Positions 1 through 64,000 of a DNA stretch of 64,000 bases are shown here, piece by piece (within the stretch, counting starts at the first letter, position 1; every line of letters begins with the position of its first letter). Both the position numbers and the translations under genes were made by a program. Source of the DNA: Halomonas sp. KAO (GTDB lineage Bacteria > Pseudomonadota > Gammaproteobacteria > Pseudomonadales > Halomonadaceae); assembly GCF_015595025.1 (NCBI RefSeq), contig NZ_JADNRL010000037.1, forward strand, positions 190,619 through 254,618, written 5' to 3'. Under the pieces are notes generated by a model. The model was not told the DNA's origin. It saw only the letters and a program-made list of their open reading frames with translations, and made no database searches.

Positions 1-1939
1 GCCCCTCGGATGGAGCTCGCGGCCGCGGCAGCGCCAGGGTGATGCCGATATCGCCGTTCATCAGCCCCAGGCCGTAGTCGTTGCGGGTCACCAGCACCGG
101 CCGGCCGGGGTACCAGAGCCGCCGGCCGTTGCCGGTGTCGATCAACCCCTCCTTCTCCAGCGCGGTGCGGATGCGCTCGTTGAGCCCCTCCACGCCCCAG
201 GGGCCGCGGCGCAGGGCGCAGAGCAGCTGAAACTGGCCGTGGGCGGCCAGCACCGCGCGGGCCCAGTCATCCAGGGTCTCCCGGTCGATTTCACCGTTCG
301 TTTCCGCCGGTGGCGCGGTGTCTTTCATCGTCTCCAGATAGTGGCGATACCCCACCGGTGGCGGCAGCGGCTGGCCGCGCAGCCGGCGACCCTCGCCGGC
401 GCCGGGGAAGCCTTCGGCGTGACCCGAGACCACCAACCGTTCCAGGCGGCGGTCGTGGTCGGTGTCGAGCTTGAGGTGCGAGAGATCGGCGTAGCCGTGT
501 TCGAGCACGCGGCGAATGTCGGCGCGCTTCTGCCTGCCCGGTACATCTCGATTGACCGGGTCACGCCTGACCGGGGCACGCTTGACCGGGTCGCGATTGA
601 CCGCACCGGCGAGCTGGCCGATGCCGCTCTCGGCATCGAAGCGGTGACTGACCCGCAGCATGGCGATGGCCTGGTCCAGCGGCGCCCCAGCGGGGTCGAG
701 CATCTCCGTGGGCAGCACCTGGCCGGTGGCCTCGCTGAGCCAGTCGGCGGTAGCCGGCGTGTAGTGGCCACCCTCGGCCCGGGCACACAGATCGCCCAGC
801 ACCGAGCCGGCCTCGACCGAGGCGAGCTGGTCCTTGTCACCCAGCAGCACCAGGCGGGCACGGCGCGGCAGGGCGTCGAGCAGCGCGGCCATCATCTCCA
901 CATCGACCATGGAGGCCTCGTCCACCACCAGCACATCCAGCGGCAATGGATTACGCGCGTTGTGGCGGAAGTGGCGGGTATCGGGGCGCGAACCCAGCAG
1001 GCGGTGCAGGGTGGTGACCTCGGTGGGGACCGCTTGGCGAAGTCGCTCGCTGTTGTCCTGGGAGGACTGATGAGTCGCCGATAAATTGGGCTCCCACAGG
1101 GTGGCCAGGCCGTCCAGTCCCAGGGAGCTGACCTGCCCGGCGATGGACTCGTTGAGTCGCGCGGCGGCCTTGCCGGTGGGGGCGGCCAGGCGAATGCGCA
1201 GCGGGCGCTGGCCTTCGCTCAGGGCCAGGGCCTGCAGCAGGGTCAGCAGCTTGACCACGGTGGTGGTCTTGCCGGTGCCGGGCCCGCCGGTGATCACCGC
1301 GAAGGGCGAGCGGATGGCCAGGGCACAGGCGGCCTTCTGCCAGTCCAGGGTGTCGGATGACGGGAAGAGGGCGGCAAGCGCCTGGGAGAGCGTGCTGGTC
1401 TCTGCCGCATGGTGAGCATGATCGGTGCCCCCACCGGCGTCGCCCTCCAGGCGGGCGGCGATATGCTGCTGGATCGAGCGCTCATGATGCCAGTAGCGGC
1501 GCAGGTAGAGCCGAGTGCCCTCGAGCACCAGCGGGGTACTGCCGGGGCCGTCGCCGATGATCGTCGGGTGAGCGAGCGCCGTCAGCCAGTCGGCGAGGCT
1601 GAGCTCGGTGAGCAGCTGGCTGGGTCGAGGCGGTGGGTCCTCCAGGCTGTCGCCCTCCGGCGGCAGCGAGAGTGCCAGGTCGGGCTCGGCCAGGGTCTGG
1701 GTCAGGTCCAGGCAGACATGGCCGCGGCCGAGCTGGTGGCTGGCGAGTGCCGCGGCCAGCAGCAGCGGGGTGGGGGTGTCGGCCACCTCCCGGGCCAGGA
1801 AGGCGGCGAAGGCGCGGTCCAGGGCGCGCAGCCAGCCGCGATCCACCCAGCGGTCGAGCAGGGCGAACAGTGCTGCGGTGTCGTGCAGGGCCTCGGCGGT
1901 GGGTGAGAAATCGCTCACGGTGGACTCCCTGGACCTCAT
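1..1939 (-). CDS. recD: RecBCD enzyme subunit RecD (exodeoxyribonuclease V alpha), C-terminus cut by window edge
   Basis: 5'-3' helicase motor of the RecBCD recombination and DNA-repair complex. The frame is open from an ATG at 1939 to the left edge (about 646 codons), already longer than E. coli RecD (about 608 aa) without its end. A P-loop GGPGTGKTTT lies near residue 216, a Walker B-like VVDEASMVD follows, and a UvrD-like C-terminal region begins before the edge (RPVLVTRNDYGLGLMNGDIG). The start is fixed by an ATGA overlap with the recB stop (1936-1939). The order recC-recB-recD in one minus-strand unit is typical of Pseudomonas/Halomonas relatives. An odd in-frame 15-bp tandem repeat encodes a basic stretch around residues 445-465 (see separate entry). 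The family assignment is certain; the function of the extra repeat is unknown. Confidence 0.95.
   Translation of the reverse strand, partial: MRSRESTVSDFSPTAEALHDTAALFALLDRWVDRGWLRALDRAFAAFLAREVADTPTPLLLAAALASHQLGRGHVCLDLTQTLAEPDLALSLPPEGDSLEDPPPRPSQLLTELSLADWLTALAHPTIIGDGPGSTPLVLEGTRLYLRRYWHHERSIQQHIAARLEGDAGGGTDHAHHAAETSTLSQALAALFPSSDTLDWQKAACALAIRSPFAVITGGPGTGKTTTVVKLLTLLQALALSEGQRPLRIRLAAPTGKAAARLNESIAGQVSSLGLDGLATLWEPNLSATHQSSQDNSERLRQAVPTEVTTLHRLLGSRPDTRHFRHNARNPLPLDVLVVDEASMVDVEMMAALLDALPRRARLVLLGDKDQLASVEAGSVLGDLCARAEGGHYTPATADWLSEATGQVLPTEMLDPAGAPLDQAIAMLRVSHRFDAESGIGQLAGAVNRDPVKRAPVRRDPVNRDVPGRQKRADIRRVLEHGYADLSHLKLDTDHDRRLERLVVSGHAEGFPGAGEGRRLRGQPLPPPVGYRHYLETMKDTAPPAETNGEIDRETLDDWARAVLAAHGQFQLLCALRRGPWGVEGLNERIRTALEKEGLIDTGNGRRLWYPGRPVLVTRNDYGLGLMNGDIGITLALPRPRAPSEG
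549..603. repeat. In-frame 15-bp tandem repeat inside recD
   Basis: About 3.5 copies of a 15-bp unit that starts gaccggg(t/g)cacgc occur head to tail at 554-568, 569-583 and 584-598, with partial units on each side. On the coding strand they give a repeating five-residue pattern (R/K-D/A-P-V-N/K/R), which makes a proline-rich, basic stretch. Because the unit is a multiple of three, copy-number change would not break the frame. It reads like a slippage-prone linker rather than a conserved RecD element. Confidence 0.8.
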
Positions 1940-4900
1940 GGCTGTGCCTCCGGGGTGGTAGCGTCGGCGTCACGAAACAGGGCATCGAGCGCCTCGATCA
2001 GCTGGCGTGGCGGACGTTCGCGATGCACGCCGCGGGAGGGGGCATGCTGGCCGCGCAGGAATACGTAGAGCGCCCCGCCCAGATGACGGTCGATATCGTA
2101 GTTCGGCAGGCGTGCCCTGAGCAGTCGATGCAGGGCCAGCAGGTAGAGGCAGTACTGCAGGTCGTAGCGCCGCTCGAGCACCGCATCGCGCATGGCCGCC
2201 TCGGAGTAGGCCTCGTCGTCACGGCCCAGGTGGTTGGACTTCCAGTCCAGCACGTAGAAACGCCCCTCGTGTTCCACCACCAGGTCGATAAAGCCCTTGA
2301 GCATGCCATTGAGACGGTCGCGCTCCAGTGCCGGGCGTGCCGCGCCGCCCAGGGTGTGAGTGCTGACCAGCGCGTCCAGACGCGTGGTATCGACCCTGTG
2401 CGCGGCGAACCAGAACTCCAGCTCCACCTGGTAGCGAGTGCTCTCCAGCCGGTCGAGGCGCAGTGGCGCCACCGGGCCTTCGGGGGCGTTCGGCACCGGC
2501 AGCTCGCTTGCCAGCAGGCCGCGCAGCCAGGCCTGCAGCGCCGGGATGCGATCGCGCCAGCCACGCAGGTTGGCGCGCCGCGCCAGGGTGTCGTCCAGCC
2601 GCACGGGCTCGGCGGCCAGTCGCGAGAAGCCCTCCTGGCCGGCCCACTCCAGCAGGCCGTGCAGGAAGGTCCCCGCCGCCGGGCCCCGCGGGAAACGGTG
2701 AATGGAACGATCTGCGCTTGGCCATACGGCGTTGATATCTTGCTCGAAATGCTCATTTAACGGCGTGTGAACTCCGCCTTCTCGCAAGATATCGCCTTGT
2801 CTGGCCTTCGCTCGATGGCGTTCCATGTCTGGCGCCACCCTGTCGCTGGGCTCGTCGCGCAACTCCCGGGCGGTGGCCTCCAGAGCGGTTTCGGGCTCTA
2901 TCAACAGTGCCGTTTCGGGTTCTTCCAGAAGAGCGGACTCCTCCTCCCCACCGCCGATGCGTCCGCTGCCCATCTGTAATGCGGAATAGCTGGCGATCCA
3001 CCAGTGCTCCCGGGCTCGACGAACGGGGCTCAGGGCCTCGCGCAGGGGCGCATCGCTGGTCTCGAGAGCCACCACCCGGTTGTCGGCCTCGGGGGCCGGC
3101 AGCACCTGTAGCTCCGTCTCCTTCGCCCCCTGGGCAAGGGGGAAGAGGGCCTCGAGCAGTCCATCCGTCGCGGGTGGCGAGAGCGGCGCCCCGGCGGTCA
3201 GTACCTGGCCGATGGCGCTGCGCTCCAGCTCCTTGAGCGGCGCGAGGCCCAGCCAGGTGGCATGCCGCGCACGGGTCAGGGCCACATAGAGCTTGCGCAG
3301 GTCCTCGCCCAGACGCTCGTCGTCGGCGCGTGCCAGCACGGTTTCGTCGGGCTCCAGGGAGAGCCGGGGGCGCCCCGCCTCGTCATGCCAGGTCAGCGGC
3401 AGGTCGCTGGCCTTCTTCGCCCGGAAGGCGCAGATAAAGGGCAGGAAGACCAGCGGGTACTCCAGCCCCTTGGACTTGTGGATGGTGATCACCTGGACCA
3501 GGTCGGCGTCACTCTCCAGGCGCAGCCGGTGGCTATCCGCCTGGGCCGGCGGCTGGGCACGGGCCTCGCCGAGGTGGCGGAGCAGGGCGTGCTCGCCGTC
3601 CAGTTCGGCACTGGCCTGCTGGAGCAGTTCGCCCAGGTGGAGAAGGTCGGTGAGGTGGCGTTCGCCGCTGGTACTCTTCAGCAGCCGGGTGGGCACGCCG
3701 AAGTCGGCCAGCAGCCGATGCAGCATGGGCAGCACCCCCTGGCGCTGCCACTGGCGTTGATAGGCCCGGAACTGCAGGACGCGCTCCTCCCAGACCAGCT
3801 CGTCGTGCTGCAGGGCATCGAGTGCGGCGAGGCTCATGCCCAGGCTGGGCATGGCGAGCGCCGCATGCAGGCGGCGCTCGCTGTCGGGCTCGGCGCAGGC
3901 GGCCAGCCATATCTCCAGCTCCAGGGCCGCGGGCGTCTCGAACACGCCCTCCTTGTCGGAGAGATAGACGCTCTTGATGCCGCGCTCGAGCAAGGCATCG
4001 CGGATCGCCCTGGCCTCGCCGGCGTTGTTGACCAGCACCGCCAGATCCGAGGGCGCCAGCGCTCTGAATGGCTCGCCGGGCTCGCTGAAACCGGTGCGCC
4101 CGGCCTGTCCCTCGCGCAGCAGTTCGGCCATATGGGTGGCACAGCGCGCCGCCATCTCCTCGAAGTAGGCACCCTTGGCGATACCCTCTTCGGCGGCACC
4201 GTCCTCGGTGGGTAGATGCCAGAGCGTCATCGCGGGCACCGGGGCCCCCTCGCGGGTCAGCACATCCTTCCTGCCCTTGGCGGCGACCGGCAGGAACGGC
4301 ACGGGGTTGTCGCCTTCGGTCGAGCGAAACAGGAAGGCGCCGCGCCCGGCCGGGTGCGACTCGGCGAACCGAAACACCCGGTTGACGGCCGCCACCATCG
4401 CCTCGGCCGATCGGAAGTTGGTGCCCAGGGTGACATGGCGGCCGGCGGTGTCGCGGCGGGCCTGCAGGTAGGTGTGGATATCGGCGCCGCGGAAGGCGTA
4501 GATCGCCTGCTTGGGATCGCCGATCAGCAGGATGCCGCTGGGGGTATCGGGGTCCGGCTCCGCCGCGAGCCGATAGACATGGTCGAACAGCCGGTACTGC
4601 ACCGGGTCGGTGTCCTGGAACTCGTCCACCAGCGCCACCGGGAACTGGCGCCGCACATGGGTGGCCAGGGCCTCGCCGGAGGGGCCGGCAAAGGCGACAT
4701 CGAGACGCTCGAGCAGGTCATCGGGGCCGAGTTCGGCGCGACGCTGCTGTACCCGCCGGCGACGCTCGTTCATCCAGCGTACGGCGTGGGCCAGCAGGTC
4801 GGCATGGGCATCGGGCAGGGCCTGGAGCCGGTCGGGCAGTTCGGCGATGGCCTGCAGGGCGGGGTGGTCCAGGGGCGCGCCGTCCTTCCAGATCTCGGCG

Positions 4901-6030
4901 ATGCCCTCCGGGGTCAGGCGCTTCCAGGCGGCGTCGGTCAGTGCCGGGGTGTCGAGTTCGGGGTCGTTGACCCAGTCGCGCAGGGCGCCCAGCCAGTTGG
5001 CGCGGCTTTTGCTGTTGAGCTTGCGCTGATCGAAGGCCTTGCCGGCGGCGGCTGTCTCCAGGGCCTCGTCGAGCTCATCGAGCCAGGCGGGCCAGGGCGC
5101 CTTGAGCTCGCCCAGCACTCGCCTGCGTTCTGCCTGCATGCTGGCCAGCGCCCCGGCGGGGGACGGGGCATCGTGGAGCAGGTCGGCGTCGCCCTGCAGG
5201 CGGCGTACGTCCTCGGCCAGGGCGTCGGGGCTCTCCCAGTAGCGGCTGACGACCGCCAGGGCCTCGGCATCCAGGGCGTAGTAGAAGCTGCGCCAGTAGT
5301 CCCGGGCAACCTCGAGCTCGAGTTCCGACTGGTCGAGGTTCATCTCCAGGGAGAAGAGACTGCCGCTCTCGAAGGCGTGCTCGCGCAGCATGCGGTGGCA
5401 CCAGGAGTGGATGGTGGAGACGGCGGCCTCGTCCATCCACTCGGCGGCCAGCTGCAGGCGCCGAGCGCAGGCGGGCCAGCGCTCCCGGGGGTAGCTGTCG
5501 CGCAGGGCCAGCAGCGGGTCGCTCGAGGGACCGGAGTCAGCGGGGGAATTATCCACTGCCGGTTCGTCGAAAAGGTCCCTTGCCATGGACGGGGCTTTCC
5601 CTGAGGCAGGCCTCTGCGGAGGCGCTGTGAACCCCTCCCTGGGCGCTACCGATGCCGTCCCTGGCATAGGACCTCCGCGACGACCTGCCCCAGGCGCCCC
5701 TTCGGTGGCTTCTTCTACTGCCTTACTGAAATTGGACGGAGCTTCCGATTGAAACACCTCGGCGGCTTCCACCAGCCGAGCACGGATGCGGTCGCGCAGC
5801 TCCCGGGTGGCGGCGTTGGTAAAGGTGACCACCAGAATCTCCGGCGGGGTAAGGGCGCGGGGGAAGCTAAGGGTGTCGGTCTCGTCCCGCGGGCCCAGTA
5901 CCAGGCGCACGTAGAGCAGGGCGATGGTGAAGGTCTTGCCGGTGCCGGCGCTGGCCTCGATCAGCCGGCTGCCGGTGAGCGGCAGGTGGATCGGGTCCAG
6001 GGTCGGGGGCGTCTGGTCCTGTGGGGTCAT
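1936..6030 (-). CDS. recB: RecBCD enzyme subunit RecB (3'-5' helicase and nuclease)
   Basis: 3'-5' helicase plus the only nuclease of RecBCD. The protein is 1364 aa from ATG 6030, the start chosen because this ATG overlaps the recC stop (ATGA, 6027-6030); an in-frame upstream start at 6183 would lie deep inside recC. Walker A is at residues 26-34 (ASAGTGKTF, Lys32). The C-terminal nuclease shows GTFLHGLLEW and FIDLVVEHEGRFYVLDWKSN, with the Asp-x-Lys catalytic signature. E. coli RecB is 1180 aa; the excess comes from two low-complexity insertions. One (about residues 94-170) sits before the conserved WMDEAAVSTIHSW segment and holds a 102-bp palindromic element. The other (about residues 1020-1110) lies in the helicase-nuclease linker and has a repeated EPETAL. 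The stop overlaps the recD start. Confidence 0.96.
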   Translation of the reverse strand: MTPQDQTPPTLDPIHLPLTGSRLIEASAGTGKTFTIALLYVRLVLGPRDETDTLSFPRALTPPEILVVTFTNAATRELRDRIRARLVEAAEVFQSEAPSNFSKAVEEATEGAPGAGRRGGPMPGTASVAPREGFTAPPQRPASGKAPSMARDLFDEPAVDNSPADSGPSSDPLLALRDSYPRERWPACARRLQLAAEWMDEAAVSTIHSWCHRMLREHAFESGSLFSLEMNLDQSELELEVARDYWRSFYYALDAEALAVVSRYWESPDALAEDVRRLQGDADLLHDAPSPAGALASMQAERRRVLGELKAPWPAWLDELDEALETAAAGKAFDQRKLNSKSRANWLGALRDWVNDPELDTPALTDAAWKRLTPEGIAEIWKDGAPLDHPALQAIAELPDRLQALPDAHADLLAHAVRWMNERRRRVQQRRAELGPDDLLERLDVAFAGPSGEALATHVRRQFPVALVDEFQDTDPVQYRLFDHVYRLAAEPDPDTPSGILLIGDPKQAIYAFRGADIHTYLQARRDTAGRHVTLGTNFRSAEAMVAAVNRVFRFAESHPAGRGAFLFRSTEGDNPVPFLPVAAKGRKDVLTREGAPVPAMTLWHLPTEDGAAEEGIAKGAYFEEMAARCATHMAELLREGQAGRTGFSEPGEPFRALAPSDLAVLVNNAGEARAIRDALLERGIKSVYLSDKEGVFETPAALELEIWLAACAEPDSERRLHAALAMPSLGMSLAALDALQHDELVWEERVLQFRAYQRQWQRQGVLPMLHRLLADFGVPTRLLKSTSGERHLTDLLHLGELLQQASAELDGEHALLRHLGEARAQPPAQADSHRLRLESDADLVQVITIHKSKGLEYPLVFLPFICAFRAKKASDLPLTWHDEAGRPRLSLEPDETVLARADDERLGEDLRKLYVALTRARHATWLGLAPLKELERSAIGQVLTAGAPLSPPATDGLLEALFPLAQGAKETELQVLPAPEADNRVVALETSDAPLREALSPVRRAREHWWIASYSALQMGSGRIGGGEEESALLEEPETALLIEPETALEATARELRDEPSDRVAPDMERHRAKARQGDILREGGVHTPLNEHFEQDINAVWPSADRSIHRFPRGPAAGTFLHGLLEWAGQEGFSRLAAEPVRLDDTLARRANLRGWRDRIPALQAWLRGLLASELPVPNAPEGPVAPLRLDRLESTRYQVELEFWFAAHRVDTTRLDALVSTHTLGGAARPALERDRLNGMLKGFIDLVVEHEGRFYVLDWKSNHLGRDDEAYSEAAMRDAVLERRYDLQYCLYLLALHRLLRARLPNYDIDRHLGGALYVFLRGQHAPSRGVHRERPPRQLIEALDALFRDADATTPEAQP
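5573..5674. repeat. 102-bp imperfect palindromic element inserted in frame in recB
   Basis: The ends form an imperfect inverted repeat of about 20 bp: aggtcccttgccatggacgg at 5573-5592 against the complement of 5655-5674, with about four mismatches. A smaller hairpin, gcctc-tgcg-gaggc, lies inside. The length is 102 bp, exactly 34 codons, and the recB frame stays open across it. The encoded stretch (coding-strand Pro-Met-Pro-Gly-Thr... to ...Met-Ala-Arg-Asp-Leu) falls in the non-conserved insertion of RecB. I read it as a REP/MITE-like element captured by the gene; no second copy is in the window, so mobility is inferred only from its structure. Confidence 0.6.
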
Positions 6031-9000
6031 GTCCTGTCTCCCTTGCCCTTTCCGGTGCTTCCCCTGGTGCTCTTCCCTTTCGGCTTCTTCACCGCATGTA
6101 GCAACGGGGCGTAGAGCGCCTCGGCCAGCTCGGCGAAGCCGCCGGCCTCCGTCGAGTGCAGCATGATCTCCAGCTGTGGCCACTGGCGCATCAGGTAGGC
6201 GTCGCGGCCGCGCTCGCCATGGTCATTGTTGAAGCCACTGCCGTAGTAGGCGGTGACGAGGGCTCTCCAGGCCTTGTCATCCTCCGCGCCTGCCTCGCCG
6301 GCGAGGCAGTGTTGCATGGCCTGGGGCGTGCCGCCCTTCTCGAGCCAGGCGAAGGCGGCATCCCGGGCCAGCGGCAGGGGCGTGGCCATGCCGTGCTGCC
6401 AGGCGGCGACGATGATCGCCAGGTGCGCGCGGGCCTCCTCGGCGGGCAGCGGAGCGAGGGTGCCACCACCGGCGCGGGAGAGCAGCCGGGTGGTCATGGG
6501 CCCTTCCAGCTGGCCGGCGAGATGGGCGACCCAGGGGGTGAGCCAGTGCTTCCAGTGGTACCTGCCCTTGTTGACAAGGCTGCTGGTGGTAAGCAGCACA
6601 CGGCAGCGCTCCATGGCATCGTTGACCCGCAGCTCGCCCAGCCAGTCCTCCAGTACCGGCGTGTCGCCCGGTGTCTCCCGGAGGTCGAGGGAGATGTCCA
6701 GCGGCTCCTGCATGGCGTGGGGCCACTCCTCGAGCACCTGACGATATTCGGAGAAGAGACTCTCCATGGGCTCGACGAGCTCGTCACGCATGCGCTCGGC
6801 GAAGCCGCCCATGGCCAGGCGCCCCTCGCGCTCCAGACGCTCCAGGGTGGCCAGCATGGCGGGTTCATGGGGCTCGCCGGCCTCCACCGCCGCGCGGCTC
6901 GCCTCGATCAGGGCATTCTGCAGCTGCCAGCGATCGAGGCCGTCCAGGGTGAAGGGTTCGCTGTCGAGGGACTCGGTGGCCTCGGTGTCGAGATGGACCT
7001 TGAGGCGAGTGTTGTAGAAGGCCTCCACCGGCGCCTTGAGGAAGTTGCCCAGCTGGGCCAGGGTCAGCGGGTTCTCCTGGCGGAATGGCGCCAGCGGTGT
7101 CGCCATGGTCGAGTCGGCCTCGGACTCGGCGTCGGGGCGATGCAGCTCGCGCCACTCGTGGGCGTAGGTGGCAAGACCCGAGCCCTCTCCACCGGTGCCC
7201 GGTGCCGCACCCCGGAAATAGTCGATGCTGAAGGGTTGCAGCGGGTGTTCGGTGGTCAGCGCGGCCAGCAGGGCGTTGCCGTTGGCCTCGTCCTCGCTTC
7301 CGGCCAGGCGCCAGCCCCGGGCGAGGTGATCGCGCAGCTGACCGAGCAGCACCGAGGGGGGCTGCTCCGTGTTGTCGATGATGCTGCGTCCCACCCAGCT
7401 GATGCTCAGCCGATCGCGGGCCGAGAGCAGCGCCTCGAGGAACAGGTAGCGGTCGTCCTCGCGGCGCGAGCGGTCGCCGGGACGGTAGTCCTGAGCCATC
7501 AGGTCGATATCCAGCGGGCGCTGCACCCGCGGGTAGTCGGCATCGTTCATGCCCAGCAGGCAGACGTGGCGGAAGGGGATGGCGCGCATCGGCATCAGGG
7601 TGGCGATGTTCACCGCCCCGGCCAGGAAGCGCTGCGAGAGGCTCGCCTCGTCGATCTGGGCAAGCCAGTGCTCGCGCACCACCGAGAGCGGCAGGGGTTC
7701 GCTGAGCTCGGCCTCCTCGGCGCTCTCTTGCCAGCTTTCCAGTGCCTGCTCGAGCCGGGTCAGCGCCATCAGGTCCTGGTCCGAGTCGGCCAGGAAACAG
7801 GCCTCCAGCAGGCCGCGCAGCCGCTCGCCCCAGGTGGCCACATCACAGGGCTCGGCCAGGGTGCGCCACTGGGTTTCCAGGGTATCGACAAGGTCAATCA
7901 GCGGGCCGGCCAGAGCCGCCTCCAGGCCGCCGATATCGTCATAGGGTTCCACGTCCTGCCAGGGCCCCTCGGCGGCGGCGCCTACCGCATAGCCGAGCAG
8001 CAGCCGGCGCAGGCCGAAGGACCAGGTGTTGGCGGTGAGGCCCTCCGGCAGGTCGAGGCTCTGGCGCTGATGGGCGTCGAGCCCCCAGCGAATGCCGGCA
8101 CCCTCGATCCAGCGGCGCAGGGTGGGCAGGCCACTCTCCGGAATGCCGAAACGCGCACGCAGCGCCGGCACCTCCAGCAGGTCGAGCAGGTCGCTTACCG
8201 AGAGTCGCAGCTCCGGCAGGCGCAGCAGCGATTCCAGGGCGATCAGCAGCGGCAGGCGGTGGCGGCTGGCCTGGTCGGATAGGGTGAAGGGGATATGGCG
8301 CGGATCGTCGGCGTCGAGGCGGCCGAATACCGCCTGCACCGCGGCGGCGTACTGGTCCACGTCGGGCACCATCACCAGGATGTCGCGGGGCTTGAGGGTC
8401 GGGTCCTCGCTGAAGGCGGCGAGCAGCTGGTCGTGAAGGATCTCCACCTCACGCAGGGCGCTGTGGGCCACCTGAAAGCGCAGCGAACGGTCGTGGGCCG
8501 GGTCCACCGCCGGCCAGGTGTCGCGGGTCTCCTGGAGGGGGCGCAGCTCGAGGATATCGTCCTGCAGCTGGCGAAGCAGGCCGGGGTTCATCTCCGGGGA
8601 GGCCGCCGCTGCCTCGCTCTCGCCCAGGGGGGATTCGAACAGGTCGATGCGCAGCGACTCGCCCTCGAACAGACGACGATAGGCCTGGGCCTCGTCGAAC
8701 TCATCCAGCAGGCGCAGGTAGTCGCGGCCCTGCTTGCCCCAGGCGGCCAGCAGAGGCTGGGCATGCAGATGCAGCTCGGTCTCGGCCAGGTCCGCCGGCA
8801 TGCCGGGGCGCCGCTGCTGGCGCCGGCGCTCCGCCCGAAGGAGGTCCTTGTGCTCGATGATATCCGCCCAGTAGTGGCGGCAGGGGTTGTGCACGCAGAG
8901 CAGCACCTGGCTGACCCGCGCCATGGCGGCCAGCGCCTCTAGGGTCTGGGCGGGCAGCGAGGAGATGCCGAAGACGATGACCCGGCGGGGCAGGCCGTGA

Positions 9001-9719
9001 GGACGATGCGTTGTGTCGAGCTCCCGGCATGCCGCCAGAAAGCGTTCGTGCACCGCCGCGCGGCTCGAGGCGAGGCCCGCCTCACCATGGGCCCTGGCGA
9101 TATCGTCGCGCAGCACCCGCCACAGCTCGGCCTGCCAGCACTGCTCCTCGGCGAGGGGGCGCGCCTCGCCCCGGGCGGAGATCAGCACATCCTCCCCCTT
9201 CGCCCAGGCGGCGAGCCAGTCGGCGCGATAGACCTGGTACTGGTCGAAGAGGTCCGCCAGGCGCTCGGCGAGCTGATGGCGCTTGCGCAGGTCATCGTCG
9301 CCTTCCAGGAAGCGTGCCAGGGGAGCGAAGGTGGAGGAGTCGAGCAGGGTCGGCAGCAGCCGCATCAGCCGCCACGCCAGGCGCGGCTTGTCGAAGGGGG
9401 AGACCGGGGGCACGGCGTCTTCGCCTTCTCGTTGGGAGAGCACGGCCCGGTAGGCCTGCCACAGGAAGCGCGCGGGCAGGGTCACGTCCAGGGCCGCGGC
9501 GATCCCGGCGCCACCCTGGTCGCGGTCCTCGGCGAGCGCCAGCTTCAGCCACTGGCTGATGCCGTTGCTCTGCACCAGGATCGTCTCGTTCTCCAGTGGC
9601 GCGAGCGGGTGGCGGCGCATCCATTCGACCGCCAGGCCCCGCAGGGCCTCCAGGCGGTTGCCATGGATCACCATGAACCCGGGAGTAAGCTCGGTTTCCT
9701 GGGAGAGGCATGAGGGCAT
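6027..9719 (-). CDS. recC: RecBCD enzyme subunit RecC
   Basis: Chi-recognition and structural subunit of RecBCD. The 1230-aa protein begins with PGFMVIHGNRLEALRGL and continues with the conserved LENETILVQSNGISQWLKLALAE, the hallmark N-terminus of proteobacterial RecC (an inactivated helicase fold). It is somewhat longer than E. coli RecC (1122 aa). The start at 9719 has GAAGGA six bases upstream; an internal ATG at MVIHGN is a possible alternative. It is the first gene of recCBD and overlaps recB by 4 bp. The last residues are Lys/Gly-rich (KKPKGKSTRGSTGKGKGD), a basic tail. High confidence. Confidence 0.95.
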   Translation of the reverse strand: MPSCLSQETELTPGFMVIHGNRLEALRGLAVEWMRRHPLAPLENETILVQSNGISQWLKLALAEDRDQGGAGIAAALDVTLPARFLWQAYRAVLSQREGEDAVPPVSPFDKPRLAWRLMRLLPTLLDSSTFAPLARFLEGDDDLRKRHQLAERLADLFDQYQVYRADWLAAWAKGEDVLISARGEARPLAEEQCWQAELWRVLRDDIARAHGEAGLASSRAAVHERFLAACRELDTTHRPHGLPRRVIVFGISSLPAQTLEALAAMARVSQVLLCVHNPCRHYWADIIEHKDLLRAERRRQQRRPGMPADLAETELHLHAQPLLAAWGKQGRDYLRLLDEFDEAQAYRRLFEGESLRIDLFESPLGESEAAAASPEMNPGLLRQLQDDILELRPLQETRDTWPAVDPAHDRSLRFQVAHSALREVEILHDQLLAAFSEDPTLKPRDILVMVPDVDQYAAAVQAVFGRLDADDPRHIPFTLSDQASRHRLPLLIALESLLRLPELRLSVSDLLDLLEVPALRARFGIPESGLPTLRRWIEGAGIRWGLDAHQRQSLDLPEGLTANTWSFGLRRLLLGYAVGAAAEGPWQDVEPYDDIGGLEAALAGPLIDLVDTLETQWRTLAEPCDVATWGERLRGLLEACFLADSDQDLMALTRLEQALESWQESAEEAELSEPLPLSVVREHWLAQIDEASLSQRFLAGAVNIATLMPMRAIPFRHVCLLGMNDADYPRVQRPLDIDLMAQDYRPGDRSRREDDRYLFLEALLSARDRLSISWVGRSIIDNTEQPPSVLLGQLRDHLARGWRLAGSEDEANGNALLAALTTEHPLQPFSIDYFRGAAPGTGGEGSGLATYAHEWRELHRPDAESEADSTMATPLAPFRQENPLTLAQLGNFLKAPVEAFYNTRLKVHLDTEATESLDSEPFTLDGLDRWQLQNALIEASRAAVEAGEPHEPAMLATLERLEREGRLAMGGFAERMRDELVEPMESLFSEYRQVLEEWPHAMQEPLDISLDLRETPGDTPVLEDWLGELRVNDAMERCRVLLTTSSLVNKGRYHWKHWLTPWVAHLAGQLEGPMTTRLLSRAGGGTLAPLPAEEARAHLAIIVAAWQHGMATPLPLARDAAFAWLEKGGTPQAMQHCLAGEAGAEDDKAWRALVTAYYGSGFNNDHGERGRDAYLMRQWPQLEIMLHSTEAGGFAELAEALYAPLLHAVKKPKGKSTRGSTGKGKGDRT

Positions 9720-9766
9720 GGCGAGTCCTTCGCAACGATAGGCGGACCCTCATGGTGCCGTAAATC

Positions 9767-9798
9767 GGCAGGGGCATGAAGCGGGGCATGCCCCTGCC
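9767..9798. terminator. Perfect 12-bp hairpin between pirin operon and recC
   Basis: The arms ggcaggggcatg (9767-9778) and catgcccctgcc (9787-9798) pair perfectly around an 8-nt loop. The hairpin lies after the pirin operon and 48 bp before the recC start, on the same strand. No U-tract follows in either direction. It may stop read-through from the pirin genes or sit in the recC leader. Confidence 0.5.
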
Positions 9799-9801
9799 TC
9801 G

Positions 9802-9880
9802 GGGCTATCGCCGTGACCGACAGGGTGATAGCGAAAGGCGCCGGAACGGTCTTGAGCGGTACTGCCATCTGCGATAGCCT
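9802..9880. repeat. Intergenic repeat, copy A (uninterrupted)
   Basis: This segment has perfect 9-bp inverted ends, ggctatcgc (9803-9811) and gcgatagcc (9871-9879). It aligns end to end with 25711-25880 once a 92-bp block is removed from the latter. The differences after the junction are transitions only (aac-g/a-gtcttgagcg-g/a-t-a/g-ctgccatctgc). It sits between the pirin stop and the hairpin upstream of recC. It is a small palindrome-ended repeat of unknown role. Confidence 0.75.
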
Positions 9881-9908
9881 TGGCCCCTGCCTATGGTTTA
9901 GGGCCGAG

Positions 9909-10835
9909 TCATTCAGGGAAGGGGATAAACTCCTCCTCGTCCCCCGCCACCCTGGGGAAGTTCTGGGCCTTCCAGTCCGCCTTGGCTTGCCTGATGCGCT
10001 CGCGACGGCTGGAGACGAAGTTCCATTCGATATGGCGATGGCCCAGGTGCTGCCCACCGACGATGGCGATGCGCGAGTCGCGTGTTGCCGTCAGCTCGAT
10101 GTCGGGGGCATCAGTCAACACGGCCATCGCGTGCTCGGGGATGCGGGTGTCATCGGTGTTCAGCTCACCCTCGGCCACATAGACGGCGCGCTCCTCCGCC
10201 GCCGGTACCTTGATGCTCTGCCCGGCGCGCAGGTGCGCCTCGACATACAGCGTGTCCGCAAACACCTTGACGGGCGAGGTAGCGCCGTAGGCGCTGCCCA
10301 TGATCACGCGGATCGGCACGCCCGCGACCTCGACACGGGGGATATCGGCGTCGGGGTAGTGGTAAAACGCCGGATCGGTCTCCTCGTCGGCTTCGGGCAG
10401 CGCCAGCCAGAGCTGAAGGCCGTTGAGGCGATGGGCCCTCTCGGTGACCTCCGGGCGCTCACGCTCGGAGTGGTTGATCCCCCTGCCCGCGACCATGAGA
10501 TTGACGTCACCGGGGCGGATGGGCTGGTAACTGCCGACCGAATCCCGGTGCAGTATCTCGCCCTCGAACAGGTAGGTGACCGTGGCCAGGTTGATATGCG
10601 GGTGGGGCCGCACGTTGATGCCTTCCCCGGCGGGGAAGTCGGCAGGACCCATATGATCGAAGAAGATCCAGGGGCCGACCATGCGGCGCTTCTGGACGGG
10701 CAGCAGGCGACGTACCGAGAAACCGCCCAGGTCCTTGTCACGCGGCTCGATCAACAGGTCGATCGCCTGGCAGCCGACCGGACTTGTGCAGTCCTGGTCA
10801 AGGGCTTCATCGGGTTGCCGTGTCAGTGTGCTCAT
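9909..10835 (-). CDS. Pirin family protein (long form, 308 aa)
   Basis: Bicupin of the pirin family; members bind iron and some act as quercetin 2,3-dioxygenases. The metal-binding pattern is visible: HPHINLATVTYLFEG supplies the two histidines, and GRGINHSERE the third histidine and the glutamate. The 308-aa length matches full-length pirins with two cupin domains. Its ATG overlaps the stop of the upstream FMN reductase (ATGA, 10832-10835), so the two are translationally coupled. A second, shorter pirin lies just upstream. The substrate cannot be told from sequence; a redox-sensing or flavonoid/quinone role is possible. Confidence 0.9.
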   Translation of the reverse strand: MSTLTRQPDEALDQDCTSPVGCQAIDLLIEPRDKDLGGFSVRRLLPVQKRRMVGPWIFFDHMGPADFPAGEGINVRPHPHINLATVTYLFEGEILHRDSVGSYQPIRPGDVNLMVAGRGINHSERERPEVTERAHRLNGLQLWLALPEADEETDPAFYHYPDADIPRVEVAGVPIRVIMGSAYGATSPVKVFADTLYVEAHLRAGQSIKVPAAEERAVYVAEGELNTDDTRIPEHAMAVLTDAPDIELTATRDSRIAIVGGQHLGHRHIEWNFVSSRRERIRQAKADWKAQNFPRVAGDEEEFIPFPE

Positions 10836-11401
10836 CGCTGTTCTCCTGCCTGCAGTTGCCGGGTCCAGTCGCCCAGGGCCGTTACCAGCTTGGCGATGAA
10901 CTCGCGGGTGGTCTCATCGGTAAGACGGCCTTCGGCATCGAAGCGTTCATGGGCAGAGGCAATCATCACTTCCGGCTTGTTCACGCAGTGCATGTCCAGG
11001 AAGACCATGGAGCGCCGCAGGTCGTATTGCGCTCGCACGCCGCCCAGCAGACTCATGCTGGCGCTCATGATCGCGGCGGGCTTGCCGGCGAATGGCTGAG
11101 GCTGCTCGCGGGAGACCCAGTCGATGGCATTTTTCAGCACGCCCGACATCGAGTAGTTGTATTCCGGTGTGGCGAACAGCAGCGCGTCGGCTTCCTTGAC
11201 CTGCTCCACGAGCCTGGTCACGGCAGCCGGTACGTTCTCGTCACGCTGGTCCTGGTCGTAGAGGGGAATCCGTGACAGATCGGCGAACTCGATGCTGATG
11301 TCGGCAGGGGCCGCGTCTCGGGCCGCATGAAGTGCCGCGGTATTGTAGGAATCCTTTCGCAGGCTGCCGGAAATGGCGAGAACCTTGAGTGTGTCAGTCA
11401 T
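10832..11401 (-). CDS. NAD(P)H-dependent FMN reductase (azoreductase/chromate-reductase type)
   Basis: A 189-aa flavodoxin-fold enzyme that uses NAD(P)H to reduce FMN-bound substrates such as quinones, azo dyes or metals. The phosphate-binding signature GSLRKDSYN lies near residue 10, and PEYNYSMSGVLKNAIDW carries the family's second motif. I chose the ATG at 11401 (MTDTLKVLAISGS) because AGGGAG precedes it by 5 nt; an upstream in-frame start would add 24 unrelated residues. It overlaps the pirin by 4 bp, so a shared role in quinone or flavonoid stress is likely (inference). Confidence 0.88.
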   Translation of the reverse strand: MTDTLKVLAISGSLRKDSYNTAALHAARDAAPADISIEFADLSRIPLYDQDQRDENVPAAVTRLVEQVKEADALLFATPEYNYSMSGVLKNAIDWVSREQPQPFAGKPAAIMSASMSLLGGVRAQYDLRRSMVFLDMHCVNKPEVMIASAHERFDAEGRLTDETTREFIAKLVTALGDWTRQLQAGEQR

Positions 11402-11485
11402 GACGTCTCCCTGGACGATGTGATTGCAGTTGGGGTCGAACCAGCGGAGGTCGGTGACACCGCCGGTCGACACTATCCCGAGGCG

Positions 11486-12175
11486 TTATGCCAGATCAAA
11501 CAGTAGAATTTCCGAGGCCTCGACGCCGGTCACGTCGATGGACTCGCCGGGCTCGAAGGCGGCGGCGTCGCCGGCCGAGAGCCGCTGGCCGTTGACCTCG
11601 GCTTCGCCGCGGACCACATGCAGCCAGGCATGGCGTACCGTCGGTGTCGCTGCCTGTTCGCCGGCATCGAACAGTCCGGCATGGAGGTTGACGTCCTGGT
11701 TGATGCTGACCGAACCATCGCGGCCCGCTTCGGAAACGACCAGTCGCCACTCACCCTGTCGCTGTTCTTCCGGAAAGCTCTTCTGCTCGTAGCTGGGAGC
11801 GATACCCTGCAGCTTCGGCTCGATCCAGATCTGCAGGAAGTGAAGCTCCTCACTCGAGGAGTTGTTGAACTCACTGTGCACCACACCGGTGCCCGCCGAC
11901 ATGCGCTGTACATCACCGGGTTGCATGACCGCCCCATTGCCCATGCTGTCCTTGTGGGCCATGGTGCCCGACAGCACGTAGGAGATGATCTCCATGTTCC
12001 GGTGCGGGTGGGCACCGAAGCCGGCCCCGCCCTGGACTCGGTCTTCGTTGATGACACGCAGCTTCCTGAACCCCATATGGGCGGGGTCGAAGTAGTCGGC
12101 GAACGAGAAGGTGTGTCGGGAGCGTAACCAGCCGTGATCGGCATGACCGCGTTCATTGGCGCGTCGCAGTATCAT
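11486..12175 (-). CDS. Pirin family protein, YhhW-like (putative quercetin 2,3-dioxygenase)
   Basis: A 229-aa short pirin of the E. coli YhhW type. MILRRANERGHADHGWLRSRHTFSFADYFD is the classical start. The iron ligands lie in GAHPHRNMEIISY (two His) and GVVHSEFNN (His and Glu). YhhW cleaves quercetin in vitro, but physiological substrates are unknown. It reads in the same direction as the FMN reductase and the long pirin, 84 bp upstream of the former, so the three may be co-transcribed. Confidence 0.92.
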   Translation of the reverse strand: MILRRANERGHADHGWLRSRHTFSFADYFDPAHMGFRKLRVINEDRVQGGAGFGAHPHRNMEIISYVLSGTMAHKDSMGNGAVMQPGDVQRMSAGTGVVHSEFNNSSSEELHFLQIWIEPKLQGIAPSYEQKSFPEEQRQGEWRLVVSEAGRDGSVSINQDVNLHAGLFDAGEQAATPTVRHAWLHVVRGEAEVNGQRLSAGDAAAFEPGESIDVTGVEASEILLFDLA

Positions 12176-12343
12176 GTTGCCTCCTGGATGTCTCGGGGAG
12201 TTGATGTCTGGGGAAATGACACCGTCACACGATGGCGCCTTATCGAGGCCGTGACGCCGATCACGGCCTGGTCTCGAGTGCGGACCGACGAGCCTCGGTC
12301 TCCATCATCGACGGTTGAGGTCTTTCTTCTGCCCTTGAAAGGC

Positions 12344-12790
12344 TTATTGCACCTTCCTGGCCAGATGCTGATCCAGCGAGAACCGTCCGCCACCGCTGAT
12401 CGCCAGTGATGCCGAGATGGCGGCCATGGCGAGGGCAAATTCATAGCCGTTGTTGCTCATGAACATGCCGTTGCCGATATGGACAGTGAAGATCGCGACC
12501 AGCATGGTGACGGTCAGGACCAGTGCCGCGGGGCGCGTCAGCAGGCCGATCAACAGCGCGAGGCCGCCGAAGAACTCGGCACTCCCGGAGGCGAGGGCCA
12601 TCAGGTAACCGGGCTCCAGGCCAATGGAGGCCAGCCACTGCCCGGTTCCTTCCAGGCCGAAACCGCCGAACCAGCCGAACAGTTTCTGGGCGCCGTGAGC
12701 CATGAAGATGATGCCGGCGGGAATGCGCAGGGCGAGGGGAGCCAGGCTTGCCGGGGTCGCGAGTGCCTTTTGAACGAGTGCCGTAGTCAT
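12344..12790 (-). CDS. DoxX family membrane protein
   Basis: A 148-aa inner-membrane protein with four predicted helices. It shows the DoxX signature GIIFMAHGAQKLFGWFGG followed by GSAEFFGGLALLIGLLTRPAALVL. DoxX-family members in actinobacteria form membrane oxidoreductase complexes linking thiol and superoxide defence; elsewhere the role is unclear. It lies upstream of the YhhW-like pirin on the same strand, with a 168-bp gap in which no gene was seen. The setting supports a redox-stress role by inference. Confidence 0.88.
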   Translation of the reverse strand: MTTALVQKALATPASLAPLALRIPAGIIFMAHGAQKLFGWFGGFGLEGTGQWLASIGLEPGYLMALASGSAEFFGGLALLIGLLTRPAALVLTVTMLVAIFTVHIGNGMFMSNNGYEFALAMAAISASLAISGGGRFSLDQHLARKVQ

Positions 12791-13047
12791 GTCGTACCTC
12801 CTGGAGTATGGGATAAGCCGGGTGGAGAGCGTCGTTGGTGGCTAAGCCCTCCGAAGCGATGTGTGCATGGTAGGCGTTCACTTGTATCGATGAAAAGCGG
12901 CTGTTTTTGCACTTTATGTTCGATATTTTAGAAATGTTTTGAGCGGAGCGTGCCGGTGAGCGAAACCATCACGTGCGCTGCCGGGGGGCTGGGCGCACTC
13001 GAGAATGGGGTACCATCGAGGAAGGATTCGATAATGGAGGCACAGTC

Positions 13048-13698
13048 ATGAGCGACTATCTGCTGGGCGAGCAGGAGCTAAGCGCCGGAAAGATCTACCG
13101 GCTGTTCTCGGGCAGCATCTGTCCGCGACCGATCGCCTGGGTCTCGACCCTGGACGACCGTGGCAATGCCAACCTGGCACCCTTCTCGTTCTTCAATGTC
13201 GTCAGCGTCAACCCGCCGGTGCTGGGCTTTTCCCCCCTGCTCGATGGTGACGCCAATCCAAAGGGCACCATTCGCAACCTGGAGCAGGTGGGCGAGTGCG
13301 TGGTGCATATCAGCGGTGAGGGGTTGGTTCAGGAGATGAATGCCACCAGTGCCGGGCTCGAACACGGTGATGACGAATTCATCCATGCCGGGCTAGAGAA
13401 GGTCGCCATGGCTGGCGTTTCGGTACCCAGAGTGGCCGGGGCACCGGTGGCCTTCGGCTGTCGGCTGCGTGAGATCATCCGCTTCGGTGATCAACCACTG
13501 GCCGGCAACCTGGTGCTCGCCGAGGTGGTGTCGATCCATGTCGACGATGCCGTGTGGGATGGCCGGCACGTCAGCGTCGAGGGGCTGCGCCCACTCGGGC
13601 GAATGGCCGGCAATGACTACGCCCGCTGCAGCGATCTCTTCGAGGTGGAGCGCCCGGCCTCGGGGAGCGCCATGAGCGCCCAGCAGCGCGGCGGTTGA
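13048..13698 (+). CDS. Flavin reductase family protein (RutF/FMN-binding split barrel)
   Basis: A 216-aa FMN-binding split-barrel protein. The typical segment SGSICPRPIAWVSTLDDRGNANLAPFSFFNVVS lies at residues 19-51, the region that cradles FMN. Members reduce flavin for a partner monooxygenase or act as hydroxylase components. I chose ATG 13048 because ATGGAGG precedes it by 8 nt; the in-frame upstream start at 12973 has no such site. It is divergent from doxX across an AT-richer 257-bp region that probably holds both promoters. Its stop overlaps the next gene's TTG start. No partner oxygenase is adjacent. Confidence 0.87.
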   Translation: MSDYLLGEQELSAGKIYRLFSGSICPRPIAWVSTLDDRGNANLAPFSFFNVVSVNPPVLGFSPLLDGDANPKGTIRNLEQVGECVVHISGEGLVQEMNATSAGLEHGDDEFIHAGLEKVAMAGVSVPRVAGAPVAFGCRLREIIRFGDQPLAGNLVLAEVVSIHVDDAVWDGRHVSVEGLRPLGRMAGNDYARCSDLFEVERPASGSAMSAQQRGG

Positions 13699-14033
13699 GC
13701 CGGATGGTGAGCTCGACGCCACTCACAACGCCTGACGGTCGCTATATCGTCGTTCGTGGCCGGCTATGGCGCTGCAGTGACCCCTCCCTGCCGGACTCCC
13801 AGCGCAGGGAGGAGGTACAGCGGCTGATGAAGGCCCGTCGCGATGTCGGCCAGGCCCGCCGCACCGGTGACACCCGTGCCGAGCGCGAGGCACGTGAACG
13901 GGTCGATGCTGCAAAGCGGGCGCTGGGCGAGCGCGGCCCGGTGTGGTGGGAGGACAATGCGCCGGACTATACGCGGCGCAAGGTCGAGAACACTCCCTAT
14001 GCGGACTGGTTCGCTGGCTTGGGGGCTAGATAA
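13695..14033 (+). CDS. Conserved hypothetical protein, about 110 aa
   Basis: I do not recognise a named domain. The N-terminus reads DGRYIVVRGRLWRCSDPSLPD, the middle is a highly charged predicted helix (about residues 38-78, rich in Arg, Glu and Ala), and the C-terminus is aromatic (PVWWEDNAPDY). There is no signal peptide or membrane segment, so it is probably cytosolic. The start is either TTG 13695, overlapping the flavin reductase stop (TTGA), or ATG 13704 nine bases later. The overlap suggests co-expression with the flavin reductase. Confidence 0.7.
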   Translation: MSRMVSSTPLTTPDGRYIVVRGRLWRCSDPSLPDSQRREEVQRLMKARRDVGQARRTGDTRAEREARERVDAAKRALGERGPVWWEDNAPDYTRRKVENTPYADWFAGLGAR

Positions 14034-14078
14034 GGATGCCCCCGTTTGGCTCAAGCCTGAGGCTGGCAAGGGCGCCCC

Positions 14079-15596
14079 TCAGCGGTAGGTGTCCTCAAAC
14101 TGCTGGCGCAGCTGGTTCTTCTGCACCTTGCCCATGGTGTTGCGGGGCAGGCTATCGATGAAGAACACCCGCCTGGGTTGCTTGTAACGGGCCAGCCGTC
14201 CCTCGAGATGACCGAGCACTTCAGCCTCGTCGAGCCTGTCCCCAGGCTGTAGTACCACCACGGCGGTAACGCCCTCGCCAAGGTCGGGGTGGGGCAGGCC
14301 GATCACCGCCGACTCCACCACGCCTGCATGCTCATCGATTACCTCCTCTACCTCCCTGGGGTAGACATTGAAGCCACCGGAAATTACCAGGTCCTTGTCA
14401 CGGCCAACGATCTGCACGTAGCCATGGCCGTCGATCATGGCCAGGTCGCCGGTAATGAAGAAGCCGTCATCCAGCAGCTCCTCACGCGTCTTCTCGGGCA
14501 TGCGCCAGTAGCCGATGAAGACGTTGGGGCCGCGCAACTGAAGGATGCCGATCTCGCCATCGGCCACTTCCCGGCCGGTCTCGCGATCGATGATGCGGAT
14601 CTCCACCCCCGGTAGCGGCCGACCCACGGTGCCGGCACGGCGCGTCCCGTCGTAGGGGTTGGAGATATTCATGTTGGTCTCGGTCATGCCGTAGCGCTCG
14701 AGGATGGCGTGACCGGTCTTCTCCTCGAAGGCCTGGTGAGTCTCGGCGGTCAGCGGTGCCGAACCGGAGACGAACAGTCGCATCCTGGCGGTAACCTCGG
14801 GAGTCAGGCGCGGGTCTGCCACCAGGCGGGTATAGAAGGTGGGTACCCCCATCAGCACCGTGCCGTGGGCCATCGCCTCGATGATCACGTCGGCATCGAA
14901 CTTGGCCAGGAAGAGCATGCTGGCGCCGGCCATCAGGGTGACGTTGCAGGCCACGAAGAGGCCGTGGGTGTGGAAGATCGGCAGGGCGTGGATCAGCCGG
15001 TCCGTTTCGCTGAAGTGCCATGCCTCGGCCAGGGTGGCGGCATTCGAGCCGAGGTTGCGGTGGGTGAGCATGGCCCCCTTGGAGCGCCCGGTGGTGCCGG
15101 AGGTGTAGAGGATGGCGGCCAGGTCGTCTTCGTCGCGGGGCTCCACCGCCTCGTGCGGGGTCGCCGCGGCGGCCGCTTCCACCAGGCTGCCGTCGGCGGC
15201 GGTGCCCAGGGTCTGTACCGCAGGGCAGCCGGTCTCGGCGGCGAGTGCGCGCGCCTCCTCCACGGCGGCGGGGCGACAGACGAACAGCGCCGGCTCGGCG
15301 TCACCGAGGAAGTAGCGGATCTCGTCGCCGGTGTAGCCGGTGTTGAGTGGCAGATAGACGGCACCGATGCGCAGGGTGGCCAGGTAAAGCAGGATTGCCT
15401 CGGGACTCTTGTCGACCTGCACCGCTACCCGGTCGCCGGGCGCCACGCCCAGCTCGATCAGGGCGCCGGCCAGGCGTGCACTCATGGCCAGCGCATCGGC
15501 ATATGAATAGTCGCGCCCCTCGCGGGTGGTGATGAAGTCGGCGTCGCCACGCTCGTGCATGCGGCGGGCAAAGGTCTCGAACAGGTTGTGGCTCAT
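14079..15596 (-). CDS. matB: Malonyl-CoA synthetase (malonate-CoA ligase)
   Basis: Activates malonate with ATP and CoA to malonyl-CoA. A 505-aa ANL-superfamily enzyme: the P-loop AAILYTSGTTGRSKGAMLTHRN is near residue 165, the adenylate motif ERYGMTETN near 300, and the C-terminal catalytic lysine region LPRNTMGKVQKNQLR is at the end. Malonate is assigned from context: it overlaps malonyl-CoA decarboxylase (ATGA, 15593-15596) and follows a TRAP transporter in the order P-Q-M-A-B known for the Sinorhizobium meliloti malonate operon. It is the last gene of the unit, convergent with the small hypothetical gene. Confidence 0.9.
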   Translation of the reverse strand: MSHNLFETFARRMHERGDADFITTREGRDYSYADALAMSARLAGALIELGVAPGDRVAVQVDKSPEAILLYLATLRIGAVYLPLNTGYTGDEIRYFLGDAEPALFVCRPAAVEEARALAAETGCPAVQTLGTAADGSLVEAAAAATPHEAVEPRDEDDLAAILYTSGTTGRSKGAMLTHRNLGSNAATLAEAWHFSETDRLIHALPIFHTHGLFVACNVTLMAGASMLFLAKFDADVIIEAMAHGTVLMGVPTFYTRLVADPRLTPEVTARMRLFVSGSAPLTAETHQAFEEKTGHAILERYGMTETNMNISNPYDGTRRAGTVGRPLPGVEIRIIDRETGREVADGEIGILQLRGPNVFIGYWRMPEKTREELLDDGFFITGDLAMIDGHGYVQIVGRDKDLVISGGFNVYPREVEEVIDEHAGVVESAVIGLPHPDLGEGVTAVVVLQPGDRLDEAEVLGHLEGRLARYKQPRRVFFIDSLPRNTMGKVQKNQLRQQFEDTYR

Positions 15597-16948
15597 TTTG
15601 TCGCTTCTCCCTTGGCCTGCTTCCTGGCCTTGCGAACGAGGTCCTTGACCTCGCTCGAGCAGGCCACGGTTCCATGGGCCGTGTAGTTCTCGTGGTTTCG
15701 CTCGATATCGTTGAGCACGTAGAGGTAGTTGACCATCAGGCCGGCGCCTTGCTCGATCCCCTTGGTCGAAATGTCACCTAGCCAGTTGATGCGGTGCAGC
15801 TCGGCGCCGTTTCCCAGGTGAAAGCGGGCCACCGGATTGAGCGGCAGGCCACGGGTGTTCTTCTCTTCGGCAAGATAGCGTGCGGCTAGTGGCCGGAGCC
15901 GGGAGCCAAACGTCTTGGTGAGTTCATCGTTCCGGTGCCAGCCGGCATTCTGCATGTCGCCGATAGCGTCGCGGAGTTCGGTAGGTAGGTTCTCGTCGTG
16001 GCCACGTTCGGCCAGCCACTGGGCAAAGCCCGGAACTGGCGAGAGGGTGACGAAGTTCTTGAGCTGTGGCAGTTCCTGCTTGAGTTCCTGCACCACCTGC
16101 TTGATCAAGAAGTTGCCGAAGGAAATGCCACGCAGGCCAGTCTGGCAGTTGCTGATGCCGAAGAAGGCGGCCGAGTCTGCTTCCTCGGGCTCTTCTACGC
16201 CACCGTCCTCGCCGGCCAGGATTGGTTGGATACGCGCCGGTAAGCCCTTGCACAGCGCTACCTCCACGAAGATCAATGGCTCGTCGCCGATCGCCGGGTG
16301 GAAGAAGGCGAAGCAGCGTCGGTCCCGGGCATCGAGGCGTCGACGCAGGTCGTCCCAGTCACGGATCTCATGGACCGCCTCGTAGCGGATGATCTTCTCC
16401 AGGATTGAGGCCGGAGTGTTCCAGTCCATGCGTTTGAGCATCAGGAAACCACGGTTGAACCAGGAGCCGAACAAGTGTGCAAAATCGGCATCTATGGCCG
16501 CGAGGTTTGGGTGCTTGCGGAGCATGTCGAGAAGGTCCTCGCGTATACGAACCAGCGAGTAGGTGCCGTCGCGAGCCAGGTTGAGACGCCGGAACAGCTC
16601 CTGACGACGTGGTTCGCAGGCCTCGAACAGGGCCTCCAGGGTGGCGTTGTCGCGGCTCTCGCGGTATGCCGCGTAGGCGGCATCGATGGTCGACGGCTCG
16701 GCGGCAAACTCTTCACTCAGTCGGGTGAAGAAGGCCAGACGCTCATCTGCGGTTAGGCACTCGTACATTTCCAGAGCGCGGCTGGCCAGGGCGATGCTGG
16801 AGGCTTCGCCGTCGCTCTCGAGTAGTGCATGGCAAGCCGCCACCAGGTCACCGTGATTCGGCGACTCGCCAGACCCTCGCCTTCGCCTCAGCAGGGCGTC
16901 GCGCTGAGTAATGTTGTTGAACAGCTCCTGCAGGAAAGTCATGTTCAT
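15593..16948 (-). CDS. matA: Malonyl-CoA decarboxylase
   Basis: Converts malonyl-CoA to acetyl-CoA and CO2. A 451-aa protein with the MCD architecture: a helical N-terminal domain and a catalytic GNAT-like domain. Segments GISFGNFLIKQVVQELKQELPQLKNFVTLSPVPGF and RFHLGNGAELHRINWLGD contain the serine and histidine expected for catalysis. It lies 13 bp after matM and overlaps matB. With MatB it forms a two-step route from malonate to acetyl-CoA. Confidence 0.95.
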   Translation of the reverse strand: MNMTFLQELFNNITQRDALLRRRRGSGESPNHGDLVAACHALLESDGEASSIALASRALEMYECLTADERLAFFTRLSEEFAAEPSTIDAAYAAYRESRDNATLEALFEACEPRRQELFRRLNLARDGTYSLVRIREDLLDMLRKHPNLAAIDADFAHLFGSWFNRGFLMLKRMDWNTPASILEKIIRYEAVHEIRDWDDLRRRLDARDRRCFAFFHPAIGDEPLIFVEVALCKGLPARIQPILAGEDGGVEEPEEADSAAFFGISNCQTGLRGISFGNFLIKQVVQELKQELPQLKNFVTLSPVPGFAQWLAERGHDENLPTELRDAIGDMQNAGWHRNDELTKTFGSRLRPLAARYLAEEKNTRGLPLNPVARFHLGNGAELHRINWLGDISTKGIEQGAGLMVNYLYVLNDIERNHENYTAHGTVACSSEVKDLVRKARKQAKGEATK

Positions 16949-16961
16949 GGTGTCGACTCCA

Positions 16962-18296
16962 TCAGCCCATCAGCAGGTTGGGCAGCCACAGGGCGATACC
17001 CGGGAAGAAGCAAAGCAGAATGATCGCCAGCACCATGCACAGGGCGTAGGGCAGGCTGCCCATCAGAATGTTGCGCAGCGATATATCCGGCGCGATGCCC
17101 TTGATGATAAACAGGTTGAGTCCGACCGGCGGAGTGATCAGTCCGATCTCCAGGTTGATGGTCAGCACAACCGCAAACCAGTAGGGATCGAAGTCGGCGG
17201 CGAGAATGATCGGCAGCAGGATGGGGGCTGTCATCACAATCACCGCTACCGGTGGCAGGAAGAAGCCGGCGACCAGCAGGAAGAGGTTGATCACCGCCAT
17301 CAATACCCAGCGATTGACCTCCAGGTCGGCGATGGCGCCGGCCACGGTCTGGGTGATGAACAGTGACGAGAGCGCATAGGCAAACACCTCCGCACAGGCA
17401 ATCACCAGCATGATCATCACACTCTCGCGCAGCGAGTCGCGCATGATCAGCTTGATCGGTCCGAGCTGCCACATGCGATAGATGATGATCGCCAGGGCCA
17501 GGCACAGGAAGGCACCGACGCCGGCCGCCTCGGAGGGGGTTGCCACGCCACCGTAGAGTGCGAAGAGGATGCCTACCACCACCGCCAGGAAGGGCAGCAC
17601 ACGAACCAGCGCCTTGAGATTGGTGTCGACGTTGGCCTTGATGGTCTCCTTCATCTGCCCGGCGGCCTGTCCCAGGGGATTGTTGTAGCCGCCGGCCATC
17701 TTGCAGGCGATCACCGTCCAGATCATGAACAGACCGGCCAGCATGAAGCCCGGCACCACCCCGGCGATGAACAGGCGACCGATGGAGGTCTCGCTGGCGA
17801 TACCGTAGATGATCATGGTCACCGAAGGCGGGATTAGAATGCCCAGGGTGCCGCCGGCGGCGATGCAGCCGGCGGCGACGCCATCCGGGTAGCCGCGGCT
17901 GCGCATCTCGGGAATGCCCATCTTGCCGATGGCCGCGCAGGTGGCGGGGGAGGAACCGGAGAGGGCGGCGAAGATCGAGCAGGCGCCGATATTGGAGACG
18001 GCCAGGCCGGCGGGCAGTCGGCCCATCCACAGGTCCAGCGAGCGATAAAGGTCACGGCCGGTAGGGGAAGACGCTACCGCTGCGCCCATCAGGATAAACA
18101 TGGGGATGGCCACGAAGCCGAACTCGGCGAGACGTTCGAAGAAGGTCTCGCCGAAGTAGGTGAGCTCGGGCAAGCCGCGGTCATAGAGCAGCGCCATCAG
18201 CGAGACACCGCCCAGCGCGAAGGCGATGGGGGTGCCAATGGCCATCAGTACCATGAGTGCGACGGCAACGATGATGCCAAGGGTAATAGGGTCCAT
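16962..18296 (-). CDS. matM: TRAP transporter large permease (DctM type), malonate
   Basis: Large membrane subunit of a TRAP transporter, which drives sodium-coupled uptake of an organic acid delivered by the periplasmic binding protein. A 444-aa protein with about 12 hydrophobic helices. DctM landmarks are seen: FVAIPMFILMGAAV, SGSSPATCAAIGKMGIPEMRSRGY and GGTLGILIPPSVTMIIYGI. It starts 1 bp after the dctQ-type gene stop and is followed by matA. Malonate as substrate is inferred from the operon. Confidence 0.92.
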   Translation of the reverse strand: MDPITLGIIVAVALMVLMAIGTPIAFALGGVSLMALLYDRGLPELTYFGETFFERLAEFGFVAIPMFILMGAAVASSPTGRDLYRSLDLWMGRLPAGLAVSNIGACSIFAALSGSSPATCAAIGKMGIPEMRSRGYPDGVAAGCIAAGGTLGILIPPSVTMIIYGIASETSIGRLFIAGVVPGFMLAGLFMIWTVIACKMAGGYNNPLGQAAGQMKETIKANVDTNLKALVRVLPFLAVVVGILFALYGGVATPSEAAGVGAFLCLALAIIIYRMWQLGPIKLIMRDSLRESVMIMLVIACAEVFAYALSSLFITQTVAGAIADLEVNRWVLMAVINLFLLVAGFFLPPVAVIVMTAPILLPIILAADFDPYWFAVVLTINLEIGLITPPVGLNLFIIKGIAPDISLRNILMGSLPYALCMVLAIILLCFFPGIALWLPNLLMG

Positions 18297-18297
18297 G

Positions 18298-18831
18298 TCA
18301 GTCCTCCCCTCGCAGCATTTCGGCGACGTACTGCAGCGTCAGCAGGGTGGCGCCAACAGAGACTGGCAGCAGAGCCGGCCACAGTGGAGGGTTCCACACG
18401 GTGCCGGTGGTCCACTGGCCGTGGAAGGCCTCGACGACGTAGACCCAGCTGCCGTAGGCCAGGGCGGCACAGAAGGCCAGGCCGAAGAGCGAGGCGATCC
18501 ACCACATGACCTTCTTGGCGATTCCGCCCAGGGCGTCGGGCAGCAGGGTGATGGCCACGTGGCCACCGGTCATCAGCACATAGGCGCTACCCATCAGCAT
18601 GGCGCCGGTGACCGAGAAGATGGTGAACTCGGTCTGCCAGCTGGTGCTCTGGCCCAGCACGTAGCGCACGAAGACCATGTGGCAGATGGCCAGCACACCG
18701 GCAATGAACATCGCGGCGGCGAGATAGGCCGAGGCGCGGGAAATGGTATCCATCAGGCGGATATAGACGTGAACAAGCGGCAGGCGTCGGGAGTGTGGCG
18801 AGGAAATGGCCATGGTCATGTCGTCCCTCAT
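18298..18831 (-). CDS. matQ: TRAP transporter small permease (DctQ type), malonate
   Basis: Small four-helix membrane subunit that pairs with MatM. It is 177 aa, with a first helix around SAYLAAAMFIAGVLAICHMVFVRYVLG and the DctQ-like WQTEFTIFSVTGAMLMGSAYVL. The assigned start (MRDDMTMAIS) has an in-frame Met five residues later that could serve instead. It is separated from matP by 55 bp that contain a strong hairpin. Confidence 0.9.
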   Translation of the reverse strand: MRDDMTMAISSPHSRRLPLVHVYIRLMDTISRASAYLAAAMFIAGVLAICHMVFVRYVLGQSTSWQTEFTIFSVTGAMLMGSAYVLMTGGHVAITLLPDALGGIAKKVMWWIASLFGLAFCAALAYGSWVYVVEAFHGQWTTGTVWNPPLWPALLPVSVGATLLTLQYVAEMLRGED

Positions 18832-18839
18832 GAGTCAGG

Positions 18840-18864
18840 GGCGCCGGCCACCTGGGCCGGCGCC
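18840..18864 (-). promoter_or_regulatory. Intra-operon hairpin between matP and matQ
   Basis: A perfect 10-bp stem, ggcgccggcc (18840-18849) and ggccggcgcc (18855-18864), lies directly after the binding-protein gene. No U-tract follows. Such hairpins usually protect the upstream message or partly stop transcription, giving more binding protein than permease. The second PQM-type TRAP operon in the window has one in the same place. Confidence 0.65.
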
Positions 18865-18886
18865 GATGGCTGAAAAACGAACCGCC

Positions 18887-19888
18887 TTACTCGACGGCCA
18901 GAGCGGCGTCGATCAGAGCCTGGCCGTTGGGGACGTTGTCGGCGAAGTTCTTGTAGGAGGTCTCCTTGGCAATCTTCAGCCAGGCGTTGTAGTCCTCCTC
19001 GCTCATGCTGACCACCTCTACGCCATTCTCCTCGTAGGCTTCGACCATCTTCTGGTCCAGGCCAGCAGCCTCGGCGGCGAAGAAGGCCTCGGCTTCCTCG
19101 GCAGCAGTGGTCAATGCCTGTTGCTGCTCGTCGTTGAGCTTCTCCCAGCTCTGGTTTGAGATCAGGACCGGCTCGTACATGAACCACAGTGCATGCTCGC
19201 CGGGCTCGGTGAGGCAATCTACCTGCTCGTAGATACGGTAGGAGACGAAGGACATCGAGGAGGTGTTGGCAGCGTCCAGGACTCCGGTCTGCAGTGCGGT
19301 ATAGATCTCAGAAGAGGGCATGGAGGCGATCGAGGCTCCGGCGCCTTCCAGCATCTGCTCGAAGGCGGGGCCGGCTGCGCGGAAGGTCTGGCCGTCGACT
19401 GTCTCGGGGGACGTGATGCAGTTCTGGCTTGAAGCGAAGCCTCCGGCCAGCCAGGCGTCGGCCAGCACGCGGGCTCCACCTTCGTTGATGACCTCCTTGA
19501 TCATATCCATGAACTCGGAGTCATTCAGACGCTGGGCGTGCTCGTGATTACGTACCAGGCCGGGCATCAAGGTCGCGGAGAACTCGGGATGACGGCCACT
19601 GGCGTAGTCGAGGGGCAAGGCAGTGATGTCCAGGCGGCCACGCGAAATGGCGGCCCACTGCTCGCGCGCCTTGAACAGCGACTGACCCGGATACACTTCA
19701 ATTTCCAGGCCGACGTCGGCTTCGGCGACCTTGTCGGCGATCATCTGGACCATCTCGTCACGCACATCTCCCTGGCCGCCGGGGAACTGGTGGGAGGCCC
19801 GCAGGACAGTCTGGGCGGAGGCGGTGGTGCTGACGGCCAGGGTGGCGAGGGCCAGGCCCGCCAATAGTGGGCTGATTGAGCGTTTCAT
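18887..19888 (-). CDS. matP: TRAP transporter substrate-binding protein (DctP type), malonate
   Basis: Periplasmic binding protein of the malonate TRAP system. It is 333 aa, with a Sec signal peptide ending TTASAQ near residue 26. The DctP fold is recognisable by the QGDVRDEMVQMIADKV start and by SSEIYTALQTGVLDAANTSSMSF, which leads to the conserved substrate-binding region. First gene of matPQMAB, reading away from matR. The 144-bp divergent region carries palindromes suited to a GntR operator. Confidence 0.92.
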   Translation of the reverse strand: MKRSISPLLAGLALATLAVSTTASAQTVLRASHQFPGGQGDVRDEMVQMIADKVAEADVGLEIEVYPGQSLFKAREQWAAISRGRLDITALPLDYASGRHPEFSATLMPGLVRNHEHAQRLNDSEFMDMIKEVINEGGARVLADAWLAGGFASSQNCITSPETVDGQTFRAAGPAFEQMLEGAGASIASMPSSEIYTALQTGVLDAANTSSMSFVSYRIYEQVDCLTEPGEHALWFMYEPVLISNQSWEKLNDEQQQALTTAAEEAEAFFAAEAAGLDQKMVEAYEENGVEVVSMSEEDYNAWLKIAKETSYKNFADNVPNGQALIDAALAVE

Positions 19889-19949
19889 GGCATCTCCAGC
19901 TAAGGTTGTTCTTGTATGAAGTGTTTATCAGCAAGGCTGATGTATACTT

Positions 19950-19963
19950 CAATAGACCTATTG
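19950..19963. promoter_or_regulatory. Candidate MatR operator in the matP-matR divergent region
   Basis: caatag-ac-ctattg is a perfect 6-bp inverted repeat with a 2-bp spacer. It is followed by ttggtatgcca and preceded by tgtatact, both of the TNGTATNCNA kind typical of FadR-family GntR operators. The position between the two divergent starts would let one regulator control both genes. Binding itself is inferred. Confidence 0.5.
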
Positions 19964-20032
19964 GTATGCCAGTGTCAATTTTGCGGTGTTAGACCAAGGT
20001 GGGTCTTCTACGGGAATGGAGGAAATCGTGCC

Positions 20033-20725
20033 ATGAAACGCTCCAATGCACAGCGCCTCAGGGACGCTCTCGAGGATGACATCATCAATGGTCGACGAGC
20101 CCCGGGGGAGCGTCTGGATGCCGATGCGTTGTGTCATGAGTTCGGTGTGTCGCGTACACCGGTGCGGGAGGCAGTGCAGCAGCTGGTGGCCAGTGGTCTG
20201 GTAACGGTCTCGCCCAAGAAAGGCACCTTCGTGGCCAGAATTGGCATCGATGAGCTTATCGAGATGTTTGAGGTAATGGCCGAGCTGGAGGGTATGTGTG
20301 GCCGCCTGGCTGCTCGTCGCATCGATCAGGCTGAGCTGGAAGTGCTGCGCCAGGCCCATGAACGTTGCGAGGTCGCCGCCAGGGCTGGGGACTCGGACGA
20401 CTACTACTATGAGAACGAGGCCTTTCATGACTGCATATACCTTGCCAGCCACAACGGCTTTCTGGCCGGTGAGGCGAGGCAGCTGAAACAACGCCTGAAG
20501 CCCTACCGACGGCTGCAGCTGCAGGTACGCCAGCGGCTCATGTCATCGTTGGAGGAGCATCGCGACATTGTCGCGGCGATCGAGTCCGGTGATGCCGCAG
20601 GTGCCGAACAAGCCCTGCGCGAGCATGTGTTGATCCAGGGGGAGCGGTTCAGCGACTTCGTTTCCAGCGTGCGACGCTTCGGCCTCGGTCGGGAGGCAAT
20701 GGACGGTGGTGAGGCCTCTCGCTAG
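20033..20725 (+). CDS. matR: GntR family regulator (FadR/FCD subfamily), malonate regulator
   Basis: A 230-aa transcription factor. The N-terminal winged helix contains LCHEFGVSRTPVREAVQQLVASGLVTVSPKKGTFV (residues 31-65), the standard GntR signature. The C-terminal helical FCD domain, with spaced His/Asp residues (DCIYLASHN, EEHRDIVAAIE), binds a small-molecule effector. ATG 20033 was chosen for GGAGGA upstream; an upstream in-frame start would add 39 unrelated residues. It is divergent from matPQMAB, so control by malonate or malonyl-CoA is the likely role. Confidence 0.88.
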   Translation: MKRSNAQRLRDALEDDIINGRRAPGERLDADALCHEFGVSRTPVREAVQQLVASGLVTVSPKKGTFVARIGIDELIEMFEVMAELEGMCGRLAARRIDQAELEVLRQAHERCEVAARAGDSDDYYYENEAFHDCIYLASHNGFLAGEARQLKQRLKPYRRLQLQVRQRLMSSLEEHRDIVAAIESGDAAGAEQALREHVLIQGERFSDFVSSVRRFGLGREAMDGGEASR

Positions 20726-20737
20726 TCTCCCACAGGG

Positions 20738-21235
20738 TTATTCCAGCAGCATCGGCACCTCGCCCGCCTCGAAGGCGAGCAGCCAGCGCTTGCGGCCGAT
20801 GCCACCGGCGTAGCCGGTCATGCGACCGTCACTGCCGATCACCCGGTGGCAGGGCACCACGATGGAGATGGGATTTCTGCCGTTGGCGGCGCCTACCGCG
20901 CGCTGGCCGCCCTTGCTGCCCAGCTGCTCGGCGAGTTCGCCGTAGTTGCGGGTCTCGCCATAGGGGATCCTCTCGAGTGCGGACCACACCCGGCGCTGGA
21001 AGTCGGTGCCCCGGGGGGCCAGCGGCAGGTCGAAGTCGCGGCGGGTGCCGGCAAAGTACTCGGCCAGCTGCTCGCGGGCCTGGTCGGTCAGCGGGCCGGG
21101 GTGGGGTGGGTCGGTCTCGGTATCGACGAAGTCGATCTCGGTGATGCCGGTCGCATTGGCGCGAAGGCGAATCAGGCCGAGGGCGTCGGCCGCCGGTGGC
21201 CGGTAGTAGTCGATGGTGTCGCGGCTCATGCTCAT
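20738..21235 (-). CDS. ogt: Methylated-DNA-[protein]-cysteine S-methyltransferase
   Basis: Suicide repair protein that removes O6-methylguanine and related lesions. The 165-aa protein has the active-site [13 protein letters not shown] (acceptor Cys) preceded by [26 protein letters not shown] and [10 protein letters not shown], the DNA-binding part. The absence of an Ada N-terminal domain supports an Ogt-type stand-alone enzyme. It converges with matR (12-bp gap). Two possible starts, Met1 and Met3. Confidence 0.93.
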
Positions 21236-21304
21236 GGCGTGCTCCTGGCAGTGCGAAGGCCTTCCCGGAGTCTACCCGCTTTGATGGGTGGTGCCACAGA
21301 GTGA

Positions 21305-21341
21305 AACGGCCCCGCGGGCAGCTCGTGCGCGCGGGGCCGTT
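21305..21341 (-). terminator. Terminator after the symporter operon
   Basis: Perfect 12-bp stem, aacggccccgcg (21305-21316) and cgcggggccgtt (21330-21341). On the minus strand it is followed by TTTCAC. It lies 32 bp after the stop of the small symporter partner gene. Confidence 0.75.
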
Positions 21342-21372
21342 GCGGGTGACGCCTGAGTATCACACCTGGGCG

Positions 21373-21501
21373 TCACACCAGTTCGCGATTCTCTTCCTGC
21401 GCCTTGCGACGATCGCGGATCACGGCGCGGCAGATCAGTGTCAGCACGCCCAGGGTCAGGGCGGGCCAGATCAGTACGTAAAAGGTAAACAGCGTGGTCA
21501 T
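21373..21501 (-). CDS. Putative symporter small subunit (42 aa)
   Basis: A 42-codon gene: Met-Thr-Thr-Leu-Phe-Thr, then one hydrophobic helix (FTFYVLIWPALTLGVLTLI), then a basic cytosolic tail (RAVIRDRRKAQEENRELV). ATG 21501 has GGAGG eight bases upstream. It starts 63 bp after the sodium:solute symporter stop, on the same strand and before the shared terminator. Tiny proteins with this plan are known beside SSS-family symporters in Halomonas relatives and are annotated as transporter small subunits. The role is unproven; it may stabilise or regulate the symporter. Confidence 0.75.
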   Translation of the reverse strand: MTTLFTFYVLIWPALTLGVLTLICRAVIRDRRKAQEENRELV

Positions 21502-21564
21502 GGTCGATCTCCTCCGGGTGGCGCCGGGGTGGCCGGCGCTACCCATATGGTTGATGGGCGAATA

Positions 21565-23268
21565 TCAGCGCTGGGTGGCGAGGCCTGCGGTCACCGGAGC
21601 CTCTTCCGGCCGCGTGGTCGGCTTGGCGTCCTGCGCCGAGTCGCTGTAGTTGCCCACGCGTTCGGCGATGGTGTCGAAGTCGAAGCGCTCGCGGCTGTTC
21701 AGGCTCATCACCACGCAGACCAGGGTGCTGGTGCCGTAGGCGGTCAGCGAGGCCAGCAGCACGGTGTAGTCGCGCAGGAAGCCGGTGGCGAAGATCAGCA
21801 TGGCGATCATTGCCAGAAACCCGGCGATAAAGCCGACGGTGCGGCCGAAGAAGCCGAATGCCATCAGGCCGATGATCACGCCGCCGCCGATGCTGGCCAG
21901 CAGTTCGAAGAACAGGCCGCCGGGACCGGCCAGGTCGACCAGCTCGAAGCGCGCCACACAGAACAGCACCATGGCGACCAGTACCGATACGGTAAAGGCC
22001 TGGTTGGTAATGCGGTTCCAGAAGCAGCTGGCGATCACCGGGAAGACGATGGCTCCCCACAGGGCACCCACGAAGACCAGCATCACCAGGATATCCAGCG
22101 AGAAGCTGGCGAAGACGATGCCGACGACCGTGGCGGTGATCATGGTCAGGCGGCCCACCAGCAGCATGCGTTTGGGGTCGACATTGTCGCGGGCGATATT
22201 CTTGCCGTAGACGTCGGCCATCATGATCGCCGACAGTGCCGAGAGGTCGGAATCGGCGGTGGAGGAGAGCGAGCCGATCACCAGGATAAAGAACAGTGCG
22301 ATGAAGATCGGCGGCAGGTAGCCGGAAACCATCTGCGGAATCAGGTTGTTCATGTTGCCGTTCAGCGGCTCCATGCCCAGCGTCAGCGCCATCAGGCCGA
22401 TCATGCCCAGGCCGATGACGATGGCGCCGTAGCCCACGGTGGCGGTCAGGAAGGTCGGCTTGATGTGATTCTCGTTCACCGCGAACAGGCGCTGAGAGAT
22501 GGTCTGGTTACCGATGGCATAGGCCAGCACGGCGACGAAGAAGGGAGCGCCCTGGTTGAGGATGGCATCGCTGGAGAAGAAGTTGGTCTGCTCCACGGTC
22601 AGGTTGTCGAGACCGGCGACCAGCTCGGAGGGGCCGCCCATGGCGAAGAACACCGCGGGAATGATCACGATGGCAATGGCCATGAGCGCCACCAGCTGGG
22701 CGAAGTCGGTGAGTACCGAGGCACGAAAGCCCGACCACAGGGTATACATCAGCACGCCGACACCGGAGATGATGACGCCGGCCTGGAAGGAGAGCGGCGA
22801 AAGCACCGAAACCAGCGCACCGGCGGCGGTGAAGTTGACCATCAGGCTGATGATGCTGCCCAGCACGTTGGAAAACGCCAGGATCAGCTGGCTGGAGCTG
22901 CCGTGACGGGCGTGGATCAGCTCGCCAAGGGTGGCGGCGTTGGGGGCGAGCTTCCTGAAGCGCCGGCCGAACGGGTAGATGAACAGGATCATCAGGGCGC
23001 CCCACAGGCCATAGTGGATGGGGCCCGAGACGCCATAGGTGTAGCCCGAGGTGGCGGCGGCGTAGAAGGAGGCGGCCCAGATCCAGGTGGCGGTCATGCT
23101 GGCGGCGCCGATGCCGAACCCGATGCGGTGGTTGGAGACCATGAACTCGTCGGCACACTCCTTCTTCTTGCGGATGCCGAGCGTGAGCAGGTAGGTGCCG
23201 CCGTAGAAGGCCAGCAGCAGCAGGATCACGGTCAGGGTGGAGAATTGGTATAGAGATTCGCTGTTCAA
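21565..23268 (-). CDS. Sodium:solute symporter (SSS family)
   Basis: Sodium-coupled uptake permease of about 567 aa with roughly 13 membrane helices. I prefer TTG 23268 (LNSESLYQFSTL), which has GAGGGA 6 nt upstream; an ATG at 23355 would add 29 residues without a signal. SSS landmarks are seen: the ADEFMVSNHRIG loop after helix 1, TWIWAASFYAAATSGYTYGVSGP, and GSLSSTADSDLSALSAIMMADVYG around the sodium site in helix 8. The helix-2 region resembles DUR3-type urea/polyamine symporters, a weak hint at substrate. Encoded with a 42-aa partner. Confidence 0.88.
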   Translation of the reverse strand: MNSESLYQFSTLTVILLLLAFYGGTYLLTLGIRKKKECADEFMVSNHRIGFGIGAASMTATWIWAASFYAAATSGYTYGVSGPIHYGLWGALMILFIYPFGRRFRKLAPNAATLGELIHARHGSSSQLILAFSNVLGSIISLMVNFTAAGALVSVLSPLSFQAGVIISGVGVLMYTLWSGFRASVLTDFAQLVALMAIAIVIIPAVFFAMGGPSELVAGLDNLTVEQTNFFSSDAILNQGAPFFVAVLAYAIGNQTISQRLFAVNENHIKPTFLTATVGYGAIVIGLGMIGLMALTLGMEPLNGNMNNLIPQMVSGYLPPIFIALFFILVIGSLSSTADSDLSALSAIMMADVYGKNIARDNVDPKRMLLVGRLTMITATVVGIVFASFSLDILVMLVFVGALWGAIVFPVIASCFWNRITNQAFTVSVLVAMVLFCVARFELVDLAGPGGLFFELLASIGGGVIIGLMAFGFFGRTVGFIAGFLAMIAMLIFATGFLRDYTVLLASLTAYGTSTLVCVVMSLNSRERFDFDTIAERVGNYSDSAQDAKPTTRPEEAPVTAGLATQR

Positions 23269-23752
23269 GGGCAGTCCCTCGGTAGGTGGATAGAACACGT
23301 CCTGGGCACTTCTTGTCGGTGCTGTAAGCAGGACGCAATGGGCCGAGCCGGGCAAAATCCGAACGATAGACAGGGGCTAGCGCGCACAGGAGGTCCTGGG
23401 CGGCGGCAGCGGCGCTGTAGCGGGTGGTCGGCTCTATGGCGGCAGGCGAGTGCCGCGACAATACGGTATTACCCCAGCGCGGGGGGAGCAGGTGGAGGGC
23501 GTGACGGCATGCGTCTGCCCTTGTTGGCAAAGTGTAGCGACATGGATTCCTTCTCTTTCGATAACGTCATCGACGATCGGCCGAGGTAACGGCGATCCAG
23601 TCTGCGATGAGGCAAGACCAGGGGGGCGGGGCGCAGGGGCCATCGCCCGTCAGAGAGCCGCTGGAGGCACAGTGGCCTGATCCAGGGCCCACTTACCCTA
23701 CCCACACAGGGGGGATATGTCCAATCGGTCTCGAATCAGAAGGCAATTGTGC
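23269..23752. other. Intergenic region without a confident gene
   Basis: This 484-bp stretch separates the symporter start from the EamA gene stop and should hold the symporter promoter. A possible 24-codon minus-strand ORF (23469-23543) has a good ribosome site (AGAAGGA, 4 nt from ATG), but its composition (RRMPSRPPPAPPALG) gives no support for a real protein. It could at most be a leader peptide. Nothing else was recognised. Confidence 0.5.
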
Positions 23753-24688
23753 TCAGCTACGCCGAAAAGCTCGCCTCGAGAAGGAGGGGGCGGCGCGCTT
23801 CGGCTCCGCGGCGGCGACCACGCTGCCCGCGACCACCAGCACGGCCGCCAGCGGCAGTCGCCAGTCCGGTACGCTGACGCCCGCCAGTACCAGGAAGAGG
23901 GTGGCCACCACCGGCACGCCATGGGCCAGGTTGCCGACGCGGTGGGCCAGGGGATCGCGCATGGCGCGGTCCCAGGCCAGCATGGCCAGTCCGTAGGGGC
24001 CCAGCCCCAGGGCGACGACGATCACCAGGGTGTCCCTGGCAGGCAAAGCGATGGTGCCCTCCAGGGCCAGGCTGGCGCCGCCGGTCAGCAGGCTGGCGAT
24101 CAGCAGCAGGTGTGGCATGCGGTCTCCCAGGCGCCAGGCCGCGACCTGTCCCGCCAGGGAGTAGAGCGCCCAGCACAGCGCGCCCAGCGCAGCCAACAGA
24201 TAGCCCACCCAGGAGCCGGAGGCGCCGCCGCTCAGCGCCTGGGGCCCCACCAGCAGCGCGGCGCCAGAGAAGGCCAGACTGGTACCGAGCAGGCAGTTCC
24301 CCGGCAGGCGGCCCAGGGCTCGCCACTGGCTGGCCAGCAGAAACAGCACCGGCCAGGTGTAGAGAATCAGCGCGACCTGCTCGGCCGGCGCCCGGTTGAA
24401 TGCGGCGAAGCAGGCGCCTACCGCACCGGCGGTCAACAGTGGCACGCCCAGGTAGACGACCACCCCTTCCAGCGGACGCAGCGGGGCATCCCGGTGACGG
24501 CGACGGCGTGCCATGGGCAGGGTGCCCAGCGCACCGGCCAGCAGTGCCAGCGCCGAGAGGCGCAACGGCGGCAGGTCGCCCGCCTGATTGGCCAGCAGCG
24601 GTACCAGCGCCCACAGCAATACCGCCAGCGCCGCGGCGCCGCCGCCGAGCCAGGGAGAGTGTGTGAGGTGTGGACGCTGAAGTTGCAT
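23753..24688 (-). CDS. EamA/DMT family transporter
   Basis: A 311-aa inner-membrane protein with two EamA repeats and about ten helices. The first starts at LGGGAAALAVLLWALVPLLANQ; the second at WVGYLLAALGALCWALYSLAGQVA. Family members export amino acids, nucleosides or other metabolites. It is divergent from a LysR regulator (122-bp gap), the usual setting for effector-induced exporters. The substrate is unknown. Confidence 0.87.
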   Translation of the reverse strand: MQLQRPHLTHSPWLGGGAAALAVLLWALVPLLANQAGDLPPLRLSALALLAGALGTLPMARRRRHRDAPLRPLEGVVVYLGVPLLTAGAVGACFAAFNRAPAEQVALILYTWPVLFLLASQWRALGRLPGNCLLGTSLAFSGAALLVGPQALSGGASGSWVGYLLAALGALCWALYSLAGQVAAWRLGDRMPHLLLIASLLTGGASLALEGTIALPARDTLVIVVALGLGPYGLAMLAWDRAMRDPLAHRVGNLAHGVPVVATLFLVLAGVSVPDWRLPLAAVLVVAGSVVAAAEPKRAAPSFSRRAFRRS

Positions 24689-24810
24689 GGTCGAGGCCTC
24701 CCGTGAAGCGTGGATGGAGTCAGACTGGATGTTGACCCCATGCTAGCCGTGCCATACTCATCACAATATCGATCTTAATTGATCATTCTCATCAAGAGGA
24801 TTGATGAATC

Positions 24811-25707
24811 ATGCGTGCCCCGACCCTCGATCTCGCCCTGCTGCGCACCCTGGTGGCGGTGGCCGATACCGGAAGCGTCACCGCCGCCGCGCGGCGCCTG
24901 GCCTTTACCCAGTCGACCGTGAGCATGCAGCTCTCGCGCCTGGAGGCGGTGCTCGAGGTGTCGCTCCACGAGCGGCAGGGGCGGCGCATCCGCTTCACCG
25001 CCGAAGGGGAACGGCTGCTGGAGCATGCCCGACGGCTGCTGGCGCTCAACGACGAGGTGCTGGCCGACATGCGTACACGGCGTGTCACCGGAGAGCTCAA
25101 CCTGGGGATTCCCGAGGACTATGCACCGCTGCTGACGGCGGTGTTCTCCTGGTTTCATCAGCTCTATCCGGATGTCGGTCTGCAGGTCACCTGCGGCGTC
25201 AGTGCCGAGCTGGTGGAGCGCGTGCGTGCCGATGAACTCGACCTGGCGCTGGTCACTCGTCAACGCCGTTCGCCGGGCGGCGAGATGATCCGCCGCGAAC
25301 CGCTGACCTGGGCGGTGGGGCTGGAGCGTCAGCCGCCGCTCTCCGACCCCCTGCCGCTGGCACTCTATTCGCCCGGCGCGGACCTCTTTCGTGAGTCGGC
25401 GGAGGACGCCCTGGCCGCCGCGGGTCGTGACTGGCGGGTGGCCTATACCAGTCAATCCATGGCCGGGCTGGCACCGGTGGTGCAGGCGGGGCTGGCCATC
25501 GTGGTGGTCACCCGCAGCATGCTCGGGCCCCAGCTGCGTGCCCTGGACGAATCCAGTGGAATGCCGCCGCTGCCGGCCGTGGAGCTGGCCCTGCACCGTG
25601 CCGCCCGCCGCCCGACCGAGCCCGCCCGGCGCCTGGCCGAGCTGATCCGTGAAGAGCTGGCGCCGGCCAGAATGAGCTGGGTCAGCCGGGACGAGTTAGG
25701 TCGATAG
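24811..25707 (+). CDS. LysR family transcriptional regulator
   Basis: A 298-aa LTTR. The N-terminal helix-turn-helix region reads LLRTLVAVADTGSVTAAARRLAFTQSTVSMQLSRLEAVL, followed by a linker helix and a periplasmic-binding-protein-like effector domain (GELNLGIPEDYAPLLTAVFSWFHQLYPDV). ATG 24811 follows AAGAGGATTGATGAATC. Its divergence from the EamA gene suggests it controls that exporter. It is followed by the split intergenic repeat. Confidence 0.9.
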   Translation: MRAPTLDLALLRTLVAVADTGSVTAAARRLAFTQSTVSMQLSRLEAVLEVSLHERQGRRIRFTAEGERLLEHARRLLALNDEVLADMRTRRVTGELNLGIPEDYAPLLTAVFSWFHQLYPDVGLQVTCGVSAELVERVRADELDLALVTRQRRSPGGEMIRREPLTWAVGLERQPPLSDPLPLALYSPGADLFRESAEDALAAAGRDWRVAYTSQSMAGLAPVVQAGLAIVVVTRSMLGPQLRALDESSGMPPLPAVELALHRAARRPTEPARRLAELIREELAPARMSWVSRDELGR

Positions 25708-25710
25708 CAG

Positions 25711-25880
25711 GGTTATCGAGGTTTCCGACAGGGTGATAGTGAAAGGCGCCGGGGACAGGTCGAAGAGGGGGTCCGAGGACCAGGGATGGCCGAGGTAGCC
25801 TACAAGGAAGTACTTGTAGCGCCCCCTTGTAGACCTGTCGCCGGAACAGTCTTGAGCGATGCTGCCATCTGCAATGGTCC
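25711..25880. repeat. Intergenic repeat, copy B (interrupted)
   Basis: The outer parts, 25711-25752 and 25845-25880, match copy A at 9802-9880. The left part shares ccgacagggtgatag-n-gaaaggcgccgg exactly; the right part shares gtcttgagcg and ctgccatctgc. A 92-bp block (25753-25844) interrupts it after ggcgccgg. It lies between the LysR gene and selO. Confidence 0.75.
25753..25844. mobile_element. MITE-like 92-bp insertion within the intergenic repeat
   Basis: The block has imperfect inverted ends: ccggggacaggtc (25749-25761) against the complement of gacctgtcgccgg (25832-25844), 12 of 13 matching. cgccgg occurs on both sides of the inserted part, like a short target duplication or shared terminal bases. 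Inside is a perfect 7-bp hairpin, ctacaag (25799-25805) and cttgtag (25812-25818). It encodes nothing. The uninterrupted copy at 9802-9880 acts as the empty site. Any transposase would have to act in trans; none is in the window. Confidence 0.6.
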
Positions 25881-25984
25881 AGGGGTCGACAGGAGTTGGG
25901 TCGATAGGGAGATGTCCGAGCGTTATACTCGGGTATTTACTCCTCTCTTTCCCCCGGCCACGCTGGCCCGCGACTGGAGCCGCC

Positions 25985-27463
25985 ATGTTTCCCGAGTTCA
26001 CACTGCGTTTCGCGCGCCTGCCCGAACGTTTCTATCTGCGCTTCGACCCCGTGCCGGTGCCCGAGCCTCGACTGGTCGTCTTCAATCGGCCGCTTGCGGA
26101 GGCGCTGGGCTTCGATCTCGACGCCTTCGAAGCGCAAGGCGCCGCCCGGTGGTTCTCCGGCAATCGTGTACCACAGGGCGCCGAGCCCCTCGCCCAGGCC
26201 TATGCGGGCCACCAGTTCGGGCACTTCAATCCGCGTCTCGGCGACGGTCGAGCGGTGCTGCTCGGCGAGGTGACCGATCGAGAGGGCCACCTGCGCGATA
26301 TTCAGCTCAAGGGCGCCGGCATGACCCCCTTCTCCCGGGGGGCCGACGGGCGTGCACCGCTGGGCCCGGTGCTGCGCGAGTATCTGATCAGCGAGGCGAT
26401 GCACCGGCTCGGCGTGCCCACCACCCGAGCGCTTGCCGCGGTGACCAGCGGCGAGCGGCTGTTTCGCCGCGTGCCGGAGCCGGGGGCCGTGCTGACCCGG
26501 GTGGCGGCGAGCCATCTGCGGGTGGGCACCTTCCAGTACTTCGCCGCGCGTGATGATGGTGAGGCGGTGCGCATGCTGGCTGATATGGCCATCGAGCGGC
26601 ACTATCCAGGCCTGCTGACCGCCGAGCAGGGCGAGGGCGAGCGCTACCTGGGCCTGCTCGAAGCGGTGGCCGACCGTCAGGCGTCACTGGTGGCGAAGTG
26701 GATGGGGTTAGGCTTTGTCCACGGGGTGATGAATACCGACAACTGCACCATCTCGGGCGAGACCATCGACTATGGCCCCTGCGCCTTCATGGAAGCCTAC
26801 TCGCCGACCATGGTGTTCAGCTCCATCGATGAGCAGGGGCGCTACGCCTACCGCAATCAGCCGTGGATCGCCCAGTGGAATCTGGCGCGTTTCGCCGAGA
26901 CCCTGATTTCGCTGATCGACGATGACCAGGAGACGGCGGTCGCGAAGGCCACCGAGGTGATCAAGCGCTATGAGCCGTGGTACGAGGCCGAGTGGCTGGC
27001 GGTGATGCGTGCCAAGCTGGGGCTGGAGCGGGAGGAGGAGGGCGACCGTGAGCTAGTCGAGGCCCTGCTCGAGGCGATGCAGGCCGGACGCGCCGACTTC
27101 ACCCTGACCTTTCGCCGCCTGAGCGAGGCGCTGGAGCAGGACGCCCCCGCGCTGTTCGAACTGTTCGAGACCGGCGACGGCCTGGCCGCCTGGCTGCCGC
27201 GCTGGCGCGAGCGCCTGGCTCGGGAGACGGCCGATGCCGGCGCGATCGCCGCCCGCATGAACGGCGTCAACCCGCTCTATATCCCGCGCAACCACCAGGT
27301 GGAAAGAGTGATTGCCGCCGCCGTCGAACACGACGACTTCGGTCCCTTCGAGGCCCTCGGTGAAGTGCTGGCAGAGCCCTTTACCGAGCAGCCTGGCCGG
27401 GAGGAGTATACGCAGCCTGCCCCGTCCACCGAGCGGGTCTTTCGCACCTTCTGCGGGACCTGA
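25985..27463 (+). CDS. selO: Protein adenylyltransferase SelO
   Basis: Pseudokinase-fold enzyme that transfers AMP from ATP to Ser, Thr or Tyr of target proteins, linked in E. coli to oxidative-stress responses. The 492-aa length matches the family. Seen motifs: AQAYAGHQFGHFNPRLGDGRA, IQLKGAGMTPFSRGADGRAPLGPVLREYLISEAM (nucleotide-binding Lys/Arg), FVHGVMNTDNC and IDYGPCAFM (metal-binding Asn/Asp). A C-terminal Cys three residues from the end (FCGT) sits where eukaryotic SelO has selenocysteine. Start ATG 25985; the repeat region lies upstream. Confidence 0.95.
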   Translation: MFPEFTLRFARLPERFYLRFDPVPVPEPRLVVFNRPLAEALGFDLDAFEAQGAARWFSGNRVPQGAEPLAQAYAGHQFGHFNPRLGDGRAVLLGEVTDREGHLRDIQLKGAGMTPFSRGADGRAPLGPVLREYLISEAMHRLGVPTTRALAAVTSGERLFRRVPEPGAVLTRVAASHLRVGTFQYFAARDDGEAVRMLADMAIERHYPGLLTAEQGEGERYLGLLEAVADRQASLVAKWMGLGFVHGVMNTDNCTISGETIDYGPCAFMEAYSPTMVFSSIDEQGRYAYRNQPWIAQWNLARFAETLISLIDDDQETAVAKATEVIKRYEPWYEAEWLAVMRAKLGLEREEEGDRELVEALLEAMQAGRADFTLTFRRLSEALEQDAPALFELFETGDGLAAWLPRWRERLARETADAGAIAARMNGVNPLYIPRNHQVERVIAAAVEHDDFGPFEALGEVLAEPFTEQPGREEYTQPAPSTERVFRTFCGT

Positions 27464-27566
27464 CAGGCCACTGCCACAAGCCGAAGCTGGGCGCACGGAT
27501 CGCCAACTGACCCTCAATGATTGAATGGCCGGCCCGGCGGTCTCAAGTTTCAATCGTCGGTCATGG

Positions 27567-27595
27567 TCTGGGCCCTGTATCTCTTGGGGGCCAGG
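27567..27595. terminator. Candidate bidirectional hairpin between selO and a LysR gene
   Basis: ctgggccc and gggggccag pair with a one-base bulge around an 11-nt loop. It sits in the 161-bp gap between convergent genes. The wider segment 27524-27600 also has imperfect inverted ends, aatggccggccc against gggccaggccatt, and could be another small palindromic repeat. No second copy is present here. Confidence 0.4.
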
Positions 27596-27624
27596 CCATT
27601 TCGTTTCTGCTTCCGTTTCAGGCA

Positions 27625-28572
27625 TCAGCCGGCGCCGGTCGCCGGGATCACCATCTCCTTCGTCGCCCCCATCAGAAAGGCGCGGTTGGCCTCCAGCGCC
27701 TCGCGCAGGTAGTCCCACAGCAGGCGCACCCTGGCCAGCCGGCGCTGCTCCTGCCGGGCGGTGATCCAGAACTGACGGTCCACCGCGATCTCCTGCTCCA
27801 GCACGTTGTGCAGGATCGGCGAGGTGCTGGCCATGAAACAGGGCAGGATGGCGAGCCCCGCACCGTGGACGCACGCGGCGTGCTGCGTGGTCACGCTGGT
27901 GCTGCGCATGGTGAAGTGGGGCGGCTTGCCGATGGTCGACGGCTCGAGCAGCGGCTCCAGATAGCTGAGCTGCTCGCTGAAGATCAGATCGTCGACATAG
28001 CCCACCAGACGATGTTCGCCCAGCTCGGAGAGGTGCTGCGGCGTGCCGTGGCGAGCCAGATAGCCCTCGCTGCCATAGAGCCGCAGGCGATAGTCACACA
28101 GCCGCGAGATCACCAGGCCTGGGCTGACCGGGCGCTCCACGGTGATCGCCAGGTCCGCCTCGTGGCGGCTCAGGTTGACCACCCGGGGCAGGGCGAGCAG
28201 GTCCAGGGTGACCCCTGGATGGCGCTCGCAGAAGGCCGAGAGCAGGGGGGCGATCACCCAGGTGCTGAAGCCTTCGGTCACGCCGAGGCGGATCTGGCCA
28301 CTGATCTGGTGGTTCTTGTCGGTCAGGCTCTCGCCGGCCTCGAAGGCGTGACGGGCCATCTCCTCAGCGTGGGCGAGCAGCTGCTGGCCGGCCTCGGTGA
28401 GGTGATAGCCATGGGTGCTGCGCTCGAAGAGCTGGGTGTTGAGCCTCTGCTCGAAGCGCCGGGTGCGCCGCGACAGGGTGGAGTGGTCCAGCCCCAGGCG
28501 TCGGGCGGCATCGGTAAGCCGCTGACTGCGGGCGACCTCGAGGAAGATCTGGATGTCGTGCCAGTCGAGCAT
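27625..28572 (-). CDS. LysR family transcriptional regulator, divergent from mmsA
   Basis: A 315-aa LTTR of the AmpR/GcvA-like clade. The HTH region is HDIQIFLEVARSQRLTDAARRLGLDHSTLSRRTRRFEQRL, and the effector domain starts at GQIRLGVTEGFSTWVIAPLL. I chose ATG 28572 (MLDWHDIQ) for GGAGAG upstream; a start at 28605 would lie inside a 26-bp perfect palindrome. It is divergent from the methylmalonate-semialdehyde dehydrogenase gene, so it probably regulates that gene (inference). Confidence 0.9.
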   Translation of the reverse strand: MLDWHDIQIFLEVARSQRLTDAARRLGLDHSTLSRRTRRFEQRLNTQLFERSTHGYHLTEAGQQLLAHAEEMARHAFEAGESLTDKNHQISGQIRLGVTEGFSTWVIAPLLSAFCERHPGVTLDLLALPRVVNLSRHEADLAITVERPVSPGLVISRLCDYRLRLYGSEGYLARHGTPQHLSELGEHRLVGYVDDLIFSEQLSYLEPLLEPSTIGKPPHFTMRSTSVTTQHAACVHGAGLAILPCFMASTSPILHNVLEQEIAVDRQFWITARQEQRRLARVRLLWDYLREALEANRAFLMGATKEMVIPATGAG

Positions 28573-28593
28573 GATGGCTCTCCACCGGGTGGT

Positions 28594-28619
28594 TTGCTTG
28601 TGCATTAATGCACAAGCAA
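28594..28619. promoter_or_regulatory. 26-bp perfect palindrome upstream of the LysR gene
   Basis: The half-site ttgcttgtgcatt (28594-28606) is followed directly by its exact reverse complement (28607-28619). It lies 22 bp before the LysR start and about 208 bp from the mmsA start. A perfect 26-bp dyad strongly suggests a homodimer operator; on the transcript it would also fold next to the ribosome site. LysR proteins usually prefer T-N11-A half-sites, so another regulator could bind here. Confidence 0.7.
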
Positions 28620-28678
28620 TGTGCCCGAGTACCCGTTGTCATGCCATGCGACCTCTGGATAGACTCATCTTCACTCTC

Positions 28679-28700
28679 TTGCGTGTATTTCTACACACAA
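28679..28700. promoter_or_regulatory. Second dyad in the LysR-mmsA region
   Basis: ttgcgtgta-tttc-tacacacaa pairs at 8 of 9 positions. It lies 127 bp before mmsA, on the other side of the probable promoters from the 26-bp palindrome. Both dyads start with ttg and end with caa, so they may be strong and weak sites for the same protein. Confidence 0.4.
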
Positions 28701-28826
28701 AGTCTAATGACGGATGATGGCAACGGCCGCCGATACGGCCCACAACGACAAGCCAGTCCTCCGCCAGCCACAGCATGACACCGACACGACTCGATGCCGG
28801 TAGCGACAATCCAGAGGAGCACGCCC

Positions 28827-30326
28827 ATGTCAGTCCGCGAAATCCCCATGTACATCGACGGCCAGCCCATCCAGTCCGCCAGCCAGGAGTGGCGCGATGT
28901 GGTCAATCCCGCTACCCAGGAAGTGGTGGCTCGGGTGCCGTTCTGTACCGCAGAGGAGGTGGAGCGTGCCGTGGCCAGCGCCAAGGAGGCCTTCAAGACC
29001 TGGCGCAAGGTGCCGCTCGGCAAGCGCATGCGCATCATGCTCAAGCTGCAGGCGCTGATCCGCGAGCATACCGATGAGCTGGCCGCGCTGATCACCGAGG
29101 AGCACGGCAAGACCCTGCCCGATGCTGCCGGTGAAGTGGGTCGCGGCCTGGAAGTGGTGGAGCACGCCTGCTCGATCACCTCCCTGCAGCTGGGCGAGCT
29201 GGCCGAGAATGCCGCCAACGAGGTGGATGTCTACACCATGCACCAGCCGCTGGGCGTGGGCGCCGGCATCACCGCCTTCAACTTCCCGATCATGCTGCCC
29301 TGCTTCATGTTCCCGCTGGCCATCGCCACCGGCAACACCTTCGTGCTCAAGCCCTCCGAGCAGGATCCCAGCTCCTCCATGCGTCTCGTCGAGCTGGCCC
29401 ACGAGGCGGGCGTGCCGGCCGGCGTGCTCAACGTGGTTCACGGTGGCCCGGACGTGGCCAACCAGATCGCCGACCACCAGGACATCAAGGCGCTCTCCTT
29501 CATCGGTTCCACCCACGTGGGCTCGCTGCTCTACAACCGCGCCGCGGCCGCCGGCAAGCGCATGCAGTCGATGATGGGCGCCAAGAACCACTGTGTCGTG
29601 ATGCCGGATGCCAACCGCAGCCAGGCGATCAACAACCTGCTGGGCTCCGCCTTCGGTGCCGCCGGCCAGCGCTGCATGGCCAACTCCGTGGTGGTGCTGG
29701 TGGGTGAGGCGCGCGAGTGGCTGGACGATATCGTCGAGGGCGCCCGCAACATGAAGGTGGGCCCCGGCACCCAGACCGACGCCGACCTCGGTCCGCTGGT
29801 CTCGCCCCAGGCCAAGGAGCGCGTCGAGCGCCTGATCACCGCCGGCGAGAAGGAGGGGGCCAAGCTGCTGGTCGACGGCCGCGGCTACGAGGTGGAAGGC
29901 TACCCGAACGGCAACTTCGTCGGCCCGACCCTGTTCGCCGACGTCACTCCGGAGATGACCATCTACCGTGAAGAGGTCTTCGGCCCCGTGCTCTGCGTGG
30001 TAAGTGTCGAGACCCTGGACGAGGCGATCGAGTTCATCAACGCCAACCCCAACGGCAACGGCACCTCGATCTTCACCAACTCCGGCTGGGTGGCGCGTCG
30101 CTTCGAGACCGATATCGACGTCGGCCAAATCGGTATCAACGTGCCGATCCCGGTGCCGGTCGCCTACTTCAGCTTCACCGGTTCGCGTGCTTCCAAGCTC
30201 GGCGACCTGGGCCCCAACGGCAAGCAGGCCATCGCCTTCTGGACCCAGACCAAGACCGTAACCGCTCGCTGGTTCGAGCCCGAGAACGTCTCCAGCGGCA
30301 TCAACAGCACCATCTCTCTGGGCTGA
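28827..30326 (+). CDS. mmsA: CoA-acylating methylmalonate-semialdehyde dehydrogenase
   Basis: Oxidises methylmalonate semialdehyde (valine catabolism) or malonate semialdehyde to propionyl-CoA or acetyl-CoA with NAD and CoA. The 499-aa protein is the usual length. The catalytic cysteine lies in [15 protein letters not shown], and the NAD-binding region includes [24 protein letters not shown] and [17 protein letters not shown] 28827 follows GAGGAGC. A GC-rich hairpin follows the stop. It may connect with malonate semialdehyde from beta-alanine, and the malonate module is 8 kb away. Confidence 0.93.
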
Positions 30327-30347
30327 TCCTTTCGGCCCAGTGAACAG

Positions 30348-30375
30348 CGGCCCCGTCTCGAAAGAGGCGGGGCCG
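30348..30375 (+). terminator. Hairpin terminator after mmsA
   Basis: cggccccgtctc (30348-30359) pairs with gaggcggggccg (30364-30375), with one G-U pair and a four-base loop. It lies 22 bp after the mmsA stop. No clear U-tract follows. Confidence 0.65.
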
Positions 30376-30515
30376 CCTGCGTTCAAAGTAGACGCTGGCA
30401 GCGAACCCAGTAAGTGGCCCGGCTGCGGGCTCGCAGTGAGGGTCGCCATGACGCCCAGCCGGACCCTATAGCTGCTACCCTGGGTAGCCGTCGATAGGGC
30501 AGGGAGAGGAACACC

Positions 30516-33500
30516 ATGGAACGGTTACCGGAAGGCCTCTATGAGCGGCTTCTCGATGAAGAGCTCAGGGAGCAGCTGGAGGCGCAGCCTGATCTCAAGC
30601 CAGTGTTACGTAAGCTCGATGATGAGACGGCTCCCCACGTCTACGCCCAGTTCCTCGGCCAGTTACTTCATCAAGCCTTGCGAATCGTCGATGGCGATCA
30701 TCGCCTTCCTCTTCTCAATCGCCTTATCGAGCTAATGTCGGCTACCGATGGCCTCGATTATCTGGCGCGAAAGAAACTGCTGGAGACGGATAAGCCGGTG
30801 CTTGGCGAGCTGGTGCAGGGTGCCCAGCGTCTGCCCCGACCGGCTACGCCACTGGCGACCAGTGCTCTGTTGACCGGGCTGGGGCATGACCCGCCCTTGG
30901 AGCACGAGCTTCGTGCCGAAATGGCTACGGCCGATAGCGTCGATATCCTGGTGTCATTTATCAAGTGGTCGGGGCTAAGGCTGTTGATGCCCGCCTTCGA
31001 GCACTTGGCCGACCGTAATATACCGGTTCGCTTGATCTCCACCAGCTATATGGGGGCCAGTGACCCGACGGCGCTGGAGTGGCTGACCCAACAGTCCAAT
31101 GTCACCGTGCGAGTCTCCTACGATACCGGTGGCACGCGACTGCACGCCAAGGCCTATCACTTTCGACGTGCAAGTGGGTATTCAACCGCCTATATCGGCT
31201 CCGCGAATATGTCTCACTCGGCGATGACCCAGGGGCTTGAGTGGACCGTCAAGGTTACCGCCCAGGACATGCCGCATATTCTTGAGCGCTTCGAGGCGGA
31301 GTTTGCCGCCTACTGGGAGAGCGACGAGTTTGAGCCCTACACGGAGTCTGATTTCACGCGATTTCGGCGTGCGATCGCGGCCCATAAAGAGCGCGCGCAG
31401 AGAGGGGCAACGTTCTTTGCCGAAATCACACCACGGCCTTTTCAGCTCAGAATTCTTGAGGCGATCGATGCAGCACGCCAGCGCGGCTCGTATCGTAATC
31501 TGGTGGTCGCGGCCACCGGTACCGGCAAGACGGTGATATCGGCGCTGGATTATCGGCGGATCTGCGAGCGGGAGGGGCGTCAGGTGCCTTTGCTATTTGT
31601 TGCCCATCGCAAGGAGGTCCTGGAGCAGGCTCAGTCCTGTTACCGCACCGTGCTTCGCGACCAGAACTTCGGTGAGCTCTGGGTCGGTGGGTACGTGCCG
31701 ACGGAACATCGTCATTTATTTGCCTCGGTTCAAATGCTGAACAGACAGCGGCCATGGGCATCATTGGGAGCCGACCACTTCCACTATGTGGTGATCGACG
31801 AGGCCCATCATGAGACCGCCAGCAGCTATCGGGCACTCCTCGAGGAGCTTGAGCCGGCCGTGCTGCTTGGGTTGACGGCCACGCCCGAGCGAATGGATGG
31901 AAGCAGCATCCTGCCGGACTTCGATGGCGACTTTGCTGCGGAGATTCGACTCCCCGAGGCCCTCGAAGAGAAGCTGCTGTGTCCCTTTCACTACTTCGGG
32001 GTCAGCGATAGCGTCGATCTCAGCGATGACAGCCTGTGGCGTAACGGCCGATATGATGCTCGTCAGCTGGAGCATCTGCTGACCGGAGACGACTTCCGTG
32101 CCAAGCAGCGGGTGGATACCGTTGTGCAGGCTTTGGAGCGTTATCAGCCCGACCTGCACGGTGTGCGCGCCGTAGGATTCTGTGCCGGGGTACGCCACGC
32201 CGAGTATATGGCGGAGTGCTTCAACCGGCTGGGCGAAGCGTACCGGGCCGCCGTGATTGTTGGTGACACGCCGACCGAGCTGCGTGCCGAGCGACTGCGC
32301 GAGTTCCGCGAAGGAAGACTCCCCTTTCTCTTCACCGTCGATGTACTGAGTGAAGGGGTCGATGTTCCCGATATCAACCTAGTGATGTTCCTGCGCCCTA
32401 CCGAGAGTCTGACGGTGTTTCTGCAGCAGCTGGGTCGTGGTCTTCGTCATGCGCCAGGGAAGGAGTGCCTCACCGTTCTGGACTTCGTTGGACAACCCCA
32501 TCGTCGCTACCGACTGGATACCCGGTTTACGGCCTTGCTAACCGGGCGGCGCCAACGCCTGGATCGAGAGGTGGAAGCCGACTTTCCCAGCCTACCGCCC
32601 GGCTGCAGCATCCAACTCGAGCGGGTGGCGCGAGAGCGAGTGCTTGGCAAAATCCGCTCGGTACTGGCCGACCTTAACCACTTTATTCCCGAGACGCTGC
32701 GCACCTGGTCGGAAGAGGTGGGGCAGCCGCTCACCTTCGGACGCTTCCTGGAGGCGACCGGGCTGACGCCTGTCCAGGTGCTGTCACGCCGTAGCTGGAC
32801 CGAGTGGAAGGCGTTGGCGGAGCGGCGAGCGATGCCCGAGGACCCCGATCTCGATCAGGCGCGCAAGGCGTTGCCGCGTATCGCACTGCGTAGCGACCCC
32901 GAACTGCTCACGGCCATCGAAACCCTGGGACAACCCGAGGGCGTCGAGGAAGCGCTGGGGCGCTACGACACCGCGCAACAGACGGCGTTGCACTATCTGC
33001 TGTGGGGAAGGAAGGGCGGTCTGGTAGGTATCGACACTCTCGAGCAGTCGCTGCACAAGTGGCGAGATAACCCCAATGTGGCGGCAGATGCCGCAGAAGT
33101 GGCTGCATGGCGACGCGGCCACCAGCAGGTACCGCTGCGTCCCCTTAACGATCTTCCATTCGACTGTGGGCTGCTATTGCATGGCGCCTATGGGATGGCA
33201 GAAATCAAGGCAGCACTTGGGCTAGCAAGCTTGGAGAAGCCGGGCTCGACCGGCGTGGGGGTGATCCATGCTAAGGAGATTCGCGCCTATATCCACCTGG
33301 TGACCTTCCAGAAAGATGACAGCGATTTTTCCCCCACGACGCGTTATCGCGACTACCCCATCAGCCGTACGCTACTTCACTGGGAGAGTCAGTCGAACAC
33401 CACGCAGCTTAGCTCTACGGGGCAGAACTACATCCACTTTCAGGAACGCGGTTATACCATTCTCTTCTTCGCACGCTTGACCAAGCGAATCGAGGGCGAA

Positions 33501-33632
33501 ACGGCACCCTTTATCTTCCTGGGGCCCGCGAAGGCATTGACGAGCCTTCAGGGGGACCGGCCCATCGCCATGACCTGGGAGTTGGCCCACCCCATGCCGG
33601 CCGGGATGTTCGAGGAGGCGAGGCCGGCATAG
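30516..33632 (+). CDS. PLD-domain / SF2 helicase / DUF3427 protein (1038 aa)
   Basis: A three-part nucleic-acid enzyme. Residues about 130-245 form a phospholipase-D-like nuclease domain (LHAKAYHF and IGSANMSHSAM, a single HxK-type site). Residues about 325-700 are an SF2 helicase: Walker A ATGTGKTV near 334, DEAHH near 428, LTATPERMDG, and QQLGRGLRHAPGK near 638. The C-terminal 150 residues match the DUF3427 pattern (GVIHAKEIRAYIHLVTFQK...DYPISRTLLHWESQS). This layout resembles restriction-like or phage-defence helicase-nucleases. It stands alone, and its base composition looks less GC-biased than its neighbours, which fits acquisition by transfer. Function is not established. Confidence 0.85.
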   Translation: MERLPEGLYERLLDEELREQLEAQPDLKPVLRKLDDETAPHVYAQFLGQLLHQALRIVDGDHRLPLLNRLIELMSATDGLDYLARKKLLETDKPVLGELVQGAQRLPRPATPLATSALLTGLGHDPPLEHELRAEMATADSVDILVSFIKWSGLRLLMPAFEHLADRNIPVRLISTSYMGASDPTALEWLTQQSNVTVRVSYDTGGTRLHAKAYHFRRASGYSTAYIGSANMSHSAMTQGLEWTVKVTAQDMPHILERFEAEFAAYWESDEFEPYTESDFTRFRRAIAAHKERAQRGATFFAEITPRPFQLRILEAIDAARQRGSYRNLVVAATGTGKTVISALDYRRICEREGRQVPLLFVAHRKEVLEQAQSCYRTVLRDQNFGELWVGGYVPTEHRHLFASVQMLNRQRPWASLGADHFHYVVIDEAHHETASSYRALLEELEPAVLLGLTATPERMDGSSILPDFDGDFAAEIRLPEALEEKLLCPFHYFGVSDSVDLSDDSLWRNGRYDARQLEHLLTGDDFRAKQRVDTVVQALERYQPDLHGVRAVGFCAGVRHAEYMAECFNRLGEAYRAAVIVGDTPTELRAERLREFREGRLPFLFTVDVLSEGVDVPDINLVMFLRPTESLTVFLQQLGRGLRHAPGKECLTVLDFVGQPHRRYRLDTRFTALLTGRRQRLDREVEADFPSLPPGCSIQLERVARERVLGKIRSVLADLNHFIPETLRTWSEEVGQPLTFGRFLEATGLTPVQVLSRRSWTEWKALAERRAMPEDPDLDQARKALPRIALRSDPELLTAIETLGQPEGVEEALGRYDTAQQTALHYLLWGRKGGLVGIDTLEQSLHKWRDNPNVAADAAEVAAWRRGHQQVPLRPLNDLPFDCGLLLHGAYGMAEIKAALGLASLEKPGSTGVGVIHAKEIRAYIHLVTFQKDDSDFSPTTRYRDYPISRTLLHWESQSNTTQLSSTGQNYIHFQERGYTILFFARLTKRIEGETAPFIFLGPAKALTSLQGDRPIAMTWELAHPMPAGMFEEARPA

Positions 33633-33734
33633 CCGAGGCCTCGACAAACCGCATGCGACTTTAGCAGGCGTGTTGACGTTAACGTAAGCTGATATCGTGA
33701 GCGAGGCGACAACAACCACAAACCAGGACTCACC

Positions 33735-34322
33735 ATGACCAGTTCAATCAGCCGTTTTCCCGTACCGGAGTCGATCCACGACCTGCCCGACGATATCCGC
33801 GACGCCATCCTGGCGGTGCAGGAGAAGGCCGGCTTCGTGCCCAATGTCTTCCTGATGCTGGCGCATCGCCCGGCCGAGTTCCGCGCCTTCTTCGCCTACC
33901 ATGACGCCCTGATGGAGCGTGAGTCCGATACGCTGACCAAGGCGGAGAAGGAGATGATCGTGGTGGCCACCAGCGCCCGCAACCGGTGCCTCTACTGCGT
34001 GGTGGCCCACGGTGCCCTGGTGCGTATCTACAGCAAGGACCCGTTGCTGGCCGACCAGGTGGCGATCAACCATCGCACCGCGCCGATCAGCGAGCGGCAT
34101 CGCACCATGCTCGACTTCGCGATGTACTGCGCCCTGGAGGTGGGGGAGCTTACCGAGGAGTGGGAGACTCGCCTGGAGTCGGCCGGCTTCACTCGCGACG
34201 ATATTTGGGATATCGGCGCCGTCGCCGCCTTCTTCGGCCTCTCCAACCGCCTGGTCACCCTGACCGGCACGCCACCCAACGAGGAGTTCTACCTGATGGG
34301 GCGGGTACCGCGGGAGAAGTAG
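33735..34322 (+). CDS. Peroxidase-related protein, AhpD/CMD fold
   Basis: A 195-aa member of the uncharacterised peroxidase-related group of the carboxymuconolactone decarboxylase fold. The redox motif is RNRCLYCVVAHGALVR, with Cys-x-x-Cys and a following His, as in AhpD. Such proteins can reduce peroxides when recharged by a thiol partner. It has its own upstream region (103 bp). The next gene encodes a DsbA-fold protein, which suggests thiol-redox roles for both. Substrate unknown. Confidence 0.85.
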   Translation: MTSSISRFPVPESIHDLPDDIRDAILAVQEKAGFVPNVFLMLAHRPAEFRAFFAYHDALMERESDTLTKAEKEMIVVATSARNRCLYCVVAHGALVRIYSKDPLLADQVAINHRTAPISERHRTMLDFAMYCALEVGELTEEWETRLESAGFTRDDIWDIGAVAAFFGLSNRLVTLTGTPPNEEFYLMGRVPREK

Positions 34323-34428
34323 ACAGCGAGCTCCAATAATTGATTGGCGCGATGTATAGGCTGGTAGGCTAATCATCGAAAAGGGTCATATACCGGGCGA
34401 ACAACCAGTTATTGGAGGTGTGACCGTC

Positions 34429-35076
34429 ATGAAGAAGATCGATATAGATATTGTTTCGGATATTGCCTGCCCCTGGTGTGCCATCGGCTATGCTCGGCTG
34501 GAGCTGGCCATGCAGCGGCTGGCGTCAGAGTTCGCATTCACGATCCGCTGGCACGCCTTCGAGCTGAATCCTGAACAGAGCGGAGAGGGGGAGCCGATCC
34601 TGCCGGCGCTGGCGCGCAAGTATGGGCGCAGCGAGGAGGAGATGAGCGCGTCTCAGGGTCAGATGATGACCATCGCGGAGGAGCTCGGCATCAACTTCGC
34701 GAAGATCCAGGAGCGACGCACCTGCAATACCTTCGATGCCCATCGGCTGGTCAAGTGGGCCGGTGAGAAGGGCGAGGCCACCGCCGTGAAGCAGGCGCTG
34801 TTCGAGGCCTATTTCGGCAGGGCGGAAGATGTCTCGGACCCCGATGTGCTTGTCCGCTGCGTTGAGGCCGCGGGGTTGTCCCCGGAAGGCGCCGGGGAAG
34901 TGCTTGAGTCGGCGCAGTATGCCGATGCCGTGCGCGAGGATGAGGCCCGCTATCAGCATGCCGGTGTCTCGTCCGTTCCGGCCTTCATTATCAACGACAA
35001 GTACCTGATTGCCGGGGCGCAGGAGCCTGACACCCTGGTGGGCGCACTGCAGGAGATCGCCGCGGAGTCGCCATAG
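34429..35076 (+). CDS. DsbA family oxidoreductase, FrnE-like
   Basis: A 215-aa cytosolic thioredoxin-fold protein (no signal peptide). The active site is DIACPWCAIGYARLE (CPWC), and the cis-Pro loop is VSSVPAFIINDKYLIAGAQ. FrnE-type proteins act as disulfide isomerases or glutathione-linked isomerases and are tied to oxidative stress in some bacteria. ATG 34429 was chosen because GGAGG lies 10 nt upstream; the GTG at 34420 overlaps that site. An 8-bp inverted pair, tccaataa and ttattgga, brackets the promoter region upstream. Confidence 0.88.
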   Translation: MKKIDIDIVSDIACPWCAIGYARLELAMQRLASEFAFTIRWHAFELNPEQSGEGEPILPALARKYGRSEEEMSASQGQMMTIAEELGINFAKIQERRTCNTFDAHRLVKWAGEKGEATAVKQALFEAYFGRAEDVSDPDVLVRCVEAAGLSPEGAGEVLESAQYADAVREDEARYQHAGVSSVPAFIINDKYLIAGAQEPDTLVGALQEIAAESP

Positions 35077-35170
35077 CCGGCAGCGTGGGTTTATTGTACC
35101 GACGCGGCCCGGGGGATGGCCCTTGGCGTTATCCGGTCGGCACCGATAACCGGCCTGGATCTGTAGCCCC

Positions 35171-35224
35171 CTGACACCAACGACGCCCTGCCGGGGGTGA
35201 CCGGCAGGGCGTCGCTGGTGTCAG
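35171..35224. terminator. Bidirectional terminator, 24-bp stem
   Basis: ctgacaccaacgacgccctg at 35171-35190, plus four more bases, pairs with 35201-35224 with one mismatch. The loop is six bases. It lies between the convergent FrnE-like gene and the TRAP operon and probably ends both transcripts. Confidence 0.8.
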
Positions 35225-35243
35225 GGGTGCCGTAGGACGGGGA

Positions 35244-36542
35244 TCAGCGACCGCCGAACGCCTCGGGCATGATCGTCTGGGGCAGGAATAGGAACAGGTC
35301 CGGGATCAGGATGCCGGCCATAATGATCAGCATCACCAGGCCGATCAGCGGCAGGATGGCGACGAAGGCCCGGGGGGTGGAGACCGCGCCGATCTGGCTG
35401 GCGATCAGCAGACAGATGCCGTAGGGCGGCGTCACCAGGCCCAGGGTCAGCGACAGGATCACGATCAGCGCCATATGGATCTGGTTGATGTCGGCGGCCA
35501 CGCAGATGCTCTGGATGATCGGCAGGAAGATGATCACCGCGGTGACCGGGCTGAGCACGGTACCGATGATCAGCATGAAGGCCATGACCATCAGCATGAT
35601 GCCGATGCGTGTCTGGGTGACCGAGAGGATGAAGCGGGCCACCTCGTCGGCAATGCCGAGATAGGAGATCAGCCAGCCCATGATGCCGGCGGCAGCCACG
35701 GCGAACATCGGCAGCGAGTAGGCGATCACCGACTCGGCGAGGATGCCGGGGAGGGCGCGCAGACGGATGGCGCGATAGAACACCACCGCCAGCAACAGGC
35801 CCACCAGCACCGCTACCGAGGCCGCCTCGGTGGCGGTGAACACCCCGGCGGTGATGCCGCCCAGCACCACGATGGGCAGGATCATCGGCGGGGCGGCGAC
35901 CAGGCCGGTGCGAGCGACCTGGCGCAGCGAGAACTCGCTCTCCGCCTGCAGGTTGTGGCGTCGGGCCACGCTGTAGGCGTAGCCCATCTGGGCCAGGCCG
36001 ATCAGCAGCCCCGGTACCACGCCGCCCAGGAACAGTGCGCCTACCGAGACGTTGCCGAAGGCACCGTAGATCACCATCAGGATCGACGGCGGGATGATGC
36101 CGCCCAGCACCGAGGAGGCGGCGGTCAGTGCCACCGCGAAGGGCGAGGGGTAGCCGGCCTTCTTCATGGCCGGGATCAGCACCGCGCCGACGCTGGCCGT
36201 GTCGGCGGCAGCCGAGCCGGAGAGGCTGGCGAACATCATCGACACCATGACGTTGATATGGCCCAGGCCACCGCGAATATGGCCCACGGTGCTGTCGGCG
36301 AAGCGCAGCAGGCGGTCGGTGATGCCGCCATCGTTCATCAGCCGTCCCAGCAGTAGGAAGAACGGTACCGCGAGCAGCGGGAAGGAGTTGATGCTGGCGA
36401 ACATCTGGTTGACCACCGAGGTCAGCGGAATATCGAGCTGCCAGATGGTGATGATGGAGGCCAGGCCGATGGCGAAGGCGATGGGGACGCTCAGCGCGAT
36501 CAGCAGCAGGAAGCTGGCGATAAGCGTAACGATGGGACTCAT
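35244..36542 (-). CDS. TRAP transporter large permease (DctM type), second system
   Basis: A 432-aa permease with about 12 helices. DctM marks are FPLLAVPFFLLLGRLMNDGG, SGSAAADTASVGAVLIPAMKKAGY and GGIIPPSILMVIYGAFG. Start ATG 36542 overlaps the DctQ stop (ATGA); a longer in-frame reading to 37091 would overlap dctQ in another frame and is rejected. It is the last gene of the eight-gene operon and is followed by a strong terminator. Substrate unknown. Confidence 0.92.
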   Translation of the reverse strand: MSPIVTLIASFLLLIALSVPIAFAIGLASIITIWQLDIPLTSVVNQMFASINSFPLLAVPFFLLLGRLMNDGGITDRLLRFADSTVGHIRGGLGHINVMVSMMFASLSGSAAADTASVGAVLIPAMKKAGYPSPFAVALTAASSVLGGIIPPSILMVIYGAFGNVSVGALFLGGVVPGLLIGLAQMGYAYSVARRHNLQAESEFSLRQVARTGLVAAPPMILPIVVLGGITAGVFTATEAASVAVLVGLLLAVVFYRAIRLRALPGILAESVIAYSLPMFAVAAAGIMGWLISYLGIADEVARFILSVTQTRIGIMLMVMAFMLIIGTVLSPVTAVIIFLPIIQSICVAADINQIHMALIVILSLTLGLVTPPYGICLLIASQIGAVSTPRAFVAILPLIGLVMLIIMAGILIPDLFLFLPQTIMPEAFGGR

Positions 36543-37051
36543 GAGCAGGTGCTCTCCTCGGCTGCGGTGGACGTCGAGGCGGGTCGACCGATCAGGGCGC
36601 GAATATCCTCGTGGAGCACCTCGAGGGAGAACAGCGCCATGGCCACGCCGGCGATCGGCATCGCCATGAAGACGTAGGCCATGGGGGTGCCCAGCGATAC
36701 CGAGCGGCGCCCCCAGCCCATGTCGGTGAGGATCTGGCCGTGGACCACCAGTACATAGATCAAGGGCAGGCAGGCCAGGCCGCCGAACAGGCGCAGGGCC
36801 CGGTTGGTGATCGCGAAGCGAGGGGGCAGCATCTCGATCACATAGTGGCTGCGCCGGCGTAGTGCCACCGCGGCGCCCAGGAAGACCGACCAGATGAAGC
36901 AGGCCATGGCCACTTCGTCGGACCAGGCCACCGAGATCTTCAGATAGTTGCGTGCCAGTACCTGATACAGAATGGTGGTGATGAAGACCGCGAACAGGGT
37001 CCCGCTCACCAGCAGGAACAGGGTTTCGATAAGATCGTTGAGTCGCCGCAT
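36539..37051 (-). CDS. TRAP transporter small permease (DctQ type), second system
   Basis: A 170-aa four-helix membrane protein. It begins MRRLNDLIETLFLLVSGTLFAVF and has the DctQ core VAWSDEVAMACFIWSVFLGAAVALRRRSHYVIEML. It overlaps dctM by 4 bp and is separated from the binding-protein gene by 61 bp that hold a perfect 14-bp hairpin. Confidence 0.9.
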   Translation of the reverse strand: MRRLNDLIETLFLLVSGTLFAVFITTILYQVLARNYLKISVAWSDEVAMACFIWSVFLGAAVALRRRSHYVIEMLPPRFAITNRALRLFGGLACLPLIYVLVVHGQILTDMGWGRRSVSLGTPMAYVFMAMPIAGVAMALFSLEVLHEDIRALIGRPASTSTAAEESTCS

Positions 37052-37071
37052 ATCGTGTTGCTCTCCCGAAA

Positions 37072-37106
37072 CGACACGGCCGCGGGGGCATGCCGCGGCC
37101 GTGTCG
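37072..37106 (-). promoter_or_regulatory. Intra-operon hairpin after dctP of the second TRAP system
   Basis: cgacacggccgcgg (37072-37085) pairs perfectly with ccgcggccgtgtcg (37093-37106) around a 7-nt loop. It lies 6 bp after the dctP stop, the same location as the hairpin in matPQMAB. No U-tract follows, so a role as mRNA 3'-end stabiliser or partial terminator is likely. Confidence 0.7.
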
Positions 37107-37112
37107 GCACTG

Positions 37113-38102
37113 TTACAGCTCGCGGATCAGTGTCAGCAGGTCATCCACACCGCGCTCGGCGGCATACTCGTCATGAAGGGGCACGCTGGCATCGATGAAG
37201 GCCTGCTTGTCCACCTCGGTGACTGTCACGTCCTGCTCCTTCAGGGTGTCGATCAGGGCGGCGTCGTACTCCACCCCCTTTTCGGTACCCAGCTCGCCGG
37301 CCCGCTGGGCGGCGGCCAGCACGATGGCCTGATCCTCCTCGGAGAGGCGCGAGAAGCTACGCTCGCCGATGGAGAAGTGACTCATCATCACCTGGTGTTC
37401 GGTCTTGGCGTGGTAGGGCGCCACTTCATAGAGACGGCTGGAGTAGAAGCCGCTGATGGTGCTCTCGAAAGCGCCGATGACCCCGGTCTGCATGCCGGTG
37501 TAGATCTCGGTCCAGGGCAGCGAGGTGGTCAGCGCGCCTACCGCCTGCCACATCTTGGCGTCCAGCTGCGAGCCGGTGATGCGCATCTTGACGTCGTCCA
37601 GATCGGCAGGCTCGGTGACCGGTCCGGTGTTGGTGCTCAGGTTGCGGGTGCCGCCGCCGGTCAGTGCCAGCAGCTTGAGGCCGGTGCCGGCGCTCTCCAT
37701 CTCCTCGGCGAAGTGGGCGAACACCGCTGAGTCGGGGTCGGTGGCCGCACGGAAGGCGTCCATGTCGTCGAACAGGTAGTTGAGACTGAAGATCTCGAAG
37801 TCCTGCACGTAGGGGGCGATGTTCTGGACCCCGCCGATGATCATGTCGGTGGTGCCGATGCGGATCTCGTCGACCACGGTCTGGTCATTGCCCAGCTGGC
37901 CGCCGGGGAACAGCTCCACGGTGATCCGCTGGTCGGTCGCCTCCTCGACCTCGGTCTTGAAGGCCTCGGCGGCATCGACCCAGGGGTGGGGCGCACTGAC
38001 CACGGTGGCCAGGCGCAGCTTCTGGGCCAGGGCGGGGGAGGCGGCCAGCAGGGTGGCGGCGGAGAGCAGAGTGAACTGGGTAAGACGTGTTGTTATGGCC
38101 AT
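37113..38102 (-). CDS. TRAP transporter substrate-binding protein (DctP type), second system
   Basis: A 329-aa periplasmic binding protein with a signal peptide ending ASPALAQ (residue 27). DctP features: VELFPGGQLGNDQTVVDEIRIGTTDMIIGG and PWTEIYTGMQTGVIGAFESTISGFYSSRLYEVAPY; the Arg in VKMRITGS is the usual carboxylate-binding residue. This suggests an organic acid or other anionic ligand. A small hairpin (38134-38151) lies upstream, between it and the CMD gene. Confidence 0.92.
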   Translation of the reverse strand: MAITTRLTQFTLLSAATLLAASPALAQKLRLATVVSAPHPWVDAAEAFKTEVEEATDQRITVELFPGGQLGNDQTVVDEIRIGTTDMIIGGVQNIAPYVQDFEIFSLNYLFDDMDAFRAATDPDSAVFAHFAEEMESAGTGLKLLALTGGGTRNLSTNTGPVTEPADLDDVKMRITGSQLDAKMWQAVGALTTSLPWTEIYTGMQTGVIGAFESTISGFYSSRLYEVAPYHAKTEHQVMMSHFSIGERSFSRLSEEDQAIVLAAAQRAGELGTEKGVEYDAALIDTLKEQDVTVTEVDKQAFIDASVPLHDEYAAERGVDDLLTLIREL

Positions 38103-38166
38103 GACAGGCGCTCCATTGGTCGTCAGAGGGGGTGCGCCGGCAGGCCGGCGCGGGTTTCGTTGTCGT

Positions 38167-38745
38167 TCAGGAGGCGGCCACCGGCTCGCCCAGGGTGTGC
38201 ATCAGGCGGTTGGCCCAGCCGAACAGGGTGGTCGCCAGGGTCAGGTCGAGGATCTCCAGCTCGTCGAGGCCGGCCTCGCGCAGGCTGGCGATGTCATCGG
38301 CGCCGACCTTCGGCGGGCATTCGGACAGGCCCACCGCAAAGCGCAGGATGGCCTGCTGGCGGGGGTCGAGCCGGGCCTTCTCGCCGTGGAAGAAGATCTC
38401 CTGCATCACGGCGTCCTCGCCGGTCAGCTGGTTGTAGCGCTGGGCATGCACGGCGGCGCAGTAGATGCAGCGGTTCACGAACGAGGCGGCCACGGCGCCC
38501 AGCTCGCGCTCGGCACGAGACAGGCCGTCGGGGTCATACATGATGCCGTTGAACAGCGCCGTGCGAATGCGCAGCGACTCGGGATCATGAGCCAGCACCA
38601 GTACATAGTCGGAGACCTTGGTGTTCGACGGGGTCTCCTTGAGGGCCTCACGCTGGGCCGGGGTCGCGTTGTCGAGATCCACCGGGGTCAGGTGCGGACG
38701 CCACTGGGGCACACGGGTAGTGAACTTGCGGATCACACGGCTCAT
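38167..38745 (-). CDS. Alkylhydroperoxidase-domain protein (Avi_7169-like)
   Basis: A 192-aa CMD-fold protein with the redox pair in NRCIYCAAVHAQRYN (Cys-x-x-Cys and His). The sequence fits the alkylhydroperoxidase-domain group named after Avi_7169, which regularly occurs beside an Avi_7170-type partner, as here. Its start overlaps the partner's stop by 4 bp (38742-38745). Group members usually sit with peptide-type ABC transporters and flavin monooxygenases; the TRAP transporter here is a different partner. The biochemical reaction is unknown. Confidence 0.82.
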   Translation of the reverse strand: MSRVIRKFTTRVPQWRPHLTPVDLDNATPAQREALKETPSNTKVSDYVLVLAHDPESLRIRTALFNGIMYDPDGLSRAERELGAVAASFVNRCIYCAAVHAQRYNQLTGEDAVMQEIFFHGEKARLDPRQQAILRFAVGLSECPPKVGADDIASLREAGLDELEILDLTLATTLFGWANRLMHTLGEPVAAS

Positions 38746-39272
38746 GTCGGCTCTCCCATCACGGCCAGCACCGCGGCCACGCGCAGCTGGTAGTTGACGA
38801 AGGCGACCAGACCCGCCAGGCGCACGATATCGCTCTCGGCGATGCCGGCCTGCTGCAGGCGCTGGATATCCTCGGGGCTGGCGTCGCGAGGGGACTCGGT
38901 GACGAGGTCCACATAGGCGACGATGGCCATGAGCCGGGCGTCCTCCGCCGGGGGCTGGGCGCCGGGCGTGGCCAGTACGGCCAGTTCGGCGCTGCTGCCT
39001 TTTTCGTCGAGCAGGGCGGCGTAGTGCTCGGTCAGTCCGGACTGCTGACAGATCCGCGCCATGCGGCAGGCGAGCACGGCACGCTCGGCATGGGAGAGCC
39101 CGCCCGGATCCTCGGGCAGCAGGGCCGCTTCGTAGGAGGCCTGGGTGCGGCTCATCAGCGCCTGGCGCCGTGCCAGGGCGTCACCCAGCGGCCTCTGGGC
39201 CGCCGCCACGCCGGCGGCCTGCTCGAGTACGTGCTGCGGAGTCGAGTCCGCGGATGAAGAGGGGGAGGTCAT
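38742..39272 (-). CDS. CMD-domain protein (Avi_7170-like), no CxxC pair
   Basis: A 176-aa CMD-fold protein. The core AERAVLACRMARICQQSGLTEHYAALLDEKG sits where AhpD has its active site but lacks Cys-x-x-Cys; the two cysteines are separated by five residues. It is probably the non-catalytic or differently catalytic half of a hetero-oligomer with the adjacent CMD protein. It lies 45 bp after the flavoprotein gene in the same operon. Confidence 0.78.
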   Translation of the reverse strand: MTSPSSSADSTPQHVLEQAAGVAAAQRPLGDALARRQALMSRTQASYEAALLPEDPGGLSHAERAVLACRMARICQQSGLTEHYAALLDEKGSSAELAVLATPGAQPPAEDARLMAIVAYVDLVTESPRDASPEDIQRLQQAGIAESDIVRLAGLVAFVNYQLRVAAVLAVMGEPT

Positions 39273-39317
39273 GACGACTCCTTGTCGATAACGGGGCGAT
39301 GGTTCACGGGCGCGAGA

Positions 39318-40772
39318 TCAGGGCAGCGGTTCGGGCTGCCACTCGTCGCCGAGCAGCTCGGGGGTGTCGTAGGCCTGCAGGGTCTGCCAGTGGGTCTCGA
39401 TATCCTCCCGGTAGAGCTGGGCGGCGATGGCGCTGGCCAGCCAGCTGGCGCCCTCGCTGATGCCGGGGATATCACCGCTCACCTTGCCCATGCTCAGCGA
39501 GGCGCCGTAGTTGAAGCAGTGAATGTTGCCAAGCCAGGGAGCAGTGCCGGGCTGGCGCTCCTGGAAGGCGAAGTCGCTCCCCACATAGGGGAAGTTGCCC
39601 AGCTCGGCGTGCTCGAGTTCCGCAGGCGGGCTGTAGCGATCCTTCCACAGCAGGATCCGATCGGCATAGCCGGCCAGCTCGGTGCGTGCCATGGGGTCGA
39701 TCTGAAAGCCGGTACCCAGGATCAGGTAGTCGCAACGCAGCTCCTTGCCCCGGGAGGTCTCGATGACGATCTCGTCGCCCTCCATGCGCGTGGCGGTGAC
39801 GCCGGCATTGAAGTGGAAGTGGGCATTGGGGTGGCGGCTGACGCGCAGGGTCGAGCCGCGGGGCGGCGGCGTCTGGGTGACGAAGGAGTAGTGCATGAAG
39901 CGCCAGCGCCACTCGTCGGGCAGCCCGGCGTAGCCATGGGTGAAACCGAACGAGCCGATGCCCATCATTTTGTTGATGGTGGGCATCGCCGGGCGGCGAA
40001 TCAGGTGGCGGACTTCCCGGGCGCCATGCTCGAGCGCCTCGGCGGCGTTGTCCACCGCCGAGGCACCGACGCCGACCACCACCACTCGCTTGTCGGCCAG
40101 GCTGGCGAAGTCGATCTCGTCGGAGGAGTGGGCCCAGACGTGGCGCGGCAGCGGGTCGACGAAGGCCGGAATCTTGGGACCGCCGGTGCCTTCACGGCCG
40201 GTCGCCATGATCAGCTTGCGGGTGAACAGGGGCTCATCGGGGGCGTTGCGGCCTGAGAGCTCCAGCTGCAGCAGGTCGCCTTCGGGGCGCACATGCTCCA
40301 CCTTCACCTCGTTGTCGACGGGCAGCTCGAGCACCCGGCGATACCAGCGCAGGTAGTCCATCCACATCGGGCGCGGGATCTTGTCCAGGGCCTCCCAGGC
40401 CTCATTGCCGAACTGGGCCTCGTACCAGGCGCGAAACGTCAGCGAGCCCATGCCGTAGCTGGGGCCGGGTAGTGTCTTGGGAGAGCGCAGCGTCTCCATG
40501 CGCGCGTAGTCCAGCCAGGGTCCCTCATGGCCCTCGGGGCTGCGGTCGAGGATGCGGATGTTGCGGATACCGCCGGAGAGCAGGGCAAAGGCGGCCACCA
40601 TGCCGCACTGGCCACCACCGATGATCACGACGTCGTGGACATGCCTGCCAGTGGCCGTGTGCCGGGAGGGCACCCAGTTGGCGGCGGGCAGATTGAGACA
40701 CGCCAGGTCGTGGCGCACCCGGGCGTTGAGCTGGTCGAGGCCGGCGGTGGCGAAGGATGGCGTCTGGGTCAT
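39318..40772 (-). CDS. FAD/NAD(P)-binding monooxygenase-like oxidoreductase
   Basis: A 484-aa two-dinucleotide-fold flavoprotein. The FAD site is VVIIGGGQCGMVAAFALL near residue 50 and the NAD(P)H site VVVVGVGASAVDNAAEAL near residue 225, the layout of class B flavin monooxygenases and N-hydroxylases. LILGTGFQID near residue 360 is the conserved ATG-like motif of this superfamily. ATG 40772 overlaps the aminotransferase stop; a longer in-frame start would extend into that gene. It probably oxygenates a heteroatom (N or S) or carbonyl of the imported substrate (inference). Confidence 0.85.
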   Translation of the reverse strand: MTQTPSFATAGLDQLNARVRHDLACLNLPAANWVPSRHTATGRHVHDVVIIGGGQCGMVAAFALLSGGIRNIRILDRSPEGHEGPWLDYARMETLRSPKTLPGPSYGMGSLTFRAWYEAQFGNEAWEALDKIPRPMWMDYLRWYRRVLELPVDNEVKVEHVRPEGDLLQLELSGRNAPDEPLFTRKLIMATGREGTGGPKIPAFVDPLPRHVWAHSSDEIDFASLADKRVVVVGVGASAVDNAAEALEHGAREVRHLIRRPAMPTINKMMGIGSFGFTHGYAGLPDEWRWRFMHYSFVTQTPPPRGSTLRVSRHPNAHFHFNAGVTATRMEGDEIVIETSRGKELRCDYLILGTGFQIDPMARTELAGYADRILLWKDRYSPPAELEHAELGNFPYVGSDFAFQERQPGTAPWLGNIHCFNYGASLSMGKVSGDIPGISEGASWLASAIAAQLYREDIETHWQTLQAYDTPELLGDEWQPEPLP

Positions 40773-42490
40773 GGAGTCATCTTCTCGTCTTGGGCGGAGG
40801 CGGCCTCGCCGGATTCGTGTGGCCACCAGAACCAGCGCAGCGCCTCTTCGTCTTTACAGCTGCTCGGGGGCGGCTCGATGACAGACGTGCGCGCGCTATC
40901 GACCAGCGCCTGAGCCTGGGCGAAGCACTGCTCGAAGTCTGGCGGAGTCGGTTCGGGGTGGGGTGCGTCGGGGCTCAGCAGAGCGCTCAGCGAGGGCGTT
41001 TCGCAGGGCGCCTGAGCCTGGCGAGCACGCCAGGTACCACTCTGCACATCGACACGATAGAGCCGCATCAGCACGGCGGCATGACGGGCGATAAATTCGA
41101 CGGCATCGATAATATAGCAAGCCGTCTCACTGTTAAAGAAGTAATTAAAACCGAGTCTTACCCAGCCTGGGCGGAATAAGCTTTTTCCCTTATGGACTAG
41201 TTCGGCATGTTGTCGGGCCTGGGTCTCACTGATGTCCAGCAGGGAGTGAGCATAGGGACCGGCGCAGGAGCAGCCGCCCCGGGCCTGGATACCGAACAGG
41301 TCATTGAGCAGTGCCACCACCAGGTTATGGTGCAGCAGGCGCGACCCGGCGGAGATATTGAACGAAACGATGCCCAGGCGCGGGGTGTGCCGCGGCCCCA
41401 GGATGTGTAGGTTGTCGAGTCGCGACCAGCGCTCCATGGCTCGTTGGGTCAATGCCGTCTCGAGTTCGGCAATGTGCGCAGCCCCCACCTGCTGCTTGAG
41501 GGTGAAGACCAGCCCGGTGCGAATGTTCTCGACGATGCCGGGGGTGCCACCCTCCTCGCGCCGTTCGGGGTCGGTGACGTAGTGGTGTTCGCCGTCGGTC
41601 ACATAGGAGACGGTGCCGCCACCGGCCACACCGGGCACGGCGTTGCGGCACAGGGCGCGGTCGATGACCAGGACGCCGGAGGTGCCGGGCCCGCCGATGA
41701 ACTTGTGCGGCGACAGGAAGATGGCGTCGATATGATCGTTGGCGCCGGGGGCGCTTTCCGCCATGTCGATCGGCACATAGGGGCCGGCGGCGGCATAGTC
41801 ACAGGCCAGGATGCCGCCGTGGCGGTGGACCAGCGCGGCCAGCTGGCGCACGTCGGTCAGCACGCCGGTAACGTTGGAGGCCGCGGAGAAGGCCGCCACC
41901 TTCAGGGGCCGCTCGGCATGGGCCTGGAGCGCGCGCTCCAGCTCGACCAGGTCGGGCAGGCCGTCGGCGTCAAGCGGGATGCGTACCAGGTCGGCATCGG
42001 CCTCGCGCCAGGCCAGGTCGTTGGAGTGGTGTTCGAAGGGGCCGATGAAGATCACCGGGCGTGCCGCTTCGGCCGGCCGGTGCAGGCCGGGCAGGTCGAG
42101 AATGCGCGAGAAGCGGTCGATGGCCGCGGTGGCGCCGCTCCCGGCGAAGATCACCGCGTGTTCGGGGCCGGCCCCCACTCCCTCGCGCACGGCCTGACGG
42201 GCCGCCTCGCGCAGCCGGGTGGTGCGCATCCCGGTGTAGGAGGTCTCGGTATGGGTGTTGCCGTAGTTGGGCAGCACCTCCTCCTGGATGACCCGCTCGA
42301 TCATGTGCAGGGCACGGCCCGAGGCAGTGTAGTCGGTGTAGACCTGGGGGCGCGGTCCGAAGGGGCCGGGAATGGCTCGGCCTTCGCCGATGATGTCGTG
42401 ACGGATGCGCGCGACCCACTCATTGGCCCGTGGAGAGGGGGAGGGCGTGGGTGCGCTTGACGTGCTCCATGGAGAAACAGGATGTGACAT
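40769..42490 (-). CDS. Class-V aminotransferase / cysteine-desulfurase-like PLP enzyme
   Basis: A 573-aa PLP enzyme, longer than the usual 400 aa because of a C-terminal extension (from about residue 480) with repeated Pro and Cys. The PLP lysine is in IFLSPHKFIGGPGTSGVLV, and the cofactor loop is AGSGATAAIDRF. RGGCSCAGPYAHSLL aligns with the catalytic-cysteine loop of SufS-type desulfurases. It could be a C-S or C-N lyase or transaminase. No in-frame start lies closer, so its first 71 bp overlap the lrp-like gene; it overlaps the flavoprotein gene by 4 bp. Confidence 0.82.
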   Translation of the reverse strand: MSHPVSPWSTSSAPTPSPSPRANEWVARIRHDIIGEGRAIPGPFGPRPQVYTDYTASGRALHMIERVIQEEVLPNYGNTHTETSYTGMRTTRLREAARQAVREGVGAGPEHAVIFAGSGATAAIDRFSRILDLPGLHRPAEAARPVIFIGPFEHHSNDLAWREADADLVRIPLDADGLPDLVELERALQAHAERPLKVAAFSAASNVTGVLTDVRQLAALVHRHGGILACDYAAAGPYVPIDMAESAPGANDHIDAIFLSPHKFIGGPGTSGVLVIDRALCRNAVPGVAGGGTVSYVTDGEHHYVTDPERREEGGTPGIVENIRTGLVFTLKQQVGAAHIAELETALTQRAMERWSRLDNLHILGPRHTPRLGIVSFNISAGSRLLHHNLVVALLNDLFGIQARGGCSCAGPYAHSLLDISETQARQHAELVHKGKSLFRPGWVRLGFNYFFNSETACYIIDAVEFIARHAAVLMRLYRVDVQSGTWRARQAQAPCETPSLSALLSPDAPHPEPTPPDFEQCFAQAQALVDSARTSVIEPPPSSCKDEEALRWFWWPHESGEAASAQDEKMTP

Positions 42491-42887
42491 TGCTCAGCTC
42501 GATTCTGGAAATGAGTCGCTTGTAGAAGGCGTCGAAGGACTGGTTGTCACGGGTGATCACCTTGAGCAGATAGTCGTACTCGCCGGCCAGGCGATTGACC
42601 TCGATGATCTCATCGAGCGCCTGGGTGACCGCCTGAAAGCGGTCCAGCCAGGCCTGGTTGTGCTTGTCGGTCTTGATCATCACGAACACGGTCAACCCCA
42701 GGCCCAGCTTCACGGGGTTGAGCACCGCGACACGCCGTTCGATGAAGCCTTCCTTCTCTAGGCGCTGAATTCGCCGCCAGCAGGGGGTCGGCGACAGGCC
42801 GACGCGGTCAGCGATCTTTGCAATGGATAAGCTAGCATCGCGCTGAAGTTGATCAAGGATTTTGGAGTCAAAGCTGTCGATTGGCAT
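42420..42887 (-). CDS. Lrp/AsnC family regulator
   Basis: A 155-aa regulator: the HTH lies in DASLSIAKIADRVGLSPTPCWRRIQRLEKEGFIERRVAVL, followed by a RAM/AsnC ligand-binding domain (VNRLAGEYDYLLKVITRDNQSFDAFYKRLI). Such proteins often sense amino acids and regulate the adjacent operon. Its 3' end overlaps the PLP enzyme gene by 71 bp, so the two are expressed together. It is divergent from ilvD; the region between has an AT-rich dyad. Confidence 0.92.
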   Translation of the reverse strand: MPIDSFDSKILDQLQRDASLSIAKIADRVGLSPTPCWRRIQRLEKEGFIERRVAVLNPVKLGLGLTVFVMIKTDKHNQAWLDRFQAVTQALDEIIEVNRLAGEYDYLLKVITRDNQSFDAFYKRLISRIELSNVTSCFSMEHVKRTHALPLSTGQ

Positions 42888-42914
42888 GATATTTCCTGAT
42901 TTTCCCGTCTTTTA

Positions 42915-42927
42915 GAAATTTTATTTC
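42915..42927. promoter_or_regulatory. AT-rich dyad, candidate Lrp-type binding site
   Basis: gaaat-ttt-atttc is a perfect dyad in the AT-rich patch 28 bp upstream of the lrp-like start. It fits the kind of site Lrp/AsnC proteins bind, allowing self-regulation and possibly control of ilvD. Binding is inferred. Confidence 0.4.
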
Positions 42928-42974
42928 AGGCAAAAGGGGGCGGCAGGTCAAGGTGCGCTACTGCAGACGCATCA

Positions 42975-43004
42975 CCATGGACAGCCGTCGCCATGGACAG
43001 CCGT
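42975..43004. repeat. Short direct repeat upstream of ilvD
   Basis: ccatggacagccgt occurs twice with two bases between (42975-42988 and 42991-43004). It lies 58 bp before the ilvD start. It may be a recent slippage duplication or a paired binding site; nothing distinguishes these. Confidence 0.6.
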
Positions 43005-43061
43005 TGGCTTCGCAGTCCACTCTAATAGGTCGTCATTGCTTGTATGCTCAGGAGACCTGTC

Positions 43062-44747
43062 ATGTCCGATTCCCCGAAAGATATCCGCCGCCACTCCGCC
43101 CGGGTGGTGGATGGCCCCGGCAAGGCGGCCAGCCGTGCCATGTTGCGAGCGGTAGGCTTTCAGGACGAGGACTTCGCGAAGCCCCAGGTGGGCATCGCCT
43201 CGACCTGGAGCAACCTCACCCCCTGCAACAGCCATATCGACGAGCTGGCGCGTCACGCCAGCGACGGGGCGGACAGCGCCGGCGGCAAGGGGGTGATCTT
43301 CAACACCATCACCATCTCCGACGGCATCGCCAACGGTACCGAGGGCATGAAGTACTCGATGGTGTCGCGGGAGGTGATCGCCGACTCCATCGAGACGGTG
43401 GCCGGCTGCGAGGGCTTCGATGGCCTGGTGGCCATCGGGGGCTGTGACAAGAACATGCCCGGCTGTCTGATGGGCCTGGCGCGCCTCGATCGTCCCAGTG
43501 TGTTCGTCTACGGCGGCACCATCCAGCCCGGCAAGAACCACACCGATATCGTCTCGGTGTTCGAGGCCATGGGCGCTCATGGTCGGGGTGATATCGACCT
43601 GATCGAGCTCAAGCAGATCGAGGAGACCGCGATACCCGGCCCCGGCTCCTGCGGCGGCATGTATACCGCCAACACCATGGCATCGGCCATCGAGGCGCTG
43701 GGCATGAGCCTGCCGGGCAGCTCGGCCCAGAACGCCGTCTCCAACGACAAGCGCGAGGATTGCGATGCGGCCGGTGCCGCGGTGCTCGAACTGCTCGAGC
43801 GCGACCTCAAGCCCTCGGACATCATGACCCGCCAGGCCTTCGAGAACGCCATCAGCGTGGTGATCGCCCTGGGCGGCTCCACCAATGCGGTGCTGCACCT
43901 GATCGCCATGGCGCGCACCATCGGCGTCGAGCTGTCGCTCGCCGACTTCACCGAGATCGGCAAGCGCGTGCCGGTGGTGGCCGACCTGCGCCCCAGTGGC
44001 CACTACATGATGAGCGAGCTGGTGGCGATCGGCGGCATCCAGCCGCTGATGAAGATGCTGCTCGATGCCGGCCTCCTGCACGGCGACTGTCTGACGGTGA
44101 CCGGCAGGACCCTGGCCGAGAACCTGGCCGATGTGGCCCCCTATCCTGATGACCAGCGGATCATCGCGGCGCTGAACAACCCCATCAAGGCGGAGAGCCA
44201 TCTGCGTATCCTGCATGGCAATCTGGCGCCGGAAGGGGCGGTGGCCAAGATCACCGGCAAGGAGGGCACGCGCTTCGCCGGCACGGCGCGGGTGTTCAAC
44301 TCCGAGGAGGAGGCCCAGGCAGGCATCAACGATGGCAGCGTGGTGGCGGGAGACGTGGTGGTGATCCGCTACGAGGGACCGCGAGGCGGCCCCGGCATGC
44401 GCGAGATGCTCACCCCCACCTCGGCGATCATGGGCCGGGGGCTCGGCAGCGAGGTGGCGCTGATCACCGACGGGCGCTTCTCCGGCGGCAGCCACGGCTT
44501 CGTGGTGGGCCACGTGACCCCCGAGGCGTTCGACGGTGGACCCCTGGCCCTGGTGGAGGATGGTGACCGGATCACCATCGATGCCGAGGCCGACACCATC
44601 GACGTCGCCCTCACCGTCGAGGAGCTGGAGAGCCGCAAGTCCGCCTGGCAGCCGCCTGAGCCGCGTTACACCCGTGGGGTGCTGGCCAAGTACGCCCGGC
44701 TGGTCAGCTCGGCTAGCACCGGGGCGCTGACCGACCTTCCGGAGTAG
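43062..44747 (+). CDS. ilvD: Dihydroxy-acid dehydratase
   Basis: Iron-sulfur enzyme that dehydrates 2,3-dihydroxy-isovalerate and 2,3-dihydroxy-3-methylvalerate in valine and isoleucine synthesis. The 561-aa length fits the shorter group, unlike the 616-aa E. coli enzyme. Cluster ligands are in [11 protein letters not shown] and [15 protein letters not shown]; the catalytic serine region is [25 protein letters not shown] 43062 follows CAGGAGACCTGTC. It is divergent from the Lrp-type gene and ends 12 bp from the convergent ABC permease gene. Sugar-acid dehydratase activity is an alternative. Confidence 0.93.
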
Positions 44748-44759
44748 CGTCGGGAGGCA

Positions 44760-46247
44760 TCAGGGTTCGCAGCTGGCGGTGTGCCGCAGGCGCAGCCGGT
44801 TGCGCAGGCGGCGCGCCAGGATATCCACGCCGATATTGAGCAGGGCGGTGATCAGGATCAGGATCATCGCCCGGTCGAAGCGGATCTCCTGGATGGCGCT
44901 GTCGACATGGAAGCCCAGGGTGGCGATGCCGAGGATGCCGAGGATGGCGGTCTCGCGCATGATGATCTCCCAGCGGTAGAACAGCAGGGCCAGGAAGGGC
45001 CCGTAGAGTCGCGGCGTCAACTCGAAGGCGTAGCGCTCGATGCCGTGGGGAGCGTCGGCGCGCAGCGTGATCGCGTTGCTGCGCTGGCCCACCAGGTGGC
45101 CGATGATGCCGCCGTTGTGGATCGCCAGCGCCACCACCGCCGGCAGCATCGACGGGCCCCACAGCTGCAGCAGGATAAAGGCCAGCAGGTATTCCGGGGT
45201 CGAGCGCAGGACCACCAGCACGCCGTGACCCAGCGCACCGCGTATCCGGCCGCTGGCGTGGCGTCCCGTGAAGTGCTGCGAGACCAGCGGATAGAGCATG
45301 AGCGCCAGCAGCCCCGTCGCCACCAGGGCGATCTGGGTCAGCAGCAGGGTGTTCCAGATGCCCGGCAGCGCCTCGTCGACCAGCAGCTCCCCCAGCCAGG
45401 GGAGGAGCCCGGCGAGCCCCTCGCCCTGGCGCAGAGGCTCGGGAACGATATCCTCGGTGAAGAAGCGTGAGACGCTCTGCCAGCGAATCGGCAGGCCGTC
45501 GCCGAGCATGAAGGGGGCGGCCAGCAGGTAGAGCGGCAGCAGGCGCGGGCGGGCCCAGAGCCTGAGGGTGCCGATCAGTCCATAGAACAGCAGCAGCAGC
45601 GCACCCACCGTGGTGTAGTGTCCCTGGGCGAACGAGGACTCGAGGTAGAAACCCAGGGTGGGCATGCCCACGAAGCCCAGCACGGCGCTGGAGCGCAGGC
45701 CGCACTCCAGCCGGTAGGCGGTGTAGGTCGCCAGGTGGGGCCAGGCCTGGCTGAAACGGCTGTAGAGGAGGGCCGAGACCCTGCCGCTGCCGTGGGGGAT
45801 CACCTTCGACGGCTGGGGGTCGCTCTCGTCGAGAATCTCGGCATACACCTTGGCGAAGATGCCTGCATAGGGAATGGCGATGGCGAGCACCCCGGTCAGC
45901 GGGTGCAGACCGAAGAACTGCAGGAAGATCAGCGCCCAGAACAGCTCGTGAATGGCGCGGATAAAGGCGCAGCTGGTGCGCACCGCGCGATGCTGAAACA
46001 GCAGCGCCAGCAGCAGGCCCGCCGCGGCGCCTGCCCCCACTCCGACGAAGGCAAAGGCCAGGGTGCGCACGACCGCCGTGCCGAGATAGTCCACCGCCGT
46101 GAAATCCGGTCGCGCCAGCCCCTGCAGCAGGCGGCCCAGCTCCGCCCAGGGGGCGTGGGCGCTGATCTGGAGGTCGGCCAGGGCGAGGCAGACGAGGGCC
46201 AGCGCAACGAAGCCCAGGCTGGTGCGTACGGTTTTCGATCGCCACAT
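44760..46247 (-). CDS. Phosphonate-type ABC transporter permease, fused double PhnE
   Basis: A 495-aa membrane protein holding two PhnE-like halves. Half one (about residues 55-235) has FIRAIHELFWALIFLQFFGLHPLTGVLAIAIPYAGIFAKVYAEILDE. Half two (about 285-480) has VVLRSTPEYLLAFILLQLWGPSMLPAVVALAIHNGGIIGHL. Each carries the loop that contacts the ATPase, so one polypeptide probably replaces the permease dimer. It begins 2 bp after the ATPase gene stop. The ligand is unknown: phosphonate, phosphite or another oxyanion such as selenate. Confidence 0.88.
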   Translation of the reverse strand: MWRSKTVRTSLGFVALALVCLALADLQISAHAPWAELGRLLQGLARPDFTAVDYLGTAVVRTLAFAFVGVGAGAAAGLLLALLFQHRAVRTSCAFIRAIHELFWALIFLQFFGLHPLTGVLAIAIPYAGIFAKVYAEILDESDPQPSKVIPHGSGRVSALLYSRFSQAWPHLATYTAYRLECGLRSSAVLGFVGMPTLGFYLESSFAQGHYTTVGALLLLFYGLIGTLRLWARPRLLPLYLLAAPFMLGDGLPIRWQSVSRFFTEDIVPEPLRQGEGLAGLLPWLGELLVDEALPGIWNTLLLTQIALVATGLLALMLYPLVSQHFTGRHASGRIRGALGHGVLVVLRSTPEYLLAFILLQLWGPSMLPAVVALAIHNGGIIGHLVGQRSNAITLRADAPHGIERYAFELTPRLYGPFLALLFYRWEIIMRETAILGILGIATLGFHVDSAIQEIRFDRAMILILITALLNIGVDILARRLRNRLRLRHTASCEP

Positions 46248-46249
46248 GG

Positions 46250-46906
46250 TCAGTAGAGCACCAGCAGATCCCGGGCGCTCAATCGGTGGCTGGCCTCGTC
46301 CAGGGCGATCCTGCCATCGGCGATGCCCACGACCCGGTCGGTGAAGCGCAGGGCCAGCTCCACGTCGTGCAGGGCCACCACCGAGGTGGGATAGGCCTCG
46401 CCCAGCGCGGCCAGCACCCGCTCGGCCAGCGGGCCGTCGAGCGCCGATATCGGTTCGTCGGCCAGCAGCAGGTCGCCCCGCTGATGGAGCGCGCGGGCGG
46501 CCGCGACGCGCTGGCTCTGGCCACCGGAGAGCTCGCCGACCGCGGCCCAGCACTTGTCGGCGATATCCAAGCGTTCGAGCAGTGGCATGATGGCGTCGAT
46601 ATCACGGCGGAAGGGGCGCGCCAGGGTAATCAGGTTGTACCAGGTGGGGTGCCGGGCGAGTCCGCCCATATAGACGTTGTGGAACACGCTCAGCGAGGGT
46701 ACCAGGCCCAGCTGCTGGGGCATCAGGGCGGCACCGTGATGGCGCCAGCGCTGCTGCATGACACCCAGCAGCGTCGACTTGCCGGCGCCGCTCCTGCCCA
46801 CCAGGGCGACGCGTTCGCCGCGGGCAAGCGTCAGATCGAGCGGGCCGATCACGCGCTCCCCGCCGTAATCGGCCACCACATCCGTGAGAGCCAGCGAGGT
46901 CATCAA
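46250..46906 (-). CDS. ABC transporter ATP-binding protein, PhnC-like
   Basis: A 218-aa ATPase. Walker A GRSGAGKST is near residue 38, the signature ELSGGQSQRVAAARAL near 123, and Walker B LLLADEPIS follows, then the ALHDVELAL switch. The region MPQQLGLVPSLSVFHNVYMGGL resembles PhnC. It overlaps the binding-protein gene by 4 bp (46903-46906). Confidence 0.92.
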   Translation of the reverse strand: MMTSLALTDVVADYGGERVIGPLDLTLARGERVALVGRSGAGKSTLLGVMQQRWRHHGAALMPQQLGLVPSLSVFHNVYMGGLARHPTWYNLITLARPFRRDIDAIMPLLERLDIADKCWAAVGELSGGQSQRVAAARALHQRGDLLLADEPISALDGPLAERVLAALGEAYPTSVVALHDVELALRFTDRVVGIADGRIALDEASHRLSARDLLVLY

Positions 46907-47769
46907 TCGAGGATGTCGAGCTGCTGGCCGACCTGACGGATGATCTCGTAGTCGTCATTGCCCACCGGGATAAAGCCGGAGCGCGGGAAGCTCTCCAGCA
47001 GGGCGGGATCCTCCATGCCGAGCAGCGCCTGCTGGACGCGGTCGGCGAAGCCCTCGCCGAAGCGCTCGTCGACATCACCGCGAATCGTCCACTGGTAATC
47101 GGGATAGGCCGGGGTCTTCCATACCACCCTGACGCTGTCGGTATCGATATTGCCGGCGTCGAGCTCGTTCTCCCACACGGTGTAGTTGAGGGCCCCCAGC
47201 TGGTAGGCGCCGGAGGCGACCAGCGAGGCGGTGCGGCTGTGGTTGCCGCTGAAGCCGACGCGGGAGAAGAGCTCCTCCGGGGCCTCGCCGAAGGCCTCGC
47301 GCAGGTAGTGTTCGGGCATCAGGCGTCCGGAGGTGGAGCCCTTGGCGCCGAAGGTGAAGGTCATGTCGCGCATGGCTTCGACCAGCCCCGCGTCCTCTTC
47401 CAGGCCGGTGCTCTCGTGGGCGATGAAGTAGGTCCGGAACTCGGCATCCTCGACCCCCTGGGCCAGGGCCCGGGAGCCGGGCACGCGCTCGCGGGCCTGG
47501 ACGCCCGAGAGCCCGCCGAACCAGGCCAGCTGCACCTGGTCGTTGCGAAAGGCGGTGACCGCCGCGGCGTAGGACTTCACCGGCACGAAGCGTACCTCGA
47601 CCTCGAGCTCGTCGGCGAGATAGTCGGCGACCTTCTGGAAGCGCTGCTGCAGGCGTGTCTCGTCCTCGTCGGGAATGGCGGTGAACACGAAGGGAGCGGC
47701 AGCGGCAAGAGGAGCGGCAAACAGCAGCGGCAGAGCCACGGGCAGCACGCGGGCGAGGCGTCGGAGCAT
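46903..47769 (-). CDS. PhnD-family periplasmic binding protein (phosphonate/oxyanion, possibly selenate)
   Basis: A 288-aa binding protein with a signal peptide (ARVLPVALPLLFAAPLAAAAP). The mature start FVFTAIPDEDETRLQQRFQKVADYLADEL and FRNDQVQLAWFGGLSGVQARERVPGSRAL are typical of the PhnD superfamily. Close relatives are named putative selenate-binding proteins, from gene context rather than direct tests as far as I know. ATG 47769 is preferred; the upstream in-frame start at 47880 lacks a signal. A terminator hairpin separates it from the molybdoenzyme operon just upstream. Confidence 0.85.
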   Translation of the reverse strand: MLRRLARVLPVALPLLFAAPLAAAAPFVFTAIPDEDETRLQQRFQKVADYLADELEVEVRFVPVKSYAAAVTAFRNDQVQLAWFGGLSGVQARERVPGSRALAQGVEDAEFRTYFIAHESTGLEEDAGLVEAMRDMTFTFGAKGSTSGRLMPEHYLREAFGEAPEELFSRVGFSGNHSRTASLVASGAYQLGALNYTVWENELDAGNIDTDSVRVVWKTPAYPDYQWTIRGDVDERFGEGFADRVQQALLGMEDPALLESFPRSGFIPVGNDDYEIIRQVGQQLDILD

Positions 47770-47810
47770 GGGGGTGTCCTGGTCGGAAATGGTCCGTTGC
47801 CATGATACCG

Positions 47811-47846
47811 AAAAAACGCCGGGCGTCCGATGTCGGTGCGCCCGGC
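47811..47846 (-). terminator. Rho-independent terminator after the ttrA-like gene
   Basis: On the minus strand an 8-bp perfect stem (gccgggcg 47818-47825 and cgcccggc 47839-47846) is followed within two bases by six Ts (47811-47816). It would end the BCA transcript 59 bp after the stop, leaving about 40 bp for a promoter of the ABC transporter genes unless read-through feeds them. Confidence 0.75.
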
Positions 47847-47904
47847 TATCGGGTCGAGTGCATGGGGCGGCGCTTCGCACTCGGGAAGGATGAAGCGCCG
47901 TTCC

Positions 47905-50900
47905 TCAGGCCTCGATACGGGAAACCCGGATCGGCAGGCCCTGACGCACGGAGGCGCCGCTGACGCCCTCGAGCCAGGTGCCGGCGACCTCGCGAGTCGG
48001 GTCGGCGAAGCCCAGATCGTTGATGTTGACGCCGGCGCCGACCCATTCATTGCCGGAGAAGGCTTCGCCGTCGATGAGGTGCTGGCTGGCGCCCAGCTCG
48101 GTGTGACCGTAGCTGTGCTCGATGCCCAGGGCCCCCTTCATCACGCCGTCGCTGACCAGCGCGAGGGCGGTCAGCGCGCCGCCGGGGCTTTCGATGCGCA
48201 CCGTATCGCCATGCTGGATACCGTGACGAGCCGCGTCCTCGCTATGCAGCAGCACCGGGTTGTAGGGCTTGATCATGCGCAACCGCTCCAGTCCGATGGC
48301 GTAGGAGTTCATGATGTTGGACTTGTAGGAGAACGCCAGCAGCGGCCACTCCTCCTCCGGGTAGACCTCGCGCATCAGACGCCCGTCGGACATCTCGGCC
48401 TTCTGGAAACGGGGGGTGCCGGCCAGGCGCTCGCCGGTCTGGCTGTTGAAGGCGGTACCCACCTTGGGGTTGTAGACACACAGGGGCCGCGACCAGGCGT
48501 GGCCAAGCTTCTTGTCGCCCTTGTAGGCGGCGCTGTGTTCTTCGAAACGCCCGCCCCGGGCATAGAGATAGGCCACCGGACCGCGCTCGTTCTCCGGCAG
48601 GGTGCGCTCGAGCTTGCCGAGCAGTGGCTCGATGCCGCCATGCCGGATATCGCTGTCGCTCGCCGCGGGAAGGGGTTCGCCCTGGTAGGCGATATTGGCC
48701 GCCGCGCGCAGGAAGAAGTCCTCGGCGCGGTTGAGCGGATGTAGCCTGCCCCCGGCGTCGGGGATCGCCTTGTCACCGAAGCCGGGCAGTCCCAGCCGTT
48801 TTGCCGCGGCGATGAAGAAACTCTCCATGCTGACCGGCTCGCCCTCCGCGGTCTTCTGCTGACGCGGCTCGACGATGGGCCAGCAGGCGGTGGTCATCCT
48901 GGTCAGGGTGCCGCTCCAGGCGCCGGTAAAGCCCCACACCTCGTACATCACCGAGTCCGGCACGATGTAGTCGGCATAGCGGCTGGTCTCGTTGATGAAA
49001 CCGTCGATGGCCACGTAAAGTCCCAGGTTGCGCGGGTCCTTGAGCTTTTCGCCGATGGTGCTCTCGAGACCGGCCTGGCCGTAGAGGGGGTTGGCCATGC
49101 AGCCGATCACCGCCTTGATCCTGTAGGGGTAGCCATCCAGCGCCGAGGAGAGCTGCTCGGTGAGGATGGGTGGTGCCAGGGAGCGCCACGGCGCCTTGGC
49201 CGGGTAGGGGTTCTCGCCGGCGGCCACCTTGCGTTTGTACTCCGAGGTGTTCTCGTAGGCAAAGCGGCTGCGCGACACGAACACGCCCTTGGGCCCGCGC
49301 TTGCCGGGGAAATCCGACAGGTCATAGCGCGGGCCGCTGCCGGTGCCGTTGAACTTGCCACCGCCCAGGGCGGCGCCGCCCTGACGGTTGAAGCTGCCCG
49401 CCAGCAGATTGAGCATCATGATGCCGTAGGCGCCGTAGAAGCCGGTGGCATTCATCATGCCGCCGTGAGTGTCGACCACGGCGTCACGGCCATAGGCGGC
49501 GAAGCGCTCGGCGATACGCTGAATGAGGCGGGCATCAATGCCGCAATGGTCGGCGTACTCCTCCAGGCTGTATTCGTTGGCGGCGTCGCGCAGCTTGGTC
49601 AGGCTGCTCTTGACCCGGAGAGTGCCATCCGGGCCCTCGATGTCACGCTCGACGAACAGCGTCGCCCTGCGCACCTCGGCGCTGGGCTTGAGCTCGCCGT
49701 CGGCGTCCACCACCACCAGGTCGTCGGCGTCGCTGTCGGCTTCGGCTCGGCCCAGGTCGGAGAGGCGCAGGAAGTGGCCCCGGCGCGGATGTCCGTCGGT
49801 CTCGATCACCAGATGAGTGGCGTTGGTATGGCCGTTCTCGTTGGCAGCCTCGGCGGCCTGAGGGCTGGGGATGGCCAGATAATCGGCGGCGTAGGCCTCA
49901 TGCTCGATCAGCCACTGGATCATGGCCATGGCGAAGGCAGTGTCACTGGCCGGGCGAATCGGCACCCAGCGGCTGCGCTCGCCGGCGGCATGCGATGCCG
50001 CCGCGTTGAGGCCCGGGTCGATGACGATATAGTCCAGGCTGCCGGTGGAGCGCGCCTCGGCCAGCAGCCGGCCCTGGCGCTTGAAGGGGTTGCCCGCCTG
50101 GCTGGGTGCGGTGCCGATGAACAGGGCAAACCTGGCGTTGGTGTAGTCCGGCTTGACGTGCGCGTTCTTGGCCAGGTCGCCCATCAGTGCGCCGGAGCCC
50201 ATGCGAAACGCCAGGCCGCAGTAGGAGCCGTGGTGGCCGTAGTTGCGGGTGCCGAAGGCGTTGAAGGCGAAGCGCTTGAGCAGCGCCGAGCGGCCGTAGT
50301 CGGTGGCCTCCATCATCAGCAGCTGATTGGCCTTGGGGCCGTATTCGGGGTTGTCCGGGTCGATCAGCTCGTCATGGTTGTGGATGGCGCGCAGGCCGTC
50401 AACGTGGCCCTCACCGAACAGGTCCCCCCCCTCGCAGACCTCCTCGATCAGGCGCTCGAAGGAGATACGTTCCCAACGCCGCTCGCCACGGCCGCCGACC
50501 CGCTTGAGGCAGTCGGTGACTCGGTGGGGGCTGGTCATCTGGGCAATCATGGCGTTGCCCCGGGCGCAGGCGGTCGAGCGTCCGGCCAGGCCCTGCTCCT
50601 GATAGGCGCTGACGCTCTTCAGCGCATCAGCCACCGGGGTGCGCATCGGCAGGTGCGGGTCGGAGGAGAGCGGGTGATAGGGGTTGCCGATGGTACGCAG
50701 CACCTCGTCGCTCTCGTTGTCGATACGTACCCGCACGCCGCACTTGGTAGTGCAGCCGTAGCAGACGGTGAAGGCGGTGCGCTGATCGGGGTTCAGCGTC
50801 AGTTCACCGCTTTCCAGGTCAACCCGGTATTCCGGCGCCAGGGCGTTGCCGTAGATGTGATGATCCGGCTTCTCGCCGGCGCTGCCGGTCACCCCCTTGG

Positions 50901-50997
50901 CCATCTTGACCAGCGGGCCGGAGTAGCCGGCGGCGAAGGTGGCCGTGCCGCCGGCGGCGACAGCACCCTTGAGCAGACGACGACGTGACTTATCCAT
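47905..50997 (-). CDS. ttrA: Molybdopterin oxidoreductase catalytic subunit (TtrA/SrdA-like)
   Basis: A 1030-aa molybdo-bis-MGD enzyme subunit exported by Tat: SRRRLLKGAVAAGGTATFA at the start. Cys-x2-Cys-x3-Cys in TVCYGCTTKCGVRV plus the later STACARGNA bind an Fe-S cluster. SYCGLAFRMGSG probably supplies a cysteine molybdenum ligand, as in tetrathionate, arsenate and SrdA-type selenate reductases. It is the last gene of B-C-A, the order of both ttrBCA (tetrathionate) and srdBCA (selenate). Its start overlaps the NrfD-like gene by 8 bp. The electron acceptor cannot be settled from sequence; thiosulfate, selenate or arsenate remain options. Confidence 0.87.
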   Translation of the reverse strand: MDKSRRRLLKGAVAAGGTATFAAGYSGPLVKMAKGVTGSAGEKPDHHIYGNALAPEYRVDLESGELTLNPDQRTAFTVCYGCTTKCGVRVRIDNESDEVLRTIGNPYHPLSSDPHLPMRTPVADALKSVSAYQEQGLAGRSTACARGNAMIAQMTSPHRVTDCLKRVGGRGERRWERISFERLIEEVCEGGDLFGEGHVDGLRAIHNHDELIDPDNPEYGPKANQLLMMEATDYGRSALLKRFAFNAFGTRNYGHHGSYCGLAFRMGSGALMGDLAKNAHVKPDYTNARFALFIGTAPSQAGNPFKRQGRLLAEARSTGSLDYIVIDPGLNAAASHAAGERSRWVPIRPASDTAFAMAMIQWLIEHEAYAADYLAIPSPQAAEAANENGHTNATHLVIETDGHPRRGHFLRLSDLGRAEADSDADDLVVVDADGELKPSAEVRRATLFVERDIEGPDGTLRVKSSLTKLRDAANEYSLEEYADHCGIDARLIQRIAERFAAYGRDAVVDTHGGMMNATGFYGAYGIMMLNLLAGSFNRQGGAALGGGKFNGTGSGPRYDLSDFPGKRGPKGVFVSRSRFAYENTSEYKRKVAAGENPYPAKAPWRSLAPPILTEQLSSALDGYPYRIKAVIGCMANPLYGQAGLESTIGEKLKDPRNLGLYVAIDGFINETSRYADYIVPDSVMYEVWGFTGAWSGTLTRMTTACWPIVEPRQQKTAEGEPVSMESFFIAAAKRLGLPGFGDKAIPDAGGRLHPLNRAEDFFLRAAANIAYQGEPLPAASDSDIRHGGIEPLLGKLERTLPENERGPVAYLYARGGRFEEHSAAYKGDKKLGHAWSRPLCVYNPKVGTAFNSQTGERLAGTPRFQKAEMSDGRLMREVYPEEEWPLLAFSYKSNIMNSYAIGLERLRMIKPYNPVLLHSEDAARHGIQHGDTVRIESPGGALTALALVSDGVMKGALGIEHSYGHTELGASQHLIDGEAFSGNEWVGAGVNINDLGFADPTREVAGTWLEGVSGASVRQGLPIRVSRIEA

Positions 50998-52171
50998 GGC
51001 TGGGGGCTCCTTCGGATGATGCGGAGATGGGAGTGGCCTCGGGCGCGGTGGCGACAGGCTCTGCCTGCGGGTCGCTGGAGGCCTCGCGCCAGGGCACGAA
51101 CAGGTCGATCAGCAGTACGGCAGTCAGCCACAGGCCGAAGATGCCGATGATGCCGAGCAGGCCGTAGGAGCCGAAGGCGACGTGATAATCGTGGAAGCCG
51201 GCGCTGTTGCGGGCCACGGTCTGGACGTTCATCAGTACCACCCAGCGGAACATCCAGGCGACGTGCAGGGCCAGCAGGCCGAGAATCCAGCCCATGGCCT
51301 TGCGGCGCGTTGGTGAGCGGCGCATGACGAAGGCCAGGGTGGCCAGCAGTACACCGGCGATGCCGCCTTCGATGGCGGTGCTGCGCCAGGCGGCGCTCTG
51401 GCTGACCGAATCCAGCGCGGCGGCCACCGAACCCGAGACGGCGTTGACGCCGTCGAGGAACCAGGTCAGGGCGATGAAGCCGGTGACCACGCAGGCGCCG
51501 ACCAGGATGGCAAGCATCTGTCGGTTGGTGTCAGGGTGACGAATGGATGAGATGCGATTGAGCACCAGAACCAGGCCACAGCCACCGATCATGCCGGTGG
51601 CGACAAACATCGGCGGCAGCCAGTTGGTGTTCCACAGCGGACGCCCCTTGACGATGGCGACCTCGAATCCGGTGTAGAGCATGATACCCAGCGAGGCAAA
51701 CAACGCCCCTGCGCCGACGAGTGCGAGCACCGCACGCGGCGCCTGCCACTCGCCCCAGGCGATCCAGCCGGCCACGGTGGAGAACCAGCCATCGTCCTGG
51801 CGACTGCGTGCCTTGAGGGCGGGGCGCCAGGCCAGCCAGGCCAGCAGCACCACGGCACCCAGGTACATCGGCAGCAGGAAGCTGCCCAGCGACATCCACG
51901 ACCAGGGTGTCGGGTAACCGTAGAAGTGCCAGAAGCGCAGCGGCTGATGCAGATCGGCCAGCAGGGCAACGGGGGCCACCAGGGTAGTGGAGACACAGGC
52001 CAGCAGCGCGATGCGTGCGGTGGTCATCCACGCCTTCTTGCCCAGGATCAGCCCCGGGGCGGCCAGCCATAGCGTCGAGTAGGAGAGGGCGATCAGGAAG
52101 AAATACTGCACCGCCCAGGGGTACCAGGCGATGCCGTAGCGTGGCACGACGACCTCAGTGACCAAACTCAT
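50990..52171 (-). CDS. ttrC: NrfD/TtrC-type quinol-oxidising membrane subunit
   Basis: A 393-aa integral membrane protein with about nine helices (for example YFFLIALSYSTLWLAAPGLIL and GIMLYTGFEVAIVKGRPLWNT), of the polysulfide-reductase NrfD family. It takes electrons from the quinol pool and passes them to the Fe-S subunit. ATG 52171 is preferred; it overlaps the ttrB-like gene by 17 bp. The C-terminal tail is Pro/Ala/Glu-rich. No heme ligands were identified. Confidence 0.88.
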   Translation of the reverse strand: MSLVTEVVVPRYGIAWYPWAVQYFFLIALSYSTLWLAAPGLILGKKAWMTTARIALLACVSTTLVAPVALLADLHQPLRFWHFYGYPTPWSWMSLGSFLLPMYLGAVVLLAWLAWRPALKARSRQDDGWFSTVAGWIAWGEWQAPRAVLALVGAGALFASLGIMLYTGFEVAIVKGRPLWNTNWLPPMFVATGMIGGCGLVLVLNRISSIRHPDTNRQMLAILVGACVVTGFIALTWFLDGVNAVSGSVAAALDSVSQSAAWRSTAIEGGIAGVLLATLAFVMRRSPTRRKAMGWILGLLALHVAWMFRWVVLMNVQTVARNSAGFHDYHVAFGSYGLLGIIGIFGLWLTAVLLIDLFVPWREASSDPQAEPVATAPEATPISASSEGAPSHG

Positions 52172-52931
52172 AGCCCACCTCCTTGCCATCCATTCCCAGC
52201 ACATCCCAGATGCCCGCCTCGGCCTGGGGGCGAGTGGTGAAGCGCTCGTCCATTCCCAGGTAGAAGACCTGCGGCAGGGTGTTCTTTTCCGGTTGCAGCA
52301 CCATCAGCTCCTCGCGGTGCTTGTCGATCAGGCGGCTGATCTCGCTGTCGGGGTCTCGCATGTCGCCGATGATCCGCGCGCCGCCCACGCAGGACTCCAC
52401 GCAGGCCGGCATCAGGCCGGCTTCCAGGCGATGGGCGCAGAAGGTGCACTTGTCGGCGGTCTGGGTCTGCTCGTTGATGAAGCGGGCGTCGTAGGGGCAG
52501 GCGTTGACGCAGTAGGCGCAACCGACGCAGCGGTCGCTGTCGACCACCACGATGCCGTCCTGGCGCTGGTAGGTGGCCTGCACCGGGCAGACCGGCACGC
52601 AGGGCGGGTTCTCGCAGTGGTTGCAGAGGCGGGGCAGCATGAAGGTCGCCACCTCTCCGCTGCTCTGCTCTTCCACTTCGAACTGTGACACCACGGTGCG
52701 GAAGTTGCCCAGCGGGGCGGCATTCTCGATATGGCACGATACGGTACAGGCCTGGCAGCCGATGCACTGGCGCAGATCGATCAGCATGCCGTAGCGCTTG
52801 GTGGGGTCGCCTTCGCGACGCGGTGGCTGGTCGTTGATGCCGGCGCTGGCGACGCTTGCGAGCGGGATCAGGGCGGCCCCCGCACTCAAGCGGGCCAGCT
52901 GGCCGAGAAGGGTGCGGCGAATGGGGTCCAT
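52155..52931 (-). CDS. ttrB: Four-cluster ferredoxin subunit (TtrB-like)
   Basis: A 258-aa electron-transfer subunit carrying four [4Fe-4S] clusters. The cysteine motifs are CIGCQACTVSC, CNHCENPPCVPVCP, CVGCAYCVNACPYDAR and CTFCAHRLEAGLMPACVESC. The N-terminus MDPIRRTLLGQLARLSAGA is a Tat-like or hitchhiker signal, fitting a periplasmic complex with the TtrA-like protein. It is the first gene of the operon. A perfect FNR/ANR box lies about 100 bp upstream. Confidence 0.92.
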   Translation of the reverse strand: MDPIRRTLLGQLARLSAGAALIPLASVASAGINDQPPRREGDPTKRYGMLIDLRQCIGCQACTVSCHIENAAPLGNFRTVVSQFEVEEQSSGEVATFMLPRLCNHCENPPCVPVCPVQATYQRQDGIVVVDSDRCVGCAYCVNACPYDARFINEQTQTADKCTFCAHRLEAGLMPACVESCVGGARIIGDMRDPDSEISRLIDKHREELMVLQPEKNTLPQVFYLGMDERFTTRPQAEAGIWDVLGMDGKEVGYEFGH

Positions 52932-53024
52932 GGCGCCTCCGGTGGCTAGGTGGGGCGGGATCTTCCGCGCATGGAAAGGACAAGGCTGATACCGGAAGGC
53001 TACCCTCGGCGGAGGCGACCAGGC

Positions 53025-53038
53025 TTGATGTCGATCAA
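53025..53038 (-). promoter_or_regulatory. FNR/ANR binding box upstream of ttrBCA
   Basis: TTGAT-gtcg-ATCAA is an exact match to the FNR/ANR consensus, extended by C and G on the outside. It is centred 100 bp before the ttrB-like start, with a weak -10-like TATCAG at 52991-52986. It implies oxygen-dependent control, so the operon should be switched on when oxygen is low. Confidence 0.75.
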
Positions 53039-53123
53039 GATTTTGTTAGCAAACTCTTAATGATCGCTTAATGTTCACGCAAGGTGCTGATGTGACTAAG
53101 GTTTATTCTGACAGGGGGAGACA

Positions 53124-53153
53124 ATAAAAAACGCCCTGCGCAGGGCAGGGCGT
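53124..53153 (-). terminator. Terminator of the small HTH gene
   Basis: acgccctg (53131-53138) and cagggcgt (53146-53153) form the stem. On the minus strand it is followed by TTTTTATT. It lies 34 bp after the HTH gene stop and insulates it from ttrBCA. Confidence 0.75.
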
Positions 53154-53186
53154 TCGCTGTTCGGGGGAGGGTCATCGATCGCGTCG

Positions 53187-53465
53187 TCAGTGGGTAGCCC
53201 CCTGCTCCGTCACCGTGCGGTGGACGAGGCGTAGCTCATCGATCGAGAGGTGCTCCAGCTTCCCCGCCAGGAGGTCGCTGATCTTCTGCATCGGCAGCCC
53301 GGCGCGGCGAGCGATCTCGCGGCTGCCGAGGTCGGACACGGCGATCAGCCGGGTCACGATGCGCATGAGGCGTGTACGTTGTTCCAGGTCCCTGACATCG
53401 AGGTCAGGGCTGCTTCGCGGAGGGTCCAGGAGTTCCGCGGATCGGGACTGTCGTGCCGTGCTCAT
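53187..53465 (-). CDS. Small helix-turn-helix protein (XRE/HigA2-like)
   Basis: A 92-aa protein with one HTH: LGSREIARRAGLPMQKISDLLAGKLEHLSIDELRLVHRTV (residues 47-86). The fold resembles HigA2-type antitoxins or free-standing XRE regulators. No toxin gene lies on either side, and the gene has its own terminator. The disordered N-terminus (first 25 residues) is Ser/Pro/Arg-rich. Its target is unknown; nearby ttrBCA and the APC permease are the nearest candidates. Confidence 0.75.
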   Translation of the reverse strand: MSTARQSRSAELLDPPRSSPDLDVRDLEQRTRLMRIVTRLIAVSDLGSREIARRAGLPMQKISDLLAGKLEHLSIDELRLVHRTVTEQGATH

Positions 53466-53690
53466 GATGCTCCATTGGGCGGTTGCGACAGTGACACTAT
53501 GGCGACTCGCCGCCGTTTTTTCCAGTGTCGATTGCCTACGGCTTTGGTGGAAGGTGACGAGGGCGTTGTCGACGAATGTCTACCCCAGGAATGTGGCACG
53601 TCTATTGCTGTGAGTCGTGTGTTTCTCTATTTTGTCGACGTTAATTAAAAACAGAATTTTTTCCCCAAAACGATAACTTTCGAGGATCCC

Positions 53691-55133
53691 ATGACTCAAG
53701 ATGTCGAGACCTCTCAGGGCCAGCTCTCGCGTGTGCTGGCTCGCAAGGACGTTCTCGCCCTGGCCTTCGGGGCCATGATCGGCTGGGGCTGGATCGTGCT
53801 GACCGGCAGCTGGATCCAGTCGGCCGGTAGCCTGGGGGCGATTACCGCCTTCCTGCTGGGCGGGTTGATCATCGTGCTGGTGGGCCTGACCTACGCCGAG
53901 CTCGCCTCGGCGATGCCTCAGGTCGGCGGCGAGCACGTCTATAGTTACCGCGCCCTGGGCCACTTCGCCTCCTTCCTGTGCACCTGGGCGATCACCCTGG
54001 GCTATGTCAGCGTGGTCTCCTTCGAGGCCGTGGCGCTGCCCACGGTGGTGGAGCACCTGTTTCCCGACTATGCGGTGGGGCACCTGTGGACCATCGCCGG
54101 CTGGGAGGTGAAGGCCACCTGGGTGGCCGTCGGCGTCATCGGCTCGCTGCTGATGATGTGGATCAACTATGTCGGCGTGCGTACCGCGGCGCTGGTCCAG
54201 AAGGTGGTCACCCTGCTGATCCTGGCGGTGGGCGTGATGTTCATTACCGGGGCGCTGTTCCAGGGCAGCAGCGATACCATGCAGCCGCTGTTCAGCGTCG
54301 AGCAGGGCGTGATGGGCGGCATCATGACGGTGATCATCATGGTGCCGTTCATGTTCGTCGGCTTCGACGTGATTCCCCAGGCCGCCGAGGAGATCAACCT
54401 GCCGTTTCGCGAGATCGGCCGGGTGCTGATGATCTCGGTGATCCTGGCGGTGTTCTGGTATGCCTTCATCATTCTTGGCACCTCCCTGATGCTCGATCCC
54501 GAGGCGCTGGGCGCGAGTTCGCTGGCGGTGCCGGATGCCATGCAGGCGGTCTTTCAGGCGCCCTGGGCGGGCAATCTCATGATCCTGGCGGGTATCGCGG
54601 GGATCATCACCAGCTGGAATGCCTTCTATATCGGCGGTTCGCGGGCCATCTACGCCCTGGCGCACTCCGGCATGCTGCCGGCCTGGCTGGGCAAGCTGCA
54701 TCCGCGCTATCGCACGCCCACCAAAGCCATCCTGGTGATGGGAGTGCTCTCGGCGATCGCCCCCTTCCTGGGACGTCCGGCGCTGGTATGGCTGGTGGTG
54801 GCAGGCGGCCTCGGGATCGTGGTTGCCTATCTGTTCGTCTCGCTCTCCTTCGTCGTGCTGCGCCGTCGCGAACCCGACATGGAGCGCCCCTTCAAGGTGC
54901 GCCACGGCAAGCTGGTCGGTGCCCTGGCGGTGCTGCTCTCCCTCGGGCTGTCCGCCATGTATCTGCCGGGCAGCCCCTCGGCACTGTCGGCCGTCGAGTG
55001 GATGCTCTTCGCCGGCTGGATGCTGCTTGGCCTGGCCCTCTATGCCTGGTCCCGTGTTCGCTACGGTGTCGCCTACAGCGACAGGATGATGCAGCGTGAG
55101 CTGGCTGGCGGTGACCCCTACCCGGGGCTTTGA
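53691..55133 (+). CDS. APC family amino acid permease
   Basis: A 480-aa transporter with about 12 helices. ALAFGAMIGWGWIVLTGSWIQSAGS is the APC helix-1 region, and PFMFVGFDVIPQAAEEINLPFREIGR resembles the conserved helix-6/loop region. It probably imports an amino acid or amine. It lies directly upstream of glaH-lhgO but is separated from them by a hairpin and a separate promoter, so supply of a lysine or GABA-type precursor to that pathway is only a suggestion. Confidence 0.88.
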   Translation: MTQDVETSQGQLSRVLARKDVLALAFGAMIGWGWIVLTGSWIQSAGSLGAITAFLLGGLIIVLVGLTYAELASAMPQVGGEHVYSYRALGHFASFLCTWAITLGYVSVVSFEAVALPTVVEHLFPDYAVGHLWTIAGWEVKATWVAVGVIGSLLMMWINYVGVRTAALVQKVVTLLILAVGVMFITGALFQGSSDTMQPLFSVEQGVMGGIMTVIIMVPFMFVGFDVIPQAAEEINLPFREIGRVLMISVILAVFWYAFIILGTSLMLDPEALGASSLAVPDAMQAVFQAPWAGNLMILAGIAGIITSWNAFYIGGSRAIYALAHSGMLPAWLGKLHPRYRTPTKAILVMGVLSAIAPFLGRPALVWLVVAGGLGIVVAYLFVSLSFVVLRRREPDMERPFKVRHGKLVGALAVLLSLGLSAMYLPGSPSALSAVEWMLFAGWMLLGLALYAWSRVRYGVAYSDRMMQRELAGGDPYPGL

Positions 55134-55169
55134 CGCCCTCCTGCACGAGTAGGCCTTTGAAGCCTGTTG

Positions 55170-55194
55170 TCGCCCCGGCCCTGTGCCGGGGCGA
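55170..55194 (+). terminator. Hairpin after the APC permease gene
   Basis: tcgccccggc and gccggggcga form a perfect 10-bp stem with a 5-nt loop, 36 bp after the stop. No U-tract follows, so termination efficiency is uncertain. Confidence 0.55.
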
Positions 55195-55329
55195 TGCCAT
55201 GCATGCCCCGCCGTGTGCCCCGCCCGTGTGCCTAGCTTGCGTGTCATGGGGTCCGGATACCAGCAGGGAAAGCCAGTGCGCGGGGCCGAACCGGCAGCGG
55301 CTTAATAAAAAGTATAAAACCAAATACGG

Positions 55330-55377
55330 TTGACGATATTGGAAAGTGTCGATATTTTGTATGGACCATCCAATATC
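55330..55377 (+). promoter_or_regulatory. glaH promoter with overlapping dyad
   Basis: A sigma70-type promoter is visible: TTGACG (55330-55335), 17-bp spacer, TATTTT (55353-55358), with transcription expected near 55365. An 8-bp inverted repeat, gatattgg (55335-55342) and ccaatatc (55370-55377), spans it, and atggaccat (55361-55369) is a further small dyad. The layout fits repression by a regulator such as GlaR, whose gene is not in the window. Confidence 0.6.
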
Positions 55378-55392
55378 CCCTGGAGCCCTGAC

Positions 55393-56373
55393 ATGACCGT
55401 GCTGAGCCAGCTTCCCGAAACCGCCATGCCTCTGCCCGCCGATATCCGCGGCTTTACCCTGGCACCGTCTGCCCAGTCTCCGCGCCTGCTGCAGCTGACC
55501 ATTTCCCGCGAGGTGGTCGAGGCCTTCCTCGCGGCGGTCAGCGAGTGGCCGGTGCAGGCGCTGGAGTACAAGTCGATGCTGCGGTTTCGGGTCGCCAGGA
55601 TTCTCGATGACCTGTGCGACAACACCCTGCAGCCGGTGCTGATCAACACCCTGGTGGATCGTGCCACCGGTGGCTTCCAGGTGGTGCCGGAAGGGCTGGA
55701 TGATGTCGAGCAGGCCGATGACATGGTCAAGCTGGCCACCGCCGTGGCTCACCTGATGGGCCGTTCCAACTTCGATGCCATGAGCGGGCAGTACTATGCG
55801 CGCTTCGTGGTCAAGAACGTCGACAACTCCGACAGCTACCTGCGTCAGCCGCATCGCGTGATGGAGCTGCACAATGATGGCACCTTCGTCGAGCAGGACA
55901 CCGACTACGTGCTGATGATGAAGATCGACGAGCAGAACATGGAGGGCGGCAACTCCCTGTTGCTGCACCTGGATGACTGGGGGGACCTGGAGCGGTTCTT
56001 TGCTCATCCGCTGGCCCATCGGCCCATGCGCTGGACGGCACCGCCCAGCAAGAACGTGGCCCGTGATGTCTTCCACCCGGTGTTCGATGTCGACCGCGAA
56101 GGCCGCCCGGTCATGTCCTATATCGACCAGTTCGTGCAGCCCAAGGACTTCGAGGAGGGCAACTGGCTGACCGACCTCTCCGACTCCCTGGAGAGCAGCC
56201 CGGGCATTCTCTCGGTGCCCAATCCGGTGGGCAGCTTCCTGCTGATCAACAACCACTTCTGGCTGCATGGTCGCGACCGCTTCAAGCCGCATCCGGACCT
56301 GCGTCGCGAGCTGATGCGCCAGCGCGGTTACTTCACCCATGCCAAGACCCTGCGCGATCCGCGCCAGGTGTAA
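55393..56373 (+). CDS. glaH: Glutarate 2-hydroxylase (CsiD)
   Basis: Fe(II)/2-oxoglutarate dioxygenase that hydroxylates glutarate to L-2-hydroxyglutarate in lysine degradation. The 326-aa length matches E. coli GlaH (325 aa). The iron site is [23 protein letters not shown] (His-x-Asp), with the distal His in [12 protein letters not shown] and the 2-oxoglutarate Arg in [14 protein letters not shown] 55393 is preferred (GGAG 8 nt upstream); an upstream in-frame ATG lies at the promoter dyad. It is followed by lhgO. Confidence 0.95.
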
Positions 56374-56406
56374 GACGTGCCCAGGATCAACGGGTTACCC
56401 TGACGA

Positions 56407-56432
56407 AGCCACGCCGTGTAAACGGCGTGGCT
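56407..56432 (+). promoter_or_regulatory. Hairpin between glaH and lhgO
   Basis: agccacgccg and cggcgtggct form a perfect 10-bp stem around six bases, followed by attctatt. It may be a partial terminator reducing lhgO relative to glaH. Downstream, tgctggagcga occurs twice, giving lhgO two possible ribosome sites. Confidence 0.6.
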
Positions 56433-56475
56433 ATTCTATTGCTGGAGCGAGACTGACTGCTGGAGCGAAAACGGC

Positions 56476-57672
56476 ATGCACGACTTTATCATCATCGGCG
56501 GTGGCATCCTGGGCATGTCCACCGCCATGCAACTCAAGCAGGCGTATCCCGACCGCAGGATGCTGCTGCTGGAGAAGGAGGCGGGACCGGCACGGCATCA
56601 GACCGGCCATAACAGCGGCGTGATCCATGCCGGGGTCTATTACACCCCGGGCAGCCTCAAGGCGCGCTTCTGTCTCGAGGGCAATCGCGCCACCCGGGCG
56701 TTCTGTGATGAGCACGGCATCGCCTACGACACCTGCGGGAAGCTGCTGGTGGCGACCAGCGGGCTCGAGATGCAGCGCATGGAGGCGCTATGGGAGCGTA
56801 CCGCCGCCAACGGCCTTGAGCGCGAGTGGCTCTCCGCCGAGGCGCTGGCCGAGCGTGAACCCAACATCACCGGGCTGGGCGGGATCTTCGTGCCCTCCAG
56901 CGGCATCGTCGACTATGCCGAGGTGACGCGTGCCATGGCCGCCGAGTTCGAGCGGATGGGCGGCGAGATCCGCTACAACGCCGAGGTCACCGGCCTGGAG
57001 GAGCGCTCCCGGGAGGTGGTGGTATCCAGTTCGGCCGGCGAGTTCACCGGGAGTTATCTCGTCACCTGCTCGGGGCTGATGGCCGATCGAGTGGTCCGCA
57101 TGCTGGGCCAGGATCCGGGCTTCACCATCTGTCCCTTCCGCGGCGAATACTATCGGCTGCCGGAGAAGCACAACCGCATCGTCAATCACCTGATCTACCC
57201 GATCCCCGACCCCTCCATGCCGTTTCTCGGGGTGCACCTGACCCGCATGATCGACGGCAGTGTGACGGTGGGCCCCAATGCGGTGCTGGCGTTCAAGCGC
57301 GAGGGGTATCGCCGTCGTGATATCTCGCCTCGCGACCTGGCACAGATGTTCACCAATCCGGGGATTCTCAAGGTACTGGGCAAGAACCTGCGCCCGGGCC
57401 TTGCCGAGATGAAGAACTCCCTGCACAAGCGCGGCTATCTCGAGCTGGTGCGCAAGTACTGTCCGGAGCTGACGGTCGAGGATCTCGAGCCCTATCCGGC
57501 GGGAGTGCGCGCCCAGGCGGTATCCCGGGACGGCAAGCTGGTCGACGACTTCCTGTTCGTGAACACCCGGCGCACCCTCAATGTGGGCAATGCACCGTCG
57601 CCGGCCGCCACCTCGGCGCTCCCCATCGGCAGCCATATCGTCGACCAGGTGAAGACGATGGTGGAGGGGTGA
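56476..57672 (+). CDS. lhgO: L-2-hydroxyglutarate oxidase/dehydrogenase
   Basis: FAD enzyme that oxidises L-2-hydroxyglutarate to 2-oxoglutarate, passing electrons to oxygen or quinone. The 398-aa protein has FIIIGGGILGMSTAMQL at the N-terminus, HNSGVIHAGVYYTPGSLKARFCLEG and FTICPFRGEYYRLP, all typical of LhgO. It regenerates the 2-oxoglutarate consumed by GlaH, so the pair yields succinate from glutarate overall. It is the second gene after glaH. Confidence 0.95.
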   Translation: MHDFIIIGGGILGMSTAMQLKQAYPDRRMLLLEKEAGPARHQTGHNSGVIHAGVYYTPGSLKARFCLEGNRATRAFCDEHGIAYDTCGKLLVATSGLEMQRMEALWERTAANGLEREWLSAEALAEREPNITGLGGIFVPSSGIVDYAEVTRAMAAEFERMGGEIRYNAEVTGLEERSREVVVSSSAGEFTGSYLVTCSGLMADRVVRMLGQDPGFTICPFRGEYYRLPEKHNRIVNHLIYPIPDPSMPFLGVHLTRMIDGSVTVGPNAVLAFKREGYRRRDISPRDLAQMFTNPGILKVLGKNLRPGLAEMKNSLHKRGYLELVRKYCPELTVEDLEPYPAGVRAQAVSRDGKLVDDFLFVNTRRTLNVGNAPSPAATSALPIGSHIVDQVKTMVEG

Positions 57673-57828
57673 GCCCCAGACCATCGTGGCATTGCCGAAA
57701 TTCTTCTGAAACGTAGAATTTGCGCCGATAGGTTCTCACGCTGGGTCCGTGCTAGCTTGGGGGCCGTACGCTGTTAAGGCGTCGGAAACGACTACAAGAC
57801 AACCTGGTTGCAGGACCGGAGGAATGCC

Positions 57829-58791
57829 ATGAAAGCCTTGAAGTATGCCGCTGTCGCCTCGCTGATCGCGACGGCTCCCTTGGCGGCTGCCCAGCAGCAG
57901 CTCTCCATCGCCACCGGTGGTACCGGCGGCACCTATTACCCGCTGGGTGGCGGCCTTGCCGAGATGATCGGCAAGCATCTCGAGGGTTACGAGGCCGTCG
58001 CCGAAGTGACGGGGGCCTCGGTGGAGAACATGGGGCTGGTGTGGCGCGGAGACTCCGATCTCGCCCTGGCCCTGGCCGATACCGTTCATCAGGCCTACAG
58101 CGGCACCGGCGACTTCGAGGGCCGCCAGCTCGAGAACATCCGTGCGTTGGCATCGGTCTACCCCAACGCCGTTCAGCTGGTGACCCTCGCCGACTCCGGC
58201 GTCGAGAGCCTTGCCGACCTGAAGGGCAAGACGGTCTCGGTAGGGGCGCCGGGCAGTGGCACCGAGCTCAACGCCAGGGCGCTGCTCGAGGCCAACGGCA
58301 TCGGCTACGATGACTTCGACCCGCGCCGCCTCAACTTCAACGAGACGGCCGATGCCATCCGTGACGGTGATATCGCCGCCGGCTTCTGGAGCGTGGGGCC
58401 GCCCACCAGCTCGATCATGAACCTGGCCACCACCCGGGATGTCCGCCTGGTCGGCCTCTCCGACGAGGAGGTGGCCAATGCGCGCGAGAGTGTGCCGGTC
58501 TTCGCTTCCTACGAGCTGCGTGCCGGCCTCTATGAGGGCATGGAAGAGGGCGTGCAGACCATCGGTATCCCCAACGTGCTGGCGGTGAGCAGCGAGATGG
58601 ACGAGGAGCTCGCCTACCAGATCACCAGGATGCTCTTCGAGCGCACCGATGAGCTGATCGAGGTCCACCCGGCGGCCAACGACACCACCGTGGAGTTCAG
58701 CGTCAACTCCACCCCCATCGCCTTCCATCCGGGCGCACTGCGCTACTACGAGGAGGTTGGTGCCGAGATCGCCGACCACCAGCGTCCCTGA
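57829..58791 (+). CDS. TAXI family TRAP transporter binding protein
   Basis: A 320-aa periplasmic binding protein with a signal peptide ending PLAAAQ. SIATGGTGGTYYPLGGGLAEMI is the defining start of the TAXI type, and VGAPGSGTELNARALLEANG and GDIAAGFWSVGPPTSSI follow. It delivers an organic acid, often glutamate- or 2-oxoglutarate-like, to the fused permease two genes downstream. ATG 57829 has GGAGG 5 nt upstream. The gene order after glaH-lhgO is suggestive, but no substrate link is proven. Confidence 0.92.
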   Translation: MKALKYAAVASLIATAPLAAAQQQLSIATGGTGGTYYPLGGGLAEMIGKHLEGYEAVAEVTGASVENMGLVWRGDSDLALALADTVHQAYSGTGDFEGRQLENIRALASVYPNAVQLVTLADSGVESLADLKGKTVSVGAPGSGTELNARALLEANGIGYDDFDPRRLNFNETADAIRDGDIAAGFWSVGPPTSSIMNLATTRDVRLVGLSDEEVANARESVPVFASYELRAGLYEGMEEGVQTIGIPNVLAVSSEMDEELAYQITRMLFERTDELIEVHPAANDTTVEFSVNSTPIAFHPGALRYYEEVGAEIADHQRP

Positions 58792-59308
58792 GGCGGTGCG
58801 TGACTGGTATCTGACAGCAGGGCGGGCCGCCAGGCCCGCCCTGCTGCTGTGTGCAGGCCTGTTCCTGACCAGCCCGGCGGTGGGTCAGGAGCCGGCCCGC
58901 CTGGAGGTAAGCGGCGAGCAGGGGAGCACCCTGGTATCGCTGCCCATGCCCGAGGGCGAGGGCTGGTGCCTGGAGTGGAACCACTCGGTAGAGGGGTTTC
59001 CGGTCCTCGACTGCTATCGGCATCGCGATGGACGCATGGTGCTCGAGCGTAGCCACCTGCCGGACTTTGCCGCCGGGCTCGATCATATCCCCGGTCGTGG
59101 TCGCCAGGTATCGGACGGCGAAGGGGGGTACTGGATCGAGGATCTCGACGAGCCGGTGCCGGGCAATGCCTACCGCCTGCGGGTGGGGAGTCTCGCCGTC
59201 GACCACCGTCTGGTGGTGGATGGGCAACGCATCAGTCTGAGCCAGCTGGCCGCCGACCACCGCGTTACCGTGCGCCTGGTCACTCCCGCTGGCGATCCAA
59301 CACCCTGA
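58757..59308 (+). CDS. DUF1850 protein of the TAXI-TRAP system
   Basis: A 140-180-aa exported protein that sits between TAXI and fused-permease genes in many genomes. The signal peptide is ARPALLLCAGLFLTSPAVGQ, and the core GWCLEWNHSVEGFPVLDCYRHRDGRMVLERSHLPDFAAGL is the DUF1850 pattern, with two Cys. Starts TTG 58757, GTG 58760 or GTG 58796 are all possible; the last gives the neatest signal peptide, the first overlaps the TAXI gene by 35 bp. Its role in transport is unknown. Confidence 0.75.
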   Translation: MVPRSPTTSVPEAVRDWYLTAGRAARPALLLCAGLFLTSPAVGQEPARLEVSGEQGSTLVSLPMPEGEGWCLEWNHSVEGFPVLDCYRHRDGRMVLERSHLPDFAAGLDHIPGRGRQVSDGEGGYWIEDLDEPVPGNAYRLRVGSLAVDHRLVVDGQRISLSQLAADHRVTVRLVTPAGDPTP

Positions 59309-59318
59309 GAAAATCGCA

Positions 59319-61322
59319 ATGAATGATTCGGACAACTCTCCTATCGTGCCCGGCAGCCAGGCGAGTCACGCCCGGCCGGTGCTGTGGCTGATCACGCTGG
59401 TGGCGGTAGGGCTGTCACTGTTCCAGCTCTATTCCGCCGGCATCGAGCCGCTGGGGCTCTTCTACCAGCGCAGCATCCACCTGATGCTGATCATGATGCT
59501 GGCCTTCCTGATGTTTCCGGTATTCGGCCCGCGACGACCCCGCGGGCTCATCGGCTGGCTGCTCGATGCCACCTTCTTCGCCGGGGCGCTGGTCACCGGC
59601 GGCTACCTGGTGCTCTACCTCGACGAGATCATCAATCGTGCCGGCTTCTGGAGTCAGACCGATATCGTGGTCGGCTGCATCGCCACCGTGACCGTGCTGG
59701 AGGCGGCTCGCCGTGCGGTGGGTCTGGGCATGACGGTGATCGGGGTGATCGCCCTGCTCTATGCCTTCGCCGGTCCACGCGGTGATCTTCCCTGGCTGGG
59801 GGAGTGGCTGCCCGGCATCCTCGAGCACCGTGGCTACAGCCTGGATCGCCTGGTGGGCCAGCTCTACCTGGGGCAGGAGGGCATCTTCGGCCTGCCCATG
59901 GGCGTTGCGGCCACCTATATCTTCATCTTCGTGCTGTTCGGCGCCTTTCTCGAGATCACCGGCGCCGGCAAGTTCTTTATCGACCTGGCCTACGCCGCCA
60001 CCGGCCGCCAGCGCGGTGGACCGGCCAAGGCGGCGGTGATCGCCTCGGCCGGCATGGGATCGATCTCCGGCAGCGCGATCGCCAACGTGGTGACCACCGG
60101 CGCCTTTACCATCCCGCTGATGAAGCGCCTTGGTTACAAGCCCCATCAGGCCGGGGGCATCGAGGCGGCGGCCTCCACCGGTGGGCAGATCATGCCGCCG
60201 CTGATGGGCGCCGGCGCCTTCCTGATCGCCGAGTACACCCGGATGCCCTACCTCGATGTGGTCAAGGTCAGTATCCTGCCGGCGATCATGTACTTCGGTA
60301 CGGTCTACCTCTTCGTGCACATCATCGCCCTGAAGCAGGGCATGCAGGGCATGGCCAGGAGCGAGCTGCCGCAGATGCGCGACGTGATGTCTTCCGGCTG
60401 GCACTTCCTGCTGCCGCTGGCGGTGCTGGTGTGGCTGCTGGTGATGAACATGTCGCCGATGCGGGTTGGCTACTACGCCATCCTTACCATGCTGGCCGTG
60501 GCGGTACTGCGCTTTCTGGTGTGGATGCTCTTCGTGGCCCCGCAGCAGGGGGAGCCGGTGACCGGCGAACGCCTGGCCACCGCCACCCGCAATGGCCTGC
60601 TGAAGCTGATGGAGGGGCTCGAGCTGGGGGCTCGCAATGCGGTCGCCGTCTCAATGGCCTGTGCGGTGGCCGGCATCATCGTCGGGGTGGTGGGGCTGAC
60701 CGGGCTGGGTCTGAAGTTCTCCTCCATGATGCTGGCCTTCTCGGGTGGCAACCTGCTGCTGGCCCTGATCATGGTGCTGCTGGCCAGCCTGGTGCTGGGC
60801 ATGGGGCTGCCGGTGACCGCCAGCTATATCGTGCTGATCGTGCTGGTCGGCCCGGCACTGACCGCCGAGTTCGGCGTTCCGCTGCTGATCGCCCACCTGG
60901 TGGTGTTCTGGTACTCCCAGGACTCCAACGTCACGCCGCCCATCGCCCTGGCCGGCTTCGCCGGGGCGGCGATCGCCGGGGCCAAGCCGATGGAGACGGG
61001 CTTCCAGGCCTGGAAGTTCGCCAAGGGGCTCTATCTGATCCCGCTGTTCATGGTCTACAACCCCGAGATCATCATGGGGGGACCCTGGCCGCTGCTGATA
61101 TGGACCGGGTTGACGGGCTTCCTTGCCCTGGCCGCCTTCGCCGCGGCGCTGGAGGGCTATCTGTTTACCCGCATGGGGTGGCCCATTCGCGCGTTGCTGC
61201 TGCCGGCCATCGTGGCGGTGTTCTATCCCAGTCTGATGGTGGAAGCCGCCGGTGCCGCGACGATGCTTGCCGTGATCGCCGGCAACTGGGTGGCGAGCCG
61301 GCGTAGCGCACTCCCCGCCTGA
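59319..61322 (+). CDS. TRAP transporter fused permease (4TM + 12TM)
   Basis: A 667-aa membrane protein joining the small and large TRAP subunits. The N-terminal four helices run to about residue 150; the large part includes GQEGIFGLPMGVAATYIFIFVLFGAFLEITGAGKFF, GSISGSAIANVVTTGAFTIPLMKRLGY and ASTGGQIMPPLMGAGAFLIAEYT. This form pairs with TAXI binding proteins, as encoded just upstream. It starts 10 bp after DUF1850 and ends before a convergent terminator. Confidence 0.93.
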   Translation: MNDSDNSPIVPGSQASHARPVLWLITLVAVGLSLFQLYSAGIEPLGLFYQRSIHLMLIMMLAFLMFPVFGPRRPRGLIGWLLDATFFAGALVTGGYLVLYLDEIINRAGFWSQTDIVVGCIATVTVLEAARRAVGLGMTVIGVIALLYAFAGPRGDLPWLGEWLPGILEHRGYSLDRLVGQLYLGQEGIFGLPMGVAATYIFIFVLFGAFLEITGAGKFFIDLAYAATGRQRGGPAKAAVIASAGMGSISGSAIANVVTTGAFTIPLMKRLGYKPHQAGGIEAAASTGGQIMPPLMGAGAFLIAEYTRMPYLDVVKVSILPAIMYFGTVYLFVHIIALKQGMQGMARSELPQMRDVMSSGWHFLLPLAVLVWLLVMNMSPMRVGYYAILTMLAVAVLRFLVWMLFVAPQQGEPVTGERLATATRNGLLKLMEGLELGARNAVAVSMACAVAGIIVGVVGLTGLGLKFSSMMLAFSGGNLLLALIMVLLASLVLGMGLPVTASYIVLIVLVGPALTAEFGVPLLIAHLVVFWYSQDSNVTPPIALAGFAGAAIAGAKPMETGFQAWKFAKGLYLIPLFMVYNPEIIMGGPWPLLIWTGLTGFLALAAFAAALEGYLFTRMGWPIRALLLPAIVAVFYPSLMVEAAGAATMLAVIAGNWVASRRSALPA

Positions 61323-61358
61323 CGCTACATACGCCGCATGAGGCGTGGCATGACGAAA

Positions 61359-61389
61359 GAGGCCCGCTCGGTTTCCCCGGGCGGGCCTC
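61359..61389. terminator. Convergent terminator
   Basis: gaggcccgc and gcgggcctc form a perfect 9-bp stem with a 13-nt loop, 36 bp after the TRAP permease stop and 33 bp after the end of the opposing lipoprotein gene. It probably serves both. Confidence 0.7.
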
Positions 61390-61422
61390 TGTCTGGTGCA
61401 AGCTTGGTGCAAGGCGCGTGAG

Positions 61423-62217
61423 TTACTGGGTCGAGGCTTCCGCTTCGGCTTCTGCTTCGGCCTCCGCCTCGGCTTCTGCCGCCGCGTCCGCCGTGGCATT
61501 CGCGGCTTCCTCTGTGGCCTCGGCCGTCTCCTCCGTGGCACCCAGTGCCATTTCCTTGGCCTCTTCGACCAGTTCGCCGGTCTTCTCGCGAGCGGCCTCC
61601 ACGGCGTCGGCGGTCATCTCCCTGGCCGAGTCGACAACATTGGCGGTGGCGTCACCCGCCGCATCCAGGGCGCTGGAGGTTTCTTCAGCGGCCTCGTCTC
61701 CCGCCGCCTCCAGGTTCTCGCCGGCGGCTTCGGCGGCCTCACCGGTTTCCTCGGCGACCTCGTCACCCGCAGCTTCGGCGGATGCGGCGGCCTCACCGGC
61801 CTCCTCGGCGGCTTCGTCACCCGCGGCTTCCAGGTTCTCGCCGGTGGCTTCGGCGGCCTCACCGGCCTCCTGGGCAGCCTCTTCACCCGCTTCATCCATG
61901 GCCTGACCCGCTTCCTCGGCGGCCTGTTCGGATTCTGCAGCGGCTTCATCCAGCGCCTGCTCGGTCTCGGCGGCGGCTTCGTCCATGGCCTCACCGGCCT
62001 CGTCGGTCGCCTCGTCGAGCTCTGCTTCCGTGGCCTCCGCGGCTTCGGCGGTAGCGTCGGCCGACTCCTCGACGGCCTGTTCGGCGGACTCGGCTGCCTG
62101 TTGCGCCTCCTGCTTGGCGGCCTCCTCGTGCTGGGTCGCCTGGTCGTTATCGGAGTCGCAACCGACCAGCAGCAGCGAGCCGGCGAATGCCGCGGTAAAA
62201 ATCAGGGAACGCTTCAT
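61423..62217 (-). CDS. Acidic Ala-rich lipoprotein, LEA-like
   Basis: A 264-aa protein. The signal and lipobox SLLLVGC show lipidation at Cys20. The remainder is almost only Ala, Glu, Asp, Thr and Gly with very few Lys/Arg, and is predicted to be amphipathic helix. A 40-residue block (ENLEAAGDEAAEE plus flanks) is repeated, and the C-terminal part (EAAREKTGELVEEAKEMAL) resembles the 11-residue pattern of group 3 LEA proteins. It ends with an (Ala-Glu)n run. A periplasmic stress or hydration role in a halophile is plausible, not shown. The ATG at 62217 fits the signal; the opposite strand is open by base bias only. Confidence 0.8.
   Translation of the reverse strand: MKRSLIFTAAFAGSLLLVGCDSDNDQATQHEEAAKQEAQQAAESAEQAVEESADATAEAAEATEAELDEATDEAGEAMDEAAAETEQALDEAAAESEQAAEEAGQAMDEAGEEAAQEAGEAAEATGENLEAAGDEAAEEAGEAAASAEAAGDEVAEETGEAAEAAGENLEAAGDEAAEETSSALDAAGDATANVVDSAREMTADAVEAAREKTGELVEEAKEMALGATEETAEATEEAANATADAAAEAEAEAEAEAEAEASTQ
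61681..61920. repeat. 120-bp imperfect tandem duplication in the lipoprotein gene
   Basis: Two adjacent 120-bp blocks (61681-61800 and 61801-61920) align without gaps. The stretch from caggttctcgccgg through cggcggcctcaccgg is almost identical at a spacing of exactly 120 bp. Each encodes 40 residues, so the protein probably grew by in-frame duplication. Confidence 0.75.
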
Positions 62218-62450
62218 GGTTAGTCTCCTTCTTTGAGTTTCAGGCGAGCTAGTCCAATCTGCCCACAGAAGCCACTGTAGCAGCCAATGAAGCAGACAGC
62301 ATGAAAGCTGCTGTCTGTTCTCGGCAACAACTGGGGTGTAGCCCTGGCTGTCTGCTCGGTCAAGATGACTGGGAAGGCCTGCGCCGCTAAAATGATCGGC
62401 TTTCCTTTTATTCACTCTTTTCCTGTAGGGGAAGTCCCGAGGAGCAGGCC

Positions 62451-62972
62451 ATGCAGTCCGCTACACAGACGCCGAAGGTCGGCGTGATCATGGGGTCGAA
62501 ATCTGACTGGCCGATAATGGAACATGCCGTCGAGATGCTCGAGCGTCTGGGAGTGGCCTACGAGACCCGAGTCGTCTCGGCCCACCGTACCCCGGACCTG
62601 CTCTTCGATTACGCGAAGTCGGCGGCCGAGCGCGGCCTCGAGGTGATCGTCGCCGGCGCCGGCGGCGCCGCTCATCTGCCGGGCATGGTGGCCTCCCAGA
62701 CCGCGCTGCCCGTGCTGGGGGTGCCGGTGGAGTCCAAGTCGCTCAAGGGGCTGGATTCACTGCTTTCCATCGTGCAGATGCCCGGTGGTATCGCCGTGGG
62801 TACCCTGGCCATCGGCAAGGCGGGTGCCACCAATGCGGGGCTGCTGGCGGCGCAGATCGTTGGCCTTCAGGATGACAGGGTGCGCGCCGCCGTGGAGGCG
62901 TTTCGCGCCGAGCAGACGCAGACGGTACTCGACAATCCTGACCCCCGGCCTGATTCACGGACCGAGCCCTGA
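62451..62972 (+). CDS. purE: N5-carboxyaminoimidazole ribonucleotide mutase
   Basis: Purine-synthesis enzyme converting N5-CAIR to CAIR. The 173-aa protein has [28 protein letters not shown] and [16 protein letters not shown], the class I PurE active-site set. An ATG at 62451 follows GAGGAGCAGGCC. purK starts 24 bp after the stop. No PurR-type palindrome was found in the 233-bp upstream region. Confidence 0.96.
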
Positions 62973-62996
62973 TAGAGAGACAATGAGGAGATCATC

Positions 62997-64000
62997 ATGA
63001 ATATCGGTGTTCTGGGTGCCGGTCAGCTCGGTCGCATGCTGGCCCTGGCCGGCTACCCGCTGGCCAACCGTTTTACCTTTCTCGATACCACCGGGCATCC
63101 CAGTGCCGGTATCGGCGACGTGATGGTAGATACCGACCGCAGGCATCTGGCGGCCTTCCTCGAGAAGGTGGATCTGGTCACCTACGAGTTCGAGCATCTG
63201 CCGGTGTCGCTGGTACAGGAGATCGAGGAGGTGAAACCGGTCTACCCATCCAGCGAAGCGATTCGCGTCTGCCAGAACCGCGCCGAGGAGAAGGCGCTGT
63301 TCGACCGCCTGAGCATTCCCACCCCGGCCTACCGCCTGGTGGAGAGTGCCGACGAGCTGGAGGCGGCGGCCCGCGAACTGGGAACGCCGGTGGTGGCCAA
63401 GTCGGTCACCGAGGGCTATGACGGCAAGGGCCAGGCGGTGCTGCGTGACCCCGCCGAGGCGGCCGAGGCATGGCGTGCCATCGCCCATCCGCGGCTGATC
63501 GTGGAGGCCTTCGTCGACTTCGTGCGTGAGGTGTCGATCATCGCGGTGCGTGGTCGCGACGGTGAGGTGGTCTTCTACCCCATGGCCGAGAACCAGCACG
63601 TGGATGGCATCCTGCGCTACTCCATCGCCCCGCTGCCGGACCTGGCCGACAGCCTGCAGCAGACCGCCGATGGCTATATTCGGGCGCTGCTCGATGAGCT
63701 CGACTATGTGGGCGTGCTGACCCTGGAGCTGTTCCAGTGTGCCGACGGCAGCCTGCTGGCCAACGAGATGGCGCCCCGTGTGCACAACTCCGGTCACTGG
63801 ACCCAGGATGGTGCGGTGACCAGCCAGTTCGAGAACCATCTGCGTGCCATTCAGGGGCTGCCGCTGGGCGATACCGCCGCGCGCATGCCCACCTGCATGG
63901 TCAACGTGATCGGCCAGGAGGGCGACTCGTCCGCCATCCTGGCGCTGCCGGATGCCCATCTGCATCGCTATGACAAGAGCGAGCGGGCCGGTCGCAAGCT
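62997..64000 (+). CDS. purK: N5-carboxyaminoimidazole ribonucleotide synthase, cut by window edge
   Basis: ATP-grasp ligase that makes N5-CAIR from AIR, bicarbonate and ATP, the step before PurE. About 334 codons are visible of some 360. GVLGAGQLGRMLALAG is the N-terminal nucleotide fold; SVTEGYDGKGQAVL and NEMAPRVHNSGHWTQDGAVTSQFENHLRAI are the ATP-grasp metal and carboxylate sites. ATG 62997 follows AATGAGGAGATCATC. Confidence 0.96.
   Translation, partial: MNIGVLGAGQLGRMLALAGYPLANRFTFLDTTGHPSAGIGDVMVDTDRRHLAAFLEKVDLVTYEFEHLPVSLVQEIEEVKPVYPSSEAIRVCQNRAEEKALFDRLSIPTPAYRLVESADELEAAARELGTPVVAKSVTEGYDGKGQAVLRDPAEAAEAWRAIAHPRLIVEAFVDFVREVSIIAVRGRDGEVVFYPMAENQHVDGILRYSIAPLPDLADSLQQTADGYIRALLDELDYVGVLTLELFQCADGSLLANEMAPRVHNSGHWTQDGAVTSQFENHLRAIQGLPLGDTAARMPTCMVNVIGQEGDSSAILALPDAHLHRYDKSERAGRK

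Follow-up and report, generated by a model that had tools for sequence, protein, structure and literature searches.

Eight genes lie on the minus strand, from position 42887 to 35244 of the window (the whole 64,000-nucleotide stretch of Halomonas sp. KAO DNA analyzed here), and encode, in this order, an Lrp-type regulator, a class-V PLP enzyme, an FMO-type flavoprotein (hereafter FMO), two CMD proteins (CMD1 and CMD2), DctP, DctQ and DctM. Gene number, single strand and order are as originally predicted, and the families were confirmed by profile searches:

42420..42887, minus strand: Lrp/AsnC-family regulator, 155 aa (PF01037 64.6 bits, PF13404 63.6)
40769..42490, minus strand: class-V PLP enzyme, predicted SufS-like cysteine desulfurase fold with a C-terminal extension, 573 aa (PF00266 165.1 bits)
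39318..40772, minus strand: FMO-type flavoprotein, 484 aa (PF13738 68.7 bits)
38742..39272, minus strand: CMD1, degenerate CMD/AhpD-fold partner, 176 aa (TIGR04029 97.8 versus a cut-off of 100.75)
38167..38745, minus strand: CMD2, AhpD-like peroxidase-related protein, 192 aa (PF02627 48.4 bits; TIGR01926 205.1 versus 81.8)
37113..38102, minus strand: DctP, TRAP substrate-binding protein (PF03480 226.8 bits)
37072..37106, minus strand: 14-bp GC hairpin between dctP and dctQ (fold z -3.5, 0/200 shuffles equally stable)
36539..37051, minus strand: DctQ, TRAP small permease (PF04290 90.5 bits)
35244..36542, minus strand: DctM, TRAP large permease (PF06808 345.2 bits; TIGR00786 362.9 versus 268.45)
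35168..35227, no strand assigned: 27-bp stem-loop with a 6-nt loop and no U-tract (fold of 35155-35245: -69.7 kcal/mol, z -9.9, 0/200 shuffles equally stable)

The genes were expected to be packed mostly with 4-bp overlaps, but just three of the seven junctions (PLP/FMO, CMD1/CMD2 and DctQ/DctM) are 4-bp ATGA overlaps. The lrp and PLP genes overlap by 71 bp, while gaps of 45, 64 and 61 bp separate FMO from CMD1, CMD2 from DctP and DctP from DctQ, respectively. At the operon end, where dctM and the DsbA/FrnE-like gene converge, there is a stable stem as predicted, although folding gives it 27 bp instead of 24 bp; as it has no U-tract, it is terminator-like and not a canonical intrinsic terminator. 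At the other end, no sigma-70-type promoter was detected ahead of lrp by a simple scan, so that gene orientation is what argues for the predicted divergent promoter region. The DsbA/FrnE-like gene (34420-35076) and a third CMD gene, CMD3 (33735-34322), were considered as operon members and rejected, as both are on the opposite strand and adjoin the operon only in some Halomonas loci.

The regulator scores 106.6 against the PRK11169 cut-off of 233, and is thus Lrp-like without being a member of PRK11169. The PLP enzyme lies below every NCBIfam cut-off, including that of the SufS model TIGR01979 (141.1 versus 475.1 bits). Its AF2 model (pLDDT 87.8) has the group-II cysteine desulfurase fold: the best PDB match is SufS (Foldseek rank 1, 7e6d), and 398 residues are aligned on 4w91_G (VIA Z 33.8, rmsd 2.3). 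Residues K263, H154/H155, D231, R404, C407 and C409 are invariant among 37 sequences, and C409 aligns with the catalytic Cys of SufS, in agreement with the SufS-like cysteine loop that had been proposed for this class-V enzyme.

The FMO start codon (ATG at 40772) overlaps the PLP stop codon by 4 bp, an alternative GTG start of the ORF being located at 40826. The protein belongs to the pyridine-nucleotide-disulfide superfamily (profile search) and carries two dinucleotide-binding motifs together with FMO-like sequence, as class-B FMO-like monooxygenases require; GxGxxG, the dinucleotide motif G234/G236/S238 and T354-G355-F356 are invariant in 39 aligned rows. The profile of these rows yielded weak matches to class-B-type monooxygenases among PDB sequences, in which S- and N-oxygenases are not separated, and a structure model from 15 close sequences was poor (pLDDT 50.1).

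The AhpD-like motif consists of CxxC-His with a Glu, and the corresponding residues of CMD2 (E81, C93, C96 and H100) are invariant in 27 aligned rows. CMD1, which shares 27% identity with CMD2 across 125 columns, lacks CxxC in all 23 aligned rows and scores 46.0 against the TIGR01926 cut-off of 81.8. The predicted resemblance to the Avi_7170/Avi_7169 pair is real, but both proteins fall below the curated cut-offs, CMD1 with 97.8 versus 100.75 for CMD_Avi_7170 (TIGR04029) and CMD2 with 159.1 versus 233.15 for perox_Avi_7169 (TIGR04030). In TIGR04027-04030 clusters, the Avi_7170/Avi_7169 pair accompanies the luciferase-like monooxygenase KPN_01858 and a transporter. The operon is similar in that its CMD pair adjoins a flavin monooxygenase and a transporter; it differs by these scores and by its FMO-type monooxygenase, and no KPN_01858 (TIGR04027) member above cut-off was found in this genome (best score 50.6 versus 412.9 bits, elsewhere on the contig). 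The transporter is a complete DctPQM, with all three TRAP subunits; DctP has many relatives in the PDB, none close enough to name its ligand.

A close FMO (at least 75%) is present in 24 of 275 Halomonadaceae genomes, and all 24, the window's own genome included, carry the eight genes in the same order. Thus, the arrangement is not due to chance, and the neighbors, whose lack of joint conservation had been named as a refutation of the prediction, are kept together. In three of 17 Halomonas loci (L008, L009 and L022), Lrp-PLP occurs without FMO, CMD pair or TRAP (these loci and the 275-genome set overlap, and counts are not summed). Scripted gene calls being rough, with some spurious antisense ORFs, conclusions on neighbors rest on tblastn. 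Limited literature searches returned no publication on the eight-gene set. Related sets with other importers are present in many bacteria, and limited searches likewise returned no pathway assignment for them.

The FMO-CMD1-CMD2 trio recurs as a cassette whose transporter is exchangeable (TRAP, polyamine-type, polar-amino-acid, peptide-type and others), which supports the distinct TRAP form of the flavin-monooxygenase/CMD-pair cluster suggested in the original prediction. For example, the Sinorhizobium meliloti pSymB cluster SMb20278-SMb20285 comprises a LysR regulator, a PotFHIG-like ABC transporter, the flavoprotein SMb20280, the hypothetical protein SMb20279 and the CMD protein SMb20278. 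The FMO-CMD1-CMD2 order is shared (61%, 46% and 58% identity, respectively), but the transporter is a polyamine-type ABC system instead of TRAP, the regulator is LysR instead of Lrp, and there is no PLP gene in the stretch examined. Clusters in the order of genome G288 (read as the alphaproteobacterial Rhodobacterales), such as L225 and L231, are organized as Lrp / PLP-MFS-FMO-CMD1-CMD2-opine dehydrogenase-Pot; they share the Lrp, class-V PLP, FMO and both CMD genes, but their PLP enzyme belongs to another deep subfamily, their transporter is an ABC system, and the MFS and opine dehydrogenase genes are additional. Finally, a Palleronia plasmid cluster (L212) shares TRAP, FMO and both CMD genes, and also has a PLP enzyme that cleaves cysteine, although the latter is a Cds1 homologue (fold II), accompanied by Rid, in place of the class-V enzyme, and its TRAP is distant (DctP 26%, DctM 35%).

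These examples illustrate a link that is new here: the FMO repeatedly goes together with an enzyme that cleaves cysteine and has either of two unrelated folds (class-V PLP or Cds1). Among 371 genomes in the order of G288, a class-V PLP gene is present in 33 of the 38 with FMO, compared with 141 of 371 overall (14.4 expected; Fisher p 8e-11, kinship ignored). Counted by eye, 29 of 40 FMO places in these genomes are within about 10 kb of a class-V PLP gene, and three more adjoin a homologue of Cds1 (L-cysteine desulfhydrase), for a total of 32/40. Neither gene was seen in five of the 34 regions examined, one of which (L220) is a 6.6-kb contig; as several regions are cut off by the end of their contig, most notably L220 and L232, absence carries little weight there. 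On the PLP tree, the FMO-linked genes split between two deep subfamilies, which implies either that the association arose two or more times or that one PLP gene replaced another at the same location; on the FMO tree, the partner label needs 10 changes (both trees quick, with long branches flagged). A few 'TRAP' labels on the latter tree (L212 and L249) rest on distant DctM matches, and 'noCMD' means none within 6 kb. The link is not universal: FMO and CMD occur without a cysteine-cleaving enzyme in the stretch examined in S. meliloti, Nitratireductor, Ensifer, Aminobacter, Pantoea, Thioclava, Ketogulonicigenium, Agrobacterium and Pseudoroseomonas (in Aminobacter MSH1 and Ensifer canadensis, the PLP gene is elsewhere, on plasmids), and L219 has the same TRAP, yet no PLP gene nearby or genome-wide (E 1e-70).

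Some PLP relatives have neighbors acting on sulfur, namely a Blh-type sulfur dioxygenase (Rhizobium, Aminobacter), a TauE-family exporter (Rhizobium) and, one gene off, an MBL-rhodanese (Rhodococcus). Others adjoin an ATC hydrolase and an M20 amidohydrolase, recalling the ATC-to-cysteine route known in Pseudomonas (PMC10821248); the Sagittula M20 protein fits the general amidohydrolase model and not the carbamoylase model (38.3 versus 204 bits). Such neighbors are not general among the PLP loci searched for Blh and TauE (L006-L090, L144, L168, L169, L210 and L219-L252), as matches were obtained only in L169 and L210; L058 has a weak match to the rhodanese portion of the protein from Rhodococcus. 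No conserved PLP neighbor was found in distant phyla, and none beyond Lrp in proteobacteria.

We propose, as the best explanation of these data and one towards which we lean modestly, that the operon serves the Lrp-controlled use of an imported organosulfur compound, the sulfur of which would be freed in the form of L-cysteine or a closely related analogue. The DctPQM transporter would import a compound that bears a carboxylate and contains cysteine in blocked form (S-substituted, for example); the presence of this compound may induce the operon through Lrp. The NAD(P)H-dependent FMO would then oxygenate this compound, most likely at sulfur, and C-S cleavage would leave a sulfenic acid. CMD2, through its CxxC and with CMD1 as degenerate partner, may reduce the sulfenic acid to the free thiol, a role that we prefer to peroxide removal. 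The SufS-like PLP enzyme would finally desulfurate this thiol to yield alanine and a persulfide; the latter could be converted to sulfite by the Blh-type dioxygenases encoded elsewhere in the genome. The original suggestion of an organosulfur substrate with C-S cleavage is thus supported by the repeated linkage of FMO to class-V PLP or Cds1, and by the Blh dioxygenase, TauE and ATC hydrolase genes beside some PLP relatives.

Bacillus subtilis offers an analogy, and only that, as a flavin monooxygenase frees cysteine from an S-substituted form in the CmoO/CmoJ route and in 2SC breakdown (YxeK), according to PMC10863075 and PMC9706529; CmoO/CmoJ S-alkylcysteine salvage passes via a sulfenic acid, with reduction as the following step (PMC10863075). 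These routes differ by their flavoenzyme family and their N-acetylation steps, and profile searches detected no N-acetyltransferase or deacetylase of the cmo/yxe kind among the eight genes. To our knowledge, there is no CMD pair or desulfurase in either route.

The linkage of FMO to PLP or Cds1 would also fit if the PLP enzyme acted first, on imported cysteine or a cystine-like compound, with FMO and the CMD pair as downstream steps that deal with the sulfide, persulfide or other sulfur released, in place of a sulfide oxidase. The pyridine-nucleotide-disulfide superfamily also contains sulfide oxidases, and the Blh-type dioxygenase adjoining PLP in some relatives could do a similar job. We nevertheless consider such catabolism coupled to detoxification unlikely: two genes of the Halomonas genome already match the dioxygenase part of Blh, and FMO-CMD clusters that have regulators and transporters of their own occur without a nearby cysteine-cleaving enzyme, for which an upstream, substrate-facing role of FMO and CMD is a better fit. 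The notion that Lrp-PLP (serving cysteine homeostasis) and FMO-CMD-TRAP (serving some unrelated catabolism) are independent modules joined by chance in Halomonadaceae is prompted by the finding of each alone (L008, L009 and L022 for one, L219 for the other) and by the intergenic gap ahead of the TRAP genes. It appears distinctly improbable given the 24/24 conservation, the 4-bp PLP/FMO overlap and the association of FMO relatives with Cds1 and with a second PLP subfamily.

Under a nitrogen-based alternative, FMO would N-oxygenate an amino or polyamine-like compound, CMD would clear peroxide leaked by FMO, and PLP would cleave a C-N bond. SMb20278-20285 is indeed described as a putative polyamine uptake system responding to GlnD nitrogen signalling in the available text of PMC3596328, which assigns it no function. 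Many relatives carry polyamine-type ABC and opine dehydrogenase genes, and these, like the threonine dehydrogenase and glycine C-acetyltransferase genes also found, are not accounted for by the organosulfur reading. Moreover, one Ruegeria cluster combines TRAP and PLP with P450, another oxygenase, and OsmC, a possible thiol peroxidase. However, the polyamine label in S. meliloti stems from transporter homology, the SufS cysteine, His, Lys and Arg are kept in the PLP enzyme, and the replacement of PLP by Cds1 and some sulfur-acting neighbors point elsewhere. The amine substrate and C-N cleavage of the original prediction thus received no specific support, and we give this route a low probability. 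As for selenocysteine lyase or Fe-S assembly desulfurase activity, the fold is shared, and solved E. coli members carry the title selenocysteine lyase in some cases and SufS in others, but it is very improbable here, and a selenium or Fe-S role of the operon was rejected: a separate true SufS is encoded elsewhere in the genome (574.5 bits, above cut-off), none of the eight genes is an Fe-S or selenium gene, and PLP does not reach any NCBIfam cut-off.

Extending the organosulfur reading, we tentatively suggest, with less than even confidence, that FMO and the CMD pair may form an unrecognized oxidative 'unmasking' cassette, an exchangeable unit by which bacteria across Pseudomonadota release cysteine from S-blocked organosulfur compounds, and that both its importers and the cysteine-cleaving enzymes working with it (class-V PLP or Cds1) are interchangeable. 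In this view, the CMD pair would act as a sulfenic-acid reductase, which would give an AhpD-type pair a definite chemistry that goes further than the label 'peroxidase-related', and SMb20278-20285 would be an organosulfur and not a polyamine system, calling into question the label used in a model symbiont. If true, saline, marine and plant-associated bacteria would have an added organosulfur route, and a testable function would be available for a cassette whose FMO occurs in 23 of the 398 genomes sampled from the phylum (E up to 1e-30), the CMD pair being missing in some.

The eight operon genes all lie on the minus strand, and the family names assigned to them in the original prediction are those also returned by Pfam and NCBIfam:

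42887-42420, minus strand, lrp
42490-40769, minus strand, class-V PLP gene
40772-39318, minus strand, FMO-type flavoprotein gene (FMO)
39272-38742, minus strand, CMD1
38745-38167, minus strand, CMD2
38102-37113, minus strand, dctP
37051-36539, minus strand, dctQ
36542-35244, minus strand, dctM

Of the seven gene junctions, three are ATGA overlaps and a fourth, between lrp and the PLP gene, is an overlap of 71 bp; the last three leave 45, 64 and 61 bp between the genes. Downstream of dctM is a 27-bp stem that lacks a U-tract, the dctP-dctQ interval contains a 14-bp hairpin, and a simple scan found no sigma-70-like promoter at the operon front. The flanking genes are:

33735-35076, plus strand, third CMD/peroxidase-related gene (CMD3; TIGR01926, 187.8 vs 81.8), then a DsbA/FrnE-like gene
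30516-33632, plus strand, 1038-aa protein matching the PADLOC type IV methyl-directed restriction enzyme model PDLC03659 (688 bits), likely a defence gene

CMD3 and the DsbA/FrnE-like gene run convergent to the operon; both also adjoin it in one fetched locus (L007), and a CMD3 gene lies within a few kb of the locus in two others (L006 and L008). A 2-hydroxychromene-2-carboxylate-isomerase-like DsbA relative adjoins FMO in L215, L158 and L194.

The best-matching named relatives belong to Halomonas and Vreelandella, the top one showing 95% identity in the PLP protein. All eight genes are present in order at 14 of the 17 Halomonas/Vreelandella loci chosen by their PLP gene, and the other three (L008, L009, L022) carry lrp and the PLP gene without FMO, the CMD pair and the TRAP set. 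FMO homologues (E up to 1e-100) occupy 27 places in 26 of 275 Halomonadaceae genomes; 24 of the 275, counting the window's genome, have FMO at 75% identity or more. The eight-gene order is kept in the window and in all 23 regions fetched at this identity (L170-L192), one of which (L182) has a Lrp-PLP spacing of about 1.7 kb. The remaining three places (L193, L194, L195) hold FMO paralogues (47-59%) in differing gene contexts; in L193, a CMD2-type gene lies about 8.5 kb from the paralogue, with a peptide-type ABC system in between.

Across the phylum, 23 of 398 genomes have FMO homologues (E up to 1e-30), as do 25 of 385 genomes (E 1e-100) in the class of genome G288, which we read as Alphaproteobacteria. 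FMO, CMD1 and CMD2 form a recurrent set, often with a LysR regulator and sometimes an XRE-type one, and the transporters vary. A polyamine-type ABC transporter and an opine-dehydrogenase-family gene accompany this cassette in S. meliloti (pSymB), Agrobacterium, Ensifer, Aminobacter and Nitratireductor; an excerpt of PMC3596328 places the S. meliloti cluster in the GlnD-dependent nitrogen response and labels it putative polyamine uptake. Other partners are a polar-amino-acid ABC transporter (Pantoea, Rhizobium, Thioclava), a branched-chain-type ABC transporter (L151), a TctC-type receptor gene (L154) and a peptide-type transporter (Ketogulonicigenium; binding protein only in Pseudoroseomonas). 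Microvirga, also peptide-type, has the CMD pair, FMO being absent from the stretch examined. Finally, TRAP transporters occur with the cassette in Palleronia and in regions L219 and L220, where the transporter is the same as in Halomonas (DctP 64-69%, DctM 78-81%). In L152, the CMD pair is separated from a peptide-type ABC system by a BAAT-type acyl-CoA thioesterase/acyltransferase-like gene, which has a homologue in L193.

The link between FMO and cysteine-cleaving enzymes was followed in 371 genomes (family f73) of the order of G288, read as Rhodobacterales on the grounds that its Tdh-Kbl-XRE-Lrp-PLP layout also occurs on named Rhodobacterales plasmids. FMO is found there at 40 places in 38 genomes (E up to 1e-120), and 141 genomes carry the class-V PLP gene (E up to 1e-70). 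The PLP gene is present in 33 of the 38 genomes with FMO, vs 14.4 expected (Fisher p 7.8e-11, uncorrected for relatedness). Among 34 fetched FMO regions (L219-L252), 28 contain CMD2, 26 the PLP gene, three (L245, L247, L249) a homologue of the L-cysteine desulfhydrase Cds1 (76-77% to the Palleronia copy), and five neither PLP nor Cds1 (L219, L220, L221, L236 and L251, L220 being a 6.6-kb contig and an unfair test). The six places outside these regions are PLP-linked in L144, G1222 and G1333 and unlinked in L149, L158 and G1236 (linkage in the three G genomes being taken from match coordinates). Overall, 29 of the 40 places are PLP-linked and three Cds1-linked, and the 28 genomes with FMO-PLP linkage spread, in a tally by eye, over 17 genera. 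In Palleronia, the Cds1 homologue adjoins a Rid gene and scores 568.9 vs a cut-off of 600.

FMO-linked PLP proteins fall into two deep subfamilies (support 100), a Halomonas clade that also has FMO-free members and a clade of the G288 order and Rhizobium, and the partner state (PLP, Cds1 or none) needs at least 10 changes on the FMO tree. We read these sequence trees as suggesting repeated recruitment of a cysteine-cleaving partner; alternatively, one PLP gene may have been swapped for another in place.

Most of the PLP neighbourhoods described next, from other genera, point to a sulfur amino acid as what the PLP enzyme acts on. Rhizobium N6212 carries Lrp, PLP, a sulfur dioxygenase of the Blh type (537.8 bits, the cut-off being 625 and the match being limited to model positions 140-423; best solved relatives 9g8t and 4ysk) and a TauE-family exporter (162.4 bits), with LysR, FMO and the CMD pair alongside. 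Similarly, Aminobacter has Lrp, PLP and a Blh-type gene (553.5 bits), its FMO-CMD cluster lying at a different site of the same plasmid. The other PLP loci searched yielded neither Blh nor TauE matches, which counts against generality. Sagittula and Pseudosulfitobacter plasmids combine an ABC transporter, PLP, a FAD oxidoreductase, ATC hydrolase and an M20 amidohydrolase, with a Lrp gene a few genes off; the Sagittula M20 protein lies above the cut-off for general amidohydrolases (358.9 vs 153.75) and below that for carbamoylases (38.3 vs 204). In Pseudomonas, DL-ATC is converted to L-cysteine via N- or S-carbamoyl-cysteine intermediates, according to passages of a review (PMC10821248). PLP lies one gene away from a MBL-rhodanese gene in Rhodococcus DK17 and is clustered with TRAP, OsmC and P450 genes in Ruegeria. 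Threonine dehydrogenase and glycine C-acetyltransferase genes adjoin Lrp-PLP in six regions (L144, L229, L231, L233, L234, L253), often with an XRE regulator.

The PLP enzyme model (pLDDT 87.8) matches SufS both in Foldseek, where 7e6d ranks first, and in VIA (Z 33.8). No variation occurs across 37 sequences at K263, H154, H155, D231, R404, C407 and C409, the last of which aligns with the SufS cysteine. That this enzyme is the housekeeping SufS was rejected, as SufS is encoded elsewhere in the genome (574.5 bits). All 27 aligned rows of CMD2 retain the Glu, CxxC and His, and CMD1 (27% identity to CMD2) is without CxxC in 23 of 23; therefore, we see the pair as a predicted active subunit with a degenerate partner. 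FMO has both dinucleotide motifs, and its closest solved relatives are weak matches, to the thioredoxin-reductase-like 7a76 (48.2 bits) and the small FMO-type monooxygenases 4usr (47.7 bits) and 4c5o/4a9w (44.2).

Because of these linkage, neighbour and protein findings together, we propose a route, which we modestly favour, in which a blocked cysteine-type organosulfur compound would be imported through TRAP and oxygenated by FMO, CMD2 would help to recover the thiol, and the PLP enzyme would desulfurate it. The persulfide would then be oxidised by two Blh-type dioxygenases coded elsewhere in the genome, where two adjacent genes on contig C24 (L264 and L265) match Blh in its dioxygenase part (557.6 and 397 bits). 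The substrate, oxygenation site and CMD role are what we infer here. S-alkylcysteine salvage in B. subtilis, which a portion of PMC10863075 describes as proceeding through a sulfoxide and then a sulfenic acid that gets reduced, offers a chemical precedent, although its flavoenzymes are unrelated to the operon FMO. The individual protein families are already known, and no publication on the complete set of eight genes, on its TRAP form or on the repeated cysteine-cleavage tie was found in the literature searched; we file the operon as a variant of flavin-monooxygenase/CMD-pair clusters. In L246, L248 and L250, an FMO paralogue without CMD pair adjoins PLP and HyuA/HyuB (hydantoinase/oxoprolinase-like) genes, and is perhaps another feeder into cysteine.
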